The position numbers were made by a program, and so were the translations under genes. Shown here piece after piece: positions 1-64,000 of a DNA stretch of 64,000 nucleotides (the stretch's first letter is position 1; every line of letters starts with the position of its first letter). The stretch lies in NCBI GenBank assembly GCA_902806565.1, contig CADCXA010000007.1, forward strand, positions 186,001-250,000. The letters are read 5' to 3'. Origin of the DNA: Hypoxylon rubiginosum. Its lineage: Eukaryota > Ascomycota > Sordariomycetes > Xylariales > Hypoxylaceae. The notes beneath the pieces are model-generated. The model was given only the letters and a program-made list of their open reading frames with translations, did not search any database and had not been told where the DNA came from.

Positions 1-384
1 GGGTCGGCGAGCAGAAGAGACGCCAGTATCACCCCCAGGGATACCGTGGGCTAGAGAGATATCTAGGGTTGATTCAGGTACTACCTTGGATGAATCGATA
101 GGTATAAACGGACTAAAGCCATTACCTAGGTATAAGTAGGTAGTGGGACCATATAGGCACCTAATAAAACTTGAAATATCTTGATTATATCTTAGACAGG
201 TTCTAGAGTGGCAATTAGCTAGAGCAGGTGGGTATTATTCCCGTTAGCACCGGGATAAGACCCAGTTCAGGGCCCGGCCCTTGACGGAGCAAACCTTTCA
301 TCTCATATTGACCACGGTTAACCCTACTTAGACCCCTTTAACGCTTCGAATTCTCACCAAGATGTCCCACAGTCGCATCCGAAG
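1..384. other. Intergenic, no gene seen
   Basis: No frame gives a recognisable protein. It holds one copy of the palindrome TACCTAGGTA (123-132), which recurs in spacers across the window. The tRNA gene begins immediately after. Confidence 0.6.
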
Positions 385-458
385 GGTCCCATAGCTCAGT
401 TGGTTAGAGCGTCGTACTAATAATGCGAAGGCCGAGAGTTCGACCCTCTCTGGGACCA
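385..458 (+). tRNA. tRNA-Ile (anticodon AAT)
   Basis: The 74-nt sequence folds as a full cloverleaf. The 7-bp acceptor stem pairs GGTCCCA with TGGGACC and is followed by discriminator A. The D stem is GCTC/GAGC. The anticodon stem TCGTA/TGCGA carries the loop CTAATAA, giving anticodon AAT (read as IAU, isoleucine). The T arm is GAGAG-TTCGACC-CTCTC. There is no intron, and CCA is not encoded, as usual in eukaryotes. Confidence 0.95.
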
Positions 459-1863
459 TTCCGCTTTCCTTTTTCCGGGCGAGGAAGAGTTATAGGCTTC
501 ACGCTTTTTTTTAGTAAAAGAGGAAGCGTGAGCGTTTTGCTTGCAACTTGTCCCAATGTAAATCTTGAGCTGCGCTCTCAGCTTCATTGCCTAGATACCT
601 ATCTAGGTGCCTATGTAAGTACATCTTGAGTACAGAGGAATGCAGGTATAGGAAGAGTCTCCCTACCTGGGCAAACATGCCTCCTATCCAGAGGACTAGG
701 GGATGGAGGACTTGATCCTTGATACTTCTCCCGAGAGAAGAGATAGACGATGCTGTAACTTGCCGGGAATCAAGAGTCGTACAGGGAAAAGAGCCTCCCA
801 TTTCCTAGTATCGTCTAAGAAAGCCTCCTTCATCGTACATCCTTCAAACGCCCGACGGAAGGAAGCCAAGAAAGGATTTCAACTAGGAGAGAACGTAAGA
901 ATCCGAATACCAGCAAGGAAAGAATAAACCCAAGACTTGTAACTGCTCTAATACCTAGAGACAGCGAGACTTACCATCCCGGGCAAACGCACTGTCTGAA
1001 CTCCTTAAGCATCATTCCCCATCTCCGGATCGCCGCCCATCCTACAGTAGACATGGAGGTGGGCGCGGATAATATGATGGTAATTGTTGTGGGCTTTGGG
1101 ATCTTGTTCTTGTGAGTAGGAGCATGGTGCCCAACGCCAACTCGATGAATACCTGGATACCTAACACATTCCGGTTACCCTCCAAGGCTTCTAAAAGAGC
1201 AATACGCCTTTAAGACTCGCACGAGAACTCAGGATGGGCTTGAGCAGGGCACCGGTGAGCTTGAAGCAAAGCTCTTTCGTGTTACCGCTACCTCAACTTA
1301 AGATAACTCTGCCCATCATCCTATGGTGACGGTGCTCTGACGCTCTTAAAATCCAATCTACTTGTGTAGTGATTTTTCTTTATACCATGCCCATCAACCC
1401 CGACTAAGAGTGAAAAGAGGGAATTGTTCAGTAATTTAGTTCATTCATGTAGCCAGGGGGACTTGCCAGTCCAATGCATCCGAGCCCGTCGTCAACCGCG
1501 CATGCGATGCCAAACTATCGTACAGCGTGTGAAGAGAGAAAAAAGTCAGTCATCACGAAAAAAAACCCCCCTAATAACCGAAAAACCGTGTCGTGAGCAG
1601 AGAGATTTTTCTTCCCGTCCTGAAACCTCCCGTCCAAATACATGACTGCAATGGGTATTGAAACCTGGCAGGGAAGGTCTGCGCATCTGATTATCTCCAT
1701 TAGAAGGAGGAAAAGTGGTGCGGATCCTCGAGGTTCGTGCATTAGAAGGGTGTAATGTACAGGGAACGGTTCGTTGTCGCATGTAAACAACCATCGGGAT
1801 GCCGCAATGTACCGTATGAGAGACCGCAGAATGGCGCAAGAGGTTCTCTATAGCAGGGTTGCT
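459..1863. other. Intergenic, no gene seen
   Basis: Only short open frames without protein-like composition or recognisable motifs are present. I see nothing to annotate between the tRNA and the 3' end of tom22. Confidence 0.55.
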
Positions 1864-2507
1864 CTATAGTGCTGGCTTGACCTCATGGTCCTGACCGCTC
1901 GCTGCACCGCCGATGGCACCGCCAGTCAGAATCTGGTACGATTGTTAGCCTCCTCTGTATCCGTCCCAAGTCGATAGGACATGATGACTTACGTCTCCGC
2001 CCATCTCGCGCATCTTCATCTCCTTCTCCATCTCGATGACTTGCTGCTCCTCGGCCCAGGCGAGGGTCCAGGGCACGCCGATGATCAGCGCCGAGGTGCC
2101 GAGCACCCACAGGGTCTTGCCGCCAAAGGAGAGGACGCTCTTGACTGCGCCAGTGGTGGCATTGAACTTGCTGGCGATGGAGTTACGAGTGGTGGGGGGA
2201 ATGATGTCGCGCAGGGCGTAGAGTCGCTCGGCAAGCGTCTCGTTGGTCGGGTCGTAGTCGGACTCTGTTGAGATCTCGGAATCTATGGCGATGACTAGTT
2301 AGCGAAAGCAAGAAGAGACATGGCTATATATGTATGTATCTAGGGCGAGTTGGGCAAGTTGGGGTGGCTTGGTAAACTCGGAGCTTTCGAGGAGAGCTCG
2401 TGTGCGCGTATGTGTGACGTACCGGTATCAGTGAAATCTTCATCCTCCTCGGGACCGGCCTGACCCTCCTGGAAGTGCTCGTCGACAACTTCTGTCAGCT
2501 GAACCAT
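1864..2507 (-). CDS. tom22: Tom22, mitochondrial import receptor subunit
   Basis: Central receptor and organiser of the TOM complex in the outer mitochondrial membrane, receiving preproteins from Tom20 and Tom70. Three exons give 147 residues: 2507-2423, 2282-1993 and 1932-1864, with GTACGT and GTAAGT donors. The acidic cytosolic N-terminus (MVQLTEV, then an E/D-rich stretch and DSEISTESDYDPTNET) and the single hydrophobic tail anchor (KTLWVLGTSALIIGVPWTLA) are diagnostic of fungal Tom22, and the short C-terminal tail faces the intermembrane space. I chose the ATG at 2507 because fungal Tom22 proteins begin MVQL. The same frame stays open upstream to an ATG at 2657, which would add 50 residues and is less likely. 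Confidence 0.93.
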
Positions 2508-3623
2508 CTTGGAATGCTGGGACTGAAAACTGTTGGAGCGTTCTACGGCGTGGATGGTGAGACTATAGTTGAAGTAGAGTGAGTCGTCCTTTGCTGGTCG
2601 AACAGGCGAATTGGGCGGAGCAGGAGGAAATTCTTCAAATTCTGCTTGATGCTCCATCCTTAGGGCAGCAAGGGGGGGTCCTTAAAGCTTGAATATCATT
2701 GGTTGAGAATTGTGGTGTGTCGAGTGTCGGTCTTATTCTGACAGTCGGCCGACAGTTTCGACGTTTTGCTTGGAAAACGTAAAGTTTTCATTGTGCGGAG
2801 AGACCCGAAAAGCGCCGTCAGAATGCACGTGAAAACCTGTTATGCCCCGCACTTCGTACCTTCCCTAACGTTTTTCACCAAAGAGCTTCGCAACTTCCTT
2901 TTCGTTAAAAAGACATGCATGGGCACGCTAGCTACCGTTACAAGGAGGATTACGTAAACTACAACACGTCCTATTTTCCAGGGGAATACTCCCCTTTTAC
3001 AGCTAGTTTACAGCTAGTCTAACAACCCTTAGAGATTATACCACGTTGATATCAACGAAATGAAGTACATAGTTATACAGACTCCTCGAGGTCTAAATAC
3101 CTTATGTACCTAGGTAGGTATGGTCGATAAATAATAGATGTACCAAGAGTCTCGAGATAGCTTCGTTTCTTCAAACGCCCTTGTCAATGTCTTAGAATTA
3201 TGGTCACACGCTTCTAATCTTCAACCCAACTACTTCATAAATAAGACAGGTTTCGGAACAATGTTTAGGTAGGCAGAGTAGACTAAATAATGCTCTTAAA
3301 TATTTAACCGAGTACATTTCCATCTCCACCAAGTAGAGGGTTTGCGTCTTTCTCGCCTTAATAGCGAGGACACATTTCATTATCAACAGCTTCATCACCA
3401 ATTCTTCGTATATACTTGTTACCATCGCGCTCTAGAAGTGCACTTGGTACGTCATGTACAACACACCACATAAGACCTATCCTGCTCTAAAACTGAAGGA
3501 ACATTTGTTCTAACTCATGCATCGTATAACTCTGCACACTTCCTTTTTCCGCTGTACCGATCCAGTATATCATCCGTAATCAAAATCAGGAAGAAAAAAC
3601 AGTGCTGAGGCATTGTGCCATTT
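2508..3623. other. Intergenic between tom22 and the Na+/H+ antiporter
   Basis: It contains the tom22 promoter side and the 3' flank of the antiporter gene. One TACCTAGGTAGGTA palindrome/repeat lies at 3107-3120. The short open frames look random. Confidence 0.5.
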
Positions 3624-6600
3624 TTAGCCCTTGTTCAGCGGGGAATCCGCAAACCTGATCCCCCGTCTCGCAGGCGGTACTCTAGGGGTATCATCGTCAT
3701 CGCTATCGCTGGCTTCAGCTGCGTCGCTGTCTACGCCCAATGCCAACTCTCTCCTCCTGCGCTCCGCCGGCGTCTCTCCTGTCTCGTTGTCCTCGCGAAC
3801 GCTGGCGAAAGCCGCTAGTCTTCGTCGTCTCTCCGCTGCCGTTTCGGGCGTGTTTGAAGTCGCCGCCTGCTCCGAGCTGATCGTTGAGCTGCGTCCGCGT
3901 GGTGGCTCTACTTGAGTAGGAGATATGCTCCTGTCACGAGTGCTGTCGCTGGCCTGAGTTACGCTGATTTGCGGCCGGACTGGGGCTGGGGCTGGGGCTT
4001 CAGAGGGGGGCGCGGTCGTTTCCGGCTCTTCTTTTGCAATCGATTTGACCGCTGCGGTAGCAGTGGACTGATCGACAACCTCGCGGCGAGTACGAGCATC
4101 CAACTTCTGCACTTCTTTAAGGAAATCATCCTTGGTCATGCGTCGGCCTATCCCACCGATCGTGAATCGAATTCCACGGTCGTCCTCCACACTCTTTTCA
4201 GTGTCAACGGTAGCATCCTTCCTCCTCTGTTCAGCACCACCGCCGCGACTAAAGCCCGGCCATCCTCCGGTTCTTGTTCTAGCTGGAGGTTCGGGTTTAG
4301 CGCTACTAGCCTGGGTAATCTCTCGTTCAGACGACTCTCCAGTCTGAGTCTGAGGAGGAATTCTGTCGACTGGCTTAACGAGGCCACCCATCCCCACGTA
4401 CTTCAAGCCCGTAGCGACGTAATCCTTACCGTCGCCCTTGTCCGCAGGCAAGTCGTACTTCCGCACAACCTCTCCATCCTCGTCTTCGACAATAATCTAT
4501 ATGACAAGGTTAGCAATGCACTCCTATCCTTGAGCAAGGGAGAAACTCTGCGTACCGTATTGCCAAACTGATACGCTCTGGCCGGTTCGTGCTTTCGATG
4601 TTGAGACTTGGTCTTTTCCTTGCGCTTCTGGACTTCATCGTCGCGCCATTTCCCGAGACTTTTCTTGAGCGAGTCGTACGTCCATCCAGGCTTTTGGGTC
4701 TCGGCTTTGGCCTTCTCTTTCACTGTGTGCAAGTCCTCTGGTTGGTGGTGCTCAGTTTTCTCAACAGCAAGCACTCGATCATCCTGATCTTCAACAACAA
4801 TGTGACTGCCCTCGTCGTACACCTCAAGTTGGTCCTGTCGCTCGCCTGAAGATGGCGGCGTCTCACCTGCTTCTTGCTCCCGTTCGCGTTCCTTTGCTAC
4901 GTCTATAATATTCTCGATCTCCTTTTCACTTTCCTTCTCACGGAGCTCTTCTGATGGGGAGCTGGAGCTTTCCTGTCGTGGAGACATTGGTGGCATAGAA
5001 TCGGATGGCGACATCGGTTCACCATTACTCTTTCGTTGGGGGAATATAGCAGACTGGCTTACAGGCCCGCCAGGTCCGATGCCATCGTCCCACTTCTTCC
5101 TGCTACGACGTCGACCAGCCGCGGATGACGCACGACTTCCTGCCCTGCTTGGGTTATCTTCCTCACGCTGGCGACGAAGGAACTGCCCAGGCGTTCCAAT
5201 AGGGGGTAAAGTTCCCGGTGGGAATTCCGGTAACTTCATCTCTTCGAAATCGGTATCTGACATTGTTCGGGCTTGTGATCGCGATTGGGACGAGATTCGT
5301 GGCAAGCGGTTCATCCACGAGGGACCATCCTCCGGAGCGGTAGTGAACGACATGGTGAGCGTGAGGGTGTTGATGCGTTTTCCGAGAGTGAACACAGCTA
5401 TCGAAGAACCATGGACGAGAATCGAGGAGATAACCATGAATGTAACGATAGGCCAGACAAGGACAATGAGATTATAGTACTCATTAGTACCTGGGGCCGG
5501 GATTTCCGGTTCTGGGATACTCGTCTCGTGTTCCAGTTCGCCGCGAGCGAGCAAAGCGACAAAGATTGCGCCTACACCGATCGGACCGAAATGTCCAGCG
5601 AATAGGGCCTCTCGCCAAGTTTTGACGTCAGGAATGACTGGCTTGAGAATCATCATGATTGGAATTCGACGGAACAGAATGACGAAGATGGCCATGACCA
5701 CTAGTCTCCAGGCGGAAAGACCAATCTCCACATTGTTGTACTGATCCCAAGGAATAATGGTGCCGAGAAAGACAAAATACGTCAAGTTGAGCAACAAGTC
5801 GATAACGTTGGACACATGGGACTCTTCTGTCTTCTCGCTAAACCAACCATCATTCGAAAAGCCGACACCGGCAGCAAATCCGACAAGCAAGTCGTCGACA
5901 CCTAGAATACTTCCCGAACCCGCGCAGAAAAGCGCGAGAGTAAAGTAAAAGACGAGAAAACTCTCGCGATCGATTAGGTCGTGCTTCTCAGCGAGCTTGA
6001 TACCGTGTCGGGCAATGTATCCAATTAGGAAGCCATAGACGGCGCCGAAAATGCACTCATATAGGACGGTATACACCAACCAATGGTATGTCGTCTCTCT
6101 GGCGTCCAGATGCTCCTGGATGAGATAGAGAGATAGGTAAATGAAGGGGAAAGCCATGCCGTCGTTGCAACCGGATTCGGCGGAGAGCAGATCTCGCAAG
6201 TGCTTCGGTACTCGCTTCGCAAATTTGCCCTTGCCCACGACTGAAGATGCGAGAACGGGATCGGTAGCTGTGACACAAGCGGCGACCACCAAACTCTCGA
6301 GCCAAGACAACGATGGGAACATCCACCATACAACCAGACTCGTAACCAGCCACCCAAACGTCATGACAGGAAGTAGCAGGAACACGACGGATTTCCAATG
6401 CTTCTCCATATAGTATTTTGGCAATTCGACTCCGACGGCGAAGCATTGGACGACAAGGACGATTCGGGAGAACTCGAGGGTGACCTCGTCGACGTTACCC
6501 CACGAATTGGGGTCGATAAGATTTGCGGCATGGGGACCGAATATGACGCCGCACAGCGTAGCAACAGTCGCTTCACCAATATACATGCGCTCCTTGATGA

Positions 6601-6691
6601 CGGAGGAACAAAGCATAAACAGCGAAGTAAACCCCCCCAAGATGATATACACCAAGTGGGGTTTCGTAATGGAAAGGTGCTCCCACGCCAT
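3624..6691 (-). CDS. nha1: Plasma-membrane Na+/H+ (alkali cation/proton) antiporter, Nha1/Sod2 type
   Basis: CPA1-type antiporter that expels Na+, Li+ or K+ in exchange for protons. Exons 6691-4556 and 4496-3624, joined over a 59-bp intron (donor GTACGC, branch GCTAAC), give 1002 residues, the usual size for filamentous-fungal Nha1. The N-terminal ~430 residues are a multi-span membrane domain starting MAWEHLSITKPHL. The conserved TATDPVLA stands near residues 141-148 and the ion-binding motif AESGCNDG near 171-178 (Asp177). The remaining ~570 residues are a hydrophilic, Ser/Glu/Arg-rich cytosolic tail, as in yeast Nha1, where the tail tunes transport and signalling. I read the second exon to its stop and saw no disruption. 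Confidence 0.93.
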
Positions 6692-9600
6692 CGTCTATCG
6701 GGCGAGTCTCGTGGGCGACTCGGTCCGAGAGGAGGGGATCGCGAGGGGGAAAGGTCGAAGTTCGTGAGGCGGTTAAACCCAGGAGTGTTGGCTTAAGGAG
6801 GACGCTGATCGGATGAAGGTGCAAACGATGGCTCCCCTACAGACAACGAAAAGTGTTCAAGAGGTGAGGCAGGTTTGGATGCTCCCCAACTTATGGATAC
6901 GGCCCTGGGGAATTTCTGATCTAGATGCATTCAGAAGGATGATGGCATGCCAAGCAACTGGCAAACTAGCTAATACAATAGACTTGGGCGACAAGAGCAA
7001 AAAACCGAGATAGCCGCTAGATGCGAGATACAGAAGATCTCCTTTTTTAGTACATTTGTTTTTTTTTTTTTTTTTTACGCGTGGGCGATCATGAACGATG
7101 CAAGATTGCGATGAGGGGGAGATGGGGGATGAGGTATTGGGGGTTGCGCCGGCGGCATAAGCAGTACGCTCTTAGGTAGCAAGCAAAATAGAAGAGCAAA
7201 GCCGGGCCGCTTTGCTATTGATGCCCAGCTGCTGAATAGGAGGAGGTGAGGAGAATAAAAATTAAGATCATGTAAAATCCGGGGGAAAGTCGCGGTACAA
7301 AGAAAGAATAATACGAGAGATGGAAGGAATCGGCAGCATCAAAGTTTTTGTACTTCCATAAAAAAAAATAATTCTAAATTCATCTCCAACCTGCAGCCAC
7401 TGCTGAGATGATGAGATTTGGGGATTTTTGATGGGGCCTGATTCAAGGATCTTTAGTACTATAGGTACCATGTATGTAGCTCTTAGCTTTTGCCCAGTAG
7501 CCCTAGCACACCTTAGCGTTACCGTAGTGGGGCTTGGGCGTGGATTGTGCAGGCTGACAGGGCCCCCATGTATGCCGGCCAGGGTACTATGATGCTGTGA
7601 TAGGCCTAAATGCGTCGTGTACCTTCCACGTACCGCGGATCAGCCATCTTCTCGCCGCTTTTTGCCACCTTAGTACGCATACGGGCATACTACCTATGCA
7701 CACACACACACAACCCTCGGTGCGGAAGGACGTGAAGATACCGGCTTTTCAACAGAAAAAGGTTGGCGCGCAGTGGGAAAATCAACCAATGGTTTTATAT
7801 AATTGAGGCTCAAGAACAGAAGGATCGTCTAGAAGCGGGGGACATATCTAGACATCCTAGATAAAATATGCAGAGTTATCAATCGCGGGGGGGGTTTAGT
7901 ATAGGAGGTACATAAGGGCTTAAGGGATAGGGGTAGATAAAGTCTCTCTGACTTGACCGCACTTGGAAGACACATACATACCTAAAGGTACACATTTAGC
8001 TCGCATATGTTGTCCTTTGTTTGCATGCGGTTATAAAGCACATGCATCATCCCTCAATATGCGAATGAGTGTGTGTAATGTCAGAATGTTCGCGTGTTAC
8101 GTACCCGTACGGGCTCCGGCAATCTTTCTCGAAATGAACCGGAATGCGGTCGACGACGGCTGATGTCTCCGATGCTGTGGAACTAATTCACCATTCCACA
8201 GCCAACATTTGTGAAACTACCTGCTGGATACGTTAGGTGGCCTGGATAGCCTGGTAGCTCCCCCATAGGTAGGCGGAGCAGTTTAGAGCGGCCTTCTTAT
8301 TTAAGTCGACGTGCCGTCTTTTCCGAAGCCGAAGAAGCATTTGAAGACGTATGGACTTGTTGACTCCATACACAGCCCGTCAGTTCACCTTTTGGTAATT
8401 AAAACGATGCCGTGTAAAATTCGACGTGCGTCTTCGAGATAACAGGGTGGCCATACGATAGAAAATAAACAAAACGGATGAGTACACAACCTATATTTAA
8501 CCTCCAAAGATCACACCTGCTATATTAACATGAACCGCTTGCATCTGAAACGTACGATATGTCAAATTATGTTGCTTCGAAGTGAAGGTCTAGCAAGTCT
8601 TAGCAAGTCTAGTTCAAGGGAATTCGAAGGTGACCCGTGTAGGAAATGTAGGAAATAACTAAAGCGGCATGACGCTAGGCTCAAGCCGGGAATCCCACTT
8701 CCGCTGATATACTTAGATGCTACTTCTCCCTTTTCCAATGTTTCAACGACCTAAAGAATCCGACCCGAGGCCCGAGTCCATCCATCAATTTTCCAATCTT
8801 AAGACGCTTTCATCCATCATCGTCAGCATGTCGATAGGTTGATTGGATCTCTTCAAAAAACGTGTACCACCTCTCGGATCTTATTTCCAGTCCAATCTTT
8901 TAATATATCTATCATGATCAAGAAGAGAGCGTAACTGACTCGTTACCAATGGCGTAGCTTGGAAAAAAGGGAAAAGAAAAAAAGAAAAAGTCGTGGCACA
9001 GTCGCCGCCATTGTCCAACGTGACATCTTAGGCCTTCTTGGCGGCTCTCGCGAAATCCCAATCGTCCCCATCACATGACGTCGTCGCCTTCCTCGCTTCC
9101 ATGCCTACGCCCGCAAGGCCCGTCCGTATCACACGTTTCCAAGCCGCCAGCGTACTCGGCATTCTGGGCGTTCAAGGGCTCAAGACATTGGCAAACGAGA
9201 TTCGACCCCATCACCTGGCTTTCCGGCCAGCCAGCAGACAACAAACCATTGCAGCAAGCTTTGTGCAAGCTTTCGACGAGACGCGCCGAGTTTCTTGCCT
9301 CGCTTTCTTCCCATCTTGACAAGCAATGAGATCTGGAAATGCCAATACATATCCTAACTAATATCTCGATACCTACATGCACAGCTAAGACATTACGGCA
9401 AGTACAAGAGTCGGGATTTCTATATAAAGAATGTTTCACAGGCCGAATTCGTCTCTTTGCTTTTCACCGCTTTCCCGACGTGTTCCCCGGAGCTGCCGGG
9501 GTCCGGTTGTCTCACCGGGCGCACGTGGGGGTTTTGTTCGAGGGATAGGTTCCACTGCGCCCAATCTGGGCTTCTCTGGTTCTTTTGATTCCTGTGGCTC

Positions 9601-10753
9601 TGAGACGCGTGGTGCAGAGTAGCTGTTGGGGTCACGAGGCTATTTAGACGTCCGTCAGCGGCGCCCCAGGGGCCGATGCAAGCCCCATATGTAAGTTCTA
9701 CCCAGTCCCTGGCTGGCTCACTGTGCATGTTGGGCGTATACACACATGCATGTCGTCCAACTTGGACCTTTCCCCAGTCCCCTTACTCACTCTCATAGAC
9801 AGTTTCGTTGAGCACATAACTTGGGGATGACTGCAGAACTGCAGAACTGCAACTCCACTATGTGCTTTATTTTAATTTTATTCGCTCGTTCCCTTGCTAT
9901 TACGCGCTTATCTATTATAGCCGGTCTTTCAAGTGTATAGCGTTTTCTCTCCTCTTCAACCCTATACTCATAGGGGCCAGATGTCGGCTCTGCGGCTTCA
10001 CTCGGCCTCGAGAGCGGTGCAGATTTTGGTTTACCACCAGTTGGTTCCACGTGTGGCTCTTATTAAGAAATTTCGCGATGTTCCACTATGGTGTTTCCTT
10101 AAATGAGGGGGCAGGACCCAAGCAAATGTTAGCTATCTGGTGGTCTAGAAGTTTCGATAACACTGCTACAGATGGTAGTAGTTAGCCACGGCCAGTCTCC
10201 GCATTTTCCTCAGTGTACCACTTTCGGGGGGTTGCATTTGAACAAGACTTCTTGATGTGCAACGTCAAGGCGGGGCATATCCCACATATGTATGCTGAGG
10301 CAAATATGTATGTATCGTGAGGCGCGTCAATTACGCCAGGTCACATGAAACGTCGGTTATGTGGGCTCGCCGACCCCCAGACCTAGAATTCGGTCGACTC
10401 GTATACACGTTTATGAGTGCGTCGACGAACCGATCTGTCATGGGTAGAATTGAGGTCGGGCATTACTCCTATACGAATCAGTTGTGGCAAGGAACGAAAA
10501 TAGCTGATGGACATAAACATGTACGTAAGTACCAATAAGAGACATCGATGACAAGCCAGGGAAACGAGAAGACGAGGTTAAATCGTGAAGCTGGAACATA
10601 TATTTCCAACATATCGTTGCCAAGGTTTTCCGAATAGCCAGTTTTGTTACTACGTACATGATCATCCCGAAGGTACACCGATTGTCTCATCGTATGTATA
10701 TTCTCAAGACGCCGAGACCTAACCAAACGCCCCTCGAAGCCTCAGCAAGACCT
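6692..10753. other. Long intergenic region, no convincing gene
   Basis: This 4-kb stretch holds an 18-nt poly-T run (7059-7076), a (CA)n tract (7699-7712), and short open frames without recognisable motifs. On the minus strand a reading ending GDDWDFARAAKKA before the TAA at 9030-9028 resembles a protein C-terminus, but I could not connect it to upstream exons. Confidence 0.45.
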
Positions 10754-11434
10754 TTACGCCTTCACCGGGATGCCCTCGGCCTTGGCGGCCATCTCGTCGC
10801 CGAACTCCTCGCGGCCGCCGGCGAAGACCTTGTCGAAGTCGTACTCGCTCCAGCGGATGTCCGGGGTGAGGCCGGCGAACTTCCAGACGCCGCCGACCTT
10901 GCGGTACAGGTGGTAGTTGATGGAGTGGGCGTGGCCCTTGGCGGCGACCTCGGTCCGGGTCGCGTCCGTGTAGCGCTGGTGCGGCACGCGCAGCTGGTGC
11001 GTGCCCCGCGCCTCCGTGTCCGAGATCTTCTCCCACTTGGTGCCGCCGATGAAGTGCTGCGTCATGAGCAGCGGGTCGCCCAGCACCGCCGGCGACGAGA
11101 TCATGGTGATGAACTCCTCGGCCGGCATCGCCTCCCAGATCTTGTCCAGGAAGGACCGGTAGTCGATCTGTGCGCAGGTTGGTCAGCCGAGCCTCTCCTA
11201 GTCCCCGAGACGACGCTCTAATTTGGGGAGTGGACGCACCCGCAGAGTAGGTGCGATGCACTTTCGCAGTCTATCCCAGTCCTTGCTGTCGTAGCTTTCC
11301 GCCCACTCGACGACGCAGGCCTGAAGGCCGATGAAGTCTGGCCATTGTTAGCACGAAGGGCTTCATGTTCTTTGATACACATTCTCGGAAAGATAATTAA
11401 CTATACCCTCGAAGCTTATGTTTCCGTTAGCCAT
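10754..11434 (-). CDS. SCD1: Scytalone dehydratase (DHN-melanin biosynthesis)
   Basis: Dehydrates scytalone to 1,3,8-trihydroxynaphthalene and vermelone to 1,8-DHN in melanin synthesis. Exons 11434-11407 (only 28 nt), 11337-11240 and 11167-10754 give 179 residues. The chain matches the Magnaporthe oryzae enzyme along its length. The known active-site residues of that enzyme are all present with a constant offset of five: Tyr25, Asp26, Tyr45, His80, His105, Ser124 and Asn126 (Magnaporthe Tyr30, Asp31, Tyr50, His85, His110, Ser129, Asn131). Val70 corresponds to Magnaporthe Val75, the site changed in carpropamid-resistant strains, and is the sensitive-type residue. No other melanin gene is visible in the window. 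Confidence 0.95.
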
Positions 11435-12831
11435 CTTTGGTAATTGTGTGAAGTAGCTAAAATCTACCTGTAGGAATACGATGGAACCCTTTTCCCGCAA
11501 CAGCATAGACAAACTATATATATGCGACATTCTTTCAACCCGTATTGTTATATACGGAACCCCGACATGTCCGAAGCACGAGGCGTCCGTAGTCTTACCT
11601 AGAACAAAGCAAAAACCCGAGAGCAATCCTTCGGTATGGTATAAGACCAGCCGTAGTGTAGTCCGCGCCGGAGTTCCCCACGTACGATCATAAATCAAGG
11701 GTTGGAAATTCAGCCGCAGCAACTTGGAAAAATGCTGCTCAGCACATGTTTCTTTTTGGTATTGGTCAATCTGCCTCCCTTAATTGGATGAATACTGCCG
11801 CTATGTCGCTGGAATGCTGCCACGCTGCATCTTGGTAAGGCTGGTGGCTTTTAACACTATACGTAGCTGTCTACTTCCGGTTGGTAGTGTCTTACGAGCG
11901 GACACATTTTGGGGTAGCAGGATGACCAACATCCGCAAAGATGTCAGCATGTGCATTTTCTCAAGCGGCCAATATCTGTCGATTATTGGCGTTGGGGAAT
12001 TACTGCCATGTGATGGCCATCGCCAACATCTACTAGACAGTGGAGGGGAGCACTATAGATAACTCGGCGATTAGGGATAGCTATGTCTTGCGTTCATTTC
12101 CTTTTTCAGCGGACTTCAAAACATATAAGTCGATCTATGCTGAAAAGCCTCTAGACCATACCCTCATACTCTAATAGATATATTATTAATTGCACGTGGA
12201 AAAGGACACTTTCGTTGCTCAGCAGGCATTCCCTTGAACGGTCTAGGAGCGCCCATTGTCTATCTGGTCTGATGCCTGCCTAGGAACGCTTCAATTGGTA
12301 CGGACTCTCTAAGCTGATGACCATTCATCATCTAAGGAGTAGCACAAGGACATCGGTCGGAAGATTTACTGACGAAGACGGCCCGGAGCTTTCGTAATTG
12401 AAGCATAACAATGCCGACTCTTACGAAGCATTACCGCCAATTTTAAGCTGCCGAGCTGAGCCACTCACTCAAGTTGGAGACAGCTCGGACCCGGCGACCT
12501 ACGCTCCGAATCGGTAGGCTGCCGGGATTTCACGGCCATAAGGTAAGTCGATTCCGGGCTGACGAGATGGGAAGGTGTGCGAATAAATGCTACAGTGACG
12601 TAGATGGAGCGCATATGCGCCAAGAACTATCTACCGTGGACGTACAAGCCGGAGAAGAATATAAACCGATCGAGCGGGCGAGAACTTGTCTAGAACCCAC
12701 CTAAAGTAGCGTGGGCAATATCTGTTCCGGGGGTGGAGTTTCACGATACCCTATCTGCCTATCTGTAATCGGCCGATGTTCGCTTAACCATAGCGACTTT
12801 AGCTTGCAAATTTCACCAAAACATTGGCAGT
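11435..12831. other. Intergenic between scytalone dehydratase and the retrotransposon
   Basis: No recognisable gene, only short open frames. The scytalone dehydratase promoter must lie in the first part. The retrotransposon target duplication (GCAGT, 12827-12831) ends it. Confidence 0.5.
12827..12831. repeat. Target-site duplication, left copy
   Basis: GCAGT directly abuts the LTR and is repeated at 18639-18643. Five base pairs is the usual copia integrase duplication. Confidence 0.93.
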
Positions 12832-13013
12832 TGTCAGATAACGTGTGTATTCAATTAGGGGGTTAATTGTGTGTATTAAGTGTGTGTCTCCTAATTGTAC
12901 GTGTTCTCGCGATTCCTTAGAATAGCCTCGTAATAAGGTTATTGCGGCTCCGGCCGTTGGCCTGTGCGCAGGACCTGAATAGGTCCTCCAGAATAACCTC
13001 TTATTATCTAACA
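12832..13013 (-). repeat. 3' LTR of the copia element
   Basis: A 182-bp terminal repeat, identical by eye to 18457-18638. In element orientation it begins TGTTAG and ends CTGACA. It is short for an LTR but within the range seen for copia elements. Confidence 0.95.
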
Positions 13014-13022
13014 CACCCCCCC
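13014..13022 (-). other. Polypurine tract of the copia element
   Basis: On the element strand a run of seven G followed by TG lies directly upstream of the 3' LTR. This is the expected site for priming plus-strand synthesis. Confidence 0.7.
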
Positions 13023-13081
13023 AGGCTTGTCTATCCTTAATAGAGAAGCCTGAGCAATTAGGACTTATTCTCTGATGTCTC

Positions 13082-16000
13082 TTAATTGTCAATCATGTAC
13101 GTATCGCTTTCTCCGCCAGGCAAGGAGTCCTCTATCCTGTCGAAGTCCTCCTCTGTGAGCTCGCGAATCCGTCTGGATTCGATTCTCTCCTGTACATCCA
13201 CTAGGTTTAATTGTCGAGTGAATGCGGCGAATTCCTTTGCAGCAAGTGCCTTGGTGAGACCATCTGCCATCATATCCTTCGTAGGGACATAGGTGACTTT
13301 AATCCGATTTGCGAGTGCCTCCTGCCGTAGCCAGTGGTTGTGAATATCCACGTGCCGCAGCTTGGTTTGAAGTAACGCAATGTCTGCGTGTACCAGCCTG
13401 ATCGTTTGCTTATTGTCACAGTGTATTGTAATCCTCGAGTCATCCAGACTCACACCGAGCTCTGTGATTAGACGCGATACGAACATGGCTTCCTTTGCAG
13501 CCTGCGCAAGAGACAACAACTCCGCTTCTGTTGTAGAAGTAGTCACTGTGTCTTGCTTGTTCGCACGCCATCCAATCACTCCTCCAAACAGCTTCATTAC
13601 GTATGCTTGTGAACTCTTTCGATCGAGGGTGTTGTCGGCAAACGAGGCGTCGCTGGCTACTTCGAATGTATCGGCATGTCCGTATTGTAAGGACAGGTAT
13701 TGGGTGGCAAGGAGGTATCGAATTAGTCGGTCGGCTTCAGAATGGTGCTCGTTGCTGGGATTCATATTGAATCTGGCCAGTCGGGAGGCTGCGAAAGCAA
13801 TATCGGGACGTGTGATCACTGCTGCGTACAGTATCGATCCGATCTTTTGTTGGTATCGTTGAATAGACTGTAGGGAAGCCAATTCTGACGAAGGTAACAG
13901 TTCCTTGTTTCTCATAGGAGTTGAAGGGATAATTCCTGGTTTCTCATTTGTTAACAGTTTGCTTAACTTGTCCACGTATGAGGATTGAGAAAGCCAGATC
14001 AGTCTCTTATCTCGGTCTCTGATCACTTCGATTCCGAGAAACCACTGCAAGTCATCTCCGCCTGTAAGTTGGTACTTCTCTCGTAGCTGTGATACCACTG
14101 CGTCTACTGCTTGTTGCCTGTGGCCTTGGTATGCGAGGACGATATCGTCAACATAGAAGAAGATTAGCACTCCGTCTTTGGAGAAGCAGCAAGGCTCGTG
14201 GGGAACGGCTGAGAAGCCTAATTCCGTGAGTGTCTTGGTCAGCTCCTTTTGCCAAAGTAGGGGAGATTCTCTCAATCCGTATAACGCTTTCAGCAGACGT
14301 AGAATGGTCTGGCGTTTCCGGTACCCTGGAGGCATCCTCATATAGATTTCCTTGTCTAGATTTGCGTTCACGAATGCGTTAACTGCATCGTACTGGATTA
14401 GCTCGAGGTCGAATCTTGCTGCAATTGCAATAAGGGTTCGGAATGATCTTCCGGCTAATGTTGAGGCGTAGGTGTTTAGGTGCTCGTCTTTGGTCTGCTG
14501 GTCTCCTCGGACCACCAGCCTTGCTTTGCACTTTATAAACCATCCGTGTTTATCGAATTTATACACGTATACCCACATGCAGTCTAGAATCTGCTTGCCA
14601 TTAGCGGTCTGTTGTTCACATTCAACCCAGGAGTTCATCTCCTTGTGGCTATCCAGGTGTGATTTCTCAGCTTCTCTGAATCCTTGCCCTAGGGCATGGT
14701 CCCGTAACTCCTTGTGAGTTTTCGGGGGAGGTGGTAGATCCCTCCTATGGATTCTCTGCTTTCTTTGCAGGAGTCTCTGCAGCCTCTCAGGTTCATATGA
14801 TCCCGGGCGTGGTACTGAATTTGGATTTGCTTGGCTTGTAGGATAGCGTCGCGGATGATGTGTCATCCGTGCTACTTGTGCCTTGCTCACTGGCTTTCCG
14901 TGCATTGATCCCATCGCCGAGGTTAGGCGTCCTGCATTGAACGTGGCCTCCCAACTCGTTGCGTGGTCCGTGGCTCCGGAATAAGAGGTGGGTGAATCCC
15001 TCTTGGTCTGCTTCGGGAGCGCGCTGAGAGCTGCAGCTCGACCTACTGGGACAGCGTCTCTCATATTTTTGTTTCGGGAGGCGTGATTCACGGCGCTCAA
15101 CCTTGTTTTCTCTATTTTGTTGCGGGAGGCGTGATTCACGGCGCTCAACCTTGGTTTCTTGATCATATCCGGGGAGGCGTGATTCACGGCGCTCAACCCT
15201 TCTTCTATGTCGGTATCCGGGGAGGCGTGATTCACGGCGCTCAACCCTTCTCTTATTGTTGCAGTGAATAACGAAGCAGCCGGTGGAGGAGTAGCATCGG
15301 GAGTAGGGTATGGCATGAATACAGCTTCAGTGTAGGGGTGATCAAGCCCTTCAGCTTCTTCGTTGTCACATTCTCCGTTATCGCCATCCACTTCACGGTC
15401 TTGCTCGCCTTCATCTTCTGCTGGCATTTCTGCCTCTGTCTCGTCTTCTTCAGGAGCCGATGGCCCTGGGTCAGCCTCTCTTTCTGCGTTTTGCAGGGTG
15501 GCGACCTGGTTAACTAGGTCTCGGATATTCTCCTCTGTTGTGTGCAACAGGTCATCCTTCAAGGATGAGATATCTCCGTTGAACGTAGTGTCTTCGTCAA
15601 ATGTGACGTCTCGTGTTTTGATGACTCGTCCTAACGTAGGGACCCAGATATTGTAAATATTCGTGGAGCTGTAGCCTACTAGGTAGCCTATCCATGCTTT
15701 CGGATTGAGACGTTGGCGTCGGTTCTGTTTTCGCTTTGCCTCTGCAGTGAGCGCAAACGCCTTACATCCATACACCCTTAGGTGAGCTTGATGTGGTCTC
15801 TTGTCGGTGACTACACCGTCTCTGAAAGCCAAATAAGTGTAGAAGCGCTCGTATGGAGATTGCCAGTTGAGGTTATACTTAGGAGTGCGATTGTAGAGGT
15901 AGGTAGCAGCTTTGAAAACCTCTACCCATAGGAAACTCGGAAGCTTTGATCCTATTCTCATCGTTCGAGCTTTCTGCTTAATTACACCCCCCGAGCGTTC

Positions 16001-17047
16001 GGCGCCTCCATTCTGATCTTGCGTATCTGGTGCCGAGGGCTCGAGTTTAATATGGTGTGTCTGTTGAATGTGATCTCGTACGGCGTGCTTTCTTGTCACT
16101 AGCTCGTTGTCACACTCGATAGCTTCAATATTGAGTTGGTGCTGTTTCCGAATGATTCCGAATATCCAGTCTAGGACTTCGATAATTGAGTCTGAAGTAC
16201 GATCTTTGAGATAGAAGTCCCAGGCCCATCCCGTACATCTATCAGTGATCAGCATTATACACCAATATCCTTGAGAGTCTGTTTCCAAGTCGTGGAAATC
16301 AATAGCTAAACGTTCACCTGGCTTGCTTGGTCGTTCGCGACGCTTGCGATAATTGAGCTTCTTGGCCTTTCCACAGCCACACGCGTCGCACTTCACTGTA
16401 GTGATTCGATCGGTCTTCTTGGTTGGGCCAGACTCCTTAATCTTCACCCCCCGAGAGTGACCAGTCGCGTGATTAAGGGCTTCTGGTCCTGGGTGGCCGA
16501 ATCGTAGGTGCCATAGTTCGCTAGTTGCCGTGCTTGGAGGTCGCTCCGTCCAGCTGTTAAACTTGACGCTTCTTGTGTGGAATGAGTAATTGGTGAAGTT
16601 CTCAGGAAGATCCTCCAAGACGTATTGGTCCTGTCTGTCAATAATGGTGCACAGGACGGAATCATCCTTTCTTCGTAGGCAGTTATTCGTGCCTTTGTGG
16701 TCCCACCAGTATCCCATTCTTCTTAGGAGCCTCAATGACACCACATTGCATGCGAATCCTTCACAGTATGCTACGTCTCGCAATCGTAGGAGCCTTGCTC
16801 CTTCTGGACTCTTTAGACGTACATCCACTTCTCCATATCCTTGTACAGGCACAACTGAGTCTCCTGCGAAGATCGCGTCTCCAGTGTGTGCTGTTCGGTA
16901 TGACAGGAATCGGCTGAGTCGATTGAAGATGTGAATAGTGGTCCCTGAGTCCAGAATTGCTGAGTTCTTCAAGGGATAGGTATTGACTCCGAATGCGGCC
17001 TGTAGAGTTGAGAACGTTCCTTTTGTTCTCCCAATTACTCGAACTAG
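13082..17047 (-). CDS. pol: Copia pol: protease, integrase, reverse transcriptase, RNase H
   Basis: The frame is continuous with gag and opens directly after its UGA, giving about 1321 residues. In order it holds: the aspartic protease motif DSGTT; a GAG-pre-integrase/HHCC zinc region (LWHLRFGHPG, then CDACGCGKAKK); the integrase DDE core (AIDFHDLE, ECDNE, NGGAERSGG); reverse transcriptase with KARLVVRGD, LLKALYGLRESPLLW and the YVDD active site; and RNase H (SDASFADN, STTEAELLSL, CDNKQT). No in-frame ATG occurs until about 110 codons after the gag stop, past the protease motif, so pol cannot be made complete by independent initiation there. Four 16-residue tandem repeats lie between integrase and RT. 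No premature stop was seen. Confidence 0.96.
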   Translation of the reverse strand, partial: LVRVIGRTKGTFSTLQAAFGVNTYPLKNSAILDSGTTIHIFNRLSRFLSYRTAHTGDAIFAGDSVVPVQGYGEVDVRLKSPEGARLLRLRDVAYCEGFACNVVSLRLLRRMGYWWDHKGTNNCLRRKDDSVLCTIIDRQDQYVLEDLPENFTNYSFHTRSVKFNSWTERPPSTATSELWHLRFGHPGPEALNHATGHSRGVKIKESGPTKKTDRITTVKCDACGCGKAKKLNYRKRRERPSKPGERLAIDFHDLETDSQGYWCIMLITDRCTGWAWDFYLKDRTSDSIIEVLDWIFGIIRKQHQLNIEAIECDNELVTRKHAVRDHIQQTHHIKLEPSAPDTQDQNGGAERSGGVIKQKARTMRIGSKLPSFLWVEVFKAATYLYNRTPKYNLNWQSPYERFYTYLAFRDGVVTDKRPHQAHLRVYGCKAFALTAEAKRKQNRRQRLNPKAWIGYLVGYSSTNIYNIWVPTLGRVIKTRDVTFDEDTTFNGDISSLKDDLLHTTEENIRDLVNQVATLQNAEREADPGPSAPEEDETEAEMPAEDEGEQDREVDGDNGECDNEEAEGLDHPYTEAVFMPYPTPDATPPPAASLFTATIREGLSAVNHASPDTDIEEGLSAVNHASPDMIKKPRLSAVNHASRNKIEKTRLSAVNHASRNKNMRDAVPVGRAAALSALPKQTKRDSPTSYSGATDHATSWEATFNAGRLTSAMGSMHGKPVSKAQVARMTHHPRRYPTSQANPNSVPRPGSYEPERLQRLLQRKQRIHRRDLPPPPKTHKELRDHALGQGFREAEKSHLDSHKEMNSWVECEQQTANGKQILDCMWVYVYKFDKHGWFIKCKARLVVRGDQQTKDEHLNTYASTLAGRSFRTLIAIAARFDLELIQYDAVNAFVNANLDKEIYMRMPPGYRKRQTILRLLKALYGLRESPLLWQKELTKTLTELGFSAVPHEPCCFSKDGVLIFFYVDDIVLAYQGHRQQAVDAVVSQLREKYQLTGGDDLQWFLGIEVIRDRDKRLIWLSQSSYVDKLSKLLTNEKPGIIPSTPMRNKELLPSSELASLQSIQRYQQKIGSILYAAVITRPDIAFAASRLARFNMNPSNEHHSEADRLIRYLLATQYLSLQYGHADTFEVASDASFADNTLDRKSSQAYVMKLFGGVIGWRANKQDTVTTSTTEAELLSLAQAAKEAMFVSRLITELGVSLDDSRITIHCDNKQTIRLVHADIALLQTKLRHVDIHNHWLRQEALANRIKVTYVPTKDMMADGLTKALAAKEFAAFTRQLNLVDVQERIESRRIRELTEEDFDRIEDSLPGGESDTYMIDN
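15081..15250 (-). repeat. Four 48-bp tandem repeats inside pol
   Basis: The core GCGTGATTCACGGCGCTCAA (plus strand) starts at 15081, 15129, 15177 and 15225, exactly 48 bp apart. It encodes four copies of a 16-residue unit with the core LSAVNHAS and variable charged spacers, in the hydrophilic linker between integrase and reverse transcriptase. Confidence 0.9.
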
Positions 17048-17050
17048 TCA
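17044..17050 (-). promoter_or_regulatory. Gag-pol stop codon in a readthrough context (UGA CUAG)
   Basis: On the element strand the gag stop is TGA (17050-17048), followed at once by CTAG (17047-17044). The same frame then continues open through all of pol. UGA followed by CUA is an established leaky-stop context, known from viral polyproteins and fungal peroxisomal enzyme isoforms. Confidence 0.75.
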
Positions 17051-18307
17051 ATCCCCACTTTGCGCAGATGACCTCTTCTTTGTCTTCTTGACTAGCTCAG
17101 CAAACGTATTGTCTTCAGTTATCTTGTGTTCGATCATTCTCTTTGCGGTGAAGTTTGGGGTCCAGTCTTCTGGAGCCTTGTCTTCAACAATATACCAGCA
17201 GTCGAGAATCTCGTGGTAGCCGTAGCAGGCTGGGCATGGAGTGTTGGTTTCTCGTGGGCGATCGGCAGATGTGTCGGCTCGTTTTCTCTTGGTTGACTCA
17301 GCTCGTCTATCTAGACTGCTTCGGCCTCGTGATCTGCCGCGGCTCCTACCACCTCTGCCTCGTTTTGATCGATCAGAGGGTCCAGGAGTGGCGTCCTTTT
17401 CTCTTCCCGGCTCGGTATCTGAGTCTCTGTCGTGATCAGATTCCGTGTTGCCGAATTGAGCAGCGAATGCTCCCTTCGCAGGGCGGGGCCGTGCAAGAGT
17501 TAGTTGTAAGGATGTGTGTTCGCGTAAGGCAGCTGCTACATCTAAGTAGCTGAGCGTGTCGCTTCTGATCTTGTCAGTGCTCAGCAGTCTATAACTGGTC
17601 ACCCAGTTGCTTAGAATGCCGCCAAGTGCAACTTCAAGATCCTTCATTAGTAGTCGGCTGTCGGTGATATCTGTAAGGCCCTTTGCCTTTGCATTTGCGA
17701 TGGCTGATTCCCATTCAGTTATCCATGCCTCGAAGTTCTTAGGCATCTTTGTCAGTCGTTGCACTGCTTTCTTATATCGTTCTTGAGCCTGTGGCTTCAA
17801 TTGATTGTTGTACACTTTGCCAGTGGCAGACAGTTTCTTGTACCACTCGTACAAGGTGTCTGTTGGGCCAAAGCACGTGTCTCGGTAATTCAAGGATACA
17901 GAGTTGGTGACCCAGTTCCTCAGTTCCTTGACTGCTTGTCGATGAGTCTGATAGATCTTGTGATCGTGACTATAGAAGGTCCAATCTTCCTTGTAGATGG
18001 CTCTGCCTTCCTTCGTCATCTCTACTAGACTTGTAGGTCTTCCACCTATTTCGACTTGTTCCTCTTGACTTTCATTTATCGCAGTTTGGGAACTGTTGTT
18101 CGATGAATTTCGCGTTATCCGTTGAGCTTTCTTTGGATAGTCGCCAACGTCTGGCTGGAATGGCTCCTCTGGCCATTCTAACGTTTCTGTAGGATTGATG
18201 TACTTCCAAAGTTCTAGGTCAATAGCCTTTGTTTGGAACTCTCTATCCCATCGTTCCCAGTCAATTGGGCCGTTGTAAAAGACCTTCTCTTCTACTGCTT
18301 TCGACAT
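17048..18307 (-). CDS. gag: Copia gag (capsid/nucleocapsid) polyprotein
   Basis: The 419-residue ORF starts MSKAVEEKVFYNG with a gag-like helical region. Near the C-terminus come an Arg/Ser/Gly-rich stretch and a zinc-knuckle-like CPACYGYHEILDC. The knuckle spacing is C-x2-C-x3-H-x4-C, one residue shorter than the usual CCHC. The ORF ends RSSAQSGD followed by UGA in the same frame as pol. It should form the virus-like particle shell and bind the element RNA. Confidence 0.9.
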   Translation of the reverse strand: MSKAVEEKVFYNGPIDWERWDREFQTKAIDLELWKYINPTETLEWPEEPFQPDVGDYPKKAQRITRNSSNNSSQTAINESQEEQVEIGGRPTSLVEMTKEGRAIYKEDWTFYSHDHKIYQTHRQAVKELRNWVTNSVSLNYRDTCFGPTDTLYEWYKKLSATGKVYNNQLKPQAQERYKKAVQRLTKMPKNFEAWITEWESAIANAKAKGLTDITDSRLLMKDLEVALGGILSNWVTSYRLLSTDKIRSDTLSYLDVAAALREHTSLQLTLARPRPAKGAFAAQFGNTESDHDRDSDTEPGREKDATPGPSDRSKRGRGGRSRGRSRGRSSLDRRAESTKRKRADTSADRPRETNTPCPACYGYHEILDCWYIVEDKAPEDWTPNFTAKRMIEHKITEDNTFAELVKKTKKRSSAQSGD

Positions 18308-18436
18308 GCCGTCTTCTTTGCTATTGGTCGGATTCGGGTTGTGGAAGGTTTCGTTGATGTAACCGTTTCGTAATTTTGTGGTTTTCGGCTAATTGAAGGT
18401 CACGTATCGTTATTCGTATATAGCTCTTTGATTCTT

Positions 18437-18456
18437 GAGCGAATGAGACTCTTAAT
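18437..18456 (-). other. Primer-binding site, probably for a tRNA-Lys(CUU) 5' half
   Basis: The sequence touching the 5' LTR is, on the plus strand, TGAGACTCTTAAT (18444-18456), with GAGC a little further out (18437-18440). It equals the anticodon arm of eukaryotic tRNA-Lys(CUU) (stem TGAGA, loop CTCTTAA, nucleotide 39 T). The element RNA would therefore pair with an internal stretch of the tRNA, as Drosophila copia does with a 39-nt fragment of initiator tRNA. Compared with the mammalian tRNA there are two extra bases between GAGC and the stem. Confidence 0.55.
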
Positions 18457-18638
18457 TGTCAGATAACGTGTGTATTCAATTAGGGGGTTAATTGTGTGTA
18501 TTAAGTGTGTGTCTCCTAATTGTACGTGTTCTCGCGATTCCTTAGAATAGCCTCGTAATAAGGTTATTGCGGCTCCGGCCGTTGGCCTGTGCGCAGGACC
18601 TGAATAGGTCCTCCAGAATAACCTCTTATTATCTAACA
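18457..18638 (-). repeat. 5' LTR of the copia element
   Basis: A 182-bp copy identical by eye to 12832-13013. In element orientation it should hold the promoter and transcription start. Confidence 0.95.
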
Positions 18639-18643
18639 GCAGT
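18639..18643. repeat. Target-site duplication, right copy
   Basis: GCAGT, matching 12827-12831. Confidence 0.93.
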
Positions 18644-18851
18644 AAACATCTGTGGACTCTGTGGACACTGGAAACTAACCCTATGAATGATTTGATGCAA
18701 TGCAATGACGTAATATGGTCTACGGTTCCATGGTTTCCGAAGCAGCGATTCATGTCGTTCCGGGCTTATCCGGGCGGATATGTTCGATATCTATCACATC
18801 TCACTGATAGCTTGATCTGAGATATCCAGCTTTTTGCATTAAGCATCAACC

Positions 18852-20016
18852 ATGTCTTTATACATCGAGGCCCTTCGCCAGATCATTCCTGGTAGGGCTG
18901 CCTTCACCGAGAAGGACATTTCGGATCTATCCGGCAAGGTCTACATTGTCACCGGCGCGAACACGGGAGTCGGTAAAGAGGTAGCTCAGATCCTCTTCTC
19001 TAAGAACGCGACTGTCTGGGTGACGTCGCGCAACGAGGAAAAAGGCCGCAATGCAATTCAATCCATCCAGGAAGCGTTTCCCTCGTCGACGGGGAAGCTG
19101 GTGTACCTTTACCTGGACTTGAGCGACTTGACCATCGTGAAGAAGGCGGCCGAGATATTTCTAGCCGAGGAAAAGCAGCTGCACGTCTTGTTCAACAATG
19201 CCGGTGTTATGAAACCGCCGGAAGGCAGCAAATCGGCCCAGGGTTACGAGCTGCAGCTTGGCACCAATAACCTGGGCCCGTTCCTGTTCACCCAGCTTCT
19301 CACACCGACACTGGTCGAGACCGCCAAAGCGTCTCCGGAAGGTAGCGTTCGCGTCGTGTGGGTATCGTCGTCGGCCGCCGAGCATCTCCTCCCCTGCGAG
19401 GGCGGCATCGACGTGGATAACCTCGACTACAAGAAGCCCATCTTCTACGCCTTCAAGTACGGGGTCAGCAAGGCGGGGAATTACTACCACGCAACCGAGT
19501 ACGCGCGCCGGCACCGCAAGGATGGCATTGTCAGCCTCGTAAGTCTCGCTTGGAAATGAGAACCCCCCTCCCAATCGCGCGCATCGGCCGAGACCTGGTC
19601 TGAGCAGACACGGTGTAAAGAAGAAAAAAAAGGTCAAGGCTAACAAGATTGCAGTCGTTAAATCCCGGCAACCTCAAAACAGAGCTTGACCGCAATTGCA
19701 ATGCGCTCGAGATGATATTCAGGAAAGCCACAGTGTATCCTCCCATTTACGGAGCCTACACGGAACTGTTTGCCGGCCTCTCGGAGGATGTGACACTCGA
19801 GAAGACAGGCAGTTGGCGTGAGTTCTCCTTATCTAGTGGGCTATTATGGCCTTCTTCTTGTGCTGACATAACGCGTCGACAGTTGCTCCATGGGGTCGAA
19901 TCGCCAACATTCGAAAGGATCTACTGCAGGGTTCAAAGCCCCAGTCGGAGGGCGGTACGGGGATTGCCCAGAAGTTTTGGGCCTGGACGGAGGAACAAGT
20001 GAAGCCTTATGCTTGA
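18852..20016 (+). CDS. Short-chain dehydrogenase/reductase (retinol-dehydrogenase-like)
   Basis: NAD(P)-dependent oxidoreductase of unknown substrate. Exons 18852-19538, 19655-19817 and 19883-20016 give 327 residues. The Rossmann motif TGANTGVG is at 34-41, NNAG at 115-118, the catalytic Ser within SSS 172-174, and YGVSK at 203-207, so the catalytic triad is complete. The C-terminal exon, with the PWGRIANIRKDL stretch, is typical of this fungal subgroup. The copia LTR ends only 213 bp upstream, so the promoter may be interrupted or replaced. Confidence 0.9.
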
Positions 20017-20990
20017 CTGTGATTTGGAATGACCGATATCACTTTTTATTTTTTTATCTTTATAATGCACGACGAGGAAAAGAGTAGCGGAATTGAGTGT
20101 AATTGGATGAACATACGGATATAATAGGAGAAAGCCCTTTTGTACGACGCGAGGTGTACGAATCCAAATGTCGGTATACCTATCATTTACCTCCTGTCAT
20201 GTTTCAGTAGATTCTAGGCCCCCCGTCCCGGGCTTCTCGGCCTGTGATTGGCTCGAATCACGAACCCTCGGCTCATTCCAACCGGGAGGATGCTGTGCAT
20301 GCTGCATACCAAGTGCCCTGCAGCTAACCCTAAACTCAGGTAGGTAGGTAGGTCTTAGACAGAAAAGGAGAAGTGAGATCTTGTCTTGTCTTTTCTCACA
20401 TGTTCATCTATCTTGGCTGCTTGGGTCCCGACTCAGGGAGAAAGATATAAAGCACATTTCCTTCATAAAGCACACGCACGTGCACGCTCGCAATGGCTGC
20501 AAACAATGAAAGAGTCGAGCATACTCGCCACAGCCATCTTAAAGGCCGTCGGCGCAAAAGTCCCTACGTCAAATATATACCTAGAGGGTCCTAGCTTCGC
20601 CGCCGCCGAAAGGATTGCAGAAATCTCTATCCACGACAGTTTAGCCGACGTCTGATACTACATGAACACTTGTCGAAAGCCCCTCCAAGGTCGCATACAT
20701 AACAATATATACACAAAGATCCGCATCTTCGCTGCTCCAGCCAAACAGGATCCGCAGATAGATCCTTCGGTTGTCATCCGCTGGTCGGCGATTCCACATC
20801 CAGAAAGGCCCATACAGTAAGTGCCGAACCGCGCCTCGTGCACGCTTGCGTTTGGAGAAAAAAAAGGGAGGCTAGGCTGCTTGGTAGATAGATGGGGTTC
20901 TCCTCGCCCCTTAGCCGAGCTCCAGACTTTACTTTCCGCAATTTTCACAAAAGCACAGATTGAAGTAAGACACGCTGAGAAAAAAAAGCT
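20017..20990. other. Intergenic between SDR and MFS genes
   Basis: Holds a (GTAG)n-like tract near 20340 and short random frames. No gene seen. Confidence 0.5.
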
Positions 20991-22448
20991 ATGAATTCGG
21001 ATAAGGAAGAAGGCTCCGTCGAGGTCACGGCGGCGTCACCGCCAAGCGAGATTGAGGCGGTCCCGGCTGGACGGCCTGTGGATATTGAGCCACCGCCTGA
21101 CGGTGGCCGCGGGTGGATCCAGGTCTTCGTCGGACAGTGAGTATCCCCCATTATCTATCCATATTGTATCGTACCACGGCAGTTTTTCTAATTAAACGAT
21201 CCAAAGTCTCGCCCTATTCAATACCTTCGGGTGGTTCAACAGCTACGGCATATTCCAGGACTACTACACGGAGGAGCTGCACCTGCCGCTCTCGGCCGTG
21301 TCGTGGACCGGCAGCGTCCAGGTCTTCCTGCTCGCCTGCATCGGCATGTTCTCGGGCCGCCTCTTCGACGCGGGCTACTTCCGCTCGCTGATCGCCGTCG
21401 GCTCCGCGCTGCAGCTCGTCGCCGTCTTCACGGCCTCCATCGCGACCGAGTACTGGCAGCTCTTCCTCGCGCAGGGCATGTGCGGCGGCCTCGGCGCCGG
21501 GCTCCTGTACTGCCCCATCATCGCCTGCGTCGCCACGTACTTCTCCAGGAAGCGCGCCCTGGCCATCGCCCTCGTCACGAGCGGGGGTGCCACGGGGGGC
21601 ACGGTCTTTCCTATTATCGCGCAGCAGCTCTCGGACAAGGTCGGGTTCCCCTGGGCGATGCGGGTTATGGGATTCGTCTTCATGTTCAACGCCGCCGTGA
21701 TGCTGATCTTCGCTCGCACGCGGTTGCCGCCTCGGCCGAGGGGACCGTTAGTCGAGTGGGCGGCGTTCAAGGAGCTTCCGTATACGTTTTACTCGGCGGG
21801 AGCTTTCTGCTTGCTATGGGGCGTGTATCTAATCTATAACTATGTGGGTGACCCCCTTTCATTATTTCTCTCTCCCGTTCTTCCAAACCAGCTCTTCACC
21901 AATAAATGGACACTCTATCATGTACCTACCTCTGACATATTGGATAGATCAATCATTACGGCAGAACAGTCCTAGGCATGGAGGGCGAGACTTCGCTCAA
22001 CACGCTTTTCATCGCCAACGCCGTCGGCGTCCCCGGGCGGATCATCCCGGCGCTCGTCTCCGACGCCTACTTCGGGCCCTTCCGGACCCTCGTGCCGCTC
22101 TGCGTCGGGGCGAGCATCCTGTACTTCGGCTGGATCGGCGTGGGCTCGGAGAGCGCGCTGTACGCCTTCGCCGTGGTGTCCGGCCTCGTCAACGGCGGCG
22201 TGCAGACCATCTCGATGACGGGCCTGCCGACGCTGACCAAGGACCTGAGCAAGGTGGGCACGCGGTCGGGCATGATCATGACGGTCGGCTCCTTCGCGTG
22301 CCTCACGGGGCCGCCGATCGCGGGCGCGCTGATCGACGTGGCGGGCGGGCGGTACCTGTACATGCAGATATGGGCCGGTTGCATCATGTTACTGAGCGCT
22401 TGCTTTGTTACTGCCTCGTGGCTCGCTCGCCAGAGGCAAGAGATCTAG
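20991..22448 (+). CDS. MFS transporter, monocarboxylate-porter (MCT) family
   Basis: Probable proton-linked carrier of monocarboxylates or related small acids in the plasma membrane; substrate unknown. Exons 20991-21136, 21207-21843 and 21948-22448 give 427 residues. An N-terminal polar tail is followed by PPDGGRGW, the family signature at the start of TM1, then a 12-TM pattern with a central loop rich in Pro/Arg (RLPPRPRGP). Exons 2 and 3 are notably GC-rich. No secondary-metabolite gene is directly adjacent. Confidence 0.9.
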
Positions 22449-22964
22449 TTGGTTGAAATTTAGCAAGTGATCGTAGATTTTATGCGTTGCCTTAGCTCTA
22501 CTTATGATTTAGTTCCCATCCACCTCCTTTGAGATCCTAGTAGTTGCGTCTTTGTGTCCTCCCCTTCATGTGCCGTGACCCTCAAACTTTTATCATTTAT
22601 CATGCACACGTGGCGTTCAATTAATGACAAAGAGATCCAATCTAATGGTCATAGATGGCTCCGTGTGTGACTAGCAAGTAAAGCTTCGTCCCCTAATTCA
22701 GCATGTAAGATCTATGAATAGGGGTTGCTTGGTTTAAGGTCTTTCTGTGCGCTTACTAGGTACGTGTTGTTTCGGGACATCTAATAAAGCACACCTAAAG
22801 GTCTCACAGCGCAAGAAATTCCCCATGTTCCTCTGCTTTTTATGGTCGAAATGAAGTACATCTCTAACTAGGGTGTATGCAGCAAGTGTATGAAACCCTC
22901 CTTGTCGTAGACGGCATATCTACCTCCTAATCAATACACGACGATGAAATTCTCCAAACCTCGA
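22449..22964. other. Intergenic, convergent 3' flanks
   Basis: Shared 3' region of the MFS gene (+) and the membrane gene (-). Nothing recognisable. Confidence 0.5.
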
Positions 22965-23774
22965 CTACGTGAGATGACGTCCAAGTAGAAGCCAACACCG
23001 AGGAGTCCAAAGATGTCCCTTAAAGAAGATTGTGACTAAAGTGTTGAGGAGCTGGAAGAGTCCAACAAGAAACGCCAGTACCTGCCCCACCTTGAATATT
23101 TCGTCAACCTGGGTAAGATGATTCGCTCTGATAACGTATTCGGTGGACGTGATAGACAAGACTATCATGACAATCGAGAGGAGCATGAGGAGGATCTCCG
23201 TTTTCGCACGACGGGGCCGGCCTTGTCGGTTCCTTTCACTTCGCTTCTTGACGTAGACAGTCCCGGTCCAAAAGAGCATCCCGGTCGCGACAGCGAGACC
23301 CAAGACCGCGACCACCTTGCCGAACGTCCGGAACCAGCCATTTAATGTGGATCCGCCGAAGAACACGACCTCGGTGATACCGCACGGAGGCGCCACCATG
23401 CCGTCCGCCCCCGCGAACCAGAACCAGCAGCCGTAGGCCGACAGGGCGGCGTAGAAGAGGAGCCGGCACGTGCCGGAGAAGGAGCCGACGCCGCCGAGGC
23501 CGTCCCCCGTGAGGCTCGAGAGCGCGCCGGCGAGCAGCCAGAAGACGATGACGACGTCGAAGGCGCGGACCGTGCCGGTCCGCGTGTTGAGCAGCGTGCC
23601 GGCGAAGATCGCCAGCTGGAGGAGGAGGCTGAGGATCCGGTTCTGTCCCTCCTCCTCCCGGATGAACAGCGTGACTAGCAGCGTCGTGAACGACTGCGCG
23701 TACAGACCGAGTCGGATTCCGATTCCGTACATGTCGGCGTCGCCTTGCATCTCGCAGGGATTTGGCGACTCCAT
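22965..23774 (-). CDS. Seven-TM membrane protein of unknown function (paralogue A)
   Basis: An unbroken 269-residue ORF. The N-terminus carries a Cys and the motif DMYGIGIRLGLYAQ. Seven hydrophobic segments follow, at roughly 23-40, 46-61, 70-88, 104-122, 151-172, 194-215 and 228-246. The conserved loop WFWFAG...C...NGWFRTFGKV lies between TM4 and TM5. It is clearly paralogous to the divergent neighbour at 24301 (same YG-x-G-x-RLGLY, WFW and GWFRTF motifs), but lacks that protein's long cytosolic tail. I know no function for the family. A receptor-like topology is inference from helix count only. Confidence 0.8.
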   Translation of the reverse strand: MESPNPCEMQGDADMYGIGIRLGLYAQSFTTLLVTLFIREEEGQNRILSLLLQLAIFAGTLLNTRTGTVRAFDVVIVFWLLAGALSSLTGDGLGGVGSFSGTCRLLFYAALSAYGCWFWFAGADGMVAPPCGITEVVFFGGSTLNGWFRTFGKVVAVLGLAVATGMLFWTGTVYVKKRSERNRQGRPRRAKTEILLMLLSIVMIVLSITSTEYVIRANHLTQVDEIFKVGQVLAFLVGLFQLLNTLVTIFFKGHLWTPRCWLLLGRHLT

Positions 23775-24300
23775 CTTCGGGAGCTTGCTTTTGCAGAACT
23801 GTGACAGGTATGCACTAGGTACTCATAAGGACCTCAAGGCAGGTGGAGTGTGGTTTTTAGAGCGCTGGAGATCGTAGTCGCAAAAGTAGTTAAGTTATGC
23901 TAAATCGACCTCAGTTGCGAATTTTATTCATGCTGCCTTGCATTGCAGCCTGCCTGTAGTGAGGGAGCCCTCCAAGGCGAAAAGTCATCGTGAGGCACAC
24001 CTTAGGCACAGGCCGGGTGCCTATATAGATGCTCACGGGGCAGACTTTTGAATTTGAGCTGAAAGCTGAGAATGACTAGCTGTGGCCTAGTATATGCTAG
24101 CGTGCGCCATTACTGCTACCAAGGGCGTTCTAGACCATTCGATCTATCACCAACTTCGTTGCCTCAGCCGCACACAAAACTGCGCTTATACCTAACTCCA
24201 GGCATAGGAAATGTTCAACTCTCACCTGTTATAAAGCAGTATGCGGCAATCCTGAACTTTACAAACTCATCTGTTAGCGCATGGTATCTGGTCGTGAATC
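23775..24300. promoter_or_regulatory. Divergent promoter region of the two seven-TM paralogues
   Basis: The 526-bp spacer separates two head-to-head paralogues and should hold both promoters. No specific binding sites recognised. Confidence 0.5.
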
Positions 24301-25834
24301 ATGGCTGAAGATAATGCTCCGACCTGTCCCATCGAGGGCAACTCGGACCTATACGGGTTGGGCGTTCGTCTTGGCCTCTACCTTCAATTTATCGCCCTCG
24401 TTTTGGCTAGGCCGTCTGCGAAGCGCGCCTTTGACGCTATCAACACTTCGACAATCGCATTTATTCTCGCCAATTTTGTCGTGCTCATCCAGCAGAGCTC
24501 CTTAAGGGAGTTATACGCACCGGAGGCATACCTCCTCTTCTACCTCCTCGTCCCGCAGCTCGTGGTGAATGTTTTCGGCACTAACCTCCGGGCCATCGAC
24601 TATCGTGGCGTCATCGCGATACTGTTATGGGGCGCCTTCTGCTTCTATTACTCGTGGTTCTGGTGGGTGGGCTTAGACGTTCTGAAACGGTCCACCTGCG
24701 AAGACGAGTTCGGTTTCTTCTTCACCAAAGTGAGCCTTCGAGGTTGGTTCAGGACCTTCAACAAGGTTATCTGGACTTTCGCGAATATCGCGTTTGGCGT
24801 AACAGTTCTGATAGTTCTGACTCAACTTGTCTACCGTATCTTTAGTAAGTTATCTCTATGCTAGAATTTGCTGCTCGGCATTGCCGCAAAGCCGGCAAGG
24901 GGCATGAACCACACAAATTATATTTGCAGAACCTTACTCTTAGTTGTATAGGGGCTCGATCCGAGCGTCAAAAAGCTCCAGAACGGGAGGATGAACAGCT
25001 TCGTACGTCGTTAACAGTAGCTCCCACAGAAGATAGAGGGGTAGAACTTCCTGTCGCTCTTCACAGCGAGTCAGTCGCCGCCGGAATCATGATTCAACAG
25101 ATCTTCATGCAATTCTGGAGTTTGATTCCATTTGCCAGTATGTAATATTCAATTCTATTTCGTTTCCCTTCCAAGCCATTCATCAGGGGTAAGGGGTTCC
25201 CGAGCCACCCCCTGAAGCCCCTACGAAAGGAGGTGGCAATTGACTCATTGATTAGTATTCGTATCCGGTGCCGAGGTCACGCTACGGTATAATAATATCC
25301 AGGACGTCAATACTGTGGATTCGGCCAGTCAACTTATTCCGTTGGTGCTCGCCCTGGGTCTGTTGGTGCACGTCATAAGCAAAACGTTAAGGAAGCTTGG
25401 CCGAGGATTCCGACACGCGTTTGATCAAGATGCAGAAGAACACGCAGGTTCGTAAGCCTCACCGAAACTAGTGACTTTCTAATTCTAACACTTGACATTA
25501 GATGGAGAAGATCGCGATACGACACGGGACGAGTTTCGACGGGAACTCCTGGAGGAGCGGGGATGGCTCGGTGCCATTGGTCGATTTCTTTTCAGAATAT
25601 ATTGCGCGCTCGTCGTAGGCTACAATCAGGCCGAGGGGGAAGAGGAAGAGCCGAACCAGTCGGGTAGGTCCAGCTATCTGACTGAATGGACATCGGAGCT
25701 AACCATATATAGGATCGGGTTCGGGTTGCCCAAAGAGTGGCCAATACTCCGCTGTAGACGTGGAATTGCAAAGTGGTACGCGACCGTCGGACGAGGAAAT
25801 TCGGCCCCCAATATCGGCGACGGGTACACCCTGA
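24301..25834 (+). CDS. Seven-TM membrane protein of unknown function (paralogue B)
   Basis: Five exons (24301-24844, 24952-25137, 25256-25447, 25502-25663, 25713-25834) give 401 residues. It shares with paralogue A an N-terminal Cys, DLYGLGVRLGLYLQ, a WFWWVGLD...C loop and GWFRTFNKV. The exon-3 segment AEVTLRYNNI...QLIPLVLALGLL aligns with the sixth to seventh TM of paralogue A, which supports the splice model. An acidic cytosolic tail with EEEEP and a Gly/Ser-rich end follows. The third donor (GTTCGT, 25448) is non-consensus. A consensus GTAAGC four bases later would shift the frame and is less likely. Function unknown. Confidence 0.78.
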
Positions 25835-26524
25835 GCAGCATTTACGACACCAACTGCATGAATAGGACGCTGTAATATGTAGTACCGGATCTGATTGAGT
25901 CACCTGTGTCGTCATGTCATGAACTGCGATAACATAAATGCCAACGATCAGCTTCCGATGTCGCAGTGTAACCAGTGCGTAGGCTTACTGGATACCGCAT
26001 CAGAACAACTTACTCCTGCGAGATGAAGGGATAAGTGGGATCACTATAGATTGTGTGATAATAAAGAGTCTTAAGTGGTAGAGGAGTTCTACTCCAGCTT
26101 CGTATACAGCTACGATTTGCATTGAGTCCTCATGCATCTTATACAAAGACGCTTCGTTTCCAAAGGTGCATGTCAATATTACTATCACCAATTAGAGCCT
26201 TATGCAAAGAGTCTGCTGATCTAGTTGCCTAGTATCTGTAGGACTGTTGTCGCATTGAGGCGTCCAATATTGCATGAGTGTGAGGCCAATAGGCATCGCC
26301 CATGTGGTAGCCTAAATGATTACATGCATGGACATGCGCGATGACTCTTTCTCCATTCAGTGCTAGAAGTGTATGAGGCTCTTAGTATAAACAGGGTTTG
26401 CCGAAAATCGTCCTCTTTGGCATCGTGCACATAAAATGAGGCTCTTGATGGCTTGAAAACTACGAGCCGTTCCCTCTTTTCTCTCTTCCATCGAATGCCC
26501 TTCTTTGATATGGGTTTGAGCACA
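25835..26524. other. Intergenic, no gene seen
   Basis: Spacer upstream of the AAA ATPase gene, with only short random frames. Confidence 0.5.
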
Positions 26525-29084
26525 ATGGATACCTCAGATACTGAAAGCGTGGTCGAGCATGTAAGAAATCCACCCAAAACTGTGTCGAGTTGCTTTTCTG
26601 ACATCTACTTCTTTTCTAGTCTTCTGGCCAGCAGGTTCGCATGATACTGGACAGCAGTAGTGCTTCCTGGTCAGAGCTTGGCTCGGAAGTATCCAGCAGC
26701 GACGAAGACGACTCAGCGGATCATGAAGGTCCTGGGCAAGTTTGCGATGTCAAGAAGTTGTATGAAGGGGAAACGAAATGTAATTGCTGTGTTAATTGGG
26801 TGGAGGAGTTACCAGAGGACATGGGGCCATCAGCAGAAGAAGAGAGCGAGAGCAGGCGTCATGCACTTCTCATCCGACTGCGAAGGAATCATAGCGACGG
26901 CAAGCCAATGGTTCTTCACTCAATCGTCATCCAGAGCTCTTACTTGAAATCAATTTTGGGCCAAGTGTTCCAAGAGTACTCCGGCATTACGACAACACTG
27001 AAGAAACTGGTGTTCAAGGCGCCCTTTCATTGCTTCTTCTACGAATGGCATCGCCTCGAGAAAATCGTCCGCGAAATAGATGACCCTGTCCGCAAGAGCC
27101 ATGCACGTCTCCTACGAAGGATCATAAGGTCAGAGCTGAAGGAGACCATCTCGCTGAGCAATGATCTAAGTCAGAACGGCGTCATCACTTTTGACTACCT
27201 CTGGACGATTTTCAAGCCTGGCATTGATATTTACACCTTCGAAGATGGCTATGATCGCATCTACCGGCTCCACAGCGCCCAATATGCATCAGGAATGGGT
27301 ACACAGTTCTTTCAGATGACAGTCCACGAGATTGATTGCGAGGGAGACGGGTTTGGCTACCAGTGGAAAGTCATCCCCATCCACAATTTTCCGGGAACGA
27401 GGCAGATTCAAGACCTCGACGCCTTCCCCGCCACTTGCCATCCGAGAATAGGTGAAGTTAAGGAGGCCCTCAGGAAGCGAGGCGAGATGTTTAGAATGAT
27501 TCATCTCAAACCGTACTACTATGGAGCTTATAAGGGCATTGTCATCGATGGGAAGCATAAGCGTAACGTAAGTTTTGTGACTCCGGAGTTTTTATAGGAT
27601 CTAATAACGATGTAGGTTGACGGAAGGATTGTCGTTGACCCTTCATCGTATGCAACCTTCACCGACGGCGTCACCGGCCTGATACCGTTTGATTCAAGTT
27701 CCTTGAAACAGGGGATGGACGTGTCCGACCAGACGCATCAACCTGCTCCCCAATATCGCGGCGCGGCAGGGAGGCCAATGGTAAGTAAGACGTCTTCTGA
27801 CATAACCGTTCCCACCATAATCTTCCCGGTTACGAAGCTGATGGAATTGAAGCCGCCGCCACCCCCCAATATACCTAATTGGGGACCGCATCCGCCTCCG
27901 CCTCCGCCACCACAAATAATGCTTAGGAGTGCTAAGTACGGTGCTAAGTACGGTTAGTGCTGTGGACATACTAGGCAGGTATTTAAGGGCTGTTAAGAGC
28001 TAACCTTTCAAAGCAAAACGGCCGGAACTGACTGATGACATGCTGCACCTGTGCAGCGCTTATGTCCGGGGTTATTGCTTCAAGATCAAGAAATGGGGTG
28101 AGAGCGTCCTAGAACACATGAGTGTTATCAATCTCTAATCAGATTCAATAGTGACATTTCACATCGATAACGTTCGAGAAATTCAATGGCATGACGGTGC
28201 ATTTGATAGTCTGGTTTTAGCGGGACAATACAAGAAGCTTATCACGGCTTTCGTGGAGAGCCATGTCGAAAACAAGGACAGATTCGACGATGTTATCGAA
28301 GGCAAAGGTATTATGCATTCGCCGCGATGCATCTTACTATTTTCAGCTAATGAGATTCAACCACCTTAGGTCAAGGCATCACGATGCTTCTCGAAGGTCC
28401 ACCCGGGGTTGGCAAGACTTTAACAGCGGAAGCAGGTAAGCACTTGAAAGAAAACTTCCAACTTAACATTCTCATAAGGTTTCTGACATGATCTGGAATC
28501 TTTGAATAGTATCGGAGAAGCTTAGACGCCCTCTATACGTGATGGGCGCAGGAGAGCTCGGCGCCGACCCCGAGTCGGTAGAAGAGAGTCTCTCGATGAT
28601 CCTCGAAGCGGCGGCCAAGTGGGACGCGGTCCTGCTGCTGGACGAGTGCGACGTGCTCCTCGCCCAGCGCAGCAGCGACAACCTCGGCCGCAACAGCATC
28701 GTGGCCATCTTCCTGCGCCTGCTCGAGTACTACCGCGGCATGCTGTTCATGACGACGAACCGCGTCGAGGCCATCGACCCGGCCTTCCAGAGCCGCATCC
28801 ACCTGACGATCCGCTACCCCAGCCTCGACGCCGCCGCCCGCCGCCAGATATGGGAGCGCTTCGTCCGGACCCCGCAGCAGGAGTCGACCCTCCAGCCGCA
28901 GGACTTCCTCGAGCTGCAGTCGGTCGACGTGAACGGGCGGGAGATCAAGAACCTTGTTAAGACTGCCCAGTTGCTAGCTAGCCACGAGAAGGTGCCCTTG
29001 GCCATCGAACACATCCGCACCGCTCTGAGCGTGTCTAGTGCTAGCGCGCATTTCCCGATTATGGGGTTTCAGAAAGGTCGATGA
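26525..29084 (+). CDS. DUF7025-type AAA+ ATPase
   Basis: Member of a fungus-expanded family of single-AAA ATPases with an N-terminal DUF7025; cellular role unknown. Seven exons: 26525-26560, 26620-27567, 27616-27952, 28014-28097, 28143-28307, 28370-28435 and 28510-29084, giving 736 residues. Walker A GPPGVGKT is at 533-540, Walker B VLLLDECD at 586-593, sensor-1 TTN at 627-629 and the SRIH arginine motif near 640-643, so the ATPase looks active. The stretch RPELTDDMLHLCSAYVRGY is the usual bridge before the AAA core. The third intron is uncertain: I use donor GTTAGT at 27953, which keeps a proline-rich segment (PPPPPNIP, PPPPPPP). A donor at 27788 would remove it. Exon 7 is much more GC-rich than the rest. 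Confidence 0.88.
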
Positions 29085-29299
29085 GATGAGTAGTGAAGAG
29101 ATATTCTAGTATTTCTCATTACTAATAAAAGATGGGATATGAATTCGACATACCAAAGGTTCAACTGAGGTTTAATTTGTCTCTATATCTAGTGCTTAGC
29201 TGTAAACGGAATGAAGTATATACTTTTATTGAATAACAAAATTGGTAGCGAAATTTGATCTATCGTGAATAGGGCTGAAACCCCTTGCCGCTGCCATGC

Positions 29300-30910
29300 T
29301 TACACATCCTTTTTCATACCAACCTTCCCGACCTTGCGTAATCCAACGGCACTTATGGCAGCACTGACGACAGCTGCGGCAAAGCAAGTCCAGAACGCAG
29401 CCCGGTATCCCTTAAGGGTTGCGTAGGATTGGTCTGCCCCTGGCTTGCTTGCCTCAGCCTCCGTGACTGCGGATGCTATGATTGCAGTGATCGCGGGCCC
29501 GATACTGTTTCCCAATTGAGTCACAGTATTGAAGACTCCACCGGCCAATGCCTGGTCTTTGCTCGGAAAGCTCGACGTAATTACCAGGTTGCTGATGTTG
29601 AACAACAAGTCGGTGCTGATCACGCTGAGACACATGGATGGAAACCCAGCAGCCCAGTACATCCAGCTCGGACTCTGAATGGCGAAGAGTAGCGGTGATA
29701 CGGCACTCAGCAAGCCACCAATTAGAACCAGGCTACCAGCCGAGACTCTATCCATGATGAGACCGGCCACCATGTTTGTGAGTATACCCACTATGACCAG
29801 GGGTAAAAATCGGAGGGCGGCTTGGAGAGCATCTAGTCCCTGTGTGATCTGGAAGAATAGCGTCGCCCAGTATCCAAAGGCGTTGAACCATGACCACACG
29901 AGAAAGACCGTGATACAGATCGTGGTAAACGCTCCCTTGCGCCAGACACTGTTCGGCAGGATGGCGGGTCGGCCAAGTCGCTCTTGACGGCTAACCCAAA
30001 ACACGAAGAAGGGGATCAACAAGACGGCAACAATCAATAGCACGATGTTGTATGGTTCCTTCATCACGCTGCCGCTGTATGTTATCTCAGCGAATATGTA
30101 TGAGAGCAGTGCGAGGGAGATGCTGGCCGACGCAACCCCGACCCAATCGAACTCGTGTAGCAGCCGATGCTTTACGTTAGGAACAGCAGTAGTCTTGGGC
30201 ATGGTGAACCAAGCGAGGACGAACGTGGCGCCGCTGACGCCGGTCGCTAGATAGTACGCCGTCCTCCAGTCCGAAACTTGGACGAGGACGCCACCAAGAA
30301 CGAGGCCGATGGCGAAACCAAGGGGACTACCACCGCCGAATACGGCGAAGCCGATGTTGCGCGTCTTGCCGCTTGGGAACGTGGTGGTAATCGTGCTGAC
30401 GGCGGGGGGCAGGCAGAACGACATGGCGACGCCCTGCAGGGCGCGGAAGATGATGAGCTGGTTGCCGGTCTGCGCTAGAGACACGGCCAATGTCCAACCC
30501 GTGTACAGCAGGGTGCCCGCCAGGAAGATGGGCCGGTTGCCGACGACATCGGCGACGGCACCTAGTAAAAGGAGCGTGCAACTGAGAGCAAGAGCATAAA
30601 CGGAGGCGGGCCATAGTAGCAGATTGCTAGGTAGCTGAAGCTCCTCTGCGATGGCCGGAAGAGCGACGGTAAGTGTGCCGGAGCTAAAGGTATTGAGAAA
30701 CGATACGCAGGACAGCGTGGCCATCAAAGCAGCCGCGCGTGCCTTGCTAGGCGCGACAGGCTCCGAATCGACGGCAGCGGGCCCTGCAAGATTTGGGACG
30801 GCCCCTATCGCTTCGACTTCCACCGGCGGTGCAATCTGCTGTTCCCCATCATCGCCTTTGCTGTGACGGGTGATTGTCGACAGCTCCGTTTCCGTAGCGG
30901 TAGACGACAT
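29300..30910 (-). CDS. MFS drug:H+ antiporter, DHA2-like (14-TM)
   Basis: A single-exon 536-residue exporter. A ~55-residue polar N-terminus is followed by a repeated pattern of hydrophobic helices consistent with 14 TM segments. TM4-6 carry RALQGVAMSFCLPPAVSTI and GSPLGFAIGLVLGGVLVQ, and TM11-14 include the GNSIGPAIT stretch. Such pumps usually export toxic or secondary metabolites. It lies 1.4 kb from an O-methyltransferase and 3 kb from a P450, so a role in exporting their product is plausible but unproven. Confidence 0.9.
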   Translation of the reverse strand: MSSTATETELSTITRHSKGDDGEQQIAPPVEVEAIGAVPNLAGPAAVDSEPVAPSKARAAALMATLSCVSFLNTFSSGTLTVALPAIAEELQLPSNLLLWPASVYALALSCTLLLLGAVADVVGNRPIFLAGTLLYTGWTLAVSLAQTGNQLIIFRALQGVAMSFCLPPAVSTITTTFPSGKTRNIGFAVFGGGSPLGFAIGLVLGGVLVQVSDWRTAYYLATGVSGATFVLAWFTMPKTTAVPNVKHRLLHEFDWVGVASASISLALLSYIFAEITYSGSVMKEPYNIVLLIVAVLLIPFFVFWVSRQERLGRPAILPNSVWRKGAFTTICITVFLVWSWFNAFGYWATLFFQITQGLDALQAALRFLPLVIVGILTNMVAGLIMDRVSAGSLVLIGGLLSAVSPLLFAIQSPSWMYWAAGFPSMCLSVISTDLLFNISNLVITSSFPSKDQALAGGVFNTVTQLGNSIGPAITAIIASAVTEAEASKPGADQSYATLKGYRAAFWTCFAAAVVSAAISAVGLRKVGKVGMKKDV

Positions 30911-32358
30911 TGTCCCGTCGTGAGTTAAAAGAGACTAACGCTACGTAGGTGGATGGAATGTAGGTGCCGTTACTACCTACGATGACTTGGAGCTAGGTGT
31001 AAGGTCTTGAAAATGGGGGGATGAGATGCGCAGACAAAATGGAAGGATTCATACAAACAGGGGTAATACTGCTTATAGTAAACCCTCTTTATGATGATTA
31101 CCCCTTATAGTAGAATTTCTAAAACGTTCCATGAAATACGGCTTAAAGGCATTATGCATAGAAAAGATAATCTCCCCCGCAATTTCGAAAGTCCCTAAGT
31201 CCGCGCCAACAAGACCAACGATCTTAAGATTTTTTTTTTGGATTCATGGTTCAACGTGGCTTAGGTGTTCGTAACCTTTCGATGATGTTCGATGTCCTCT
31301 ATCGTACGTTGAGCTGAATTCGTTCCCGCCTACCTCGGCCCAATCCCAAGAAGCAGTATCCAGAGGAGATCCTATTCCGTGCGGCGTAGCAGAGAAAATC
31401 CTTTCGCGAGATCTCGTATATCGATAACTTCCCTACCAGGGATAATTAGCCCGAGCTTATCACGACCCCATACCTCCAAATCCTATGTATGTATGTAGTT
31501 AGCCCAGAGCGGGTATCGTGAAGGAATGATACCTGGCTTCTAGGTATATTCCGTACAGGCCTTATGCTTGGTACGCTAGCACGCGTATAGGCAGAGCACA
31601 TGGCCAGCCACCAACATGCATGTGCATATGGAATAGGGTTCGTTGGATCTGATGATGCATATTCATCCTCCTGCCAAATTAAAGAGCTCATTGGATTCGC
31701 CTCTTCGGCCTTTCGGAAAACGAAGGCTCGGTGATAGTGAGGATCAAGTTTACAAATGTATTAGGTACTATGTTGGTAAGTATCGCAGGCCCAGGCCTTG
31801 TGCTTACGTCAGTTCACCGACGTGCGCCGTATGGTCAATTTACGTTGCAGGGTAAAATGACTCTCTTAGGACTCGGGCGAAGGATGAAATATGCTTATGA
31901 AGTATGCTTAATATGTTTCATATGCTTGATATTCTTGATAGCTTGATATGCTTGATCTGGTCGTAAATATCTCGGTACATTTGGTAAAAGGCGAACTACA
32001 AGTGTGTGTAAGTGGCTTAGAAATCAGATAGATCGCCAGCAACGCTTGCCTCGAATCAAGATTGCTTCGTGCGATCAGAGGTCAGGCCGTGATATTTGTA
32101 TCGAGTTTTCATGACTAGCCTCAAACATAGGATAATATTCTCTGCCGTAGGTATCAAATTAGTGATAAGATATTTATGACTAAAATTGTTAGTGAGTGTG
32201 CAAACTATCGACCTTACGCTCTATACTTCAAGTCTATATATACCTACCCAGGTACCTAGGTATGCAGGTGTATTGTTAATTCACTAAGAACTCATCTCTG
32301 CTATACACAGCCCGCAATTAACAATTCGCAACGTATAAGCCACTCTCCACAACCAGCC
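30911..32358. other. Divergent intergenic region between MFS exporter and O-methyltransferase
   Basis: About 1.4 kb shared upstream region. It holds a TATA-like CTATATATA at 32234-32242 and a TACCTAGGTA palindrome at 32253-32262. No gene seen. Confidence 0.5.
32234..32242 (+). promoter_or_regulatory. TATA-like element upstream of the O-methyltransferase
   Basis: CTATATATA about 117 bp before the ATG at 32359, a sensible distance for a fungal core promoter. This is a sequence match only. Confidence 0.35.
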
Positions 32359-33519
32359 ATGGCTGACCACTCGTTCCTCATCCAATATCTCAGTCAGCCG
32401 CGGGAGGTTGACGATGAGACTCGCTTCCGCCTCATCTCGGCCTGCCAGGACGTCATCGAATCCTTGGAACCGCCTCTTGGAACAGCACGAAGACATTCTT
32501 TTTTGTTGCTAGACCAAGCCGTCATCCGCGCCGCTATCCAGCTCGACATCTTCAGCCTCCTAGTTGAGCGCGGTGTTCCTTGCACGACCGAACAGTTGGC
32601 GGCTTCTACGACACCCTCTTGCGATGCGGCTGTTCTGTCCCGCCTTCTTCGCTACCTCGTCAGCCCCTTACGACTAGTCAAAGAAGAAGGCCGTGATCTC
32701 TGGAGCGTCACTCGACCCGGTAGGGTCTATGCCGATCCGAAATTCAAATCCAGCGTTACTATGTACTTTGATGCGTGCGGTCCGGCTTTCTTGGCACTCC
32801 CCAAGTGGTTATGCACTACACCGACCGACCGAGCGGTTACTGCATTCAAAGCAGCGCACCCCGACGAAGAGGGCTTCTTTTCATGGCTACAGAAGGACGA
32901 CGCGAAGCTGCAAGCCTTCCACACGTGGATGGGGGTCCTTAAGACTTACCAGTTCGACAGTCTAGATACCATCGACTTCAACCAGTGGATGCCTGACGAC
33001 ATTCCTGAGGACGAGGTGGCCTTTGTGGATATCGGCGGTGGAACGGGAAACCAGTGTGTTGCGGTGAGGAAGAACCGAGGGTCTCGACCGGGCCGCATCA
33101 TCAACCAAGACCGCAAGGAAGTGGTGGATAGCGCGCGAGGATCGCTCGAGGAAATGAAGGTGGAGACGATAGCCCACGACTTCTTCGCCGAGCAGCCCAT
33201 CCAAGGCGCGAGGATCTACCACTTTCGCCAGATCTTCCACAACTGGCCGGATAAGGACTGCGTCAAGATCCTCGAGCGCACTAGGGAGGCCATGTCTCCA
33301 TCCTCCACCTTGCTAATTGACGAGGTCGTGCTGCCGGAGACAGGAGCGCACTGGATGGCCACTCAACGTGATCTCAACATGACGGCGCTTTTCAACGCGA
33401 AGGAGCGAACAGAGTCGCAATGGCGAGAATTGCTCTCCCAGGCACATTTCCGGGTGGTAGGGGTTCACTGCTACGATAAGAAGCAGCCAGCCTCTTTAAT
33501 TGAAGCCAAGAAAGAGTAA
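32359..33519 (+). CDS. SAM-dependent O-methyltransferase (plant-COMT/sterigmatocystin-OMT type)
   Basis: A single-exon 386-residue class-I methyltransferase. Residues ~45-120 form the winged-helix dimerisation domain. The SAM-binding loop VDIGGGTGN is at 223-231, and the catalytic base is His294 in FHNWPD (293-298). These enzymes methylate phenolic hydroxyls of polyketides and other aromatics. It is divergent from the MFS gene and convergent with the P450 (379 bp apart), which suggests a tailoring pair in a small metabolite cluster. Substrate cannot be told from sequence. Confidence 0.92.
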   Translation: MADHSFLIQYLSQPREVDDETRFRLISACQDVIESLEPPLGTARRHSFLLLDQAVIRAAIQLDIFSLLVERGVPCTTEQLAASTTPSCDAAVLSRLLRYLVSPLRLVKEEGRDLWSVTRPGRVYADPKFKSSVTMYFDACGPAFLALPKWLCTTPTDRAVTAFKAAHPDEEGFFSWLQKDDAKLQAFHTWMGVLKTYQFDSLDTIDFNQWMPDDIPEDEVAFVDIGGGTGNQCVAVRKNRGSRPGRIINQDRKEVVDSARGSLEEMKVETIAHDFFAEQPIQGARIYHFRQIFHNWPDKDCVKILERTREAMSPSSTLLIDEVVLPETGAHWMATQRDLNMTALFNAKERTESQWRELLSQAHFRVVGVHCYDKKQPASLIEAKKE

Positions 33520-33898
33520 GGTTGCGACGCGTATGCAGGTGAGCACGTGACATAGATATTAGATTAGGTCATGGTGTAGCACTGCCAGATACATAGTGGT
33601 AGGAGGCCTAGGTTTTTAAGTACATCCACAGTGCGTGTCGCACCTTCTAATTCCGTACCTTCCATCTGTAGGGTGGACCTTACCTAAGGGCAAGTTAGCT
33701 TAGACTTAGACTTCTTCTAGAAGAAGTGCCACAAATAAGATCGACGCGTTGTTTTACTTGCGCAAGTATTACTTCTTTTTCGCCTTCACCTTTCCTTGCA
33801 CTCTTCTATTTCGAGAAGCTACTGCGATAATAGGATCAATTCGCTAGATACCTGGCCTACTAGTACAAGAGTTATAAAAAGAATCTGCCATGTAGTAC
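33520..33898. other. Convergent 3' flanks of O-methyltransferase and P450
   Basis: Contains a perfect 18-bp palindrome centred on TTCTAGAA (33710-33727). Nothing else recognised. Confidence 0.5.
33710..33727. repeat. 18-bp perfect palindrome with TTCTAGAA core
   Basis: ACTTCTTCTAGAAGAAGT reads the same on both strands. The TTCnnGAA arrangement resembles a heat-shock element. It lies between two convergent genes, so it could equally act as a hairpin in the 3' UTR. A 14-bp relative with the same core lies at 37010-37023. Confidence 0.4.
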
Positions 33899-35463
33899 TC
33901 AAGAGCTGCTGTGCCGCATCTGCCCTCGCTTAATAAGGATCACGTTACACTCGCTACCCTTCATGAAGAATCCCTCTTGCAGCTCTGTCTCTGCCTCAGA
34001 CGCTCGAACCACGTCGAATTCCTTGAATAGCATCGCTATCGCTTTCGATAGCTCCATCCACGCGAAGTGCTTGCCGAGACAACTACGCGTGCCGTAGCTG
34101 AATGGAGCCCACGACGCTGTCATGGTCGCGGAGTCGCCGTCGAGCCAGCGCTCCGGGATGAATTGATCTGGGTTGGGGAAGACGTCCTCACGGCGATGCA
34201 GAGTATACGTCGGCACGCTTACCAGAACGCCGCGCGGGACTACGTATTCCCCAATTGTTAACTCTTTACCCGTAATCCGCTCGAGCCCTGCCGCGCTAGT
34301 CGGGCGTAGCCGCATAGTCTCCTTTAGTAGCGCCGTCAGGAATGGAAGGTTCCCCACGATCTCCTCATTGGGTACCCAGTCGGACGGCTGAGATCCGCTG
34401 AAGGCCGTGTCTAGCTCGTCTTGTAGGCGGCGCATGGCATCTGGCCTCCGAGACACAAAGTCGACAAAGTGGGTCAATGTCGTCGAGGTAGAATCACTAC
34501 CGCCCGATACGAAGCTCGCTGCCTCAGCAATAATACTCTCGTCAGGGAGGGGCATCCCGTTCTCCTGCTTCGCTCTAATTAGGAAGCTCAGCATGTCATC
34601 CCGGTCCACGCTAATCTGCTTCTTTCGAGCTTCAGTCGACGTTCTGGCTAGAGCCTGCAGGTTCATGGTGGTCGCCAGGTTTTGCCTCCAGAAGCCGTCG
34701 AATGGCATCCACTTCATCCATGGGCGGGCCCATCCCGGTACAGTACCAAGAGCGTTCAGACATTGCATGCGCAGGTCGATAGTGGAGATCAGATTGTGAA
34801 AGTCATAACCCGCGTCGATGAAGCCAAAGGATTCGCCAAAGACGAAGTTGGCAATAACGTCGAAAGCCAAGTAATTGGCCCAGGGTGCGAAATTGAGAAA
34901 TGCAACCCCTCCTCCGGCCTCGACCTTGCGAGTTAACGCGTGTTTCAGGTTCAAGATCTGGGTGCTCATGTACGGCTCAAATCCTCTGAGAGCAGATTTA
35001 GAGAAGGCGGGGGTCAGGTCTTTCCTTCGGCGCGCGTGGAAGAAATTGTCTCGAGCCGAGAAGATGATGGGCACTTTCGGTCTGAAGACGTCGTAGAATG
35101 GGCCCTTTGATGTCCCGCTGTTCGAGCCGTATACTTGTTGGAGGCAGCCCTTGGAAACAACGGAAATGTTGTTTGGACCGACCCGGACGACGTCGCCGTA
35201 CTTTTGGTGAAGTGCGTGAATGGAAATCGAGCGGCGGAAGAGACGGCATTGGAGTGTTAACCAAAATGGTGTCACTCTAGCGGCAAGAGGTCCTGGCACA
35301 TTTCTCAGAGGGTCGAAGAAATAAGCCCATAAGAGATACAGTCCGGCCTTCAGATCGTCAGCTTTCTCACGGCCTCTCAATACTTATGGGCGGGATTATA
35401 ACTTACCACTGCAAGTGCGACGATAAGAGGTAACAAGCAGCTATGCTCAGTGAGAAATATCAT
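33899..35463 (-). CDS. Cytochrome P450 monooxygenase
   Basis: Microsomal class-II P450 of 501 residues from exons 35463-35407 and 35347-33899 (59-bp intron). The short first exon supplies most of the N-terminal membrane anchor (LLPLIVALAVAGLYLLWAYF), followed by the Pro-rich hinge NVPGPLAAR. The I-helix motif reads GGSDSTSTT, and the ExxR and PERW motifs are present (KETMRLRP, FIPERW). The haem-binding loop is FSYGTRSCLGKHF with Cys442. All hallmarks are intact. The hinge and start of the catalytic domain resemble the pisatin-demethylase group, but substrate cannot be assigned. Confidence 0.93.
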
Positions 35464-38400
35464 GATTCCTCGTGGACTGAGACCAGACGCCTGGGGGTCT
35501 AACTCGAGCATTTCGACCAAAGAGAGAATACAATATTTCTTGACAAGTTATCCAAGACGTCACTAGCTAATCGATGCCTAGGGCTCGTCGTCACGCTCAT
35601 GACTTAGAAGTCAGATAATCTAATATTTAAAGGAATTGTTCCTACCTGGTTCCTACGCAGTCACTCCGTGTTAGCCAAGGGGGTGATCGGGGATAACAGC
35701 CTAGCATATGGCCCTCTGGTATGTGAATATTCTCTTATACATGCTCCGATCCCGACTCGATAGGTGCACTAGTGGAAACCTGCCATGTGCTCGAGGTTGG
35801 ATGTTCTAGTACTCGTCATCCTACCCTCGTGTTTCGTCTTGTCTATAGCCTCGAGCTAGAGAGTGCTCCGCTCAGGTCCGGACCCGCCCATAGCCATGCG
35901 GCTGTGTATTACGTGGTAATTTCCAGCTACGCGCTCAGCTCTGCAACCGGTCCAGCCCTACCGGGTAGCCAAGACAGGATCACGTTGGAGCCACATGGGT
36001 TACCGCCAATTGACAGGGTATGGTACTTGGTACAATAAGCGAGTCGACCCTTTCAACATGCCATATTGCACAATAAGTCTTAGCGCATCCTGGTATAGCC
36101 CAGGTACTTTTGTGAGAAGTCTCACAGTTGCCGAACATAACCACGGTAGAGTTTACATGTCTGTCCCCACTATCTGACCTAACCACCAATAGATAATTCC
36201 ACCGAAGGAGTCCTGCACCGAAGCATGTACTGCAATATACACTGCAGCATACGCTGCAAGAGGGAGGAGTAATTTTAATTACGCGGGATCGAGATGAGCA
36301 TCAGCCGGGTGTTATTGGTCGCCTCAGAAGCACCTAGGACCCCTAGGACTTCATTCCTTTGCACGAGGTGGCGTTTTTGGCGAACCAGTAGCTACAGTGA
36401 TCCAGATCCAGAACTAAAACATAGGCGGGACGGCAGCCTTAGGTATGTGACGTATTCTTTCGTTCCTGTAGACTCTCGATCGCCATGGTGTCCTTCGATA
36501 GGTTTTATCTACGATGAAACCAGCAGCTAATCCTAGTAAGAACAAACATCTCGAATAATATGACCATATTTTTAGGCACTCAAGCGGCTCAGCCGTGAGT
36601 TGTTTTCCCCGCTATGCCGCCGGAATGGGCATGATCTACACGTGGCGAGGAACCCTCGATATGCAGGGTTCAGCCAACAGCAACTCAAATTTATCTTCAG
36701 TCTTTTATTGTTCTACATGCAGGTACTACGCAGCAAGTCTCGGCAGCAGTCTCGGCAATAATTAACCTCCTATCACCCTCGCCCTAACCGCATACGCAGC
36801 GTCCTCGGCCGTCCGATCACAACCCCTGGGAATTTTCCTTTGCTGGCGTACAACGCTGGGTACCTACCCTAAGGTAGCTTAGTAGCAAGAGGTTTATCTT
36901 ATGTCACTACACAAGCGTGGCTTGGGTAAGTCGTTCTCGCTTATGGTCCATACAAACACAGGGTAGTATTGGCTACATCCCTAGGTAGGTAGCTTACTAT
37001 TAAGCTTAGATCTTCTAGAAGATAATAAGCTCGGCGGCCCGTAAATCTGGGTAAAGGTTCCAGTTAATAGACTAATGACATTTGATAGGCTACAGGTGTC
37101 ATATGATAGAACGTGACAAGCTATACACGATTAGCTCATCTACCTACTTCCCTAACGTAAATAGCGCCAAGCACACATACATACAGATCTATTTACCTAT
37201 CTGGTCGCTTTGCATACATACCTAGGTAGGCATTTCCAAGATTCTACTCATGAGCAGCCACATCCTATCATTGGCCCATGCCATTCAGATTCTTGCCCTG
37301 GGTACGGGTCACAGTTATACCGATATGAACCGGTTGCATTGGAAATCCTGCCAGTCTTGCTGTTGTGGGAACTTGTCGGCGCTATCAAGAACTGTGTTGG
37401 GCCAAGGGGCTAAGGATAAATCCACCTGGAAGGTTGACGGAACTCGGCAAGTCCTATTCGATATCCTATTAGGCACTTTCCTAGTATAGGACTTAAAAAA
37501 CGAGTCAGCTGTGGGCATAGCCAACGTCAGGCCGGGCTAAATCAGCTAATATCGGGGTTTGAGATGCTAGTATGGGCTTATACCTCTCTCCACATCGTCG
37601 TGAAGCCACTAGCATCGTTCAAACACTACAGCACCAACGTGCGGCACGGCACACCGACAACCTGATACACCGTGCCACTTTGTATCTCCGCCTCCGCTCG
37701 AACACACGATATGTTCATAAACTGCTGAGAATAGGGGCTAGACCCTGTGATATACTCTTACGTTTGTGGCTCTTCTCACCAACCGTTACCAGTGTCATAC
37801 GAGCTACAGGCCCCTTTGAGCCGCCATCACCCGTATTCCCATGTCGTCAGTGGCTGCTTCATACTATGCCAGGCCTTGAATCCTTCTCTTATTTCGACCG
37901 CAACTGTTCTAGGCCCGGTTGAAAATTTTCTTCAGCAAATCCTATCCTCGCCTAGCAGTGGGCCCCTCTAGGCGCTTCTAGCGACGTGCACATTCGAACG
38001 ATGACGGTGGTGTATGCTACGAGCTCACCTAAATCTGAGGCTTACGTCAATCCTAGCACGAGTCGAAGCCGAAAAGAATGCGGAAAAGAACGCGGAACTA
38101 GATCTTATTGGTTATGCCTCATACTTCAAGTATGATCCTTCGCAAGCATGTCTCGGTAAGTACGTATCGCGCTGCGAATCGTGATGGAATGTTCGAGTAA
38201 TAGCCGTGGAGTTCGGTATGCCGGACCGCCTCTCTTGTCCTGTCTCGTATGCGGAGCAGATCTGATAGAGGCGTCGAAATATTCTCGGACTAATGAATAA
38301 GGCAGCTTCTTTTCGAATATTCACATATAGGCTTGTTACTTCCTGTGCCTAAGTTGGTATCAACGTTGCATTTATGTTGATACTTAATTGGATATCCGGT

Positions 38401-38559
38401 GGTCTGGTCCGCCCCTATTCACAGCTATACACCTCTCCACCGAGCTAAAGACTCTAGAGTTTCCTATTATCAACATCTTGTAAATGACGTTACCTCTCTG
38501 CCTTCAACCTCGGTTCTTCTTTATACTCTAGTCCAGCACAGACAGCCAGAATTTGTTCA
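35464..38559. other. Large intergenic region between P450 and IDO-like fusion gene
   Basis: Three kilobases with no recognisable gene. It contains a TACCTAGGTA palindrome (37219-37228), the 14-bp palindrome ATCTTCTAGAAGAT (37010-37023) inside a longer imperfect inverted repeat, and many short random frames. Confidence 0.5.
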
Positions 38560-41451
38560 ATGGCCTCCCTAGACACCAACGCGTTGGGAAGACTGAAGCC
38601 AGTTCCACGTTTTCAGGAGCTGGCCTCCTTGATTCCCGAAGGCCTTGGGCGAGATTGCTATAACTCTGTCAAGAACACTGTCGATCATCTTGGCAGGGCT
38701 GTTCAGCTCGGCCAACACAGACAATTCATTGAAGCCTTCAGTTCAACGCTCGGAGTTGACACCCTCTTAGCAGTTGCCTCCGTGTCTATAGACAATGAAG
38801 AGGTCTGCTCTGCTTTCAGTGTGTACTTTACGACACTTGAACAAGCTTACTATTGGCCTCGGGACCAAGATGTCCAAACACCTAGCATGCTCATGGAGCA
38901 CAAGTTAGTCATCCAGACACTCCATCACCCAGAGCTGAGAGAAATGCTGCTCGGTGCTTTGGATTTTCAGAGAGGAGATGTAGCTCTGGCTGCCTTAAAG
39001 ATGGCGAAGGCTATGGTCGAGGAAGCACGTATGGCTCGTCGCGATGGCAAGAAACTAGATAATGCCAGGCAAGACAGGGTTAACTTGCTATACCGCACCT
39101 GTACGGAAGATTGGGCTTGTCAAGGAGATTACAACGACACGGACAGCCATAAGGAGTTCGGACGCCTTCACGAAGTCATACGCACAAATGGAACTCAGCG
39201 AAGCGTGCAGGAGATCTTCGAAGCAGCCTCTGGGCTTAGATGGCTTCAGGAGATGCCATCACTGCTGTCGTCATTACCAACATCTTCAGATCTATTATGC
39301 GATGCGTTTCTGGATCTTCAATTGGCCATCGCCCTTGGCCGAGAAGAACTTTATTCTATGATGATTGATGAAACCATATGGGGCCGGACATTTGCAAAAT
39401 ACTCCAAGGGCGTTGATGTTTGCACAATCGGCGCAGGTGGTGCTGATTGTCCTATGTTTCGCATGCTTGATGCCCTCTGCGGAAGAGCAGATGGGACTAC
39501 CCAAGCTGCACTCCTGGATGAGCTGGACTTCCGGTCACGCTTTTTCCCTCGAAACTTTCGAGCTCTCATCAACACTGTTGCATCTTCGCCATCGATTCGG
39601 CAATATGTATCGTCAGGGAAGACCAGCTACGTCCTGGCTCAAGCATTCAAAGCGCTTCAACAACAACTCTTCGACATCTACGAGATGCACCGCAAAAAGG
39701 CGATGCGAATTGCACTTTCCCTCCGCGCTGGCCAGGCGACTACATCTTCAGGCACGGAAAAAGCTGCCAGCCCGGAATGGCATATTGCCAATATGCTCAG
39801 TTCAGCCATGAAAGTGCGATTTGGCGACGACCCAGAAACTTTGAAGATCGACGCTTACACCTGGTCGACCCCCCTTTTATACGGCACGGATGGGAAGATC
39901 GAGTCAGCTCGTGTTCGCTTAGTCTTTTCAACGCCTCTAGCGCTCAGCCCCGGAGACACGATCAGCGTCAGCGTCCAGATAAAACCTGGGCAATGGCACA
40001 CGCGAACATATTCCATCACACAGACCGATGCGCAATGGGGCCACTCTCAGGGCGTCTGCTCAATCACCAGCTCAGTTGAAATCTGCGTTCGAAGACGCGG
40101 ATTGGTCTCCACGTACCTGTGCAACCAGCAGTCCGGGTTTCCGACTCGGGTCGCGGTCAAATCTGCTCCCCATTTTCGGATCCGCGGAAACTCAAACCAC
40201 GACGAAGAGACGATATTCGTTGCCCAAGGTGGAGCAGTCGGCGTCTTCCTCCCGTGGCTCTACCAACAGAAGTGTCTGATCGGGAAGTATACACTCATAG
40301 TCGCTACCCGAAACTGCAATATGCTGGCGTACGCGAGCCGATTGCATCGACTCGCGAGTCAGTTCGGTCCGCAGCTACGTATAGTCATCGGGTTGTCCAA
40401 CGCAAACAAGGGAGACATCAAGACCCTCTCATTTGGCAGAATTGAAGCGTACTGCGGGAGGGTCACAGAGTACTTGAAGTCGTGCGCCTTGAGCAAGGAC
40501 GCCACGACGTATGTCTGCGGCTCGTCTGCTTTTGGCGTAGATGTTGCAGACCGTATCGCGGCGCGACAAAAGGACACAGTACAGAATGATCTTGGACCGA
40601 GGTTGGCCCCTGTTCTTACATCCTCATTGCCGAGCATACGGCTCCATGTTGCTGCTGGCTCACACGCTGTGCAAAAAAGCTGCAAGCTCAGGAGCATTTC
40701 CCGAGCCGAGCTCGCTCTCCACAATTCACCGGGCGACTTATGGATCGCGCTAGGAGACCGCGTGTACGACATCTCCGCCGTCTCAAGCTTCCATCCCGGC
40801 GGCGAGAAGGTGCTGACGTACCGGGCCGGCAGGCAAGCCCAAGACGTGTTCAACAGCGTCCACGAGGGCAGCTACGAGGTGGACTCCCTCCTGCAGCAGA
40901 TGGTCATCGGCATGCTGGCGCCGGGAAACCCGGCGGACCGCGAGTGGGAGCAGCGGCTGGACAAGGTCGTCGAGATCCAGAACGACCTGACCAACAACAC
41001 GCGGTTCGAGCAGAAGCCGACCGGGTCGAGCCGGCAGCTGAGCCAGGCCCCCCCGGCGTACGTCGTCCGCGCGTCGCTCGACGACTTCGCGAAGGCGTGG
41101 GCGGCCCTGCTGTCGGGCGTCTCTGGCGGCGGCGACGAGGAGGAGGACACCGTCGCTCTGCTCGAAGCGTCGAGGGAGAGCGCGAGCGGCTACTTCGACG
41201 AGATACAGTCGCGGGTGTACCGCGACAACTTTGACGACGAGGAACGCTGCGCGTTGGTCCTGCGCGACGTGTTCGAGTCGGTCGAGGTCGCGGTGAGCAA
41301 GATCCACGCTGCGATCGACGACGTGAAGGGGTATATGTTTGAGTGTTTTGCGAAGAGCCAGGAGCCTTTGGTAACTACCTGTCTGCATGATGGGACTAAG
41401 CGGATTATTACGGCCCTTGAGCAGATTCCTCTAAGCAGTGTGGCCTTGTAG
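38560..41451 (+). CDS. IDO-like haem domain fused to FAD/NAD(P)H reductase and cytochrome b5
   Basis: A single-exon 963-residue protein. Residues ~15-390 resemble indoleamine 2,3-dioxygenase. GAGGADCPMFRMLD (291-304) lines up with IDO1 GGSAGQSSVFQCFD. RSRFFPRNFR (325-334) matches the RRYMPPAHR region with the same spacing. His377 falls one residue from the position of IDO1's proximal haem ligand His346. IDO1 Arg231, which binds the substrate carboxylate, has no clear counterpart, so the substrate may not be tryptophan. Residues ~425-675 form a ferredoxin-reductase-like module: FAD motif RTYS (482-485), nucleotide-binding GGAVG (557-561) and YVCG (651-654). Residues ~711-787 are cytochrome b5 with HPGG (745-748) and probable axial ligands His745 and His768. 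A helical C-terminus of ~170 residues is unassigned. The predicted electron path is NAD(P)H to FAD to b5 to haem. The b5 and tail coding is markedly GC-rich. Confidence 0.82.
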   Translation: MASLDTNALGRLKPVPRFQELASLIPEGLGRDCYNSVKNTVDHLGRAVQLGQHRQFIEAFSSTLGVDTLLAVASVSIDNEEVCSAFSVYFTTLEQAYYWPRDQDVQTPSMLMEHKLVIQTLHHPELREMLLGALDFQRGDVALAALKMAKAMVEEARMARRDGKKLDNARQDRVNLLYRTCTEDWACQGDYNDTDSHKEFGRLHEVIRTNGTQRSVQEIFEAASGLRWLQEMPSLLSSLPTSSDLLCDAFLDLQLAIALGREELYSMMIDETIWGRTFAKYSKGVDVCTIGAGGADCPMFRMLDALCGRADGTTQAALLDELDFRSRFFPRNFRALINTVASSPSIRQYVSSGKTSYVLAQAFKALQQQLFDIYEMHRKKAMRIALSLRAGQATTSSGTEKAASPEWHIANMLSSAMKVRFGDDPETLKIDAYTWSTPLLYGTDGKIESARVRLVFSTPLALSPGDTISVSVQIKPGQWHTRTYSITQTDAQWGHSQGVCSITSSVEICVRRRGLVSTYLCNQQSGFPTRVAVKSAPHFRIRGNSNHDEETIFVAQGGAVGVFLPWLYQQKCLIGKYTLIVATRNCNMLAYASRLHRLASQFGPQLRIVIGLSNANKGDIKTLSFGRIEAYCGRVTEYLKSCALSKDATTYVCGSSAFGVDVADRIAARQKDTVQNDLGPRLAPVLTSSLPSIRLHVAAGSHAVQKSCKLRSISRAELALHNSPGDLWIALGDRVYDISAVSSFHPGGEKVLTYRAGRQAQDVFNSVHEGSYEVDSLLQQMVIGMLAPGNPADREWEQRLDKVVEIQNDLTNNTRFEQKPTGSSRQLSQAPPAYVVRASLDDFAKAWAALLSGVSGGGDEEEDTVALLEASRESASGYFDEIQSRVYRDNFDDEERCALVLRDVFESVEVAVSKIHAAIDDVKGYMFECFAKSQEPLVTTCLHDGTKRIITALEQIPLSSVAL

Positions 41452-42369
41452 GCTGTTGAGTTTGTTGAGTGCTGGCGTGCAAAATTGGTTGTTGGAGTTT
41501 CGGAGCTGGCGGTTCAAGAATCCCAAGTTTTATCTCATATTTACGGTTAGTAGCGATTCAGTTTCATTTAATAAGCTTCACGTGGTGAAAATATTTGAAA
41601 TGTCGTCAAAAAGGGGTAGGCGGTTAGGGGGCCAAGCTTAAGATCGGTAGCTAGCATATTTCAGTTATGCGTGTATGATAGCATTTTCGACGAGACAAGT
41701 TCAACTTGAGTATCGACATAATGGAGCTGGAATCTCTTTACGGCTTGTGGCGCAAAGCTTATAAACAGATAACCATTTATCATTACTATCATTACTAGGT
41801 TTAAAGCATGCTTCTCTTTCTACTTCTAACTAAACATTTGGATGATACTAGCACTGACTGGAAAACACTGCGCCCCCTTTGGAATTAGCGGGGTTAGGGT
41901 TGCGCAGCATTTGGTTGACCGTAGAGATTTGATAAAGGTACCTAGGTACGTATTAAAATTCGAGTTATTTTTATCAAAGCCCTGACGTAGAGGCGGTTTG
42001 GCGGTTTCAAGAGCTATCACTAGAGCCATAGCAATTTCGGATTTCGAAATTGCTCTGAAGGATCTGGAGGGGTCCAGCTTCTAAGCCGTGCCGAGATCAG
42101 ACCGCGATTTGAAATTGAAGTTACCAGGTACGAAATCAAACCAATCACGACTGAATAGCTTATAAGTTAATAGCGTAGAAAGAACACAATATTTCGACGG
42201 CGGGTTACGGTACTAAGTTAAGGGGTACATTACATACAGTGACGGTTCTATCGGGGATTCGATTTCTATCAGCTCAATTCGGTTATCTCTCTGGTAGCTC
42301 TTCCGCGTACGCACAGTGTAGCTATCCTGTGATAGCTATAATTCCCAATGAGTGGTCATGAGAACCCAG
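41452..42369. other. Intergenic, no gene seen
   Basis: 3' flanks of two convergent genes. Holds a TACCTAGGTA palindrome at 41939-41948. Confidence 0.5.
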
Positions 42370-45300
42370 CTAGGCGCCCGGGGGGATGCAGGCCTGGCCG
42401 GATGCAGTCTTGTAATGATTTTGCAACGTATCGGCCCGTGCGAACTTCTTTTGACAACCCCATCTTTGGCCATTCTCCAACTCGCCTCCACATATAAATT
42501 CTTTCTCTTGGTGTGTCTTCTTGTGGCGGTTTAGGTCGTGCAGCCTAGCGAATGAAGAACTGCACTCGCTACAGGTGTATGGCCGATTGTCACTGTGGGT
42601 GTTGAGGTGAGACTCGAGGTTGTACTTCTTCTTGAAGACTCTTTGACAATGTGGACAAGGGAACTCGCTGATTCGAGGTCGTTTCTGAGGGCGTAGAACC
42701 GGCTCAGTGCGCTCTTCTCGAAGTTCCGGATCGACGTTCTCTTCTGTAATTATCGTTTCAGTTTGCCTAGACCGAGTGATTTCTCCATCTTCGGGGTAAT
42801 CAGTGTCCTCGTTATTTGAAGGCCCGTGAGTTTCTCTAATATGTTTTTCGAGCTCTTTTTCTGTGACGAAGCCTACAGTACTGCTGAAGCAACCGCTTAT
42901 GATGCAGCGGTACGGTCGAAGATGCTTGTCTATGTGCTGGTCTCTCTGTTCAGCCGTTTGAAATCCATTGTGGAAGTATCGACAACTTAATCTTGGGCAT
43001 TTGAAGATATTTTGTCCATACATTTCCTCTATCCTCGCAGCTTCTGCTGTATGCGCTGCACCGGTGTATGTTTCTTCCAGCTTGGCACGAATATTCTTCA
43101 CAATATCAGCCAGATCGAGAGCAATCTCAGCTCGTTTTATCTCACCCGGGAAGGTTAGCTCTTTTCGCGCTGATGCTACAGCTTGCTGCAGATCAGCGTG
43201 AAATGGACATTTCTGGAATAACCGTAGCCTCTTGGAATTACCCTGTGATATTGGAAAGGGCTTGGTCGGTGAAGTATAGTGGAGCTGAAGGAAAGCTTCT
43301 ACCGATTCTGCGAGGGTGTCGAGGATCTGGTCGTCTTCTTCAGCGTCATCTACACCCTCTTCTAGGTGGCGAACCCAATAAGGGACAGCATAGTCCATGA
43401 AACCATAATAGCCATTCAAAACTAACGAGCCAATCTCGTCGGTCCCGCTGTGAAAGCCTGCCATGTTTAGATAGTCGACAGAAAAAGATGCTAACAAAAT
43501 ATCGCCTTGGGATACATCGACTTTACTTTGCTCGGAAGCCATGAAGCTACGAGTTATCCAGTTCAGTACAACCAAGACTTTTTGCATTCGCTTATTGGGG
43601 CCCTACTTACAACTTAGCAGTAGTGTGCACAAACTCCACTCCTCCGTCGTCACGTATTTCTACTAAAGAGCCACACAAGTCTTTCGAGTCATCGGGACAA
43701 CAAGACCGTTGCGCGTCTACAGATTGAGACTCAATATCAATAGATATGGCGGCCTGGATCTCGCGCCATTTGAGAGTACGCTTTGCCCATACAAGCCAGC
43801 GAATCAGCGTCTCAGATGTTCTTCTTCCTCGATCTGTGGCTTGATCGAAGAACCTCGAAAGGATACGGGAATAGCTTATTACCATCGTTAGCTTATGCCT
43901 ACAGTTTTCGCGAGGTATAGTTGCTCACGCTTGGCTAAGCTCTTTAGGTATTCGGTCGTCTTCGATCTCGGCTTCAATATCGCCGACGCATGTTTGTTGC
44001 ATAAGGTTAATGGAAATTAGTTTTGCTAGTAGAAACATGCCTACATAAGCCATTAGCACAATGACTAAAAATATAGGAAAATGTAGCCCTTTTCCGTACC
44101 CTTAGCAGTGCTTTGGATCTTGGAGGCGATTCGATTCCGTGTGTCGTCAGATACTGAAAAGTGGGTTTGAATTTTGGCAGCTTTAGCCGCGCTGTAGACC
44201 TTAATGTCATCCTCGTTATCTTTGCTGTCGATCTTTAAAGACGTGAGACCACGAAAGTCTTTGCTTGCGATGCCATCATGTTGGCTCACAAACAGGCATC
44301 GCACACGATCTTGATTTGGCGGTTGCAAATTCTCGACCAGGTTGCGAAACCAGCTTGTTATGTTCCTTCTTTCACCTCTCTGGCACTCATCTATACCGTC
44401 AATTACGATATAAACACTTGGACAATTCAATAGTGCTACTCTGAGAAGGTCTTCGATTACAGAGTCTGTGTCAAGAACGGCGGTGCTGCTGTTAGTGAAC
44501 CTGTCGTAGTAATACGGCAACAGGATATCCCTGTTTTTTGGAAGAAGTTGAGACAGAAAGCTGCGCCCAATAGAAGCAAAACTATTCTTGCTGTTGTCTC
44601 CATCTTTACAATAGAAAAACAGAGTAATAGGGGAAGGCGTTAATTTTGTAGCTTCTTCTACAACCAAGGAAGCAAGGATAGTTTTCCCTAGCATTTTGTT
44701 AGTGGGTACATTCACACGTGGTCCTCTGTGAATCTATTTACCGGCTCCAGGTATTCCCGTCATCCATAGCAAGGGAGGTATCGTCGGGCATCTGGGGTCA
44801 AACCATTCTTCGAAGGCACGGACGCGCAAGAGCCATCGTCCAGTGCCGGGGTACTCCTTTCGAATCTTAGAGTAATCATGTTGGTCATTTTCAACATTTG
44901 GTGCACTCAGCCAGGCGAATACTTCGCGGAGCCGACGGTTTTCCTGCTCGTCTAGTATGGACTGAAGCTTGTAATTTTGTATCTGGGTGGACTTTCTATA
45001 GTCCTCGATCTGAGACAACGTGGCTTGGTTTTGGACTAATAGACCGTGGCCCCGTATATTATCTATCAAGGGCTCGAAGCGAGACTTATAGGTCTTCCAA
45101 GTTGATTGAAAAAACTGCCTCCACACTGTTTCTTTATTTAGTGCGGCTATCATAGAATATCAGGTGTCGCGGCATACTTGCTTGCTGGAAATACTTTAAT
45201 GCCCGACGATGAAACTCCAGGATGTCTTTATACATGATGGTCAGGACTCGTAGCATATTTGGGTCCTCGCGGAAGAGCCTTTCATATTGAAGCAATAAAG

Positions 45301-45779
45301 GGAGGCTTTCGCCGAGCTTCTCGTATGTGTCAAGCAGTTCGTGGAACGCCTCGGCAAATGCCCCGGCAACCTAATAGAGCGTTAACTTGTTGAGGTCTAG
45401 CTAGGTACTTTGGAGAAATAGCGATAAAGCACCTGTAGGAGAAACTTCATTGGCCCCTGAGCAAAAGGTAAGTAGGTACGTTACAACAGCGGAGTTTCCG
45501 TAGAGTAAATCTTACCCAAACGAAAGCAACCATCTCGGAGGTGTTAGCAAACACCTCGACAACCTTGCCAAACTGGTTCATTGCTTCAATAAACGGTTTC
45601 AGGCGTGCAAGATTCTTCCCACGCCTCTGAGAGTGTTGCTTCTTTTGAATGGCTTCAACCTCATCGGTCAGGTCCTGCAGGGTTGTATTCTTAAATTTAT
45701 CTCTGTCTTTCTTCTTCAGTTCTGACTGAAATTTTCCTAAAGCCGCCTCGAAAGCAGAAATACTGCTATTATTCGACAT
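42370..45779 (-). CDS. NACHT/STAND (NLR-like) protein with DUF7708 N-terminus and C-terminal C2H2 zinc fingers
   Basis: Predicted signal-transducing NTPase of the fungal NLR-like class, whose members include incompatibility and non-self-response factors; role here unknown. Eight exons: 45779-45516, 45456-45433 (24 nt), 45370-45178, 45146-44742, 44687-44100, 44040-43929, 43874-43611 and 43546-42370, giving 1008 residues with every phase matching. The N-terminal ~160 residues fit DUF7708. NACHT follows, with Walker A GIPGAGKT (291-298) and Walker [11 protein letters not shown] (387-396), then the usual [11 protein letters not shown] segment. In place of ankyrin or WD40 repeats, the C-terminus has C2H2 fingers at about 800-825, 831-857, 914-934 and 942-962, plus a degenerate fifth. 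It is head to head with the SNF2 gene. Confidence 0.85.
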
Positions 45780-46151
45780 TTTACCTTATATTTGAGTCAT
45801 GCGATTAGATACAAAATGTATTTTATCGTTATTAACATCAAGAAAAATGGAATTGATCGAAGAAGTTGGGCTGCGATTCCCGATGGAAGTCAATAGATTG
45901 TTCTCGGGTGACAGTCCACTTATGCGGAGGTAGGTAGGCTATAAGGCAACCTGCGCCTGTGGTTAGGCGGACTATAAGGCGGACTATTAGGCGGACTTAC
46001 AGGCTGACAATTCTGCCTTCCACAGTCCTTCCTCCTGCAGCTCGAGTCGTACAATATCCAGGCTACGCTACGACCCTACAGTTAGATATGGATAATCTCA
46101 ATCCCGCTATTCGTAGAGCCTCACCTCTTACTTTCTTCAACTCAAGGCATA
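45780..46151. promoter_or_regulatory. Shared divergent promoter of the STAND and SNF2-RING genes
   Basis: The 372-bp spacer lies between two start codons in opposite directions, so both promoters must be here. It contains a 12-bp tandem repeat (45964-46011). Confidence 0.55.
45964..46011. repeat. 12-bp tandem repeat in the divergent promoter
   Basis: Three near-identical 12-bp units (consensus TAGGCGGACTAT) and a decayed fourth (CAGGCTGACAAT) run without gaps. A GGCGGA core recurs every 12 bp. Confidence 0.7.
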
Positions 46152-49100
46152 ATGAATCAAAATAACTTGAATTTTCTTAAGCGCCCCTGGCAGTTTGAAG
46201 ATCATAATGATACCCTCGATCCTGAGAACCATTATGCCTCATCAATACCACTGGACCAAGTCGGCTGGAATGACTGGCCTTCAAATCATTTCAGCGACAT
46301 AGCCTCACAGGACCTAGTCCAAACTGTCGATCAAAATGAACAAGTGCTGTCCCCATTTACCCCTATGGTTCACGATGACGGAGGAATTAGTTCGTTGGTG
46401 ATGCCACCCGTTGTTGAAACACAAAACACATGTTTTGGCACCGTGAGAAATAATAATCCTCATTACGTGTTTACAAGAACGGGTGCTTACAATGATTAGA
46501 TACCTAATGTCTCCACACGGTTGATATCTCAACCTCTAGGAATATCAAATGGAACTATCCAGGGCTTCTGTATTCGCCCTGATGGAGCGTACTATGGTCT
46601 TAGCCTAAGCCCTTCTCAAACTCCGTTTTCAGTTTTCACGAAGAAAACATGCGAAGAATTACGACAGTTACTATCATTGTGGAGACTACGACTGGAAGCC
46701 TATGCTCGGATTCAGGAACTAAGGACGACCAAAACCTCCCATCATCAGAAGGTGTCAAGTCTGGAAGTCGATATCAACATATATGGCACACGAGAAGATG
46801 CCAGGGAAGTAGGCAGAAAACTGTCATCTTTCGGTATCGCCTTGCAGCAACCATCCTTTGGGCTTTCTGGTACGACTTATTATAATCCTCATTTTTTTCA
46901 CACAGAAGAACTGTTCGGCCAGTACGTTGCCGAAACGCCACTTCTGCACCAAGGGGCAGGGACATCGACAACAGCCTCTAAGCAGGACAGTATTCCAGAA
47001 GTAACGAGAACACAACTTGACACCGCCACAGAAGTTGATTCGATATTGAACTCGTTATCACATCACACTGTCCTCCACAAACAGACCAAGGTAAATGGTT
47101 TAAGGACCACTTTAAAAGAGTAGGTGCATACAATCCTTGCTATCTTACATCACCAGATATTAAAACATAGTATGTAGCCATCAGATGAAGGCTATTGATT
47201 TCATACTCCGACGCGAGACGGATTCGCTACCTCCTGAACTCGCTCTGTGGCAAGAGGTAGAATTAGATACTGGCGACGTAGTGTAAGGGCTTCCCATGAA
47301 TACCTCTGTGGATTCGCTTACTCTCACTAACGTTCTCATAGATATCAACATATCATCAGTGGGACTAGGCGAGAAAATCCAGCCGAGTCTAAGGGTGGTA
47401 TCTTAGCAGATGAAATGGGATTGGGGAAGACGATGGTCGCTCTATCAATCATCGCTGCGTCCTTAGAGCGTGCTTCCGAGTTCGCTTCTGAAACCATGAA
47501 ACCTGGTGGCGAGGATAGTACTCGGCAGTGCTCAAAGGCTACCCTTGTAATCGTCCCTTCCTCTCGTACGTAAACCGAACTTTGTATCATTTTCACACAA
47601 CACGCCTTTCACTAATTGCATGCAGTCGTGATAGATACCTGGGTTGATGAGATTCGCAAGTGAGTTTCTCCGCAAAAGACACTATTACTGTTATTGGATC
47701 TGATATAAGTTACCCAATCTTTAGACATATTTATCCGGGATACTTATCATATTACAAGTATCACGGACCAAGAAGGGAAGACGATACCAATAAGTTGTTC
47801 AATTCCGATATGGTCTTGACAACATACGCCACGGTGGCTATGGAATTGAGCAATGGGCGAAACACGCTTCGCAACGTGGAATGGTTCAGGATTATCCTTG
47901 ATGAAGGTAAGCATTTTGTGCACCAAGGTTCATCTAGGGTTTTAAGCGATAGTGCTAACCTCCCCTTTCAGCCCACGAAATTCGGAATCGAGCTACCAAG
48001 CAGTTTCAAGTGGTTGTCAACCTAGGAGCCCAATACAGGTGGTGTCTGACCGGTACCCCTATTCAAAATTCTCTAGACGACCTTGGCGCACTTGTAACCT
48101 TCGCCAAAGTCCCTCTATTAGAAAACCCAGCGACATTTCGGAGGTTCATAGCGACGCAATCTAACTCCGATACTCGAGCGCGCATAAAGAACTTGCGAAC
48201 ACTTCTAGGGTCGATTTGCCTACGGCGTACCAAAGATATAGTTGGCCTATCTGATCCTATCCATCAGACTCGTCGGCTCGAATTTACGCCCACTGAGAGA
48301 CAAGAGTACAATGACTTGCTCTCCAGATGTCAAACCCGTGTAGACATGAGTGTGAATGGTGATTCGAAAGGATTGAACTCGGCAATGTTACAATCGCTTC
48401 TGCAACTACGCTTGTTCTGCAACCATCGTCACGTCAGCCACACTTCCTGGTCAAGGTCCGTCGATCCAGACGAAATACTTGCCTATCTTCAGCAGAGCGA
48501 CCAAGCTGCATGTGCTTATTGTTCTCAAGCTATCTATTCAATCAACAGTGATCCTGGCACCGACGGAGGGTCCATCCTACCGTGTTATTCCCACTTGGCA
48601 TGCCGTGATTGCAAGATGCAACACAGCTTAAAACAGCAATCATGTCCTCTGTGTAGTTCCAGTGCTAACTATAACGTTATCAAAGATCTTTCGCAAAATT
48701 TGGGCCCCTGGTCCGCTAGCTCGGAAGCTCACCAAGGATTCGAATATCCCTCTAAACTGACAGCATTTGTAGGAGATATTCAGCGACATGGCTCTTGCAA
48801 AAGGTGAACAATATCCCAAAATACAATCGACTATTTACGAAGCTAACTAAGATGTCCAGCATTGTGTTCTCATCATGGAAAAGAACGCTAGATCTCGTGG
48901 GCGAGTTGCTCAAAAACAAAGATCTGAATCACTACTACATCCATGGGGCTCTCCCACTTCCTGAACGACAACGAATTCTACGTGGATTTAAATCCCAAGG
49001 GGGTGTCAATATCCTCTTGATGACTTTAGGCACCGGAGCAGTCGGGTAAGCTACCTATCCTTCATCTACGGTAGAGAAGATGACAATGTGCTAATTATAT

Positions 49101-49515
49101 TTGCTTACCTGTAGACTTAATCTTGCGGTAGCAACTAGGATATACCTTCTTGAGCCCCAATGGAATCCTTCTGTTGAGAAGCAGGCGTTCGGTCGAGCCA
49201 TCCGTTTAGGACAGACTGAACAAGTCACAATCGTCCGGTACATTATGAAGGATACAGTAGAAGATGTAATTTCCAAGGCCATGCTGCCCTGTGCTAGAGA
49301 ACGACAACTAACTTGTAATTAAGAGCAATGTATTATCGCGCCAAACGAACAAACTACGACTCGCGTCAACTGGGTTTAAACAGCAACCGCAAGGCCATCA
49401 ATCTGACCGGACTCAAGCTCTACGGGTAAGTTTCAGATCTCATTGGTTTATGGATTATACTAATAATTCTAAGATGCATTTTGGACTTCCGGAGTCAACT
49501 AGCCGCGTGAGCTAG
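46152..49515 (+). CDS. SNF2-family ATPase with internal RING finger (RAD5/RAD16-like)
   Basis: DNA-dependent ATPase with a likely E3 ubiquitin-ligase module, as in the Rad5/Rad16/HLTF group of repair and remodelling factors. Exons: 46152-46442, 46500-47119, 47178-47282, 47342-47565, 47626-47659 (34 nt), 47725-47906, 47972-48803, 48860-49045, 49115-49265, 49324-49425 and 49474-49515, giving 922 residues. Motif LKDHQMKAIDFILRRE precedes Walker A DEMGLGKT (362-369). The DEAH box is at 484-487, and WCLTGTPIQN (motif III) follows. The C3HC4 RING has Cys666, 669, 690, His693, Cys696, 699, 710 and 713. The helicase C-lobe holds VFSSWKRTLDLV and QAFGRAIRLGQ. The last 48-bp intron is a multiple of three and could be retained (938 residues). 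All frames are intact. Confidence 0.87.
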
Positions 49516-50313
49516 CCAAGGTAGATCTACTATCTACTAAGTCTACTTATATGGGTCTCAACCTAGAAACTCAGCCAACAACTTCGCCGGACCAGTTAAC
49601 ATCAAGCAATTGATTCTATCTTGGAGAATCCCTGATCCGTGGTCTAACGCCGAGCCCATATGAATGTCCATACTGTTATAGACCACCAGGGGTTAGGGGG
49701 CATGTAGCCAGCTAAAACATGAGATTCCCAAGGCTCGACATATGCTTACTACTTAGAAACAGATATTTAAGTAGAACTAGTTGTTAATAGTGATTCATAT
49801 TGAAGATATACTAGACTACGAGGCAGATGCACAGCTATTGGCTATGGGGTTTGAGATTCATCTATTTGTACACCTATGACTAGGAATAGTAACACAGGCT
49901 AAAGGTCATATACAATACCCGTGACGCCCTTTACCGATGTCTCGTTAAGCAAAGGGCAACGCCAGGGGTATCTCTTTTTCGCTTCGAAACAGGAAGCAAC
50001 CCAATTTTCCTTAACGCCGACCTTCCCAACCAATCCATATTTAAACCCCAATACGCCCCAGAGGTTCCATCAACGCTATGCTGGTAATGTTTTGAATACA
50101 GCGATGTACCAGCATCAATGCTTTGTTGAATTCAATGCCTCCTAAACCCGTCCGGGCTCCACCCTGTCCGATGACAGGGGCTACCAGCACATCACCGGTG
50201 CATCAATAGCAGCGGTATGGCTCGTGCTGGTGGATGTATGCATGCGCACACACTCTGTTGCCCTTCGAGTAATGTTGAAATGCCAAGCTCCATCATGCTA
50301 GAGCGGACGGCAA
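49516..50313. other. Intergenic, no gene seen
   Basis: AT-rich spacer with short random frames. Confidence 0.5.
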
Positions 50314-50583
50314 TCATGACATTCGTCTGTGGAGGAAGGCGGGGAATTCGAAGCCGTTCTCGAAGCTCAGCGCGTTCCTCCGGTGGTGGGATGGTAGGTG
50401 ATACATGTCGAAGGCGTTTTCGTCTTCGTCTAGGGCCGACTCGCAGTCGCTGAGGGCTGGGCTTCCGGCTGAGAATGCGAATGGCCGCTGTTCCGGCAGA
50501 GGCACGGCGCTCTTCTTGCTGGGTGCCGGAATGGGGATAGGCTTGCTTTGGGGCAGGCGGATGTTGGAGGATGATTGTTGCAT
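50314..50583 (-). CDS. Small hypothetical protein
   Basis: An 89-residue ORF with protein-like composition: a Ser/Pro/Lys-rich start (QSKPIPIPAPSKKSAVPLPE), an acidic centre (SDCESALDEDENAFD) and a Phe/Arg-rich end. No signal peptide, membrane segment or known domain is seen. The composition and local GC rise favour a real gene, but I recognise no family. Probably a cytosolic or nuclear disordered protein. Confidence 0.5.
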   Translation of the reverse strand: MQQSSSNIRLPQSKPIPIPAPSKKSAVPLPEQRPFAFSAGSPALSDCESALDEDENAFDMYHLPSHHRRNALSFENGFEFPAFLHRRMS

Positions 50584-52683
50584 GGTAAATGATTTGCACT
50601 AGGCTGGTAGTTTGGCAGGTAGTATAGGTGTTGTATGTTCCAGCTTGTTGTTGCTATGTGATATGATATGAGATGATGGATAAGAGATAACGAGCCCATT
50701 CATGATTAGAGGGATGGGAATATATAATCTAGATTCAGTGGCCAAGATATCCCGATTGGTGACGAATAGTCGTCCGAGTGCAATTACAGATCAAACTACG
50801 AGTACTATGAGAACTATAGGAACCGAGCCATCCTCGTCTCATCGGAACAAACATAAAGAGTTTCACAAGACATTTCGCACTTCACTCAGATGCTTTCCGA
50901 AATACATGATTAAAAAGTGGGCTTGGAATGGCGTGGTTTTTTTAGGCCATCTGTTGAGCATCATACGATCGGGACAACCCGCGCCACCACGGCGGTACGG
51001 AGCGCGCTACGGACACTAGTAAGAGCAAACATATCCCTTGCGCTGCCCGTACACACCCACACACGGTACTTACCTAGGTATGTAGGTTAGATATGAGCAA
51101 CACGCGTCACCATTTGGTATTTGGATGTTCTAGCTTGACGCACACCGGGATCAATAGCACCTGGCATCTGGGCAGTCTCGGGGAATTCGGAGTCTCGGCA
51201 ATCTGGTGTAGTATGTCATTATGACCTCTTTGTTCGGAGTTTGAAGTTAGGTTAGTCGATTGCTTCTAGTCTAGAAACACATTGGATTGCTCTACCATCT
51301 AGAATAACAGCTCATGAAGCTAAGGGTTATTGCCACTATCGTGGGAGTAAAACCAGGTGTGTTATCTCGGCATAGAGAAGGTTTAGCAAACATCTATTTC
51401 CATGAATGAGGGAAATACCTTTCTTAATCCCAGTCCATTTCCGGCAGTTCCTCCAGATTGCGAATAGTGGAACAGAGAGGAGGGCTCACGTGTCAATCTC
51501 AACCACATGCCTTATAGTTTATAGGCATCGGTAAGAACTTGACATCTCGAAGCATTAGTTTACGCAGATAAACAGAATTATCTTGTAATATAATTTATAG
51601 ATTTGGCATTTGATCTTTTCCCTTACTGTGTTTTTACAGGTTAGAAGCATTTACTATATATAAATACCGCCCCTTATTTTACCCCTTTATTCAAAGAGGT
51701 GACAAGGGCAAAAATCGTGATACCTACCTACATATTGTAGGTAGCATTTCTACTTCAAGAAAAAGGAAAGAAATCAATGCAAAGGATCATGTATGTCTAT
51801 TTGTTCTGTGGCTGAGCAGTATAAACTAAATTTTAGTATTATTAACCGTCGCTACTACTTCACGATATGTGGTAGCTATCCTAGTGTAAGACGTGATGGA
51901 TGACCCTTTCAGCCCCCTTATCCACCTAAAGCTAGTCACTTATTACTGTATCGAGAATTTTACCTCTTAATATAATATATTATGTGAATCGACTACTCAG
52001 ATATCTTTAAACCGTTTATACATTCGTTCAGGCAGTTTGTTTTTGCACTGGGTTGCTTCAAACTACCTACCTACCCAGGTACTCAAAGTATTAATCCTTG
52101 ATTCTGCCAGGGAAAATGACCGGCGATTCCCAGTAAAGCTTCCCTACATGTATGGTTATACTAGGAAGCGACGACGCTAACCACCTACGTACCCAAGGTA
52201 TCCAGGTCGTAACTTCTATTAGATGTTAGGATTCGACGGCGGAAAGCACGCTAATTTATTCATGAGCTCTTATTCATTGGCCCCTGCCTTCCGTCGGTCT
52301 TTCTCTATTCACTACCAAACACTGTCGTCGAATCACTAAAATTCAAATCCAACAAGGTCGGCCAAACATTCTCGCTTGGGCCCTACATATTTTGTTTGTC
52401 ACAATCATACCCGCACAAATTCTTATTTTGTTCTGTTCGTCCTCGTTACCATTCCCACCCTTTATATTTCCACCACCACCACAACCTTTGCTATTCCAGC
52501 CACCACCTCAACAGTTCTCTCACGTCTGCTATTCTCACATCGACTATTCTCGCGTCAACTATTCCCTCGCCGACCATTCCCTCGCCTACCATTTCCACCT
52601 CTACCATTCCCACCTATATAGACTATTCCCATCACTACTTCACCTTTTCCCGCTTCTTCTAGCACCAACCGTATACCGCAAAC
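50584..52683. other. AT-rich intergenic region
   Basis: No gene seen. It includes TACCTAGGTA (51071-51080), a related ACCTACCTACC run (52064-52075), a very AT-rich stretch around 51590-52060, and a pyrimidine-rich leader with a 15-bp tandem repeat just before the DUF6604 gene. Confidence 0.5.
52528..52617 (+). repeat. Six 15-bp pyrimidine-rich tandem repeats in the 5' leader
   Basis: Units such as ACTATTCTCGCGTCA and ACCATTCCCTCGCCT follow each other every 15 bp and end 66 bp before the ATG at 52684. They are degenerate and almost purine-free at the TTCC core. They may mark a CT-rich core promoter or 5' UTR. Confidence 0.65.
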
Positions 52684-55400
52684 ATGGCCGCTGTCTCAGT
52701 AGCCAGCTACTTGAGGTACAAGAAGGATACAAGTGTATTCCTCACATGGCTCAATGAAGCATCACAAAAGCACGCCCCACGGCTGAAGGGGAAAGCCCGT
52801 GCCGGCGCTAAAAAGGCCATTGATGAAAGCACAGCTAGCGGAACGGCTGCACCTCCACACATTAAACTCTCTACAGGACAGATCTTCCAGAAGATAGAAC
52901 TTGTTCTGAATTTAGTTGGCACCCCAAAGGCAGAGGCCATGCCCCTAGGAGTACAACAGGCACTTTTGCGTTGTATAGATGCAAGAGAACGATTTGCATC
53001 CTGGTATCGGCGTACAAGACCTGGTACCCACGAATCTTCCGACAGCGCCCACCAATACTTCATTGAAATCTTGAAGACCGGCCTGTCCTTATTCGAGCAT
53101 AAAGATGGCCATAGCAGCTCGACAACCTCTTCTGGAAGCAAAGTCGATGAGAAAGACGAGGTATTCATCGCGTAAGTTACCTTTGTACTCAATACTGAAC
53201 CCCTTAAGCTGTCTCAGGATATGAGCCATACGATAATCACATCACATCACATCACAGTGTAGGCCTTCTCAATTTGTGACATAAGCTAATATTAAGCAGA
53301 GACATGTTCAAGGACTTGAACATCGAAGATACCCGTGTCACCCCTAACCCGAAGAAGGCCAAAGATACCAGCACCTCGGAGGGATCGACCAAAACAACCG
53401 CGACCGCCGAAGTCGAATTAGAACGGAGTGATGAAGAGATCGACTTTGCGATATACTGTCTTTTCCTAGACATCTACCGAATCCTTGTCGAGACCCGGAA
53501 GATATGGGACCGAGTTAAATCCCGCAAGTTGAGCATCATGCATGCCACACTTCTTATTGCTGCGGCATTGGACCTAGTGCGACGAGCTGAAGCAGAGATC
53601 ATGGAACTTTGGACTTCCAGCAACTTTGCTGGCGACTTCGCCGAAAAATTTCGACGTGGAACGTATCCAGCTTTCCTGGGCAGAATCTACAATCCAGAGA
53701 AGCTGGAAGCACATAGTATGAAACGCCTAAAGGACAAGAACGCCGCCGAACGAATTATCCCATTGGTCCCATTGGATGAATTCGTTCTGCTACCACTTGC
53801 TTATACACTTGTCGACTTCAGTTTCATCAACAGTATAAGGCTCAACAAAGATATGCCGAACAGCAGCTTCCATTTCATTGCTGTTCCTCCATCTGCACTC
53901 GACACAGTAAATTCAGATGGATCGGTTGCCCCAGACGACTCCCAGACTCTCAAGGCTAGAGCAGAGGATAAATATCTCATGGAGACCTTCCATGACATGC
54001 GATTCACTCAAGGGATAAGGGACGGACTCTACGACGCACTCATCGAAGTTGACGAAGGGGCTAAGCCGCCATTCTTGCCACCCCATGACATTTTACACAA
54101 TGCCCTTCGTCCAGTGTGGGAAGAGTCTACTGTCAGTATGACAGCTGTCTTTGCGGCCAGACTTTTGGTCGATATGCACGATGTCTGTGGGTTGACGGGC
54201 GTTTCTGTACAATCAGAAGCGGCCGAGATTTACGTCGCAAGGTCCACCCACCTGGTAAACACGTATTATTCATCTGACATGGCAGATTTTGAGTGGCCAA
54301 CGGGAGATGGTTTTCAAAGCATCATAGACCAGATTCGAGAGAGAATCGACTGCAACTTCACATCGAGCCCTCTATGGTGCGAGCTAAAGACGACAGCGGT
54401 AGAGATGGTAAAAGGAAAGAAAGAGGCCATGGACGAGCGCGCAGCCGAACTCGCGAAGCCCCTTATTGTGCCCAACGAATCCGATAACTTTCTTATGCAG
54501 GCCAATCTCCTTTACGGCGGAAGTGCCCTATTAGATTCAATATCGCTGCTGGAAGTTGCCGGGATCGGGATCGCGAGTCAGAGCTTTTCTATCATGTGCA
54601 TGGCGCACGTCTACAACGCCGTTAAGCAACTTCATCAGCTTGATATGATGTGGCCGGAGATGGACCAAGCAATCAAGCTTCAAGAACTTGCGCTTTTTGC
54701 CAACAAAATCCCCACAACAAGGGCCGACATGTGGAATCTATTCAACTACATCGTAGGATTGTCGATCACCGGGAACACAATAAGACCACGGGACTTCAAG
54801 CCCACTCTCGCCTCGGGTGTGATAGGCAATTACTTCGACGGCAAGGAGGACTTGTCAAGGTTGATATACCAACTTGAGAATGAGGCCACCCAGAGCGAGG
54901 ATTCGAGCAAGCAAAGCAGCCACAAAAAGCGTGGTAAAGGTATCCAGAAGTCATCTACCGCCTCCGCTCCCGAGAGCTCTCCCACCGCAATCGACACAAC
55001 CCGCCACCTAGCGATACAAAAACTGCTACATGACTTGGAGAAGTATTTCGATACCGTGCTGCCAGTCATGAGTTTTGATTACATCGCCCTTACGACGACT
55101 TGCTCACGCATGTTATCATCTCTTCAGAAAGAACTCGTCTCCCATCTCGGTGCCAAATATAACGACGATATCCAAACTAGAAGAGTTCCAGGCCGAGTCG
55201 AAGTAGTGAGACAGATGCTTCATCAAAACTTTCAGGTTTCGGTTGCGCACGGCGTCGCAAAGCAAAAAGCCAAGAAGGATGGAGACCGGGCAGCAATACA
55301 TAGCCTCCCCGAAGCAGCACCCGTCGGCCCGCAACTCCAACATGCTGCGAAGTTCTTGAGGAAGTTCCTGGTCGGTAAAGCCGTGGCCGCCCGGACCTAA
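52684..55400 (+). CDS. DUF6604 domain protein
   Basis: Large fungus-specific protein of unknown function. Exons 52684-53171 and 53300-55400 give 862 residues; the intron contains an (ACATC)n tract. The start, with SYLRYKKDTSVFLTWL, is the recognisable DUF6604 N-terminus. A charged linker with SSSTTSSGSKVDEKDE precedes the rest, which is helical and soluble with no membrane segment. A Lys-rich stretch (KKRGKGIQKSS) lies near residues 705-715. Only one intron is needed and no disruption is seen. Confidence 0.85.
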
Positions 55401-55879
55401 ACGCTACATGCTACTTACCCCGTACACCGCCTCTCTGGTCCTCGAGGGATCAAGGACGATGCGCCCATCTCTTCCATGGTTGAACCCAGTCTATGGAAGA
55501 CGGGGGGCTCAGAGGAGACGTTAATGCTGGGCCAGATCGAAGACCGAGGGGATTCCCGAGTTTCTTCTCTTCTCTGTACTTTGTAAACGACGAACAAAAA
55601 CAAGAACTGGATTAGCCACCGCTGCATCACTGAGGCATGTGAGCATGGGACTATAGATAGGTACCTAGGTAGGTACCTAGTAGATTAGATGCCTATAATT
55701 ATACTTTCATTCGATGCGCAGAGGTGCAGTCTTAATTCGATATCAGAGAAGTGTGAATGTCGCCAATACACTTCGGTCAGAAAGGGACGGCTGACAGTTT
55801 ATCATTCTAAATTACTAGCCCTTCTAATCTAGCACAAGCACGAGGCGGTATTCAGGGGTTACTATGGCTCTGATGTTAC
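55401..55879. other. Intergenic, no gene seen
   Basis: Holds TACCTAGGTA (55662-55671) within a longer GGTACCTAGGTAGGTACC repeat. Confidence 0.5.
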
Positions 55880-57299
55880 AGGGCTTGGGTGCCCTGTAGC
55901 TCACTGTATCAACATCAACGGCCTCAAGGTCAGCGCCGTCGACGTGCAGACCTCAACCGAAGGGGTGCTGAGTGGCCAAGTCAACCGCGTGACTGTCTTC
56001 CCCTCTAGAAGCCCCAAGACACATACGGAAAATATCACTGTGGCGTTCGTGTCAAAGCAGTAGCCGATGAAGACTGAGGAAATGGTAGACATCTGCGATA
56101 AGATCATCCAAGCATGGACTCGTTTCGTGAGGTGCTTGATCTATACAAAATCCAAAATCTCAGTCTTCCAACGAATGAAGCGGAGACCATGCTGCTTGAG
56201 GACATTGCCAAGATTGTCGGTATTGGAGCTGACGTTCTTAGAATGGATACGCCCTTCTTCAGCCTCGGATTCACGTCGATGGACCTCATTCGCCTCTTGA
56301 TCGATGTCCCGATTATTGGCATTATGAAGAATCCGACCGCGCAGCTGCCATTCGGGATCTCCTCTCGGACAACACCTCCAACTCAGACAAGCAGAGCCTA
56401 GTCGATCAGGTATCTGATAAGACCACCGACGTCGCCAATCCGACCCGGCCTGCATCTACGTATGGCCCCATCGTAGTCTTCAACGCAGATGGCGGGAAAG
56501 CGTCTCTCTGGCTCATCCATCCTGGAGTCGGCGAGGTGCTTGTCTTCGTCGGACTCGCGAAACATCTTAAAGACTACAGGCCGATCTACGCCCTTCGGGC
56601 GCGGGGTTTTGAGCCGGCGAGGCTCGATTCAATTCTATCGCCGAAGCTGTGGACGTGTATAGCACTGCTATCTTGAAACGGCAGTCTGACGGCCCGTATG
56701 CGCTCGCTGGGTACAGTTATGGCGCGATGCTGGCATTCGAAGTCGCGAAAGAGCTAGAGCGCAAGAAGCCCTCATCAGTACAGTTTCTAGGTAGTCTTAA
56801 CCTACCTCCCCATATCAAAGTCAGAATGCGGCAGCTTAACTGGAATATGTGTTTATTGCATCTGGCGTACTTCCTCGGACTCGTGACAGAGTCATACGCT
56901 AACGGCGTCGATACGCAATTCAGTAGCCTGCCTCGCATAGAAGCCGTCGCAAAAGTACTACGTACGGCAGATAAGGGGCGCATGGCAGAGCTAGGATTGA
57001 ATGAAGATAAGCTGGAGAACTGGGCTAAAGTTGCGTATGGTTTGCAGTCCATGGCGGTAGATTTCGAGCCACAGGGGCACGTAAGCACGATAGATGTGTT
57101 CCACGCCATCCCGCTCAAATCAGCAGCGAAGTCAAGGAAGGACTGGGTACAAAACCATCTGGCGAGATGGAAAGAATCCTCTAAGACAGAGCTGCGATTT
57201 TATGAAGTCGGTGGAGCGCACTACACAATGCTGGGACCTGAACATATTGCTAAATTCTCTCAGGTTTTTCAAGCGGCCCTGATGGGCCGGGGTCTTTGA
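55880..57299 (+). pseudogene. Decayed C-terminal part of an NRPS-like (A-T-TE) enzyme
   Basis: Three pieces of an adenylation-thiolation-thioesterase synthetase lie in order. The end of the A domain (INGLKVSAVDVQ, FPSRSPKTHTENITVAF) is cut by a TAG at 56061-56063, and the stretch that should link it to the T domain appears deleted. The T domain keeps its phosphopantetheine site GFTSMDL (Ser codon 56276-56278). A frame change follows near 56340. The thioesterase begins WLIHPGVGEV, changes frame again near 56610-56650, then keeps the nucleophile GYSYGAM and the His motif GGAHYTML to a stop at 57297-57299. Most of the A domain is missing upstream. It is a relic, unless the final 216-residue ORF (from 56649) is expressed alone. 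Confidence 0.8.
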
Positions 57300-58188
57300 A
57301 TGAGAGATCATATTTCGTGCAGATAAGTGCTCAACGAGATGATGGATGCTGAACACTGGCGTATCTTCCTCGGTGATATTTTCTCTGATATCGGACGGCG
57401 GACAAGTTCAAAGCTGAACTTCCTTAATTGATTCTTGTTATCGACCTGGCGTGCTTCTTCGAAGTATTGCTAAAGCCCACCCTCCAGGGCTCAACCCCCA
57501 TCGCCATCGCTCAGGGCGCATAACTGGGGAAGCAAAGCTCCCAAGTAACGTAGTCTCCGAGCACGTTGGCCAAGCGCTAAAATGATAAGGAACGGACCTG
57601 TTTTTCAGTACCAAGGACAAGCAATCCAGGGATAGATTCTCTTGAATCTTACCGTGATTCGTGCGCTCGTATATCATGATAATATTGTCTTAGGAGTTAG
57701 GTCTTAGGTGCTTGGCAATTCAAAAGGAAAAGGGGCGTTATTAATGCGCTGCACACCCCGCCGGGGTCCGCGGGTACGCGGGCACGTAGCTATGTGTCAT
57801 TAGCTGGACATTACATTACTAATTCCGCGAACAGTGACATTTAAGGAGGTTGCAGGCAGCCAATGTGACGATACTCTAAGGTTAACTCCGCTAATTCCAA
57901 TTCTCCTACAGATCCAGGGTCTAACGGTCAGGAGAGTTGTGCCGACATGGTGCCTCCAACCCGGCGATAGGGATGTGTCTACGGAGCCAGCAGCACGGAG
58001 AAGACCGCCATGGCAACGACGGGGTCTTACCAATGTGCCGACAATACGAAGCAAATTCAATATAAATCTTAGAGATGGTAGGTATCTAGAGTGAAGAAAT
58101 TATCACTGATAGTTTAAGATAATCAGAATTATTCCAAATATTACATTCTCTAAGACACATAAACTCTGTAAGGGCTCTTATTAGCACA
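57300..58188. other. Intergenic between the NRPS-like relic and the SDR
   Basis: No recognisable coding sequence. Confidence 0.5.
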
Positions 58189-59327
58189 ATGACGGCCACA
58201 ACACACCCCGAGTTCAACGACAACACAGAAGCTTTGGACGTTGCCAAAGCCTTCGCTGATAATGTTCGCGGTAAGACCATATTGGTAACTGGTGTGAACC
58301 GCGGAGGAATTGGATTCTCAACTGCGCAGGCTTTTGTAAGATCCATCCACCCCCTCGTTCGAGTCTCATGGCCTTCTAATGTACCATGCAGGCTTCCCAG
58401 TCTCCTGCCCATCTCATCCTCGCCAGTCGCACTCCGTCCAAGATTCAGGAGAGCATTGACGCACTCAAGGCTGATTATCCGGACGTGGATTACCGTCCCC
58501 TCATCCTTGACCTCTCTAAACAGAAAGCCGTGCGAGCTGCCGCTGCTGAGTTTCTCTCCTGGACCGATGTGCCGACTCTGGACATCATCGTGAACAGCGC
58601 GGGCGTGATGAACATCCCGGAGCGCACCCTCAGCGAGGATGGCATCGAGATGCACTTCGCCACCAACCACATCGGGCACTTCCTGTTCACGTGCCTCGTC
58701 ATGCCGAAGCTCATCGCGGCCGCCGGGCGCAGCCCCAAGGGCGCCACGCGCATCGTCAACGTCAGCTCGGGCTCCCCGGAGTTCTCGCAGATGCGGTGGA
58801 GCGACGTCAACTTCGAGAAGAGGAACGGGGACCTGCCGGCGGAGGAGCAGCCCCTCTACGAGCTGCACAAGACGTGGGGCGAGACGGACCCGGAGGACAG
58901 GTCGTACCTGCCGCTCGAGGGCTACAGCCAGAGCAAGGTGGCCAACGTCCTCTTCGGCATCGGCGCGAACCGGCGGCTGTACGAGAAGTACGGGATCCTG
59001 AGCCTGGGCCTGCACCCGGGCGTCATACAGACGGAGCTCGCGCGGGTCACGCTGCCGAAGACCATGGAGGCCATCGGGCGCCTGTTCGAGCAGGGCACGT
59101 ACAAGTACCGCTCCCTGGGCGCGGGCGGCGCGACGAGCCTCGTGGCCGCCCTGGATCCGAAGCTGGGACTGCCGGCGACCGGGGAGGACGGCAAGGAGAA
59201 CCGCGGCGCCTACCTGTCGGACTGCCAGATCTCCGATGCGGCGAGGCCCGCGGCGGTCTCGAGCGCCGAGGCCGAGAAGCTGTGGAAGCTGTCGGAGGAA
59301 TTGGTCAAGGAGAAGTTCTCTTGGTGA
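58189..59327 (+). CDS. Short-chain dehydrogenase/reductase
   Basis: NAD(P)-dependent oxidoreductase, 360 residues, from exons 58189-58335 and 58392-59327 (56-bp intron with GTAAGA donor). The cofactor motif TGVNRGGIG is at 34-42, NSAG at 117-120, catalytic Ser in VSSGS (173-177) and YSQSK at 227-231. It belongs to the same broad retinol-dehydrogenase-like group as the SDR at 18852 but is not a close copy. Most of exon 2 is strongly GC-rich. It stands next to the NRPS-like relic, so it may once have served that pathway (inference). Confidence 0.9.
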
Positions 59328-60073
59328 AGGGGCACATGATTTTCTTTTGCCTCCTTTTCTTTTCTTTTTCGATAATATTTAGTCTCTGAACGACGAGTTC
59401 TCAACGTACCATAATTGTGCCGAGAATGCAGACGAGAGCTCACGTCATGTGCTTTCCAATTTGTACACGTTGATGTTCCAAGGATCTAGTTTACTCTAGA
59501 AAAAAGATTGATGACATAATATTCTATATATATGCTCTATGGCTGCCTCCATAACTGCCTGTAATACAGGGACCTAAGTGCTGTAGGTCACAGATGGCCT
59601 CAACAACAGCTTCACGTATACCCAAATAAGTGCTAGAATTAATAGATAACAATTATAATTAAATTTCAATTGAACTACAACTTAATTATACTTAGGAATG
59701 AGCCAGATATGTAATAAAGGTTAAGTGTTCTATAGGGCCTCCTCACCGTCGCTAAGCCATGCTGCTATAGATGCCCTACAAATACAGGGAGTTTAGTGCT
59801 GATCCCCGCTATAATTACAGTGAGTTACAGCGCATACCTTCTATAACTCAAGATTATGTCATCGATTTGACCGGTTTGGTGGTTTTGGGTGATATGGCCA
59901 GCCGTCCGAAAACAACAACTATGCCCCTGACCCGGCTCTTCTAATTGACCACTATGACTTTCTTGCTTGTGTCTTACCATTTCTTATAGCTACATGTTAA
60001 CTCAAAGTAGCTTTATGAATACCTACCAAAGACCTAAACGCTTCTCAGCAGTCACGAGCCGAAATACGAAGCT
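59328..60073. other. AT-rich intergenic region
   Basis: Low-GC sequence rich in TA steps, no gene. It leads into the GH47 relic. Confidence 0.45.
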
Positions 60074-60433
60074 ATGAGCATAAGGTTTATGGAATCTGCT
60101 AATCTACTATTCAGGCCTATGGTTCCTAGTAACGAGGATATACTTATGCCTAGTAGCGGGTGGATTTCCGGAAACGGAGAGGTTTATCTAGACGTCGAAA
60201 CAGAGCATCTAGTATGCTTTCTTGGGGGTACATATGCCCTCGGTGGGAGGCTATTTGACAATAGGGAGTATGTTGATATTGGCGCGAGGTTGATATTAGA
60301 TTGTGTCTACGGTTATCAAACTTTCCCTATTGGAATGATGCATGAGAGGGTTAATATAGTCGATTGCAAGACCTATAGTAACCAGAAGTTGTTCCATGAG
60401 GAAAAGGAGAAGCGGCCCAATTATGCTTACTAA
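60074..60433 (+). pseudogene. Fragment of a GH47 class-I alpha-mannosidase
   Basis: A 119-residue open piece matches the middle of GH47 alpha-1,2-mannosidases: LLFRPMVPSNEDILM, then EHLVCFLGGTYALGGRLF and FPIGMMHE. In intact enzymes this stretch reads roughly EHLxCFxGGMxALGGKLF...FPTGIMPE and lies well inside a 500-residue barrel. Neither the upstream nor the downstream parts of the barrel are present, so this is a relic. The surrounding DNA is AT-rich and the codons favour TA-containing triplets, which fits old mutational decay. Confidence 0.65.
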
Positions 60434-60545
60434 TCGATTTTAGATAAAAAATACCTGCTGCCCCTGATATAGTGAGCCTAAACGAGTATGGTTTTAATAC
60501 TGAAGTTCATCCTTTCTTACGGTCATAATATATCTATATGTACAA

Positions 60546-61705
60546 TCAAAGAGCCCTTCCATACCTGCCCAGGTATTGCACCTCAATAGCATCATCCAGT
60601 TCCTCCGCGTGCTCAGTCTGTGTCGCGGATGCGTCTGGCCGTGTCGACCTCGACGACGGCGGGGTTCCTCCTGATGACACAACCATCGTAACTCCCGAAT
60701 TATTATGCATGCGGCCATTTTCGCTAGTTTTGGGCATATCCAGAAGCCCGTTGGTGTTGAAAGCTGCGAAACCCCTGGACCCCATTCCAAGGGATCCGTT
60801 ACCGCCTGTGATTCCGCCCTTGGCCATGGACTTGAATTCATTGAGCACGACGAACTCGACTTGCAGCTTAAAGGCGTAGACGAACGAATGGATGACGGCC
60901 TTGAGCGTGAAGTACTCGACGTAGTCAAGCACGATAACGAGCACGTCGGCAAGTACGACAATGACTTGCACGATAATCAGTAGGGCCAGCGTGTTCTTTG
61001 CCTTAGAGTTTAGCGACAACTTGAGGATCTGCAAGGTTCCCCAGACGTAAATAGCCGAAATAATGGTCTCTTGAACGGAGAAACCCATGACTTGAATGCG
61101 CTCGATGATCTCCATGTGCGGGAGGAACTTGACGTGCGTCGGGGCATTAGAGACTAAGAACTGGAACACGATGGTGGGTACGTGAAATAGGAAGCCGTCA
61201 ATGATTATCATGGCGAGAACGACGCGCAAGATCCGTGGGTACGATGCGATCACCAGGTGCAGCCGTGACCAAAGGACGACGCTGAAGCCAGTGACCATGC
61301 CAACCCACCCGATCTCAGCGATCACGGTAGCCAGGATCCAGTTGCATTGCGGCACACAGAACTTCAAGATGAAGCCGACCGCATGGAGTGTCACGCCCCA
61401 TGTCGTGCATAGGACGGAGCAGAAATAGATTCCGCGCCAGCGCTCGAAGGTGTAAAGGACCCAGACGGTGAGCTCGACCGTCGTCCATATCGGGAGCGCA
61501 GTGAACACGGCAAGAAGAGACCTATGATGTGTGTTAGTTACTATCATGCAGAAGCTAGGTATATGGATCCGACGCATAGTCGCCGGAAACGAGACTTGCC
61601 GTACCAAACAGTCAGGTTCCAAGGTAACGGGCCGCTTCGGGCAAAGGACCAATCGAACTCGTCCAGTGGTACCCATGGCACGGTGATATTTCGAACGCCA
61701 GACAT
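60546..61705 (-). CDS. DUF7703 integral membrane protein
   Basis: Fungal multi-span membrane protein of unknown function. Exons 61705-61596 and 61521-60546 give 361 residues. An N-terminal ectodomain-like stretch (MSGVRNITVPWVPLDEF) precedes about seven hydrophobic helices between residues ~38 and 265, followed by a Ser/Gly/Thr-rich cytosolic tail ending EVQYLGRYGRAL. The join reads WYGKSLLAVFTALPIW. The donor is an unusual GTCTCG, and the same GTCTC follows the acceptor, so the junction is ambiguous by sequence, but only this join keeps the frame. Confidence 0.8.
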
Positions 61706-63061
61706 GGTTATAGATGGATAGCGGATGGCATTCAGGGGTAAATCACATATAAAGTAAAATTGCGACAACTTGTTACCATGCTGCCACTAAAACCTCAATA
61801 TTATATAGAAGAAAGGACTAAAGGGGACTTATTATATGAATAATTTGTTCACATCACATTCCTCTTGTAAGCCGTATTTTCCGGACTGAGAGAAGCGCAG
61901 GTTCTGCCTCGATGCAGCTGCTGGAGCCCCTAGGGCTTAGCGAAGTAGCGAGCATGGAATACTACCCACGGAGATCTGCATTTTTTCTCTTCCAGCCTTC
62001 ACGAACTTTCCTCTCAGCTTCGTGTATATATATAGCTGTATAGAAGTATGCCGAAGCCCAATTGGGTGTCGTCCCAGGGCAGTGGGTATAGTAGCCATGC
62101 AATAGTAGCGTCTTGCCGATCGCCAAGGGAATAGGAGTACCAGCCATGCACGAGAGTCCACGACTCGACAAGTACACGTTGCTGCAACGGGCCTATTCGT
62201 TCTTGGCCCTACCACGTCCTACGAGAAACTCCTCTGCGAATGGCATCTCAACCCGACCCGCACTACCTGACGATAAGTGTCGTGTATCATGTACAACCGG
62301 TACTCAGCTCACGGCGGTATGTACGCGGGGTAGTGCGGGAGGCCAATTTTGGAAGACGCGTGCGAGTTAGAGAGACGGACGCGGAGTTTTGGGTGTGAAG
62401 AACAATCGGTTAAGGCCGTATCTTGCTCCTCTATAGGCCGGTCTTTTACTGCGCTATATCCGTAACTGTCAGACGTGCAGGTTGAACATTGCCTATTTTA
62501 TCGCCTGCTAACTGAATCCGGCGGGATGCCGCGTCCCTTATTGATGCAGTTTTCTCGTGGTGGTTATATCACGTAAGAATATGGGGCGAAGGAGCTGAGC
62601 GAACGAAAATAATTCGAAAGTACCGTAGATATTTTCTTGCGCTTACATGACGACATAGCTAGCCCTATAGGCTATTCGAGATACTATGTACCTTACGAAA
62701 AGGGGTAGCCCCCTTTTGCCTCAACGGTGTTACCACGATATGTAGTACCAGTAGCACCAAATGCAACAATTCCTTCGACAAATATTTATTGCCTAGGTAC
62801 GAGAATAAAACAGGTTAATTATAGATTCTACCTTGATTTTGAATTATTAAATTTATACAGGTGTACCTAAGTACTTTACACACGAGCCATTATAAGGGAC
62901 TAAAGAACTAATTTATACGATATTCTTCATAGACAGAAATATGAGTGTATGTATAAATAAGTAAATTTTAACCCGCCAATAAAAGATATGTTATGAGAAT
63001 CTAAATACTATATGCAATAATGTCCAAACCAGTCCGTCCGTCGCATAACTATCATCACTCA
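61706..63061. other. Intergenic, no gene seen
   Basis: A 1.35-kb spacer, AT-rich towards its right end. No gene recognised. Confidence 0.5.
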
Positions 63062-64000
63062 TCAATGTCCGTGTCCGCCCCCAATCCCGTGACCACGTCT
63101 AAGCCATCTACGTATCGGACCCGGCGTGATCGTCGGATAAGAAGCCGTAGCATCCGCTCCCGTCCCGAGAGGCGCAGCGCCCGTCGGGTAGTTGCTAGGA
63201 TACGGCGGTTCGAGGGTGCTCGTCACCGTCACGTACACGGTCGAGGGGTCGCAGTCGCACGTGCTGCCAGACCCAGACTCATCCGGCCCTTGCGACTGAT
63301 ACGCCGTCTCGACGGTCGTCTGTGACGAGGAGGAAGTCTCCGCCGTAGCTTGGGCGCCAGCGGGGTACGACTCAGCCGGCACGCTCTTGGGTACGGGCAA
63401 CTCCGCGGGGTAGCTGAGCCACCGTCAGTTTTCACATTAGGCCCCACCAGCAGGCTTGGGCGAGCATCGTGCAAGCAGCTAAGAAAAAGCAAGAGACAAC
63501 AGGAACTGACCTTGAAGCTGAACCGACAACGACAGGGACTGACGTGGCGCCCACCGCCGCCGTGCTAGATGCTTCGCTCATCTGGTAGCTCGGGACGTCG
63601 ACGGCGGAGGTCGTGGCCGTGTAGAAGCTGGTCGGGACGGCACCCGACGACGACACCGACGCCGGCGACTCTTGTGTGATGGTATCGTACTCGATAACCG
63701 TCGTGAAGTAACTGCCGAGCGTCACGGTTGTGCCTTCTCTGGTTGAGTTGGGATACACCCCAGGCGAGCCAGACGAGACAACAGCAGTACCTGCAGTGTT
63801 AGCCGATGTGGGGTAGTAAGAAGTTGGCACGGGAGTATCGAGGAAAGTGATAGTCGTCGTCACCACGATAACGGATCCGCTTAGCGTGTTGCTGAACGTG
63901 ATAGCTGCGGTGCTGTACTGCGACGCGGCGGGCACGGTCACGTCGGGAGTGGCCTCTGACTGGTCTGAGACGGGGCACACAGTGGTTGACACGGCCACCG
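63062..64000 (-). CDS. Ser/Thr-rich secreted or cell-surface protein (5' end beyond window)
   Basis: Two exons are visible, 64000-63511 and 63413-63062, joined over a 97-bp intron (GTCAGT donor). The chain is a mucin-like stretch rich in Ser, Thr, Val and Pro (VIVVTTTITFLDTPVPTSYYP, TVYVTVTSTLEPPYP), typical of O-glycosylated fungal wall proteins. One cysteine pair (STCDCDP) stands near the end, and the C-terminus is basic and Gly/His-rich (RRWLRRGHGIGGGHGH). No GPI-anchor signal is seen. The signal peptide must lie outside the window. Function unknown. Confidence 0.65.

What the first reader, a model, noticed from the sequence alone, without database searches (positions are those of the whole stretch)
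38560..41451. Self-contained electron chain: IDO-like haem domain, flavin reductase and cytochrome b5 in one polypeptide
Seen: one uninterrupted 963-codon frame with an IDO-superfamily C-terminal half (GAGG...D304, FPRNFR, His377, collinear with human IDO1 Gly262-His346 within one or two residues), a RTYS/GGAVG/YVCG FAD-NAD(P)H module, and a b5 HPGG domain. Known: mammalian IDO1 is reduced in cells by cytochrome b5 and cytochrome P450 reductase, which are separate proteins. Inference: this is a natural self-sufficient IDO-type oxygenase, comparable in logic to P450BM3 or flavohaemoglobin. The lack of an obvious match to IDO1 Arg231 suggests a substrate other than tryptophan. I know of no description of this architecture.
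Basis: partly seen in the sequence, partly recalled or inferred. Interest (0 to 1): 0.88.

Follow-up and report, generated by a model that had tools for sequence, protein, structure and literature searches.

The report
Fungal IDO-fold enzyme with built-in reductase
A single fungal protein appears to combine a tryptophan-dioxygenase-type haem domain with the flavin and cytochrome b5 parts needed to feed it electrons, and one of its relatives is an unexplained gene of the apicidin pathway, which makes the question of what it oxidises directly testable.

The parts
38560..41451 (+). CDS, 963 aa: IDO-fold / FAD-NAD(P)H / cytochrome b5 / C-terminal helical domain
   Evidence: Open frame; 29 further homologues aligned
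38569..39849 (+). IDO-fold haem domain, residues 4-430
39688..39690 (+). His377, predicted proximal haem ligand
   Evidence: 30 of 30 family rows; aligned with the HR.K His of the longer relatives and with the IDO His
39832..40659 (+). FNR-type FAD/NAD(P)H module, residues 425-700
40684..40929 (+). Cytochrome b5 domain, residues about 709-790, axial His745 and His768
   Evidence: Pfam Cyt-b5 E=1e-15 over 715-786; both His 30 of 30
40930..41448 (+). C-terminal all-helical domain, residues 791-963, function unknown
   Evidence: Helices in AF2 model; weak profile match to the C-terminus of the longer relatives, 36.3% against at most 1.6% in controls
32359..33519 (+). O-methyltransferase-family gene, 386 aa, candidate cluster partner (proximity only)
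   Evidence: Pfam Methyltransf_2 E=5.7e-21; nearest solved structure by sequence LepI
33899..35380 (-). Cytochrome P450, candidate cluster partner (proximity only)
   Evidence: Pfam p450 E=2e-64
29300..30910 (-). MFS transporter, candidate cluster partner (proximity only)
   Evidence: Pfam MFS_1 E=1.5e-50; TIGR00711 efflux_EmrB E=6.3e-38, below its cut-off

Best explanation
The gene encodes a self-sufficient haem oxygenase on an IDO scaffold. NAD(P)H reduces the FAD of the FNR-type module, the cytochrome b5 domain carries single electrons, and these reduce the His377-ligated haem of the IDO-fold domain, where O2 is bound and activated. Because ordinary IDO dioxygenation needs only one priming electron while monooxygenation by IDO needs re-reduction, a permanently attached reductase points to a monooxygenase (two electrons per turnover) acting on a tryptophan- or indole-like substrate, probably in secondary metabolism. 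Supported by computation: domain folds, their order, conservation of the ligands, and that one relative sits in the apicidin F cluster. Inferred: haem and FAD occupancy, electron path, monooxygenation, substrate.
Against: No biochemistry exists. Direct sequence match to IDO is insignificant (Pfam E=0.07; family profile against a narrow set of canonical fungal IDOs 1.1%, reversed control 0.6%; no IDO among the 60 of 156 PDB rows shown); the link runs through the longer relatives and predicted structure. The usual NAD(P)H motif GTGxxP (recalled) is replaced by QGGAxGxF, and by eye the aromatic residue that ends the reductase module in the longer relatives is a small residue here (A698/A699; sequences), so hydride transfer may be altered or lost. 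No haem was modelled. The IDO substrate-carboxylate Arg (Arg231, recalled) is not matched. A stand-alone reductant can support IDO, so fusion alone does not prove monooxygenation.
Confidence: 0.6

Rival explanations
1. A true dioxygenase (tryptophan or indole ring cleavage) whose reductase arm only keeps the haem ferrous and repairs autoxidation, as b5/CPR are proposed to do for mammalian IDO1.
For: IDO fold; CPR with or without b5 supports IDO1 in vitro (PMC13142367, passages); in Chitinophaga a longer relative lies 38 bases upstream of TrpE, TrpG, TrpD, TrpC and TrpB-type genes.
Against: The same genome already has two strong IDO genes (558 bits on C1; 385 and 102 bits from two adjacent stretches on C15) and a divergent third (84.6 bits on C14); the apicidin F product keeps an intact indole as N-methoxytryptophan.
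Confidence: 0.2
2. An electron-transfer partner for a neighbouring P450 (as the name cytochrome b5-like reductase implies), with a catalytically retired IDO-fold domain.
For: P450 gene next door in the window; two P450 genes in the apicidin F cluster; weak classical IDO sequence signal.
Against: His377 with Tyr374, Met376, Arg378, Lys379, Lys380 and Gly293, Gly294, Asp304 is invariant in 30 of 30 rows, which a retired domain would not be expected to keep. Deleting the general P450 reductase alone abolishes apicidin F, so the fusion does not replace CPR there.
Confidence: 0.13
3. A nitric-oxide dioxygenase (flavohaemoglobin-like logic) or a redox/gas sensor on an IDO scaffold.
For: Flavohaemoglobin is the top Foldseek row of the full model, in a list dominated by reductases; 26 of the 120 longer relatives shown carry FHA domains (hand count), and a CBS-domain gene stands directly before the relative in three of the three Chloroflexi/Armatimonadetes loci tested.
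Against: The haem domain has the IDO fold; no FHA family appears among the 19 Pfam families matched by the 30 fungal members, and one member sits in a biosynthetic cluster.
Confidence: 0.07

Closest known systems
Apf12 (FFUJ_00009) of the apicidin F cluster, Fusarium fujikuroi (PMC4109984; passages and section 30 part 1 seen)
   Same: Same family: P0009, 54% identity over 98% of the query, 961 aa; shares the 30-of-30 residues
   Different: Annotated only as cytochrome b5-like reductase; not among the deletions named in the passages I saw; strict orthology is not resolved by the tree
Indoleamine 2,3-dioxygenase (IDO1, IDO2; PF01231)
   Different: 15-17% identity over the aligned part; 12.3 against a cut-off of 26 bits; no match to the FYxxIR arginine; fused reductase and b5
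Longer bacterial/fungal IDO-reductase-b5 proteins (P0034-P0159 here), with source names such as sulfite reductase flavoprotein, FHA domain-containing or cytochrome b5 domain-containing protein
   Same: Same domain order; profile match in IDO and reductase parts, weakly in the C-terminal domain
   Different: CPR/SiR-like FAD domain (PF00667) in most rows shown, a usual GG(T/S/A/G)G-type motif in 113 of 126, FHA or GGACT extensions in 26 and 46 of 120 rows shown; 5 of 5 sampled rows form their own group in the tree
IDO repurposed in a fungal gene cluster (terreazepine, PMC7448278; abstract start and two passages seen)
   Same: IDO used in fungal secondary metabolism
   Different: The passages show no reductase or b5 fusion (no occurrence of 'cytochrome b5' or 'fusion')
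P450BM3, flavohaemoglobin
   Same: Haem oxygenase plus reductase in one chain
   Different: Cys-ligated P450 or globin haem domain, no b5 (recalled); analogy of logic only
PrnB, MarE and other His-ligated haem-dependent aromatic oxygenases
   Same: His-ligated haem oxygenases of the same superfamily as IDO/TDO; MarE monooxygenates with ascorbate (PMC12312684 abstract; PMC11791213 passages)
   Different: No fused reductase known to me; purified PrnB gave no product with b5, CPR or the other partners tried

Membership tests
IDO (PF01231) | Pfam model above gathering score | tested here: not met
   12.3 bits against 26; 12 of 30 family members at E<=1, best 0.005
IDO (PF01231) | IDO fold over small and large domain | tested here: met
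IDO (PF01231) | Proximal haem His | tested here: met
   His377 aligned with the IDO His and invariant in 30 of 30; haem binding itself not testable here
IDO (PF01231) | Substrate-carboxylate arginine (Arg231 of IDO1, recalled) | tested here: not met
   No Arg under the FYxxIR arginine in the 7 fusion rows printed; this stretch aligns poorly
IDO (PF01231) | Conversion of Trp to N-formylkynurenine | not testable with these tools
   Needs an enzyme assay
FNR-type NAD(P)H reductase | FNR fold | tested here: met
FNR-type NAD(P)H reductase | FAD motif RxYS and second FAD motif GxxS (recalled) | tested here: met
   R482 30, Y484 29, S485 28, G514 30, S517 30 of 30
FNR-type NAD(P)H reductase | Nucleotide motif GTGxxP (recalled) | tested here: not met
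   QGGAVGVF in its place; no Pro
Cytochrome b5 (PF00173) | Profile match and two axial His | tested here: met
   E=1e-15; His745 and His768 30 of 30
PrnB / TDO (other His-ligated aromatic oxygenases) | Profile or structural match better than to IDO | tested here: inconclusive
   No such family among the 19 Pfam families; the rows shown are all IDO1/IDO2, which does not exclude kinship
Apicidin-type gene cluster | NRPS near the gene | tested here: not met
   25 condensation-domain matches in the genome, none on contig C7 (the tool calls such counts lower bounds)

The most novel reading that the evidence does not exclude
The family (Apf12 and its relatives, including this gene) is a new class of self-sufficient haem enzyme in which an IDO-fold domain fed by its own reductase and cytochrome b5 hydroxylates the indole nitrogen of tryptophan; an O-methyltransferase (Apf6 in Fusarium; perhaps the gene at 32359-33519 here) then makes N-methoxytryptophan.
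Probability: 0.28. Interest if true: 0.88.

Novelty: new variant of a known kind. Interest (0 to 1): 0.75.

Why it matters
How IDO-type enzymes get their electrons in cells is unsettled, and purified PrnB gave no product with any redox partner tried in the paper I looked at. A natural IDO-fold protein with the whole electron chain attached would give a system in which this can be measured directly. It also offers a concrete candidate for the unproven tryptophan N-oxidation step of apicidin F, an antimalarial HDAC inhibitor, and shows that IDO-reductase-b5 fusions occur in several bacterial phyla and in fungi under names that hide the IDO part.

Tried and rejected
Single-sequence searches did not find IDO or the reductase: Pfam gave IDO at E=0.07 and no reductase family, NCBIfam gave nothing at E<=0.001 for the window protein, and phmmer against the PDB listed b5-containing chains only, plus one labelled sfGFP. 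The family profile against a narrow set of canonical fungal IDOs was not significant (1.1% against 0.6% reversed); only the path through the longer relatives worked.

Apicidin-type regulation: the published box TGACGTGA occurs twice in the window, 2.14 expected, neither near the gene. No condensation domain on the contig. So the window is not an apicidin cluster, and the partnership with the nearby O-methyltransferase, P450 and MFS genes is proximity only. I could not test whether that methyltransferase is an Apf6 orthologue, since no Apf6 sequence came to hand.

Published evidence against the N-hydroxylase reading. Niehaus et al. propose the P450 Apf8 for tryptophan oxidation, and a CPR deletion abolished apicidin F without derivatives (data not shown there). 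Since the aps7 deletion still gave apicidin E, another CPR-dependent step seems essential; this fits Apf8 better than Apf12, though it could be a fatty-acid step. A 2024 review says that, by knockout profiles, only APF1, APF3, APF4, APF5, APF6 and APF7/APF8/APF9 directly take part (PMC10967133, passages), and in F. semitectum not all cluster genes were shown to be involved. I saw no deletion of APF12 itself.

Bacterial context was looked at in a selection: ORFs of 11 of 24 loci were listed and 30 neighbouring ORFs from 10 loci scanned. No one context was shared by all. A paper on fungal b5 reductases with b5 fusions holds neither 'indoleamine' nor 'dioxygenase' (PMC4557397, passages).

A regex for the terminal aromatic of the longer relatives matched 126 of 126, but it can match anywhere in the protein and so proves nothing. 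PrnB and TDO do not appear among the rows shown; that does not exclude kinship.

Full report
What is there. The frame at 38560-41451 (+) is a single 963-codon ORF in a 48 Mb assembly that its nearest proteins mark as a Hypoxylon-like fungus (three Hypoxylon proteins at 86-90%, 87-91% in the alignment). The protein search returned 40 proteins: 29 cover 88-100% of the query (P0001-P0028, P0031) and were aligned with the window; P0029, P0030 (74 and 73%), P0032, P0033 (60 and 57%) and the seven distant hits P0034-P0040 were left out of that alignment. Named sources are Hypoxylon, Fusarium, Conoideocrella, Claviceps, Cordyceps, Beauveria, Penicillium, Apodospora and Microsporum; others are unnamed.

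Conservation of the working parts. Over 30 rows: His377 (proximal-ligand position) 30, with Tyr374, Met376, Arg378, Lys379, Lys380 also 30; Gly293, Gly294 and Asp304 30; flavin motif Arg482 30, Tyr484 29, Ser485 28, and Gly514, Val516, Ser517 30; Cys653-Gly654 30; b5 ligands His745 and His768 30. Against a standard reductase: the nucleotide-binding stretch is QGGAxGxF and not GTGxxPF (standard motif recalled), and by eye small residues (A698/A699) stand where the longer relatives end the module with an aromatic. The divergent form is itself conserved (Gln556, Phe563, Trp566 30 of 30), which suggests change of use rather than decay, but altered or lost NAD(P)H use is possible.

A wider family. 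The seven distant hits carry Pfam-called reductase and b5 domains, five of them also IDO. A search with these seven found 333 proteins; in the 120 rows shown every one has PF01231 and PF00173 together with PF00175 and/or PF00667, 26 also FHA and 46 GGACT-type domains (hand counts from the table; P0034, a query member, is among them). By plain phmmer P0035 matches SiR flavoprotein, IDO2, IDO1 and b5 in the PDB. A scan of bacterial and archaeal genomes found 24 loci, in Chloroflexi, Armatimonadetes, actinomycetes (Nocardioides, Kitasatospora), cyanobacteria (Chrysosporum, Limnofasciculus), Bacteroidota (Chitinophaga, Aquimarina) and others; one of the 24 (L036) is a weak match over 85 residues. 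Profile comparison of the window family with 126 of the longer proteins: IDO part 97.1% (residues 268-398), reductase 97.6%, C-terminal domain 36.3%; reversed profiles gave 0.1, 1.2 and 1.6%, 20 column shuffles each at most 1.0, 1.1 and 1.5%, and three random subsamples of 31 rows 96.6-97.3% for the IDO part. The longer proteins match canonical fungal IDO at 99.7%. In a tree of the 30 members and 5 longer proteins the two groups are separated by long branches, and the tool warns that long branches meet.

Link to a known pathway. P0009 is named FFUJ_00009 in its source. Niehaus et al. 2014 (PMC4109984; passages and part 1 of section 30 read) list FFUJ_00009 as APF12, 2885 bp, cytochrome b5-like (reductase), next in number to APF6, the O-methyltransferase (FFUJ_00008). 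APF12 transcript was seen only when the regulator gene APF2 was overexpressed. The deletions named are APF1, 2, 3, 6, 9 and 11. Apicidin F contains N-methoxy-L-tryptophan; they argue that tryptophan must first be oxidised on nitrogen and suggest the P450 Apf8, without proof. An enzyme on a tryptophan-dioxygenase scaffold with its own electrons is a natural alternative. Against it: loss of CPR abolished apicidin F with no derivatives, and a 2024 review counts only APF1, 3, 4, 5, 6 and 7/8/9 as directly taking part (PMC10967133, passages). In the tree Apf12 groups with three further Fusarium rows and one unnamed row, the window with the three Hypoxylon rows; how these clades relate is weakly supported (forks 86/88 and 80/95).

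Neighbourhood in the window. An O-methyltransferase gene (32359-33519), a P450 (33899-35380) and an MFS transporter (29300-30910) lie within 10 kb. Their kinds resemble Apf6, Apf7/8 and Apf11, but this is likeness of kind only. The contig shows no NRPS condensation domain among 25 genome-wide matches and the apicidin box is not enriched.

Mechanism. The most economical chain is NAD(P)H to FAD to b5 to IDO-type haem. From PMC12921851 (abstract and discussion read), dioxygenation by IDO needs only a priming electron while monooxygenation needs a reductant; MarE shifts to monooxygenation with ascorbate (PMC12312684, abstract). A covalently attached reductase therefore favours monooxygenation, though simple haem repair is not excluded. 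None of the steps has been measured for this family in anything I saw.

Novelty. Ten answered full-text searches of open-licence papers listed no paper whose title or abstract start describes an IDO-reductase-b5 fusion. Four of the listings were capped well short or slightly short (20 of 365, 20 of 23, 15 of 60, 25 of 51 papers), and subscription journals are not covered. The kind, a self-sufficient haem oxygenase, is known from P450BM3 (recalled); the IDO scaffold with b5 is what appears new.

Noticed in passing
L026:5974-14347 (Chitinophaga solisilvae): A longer IDO-reductase-b5 relative lies 38 bases upstream of genes of TrpE, TrpG, TrpD, TrpC and TrpB type on the same strand, as if in one operon.
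   Followed up: partly
L013:5037-5945, L014:4828-5457, L018:5078-5935: In one Armatimonadetes and two Chloroflexi loci a CBS-domain gene (with a response-regulator domain in L018) stands directly before the longer fusion; many relatives carry an FHA domain, which suggests phospho-signalling control.
   Followed up: no
P0089-P0156: 46 of the 120 longer relatives shown begin with or contain gamma-glutamylcyclotransferase-like domains (PF06094/PF13772) besides the IDO domain (hand count).
   Followed up: no
L028:5183-5881, L032:5225-5908, L026:5075-5815: DsbA-like thioredoxin genes stand directly upstream of the fusion in two Aquimarina loci, with a weak DsbA match (E=0.005) in Chitinophaga.
   Followed up: no
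L012 (contig C14:113341-114165): A divergent IDO gene (84.6 bits) besides two strong ones in the same genome; its longest frame runs 398 aa with no room for a reductase in that frame.
   Followed up: no
window 13082-16972 (-): Copia-type retrotransposon polyprotein with reverse transcriptase and GAG-pre-integrase matches, 1296 aa open.
   Followed up: no
window 40930-41448: The C-terminal helical domain is weakly shared by both fusion groups, with a conserved VEIQNDLTN stretch; fold and role unknown.
   Followed up: partly
window 42370-43587 (-): C2H2 zinc-finger protein gene next to the fusion.
   Followed up: no
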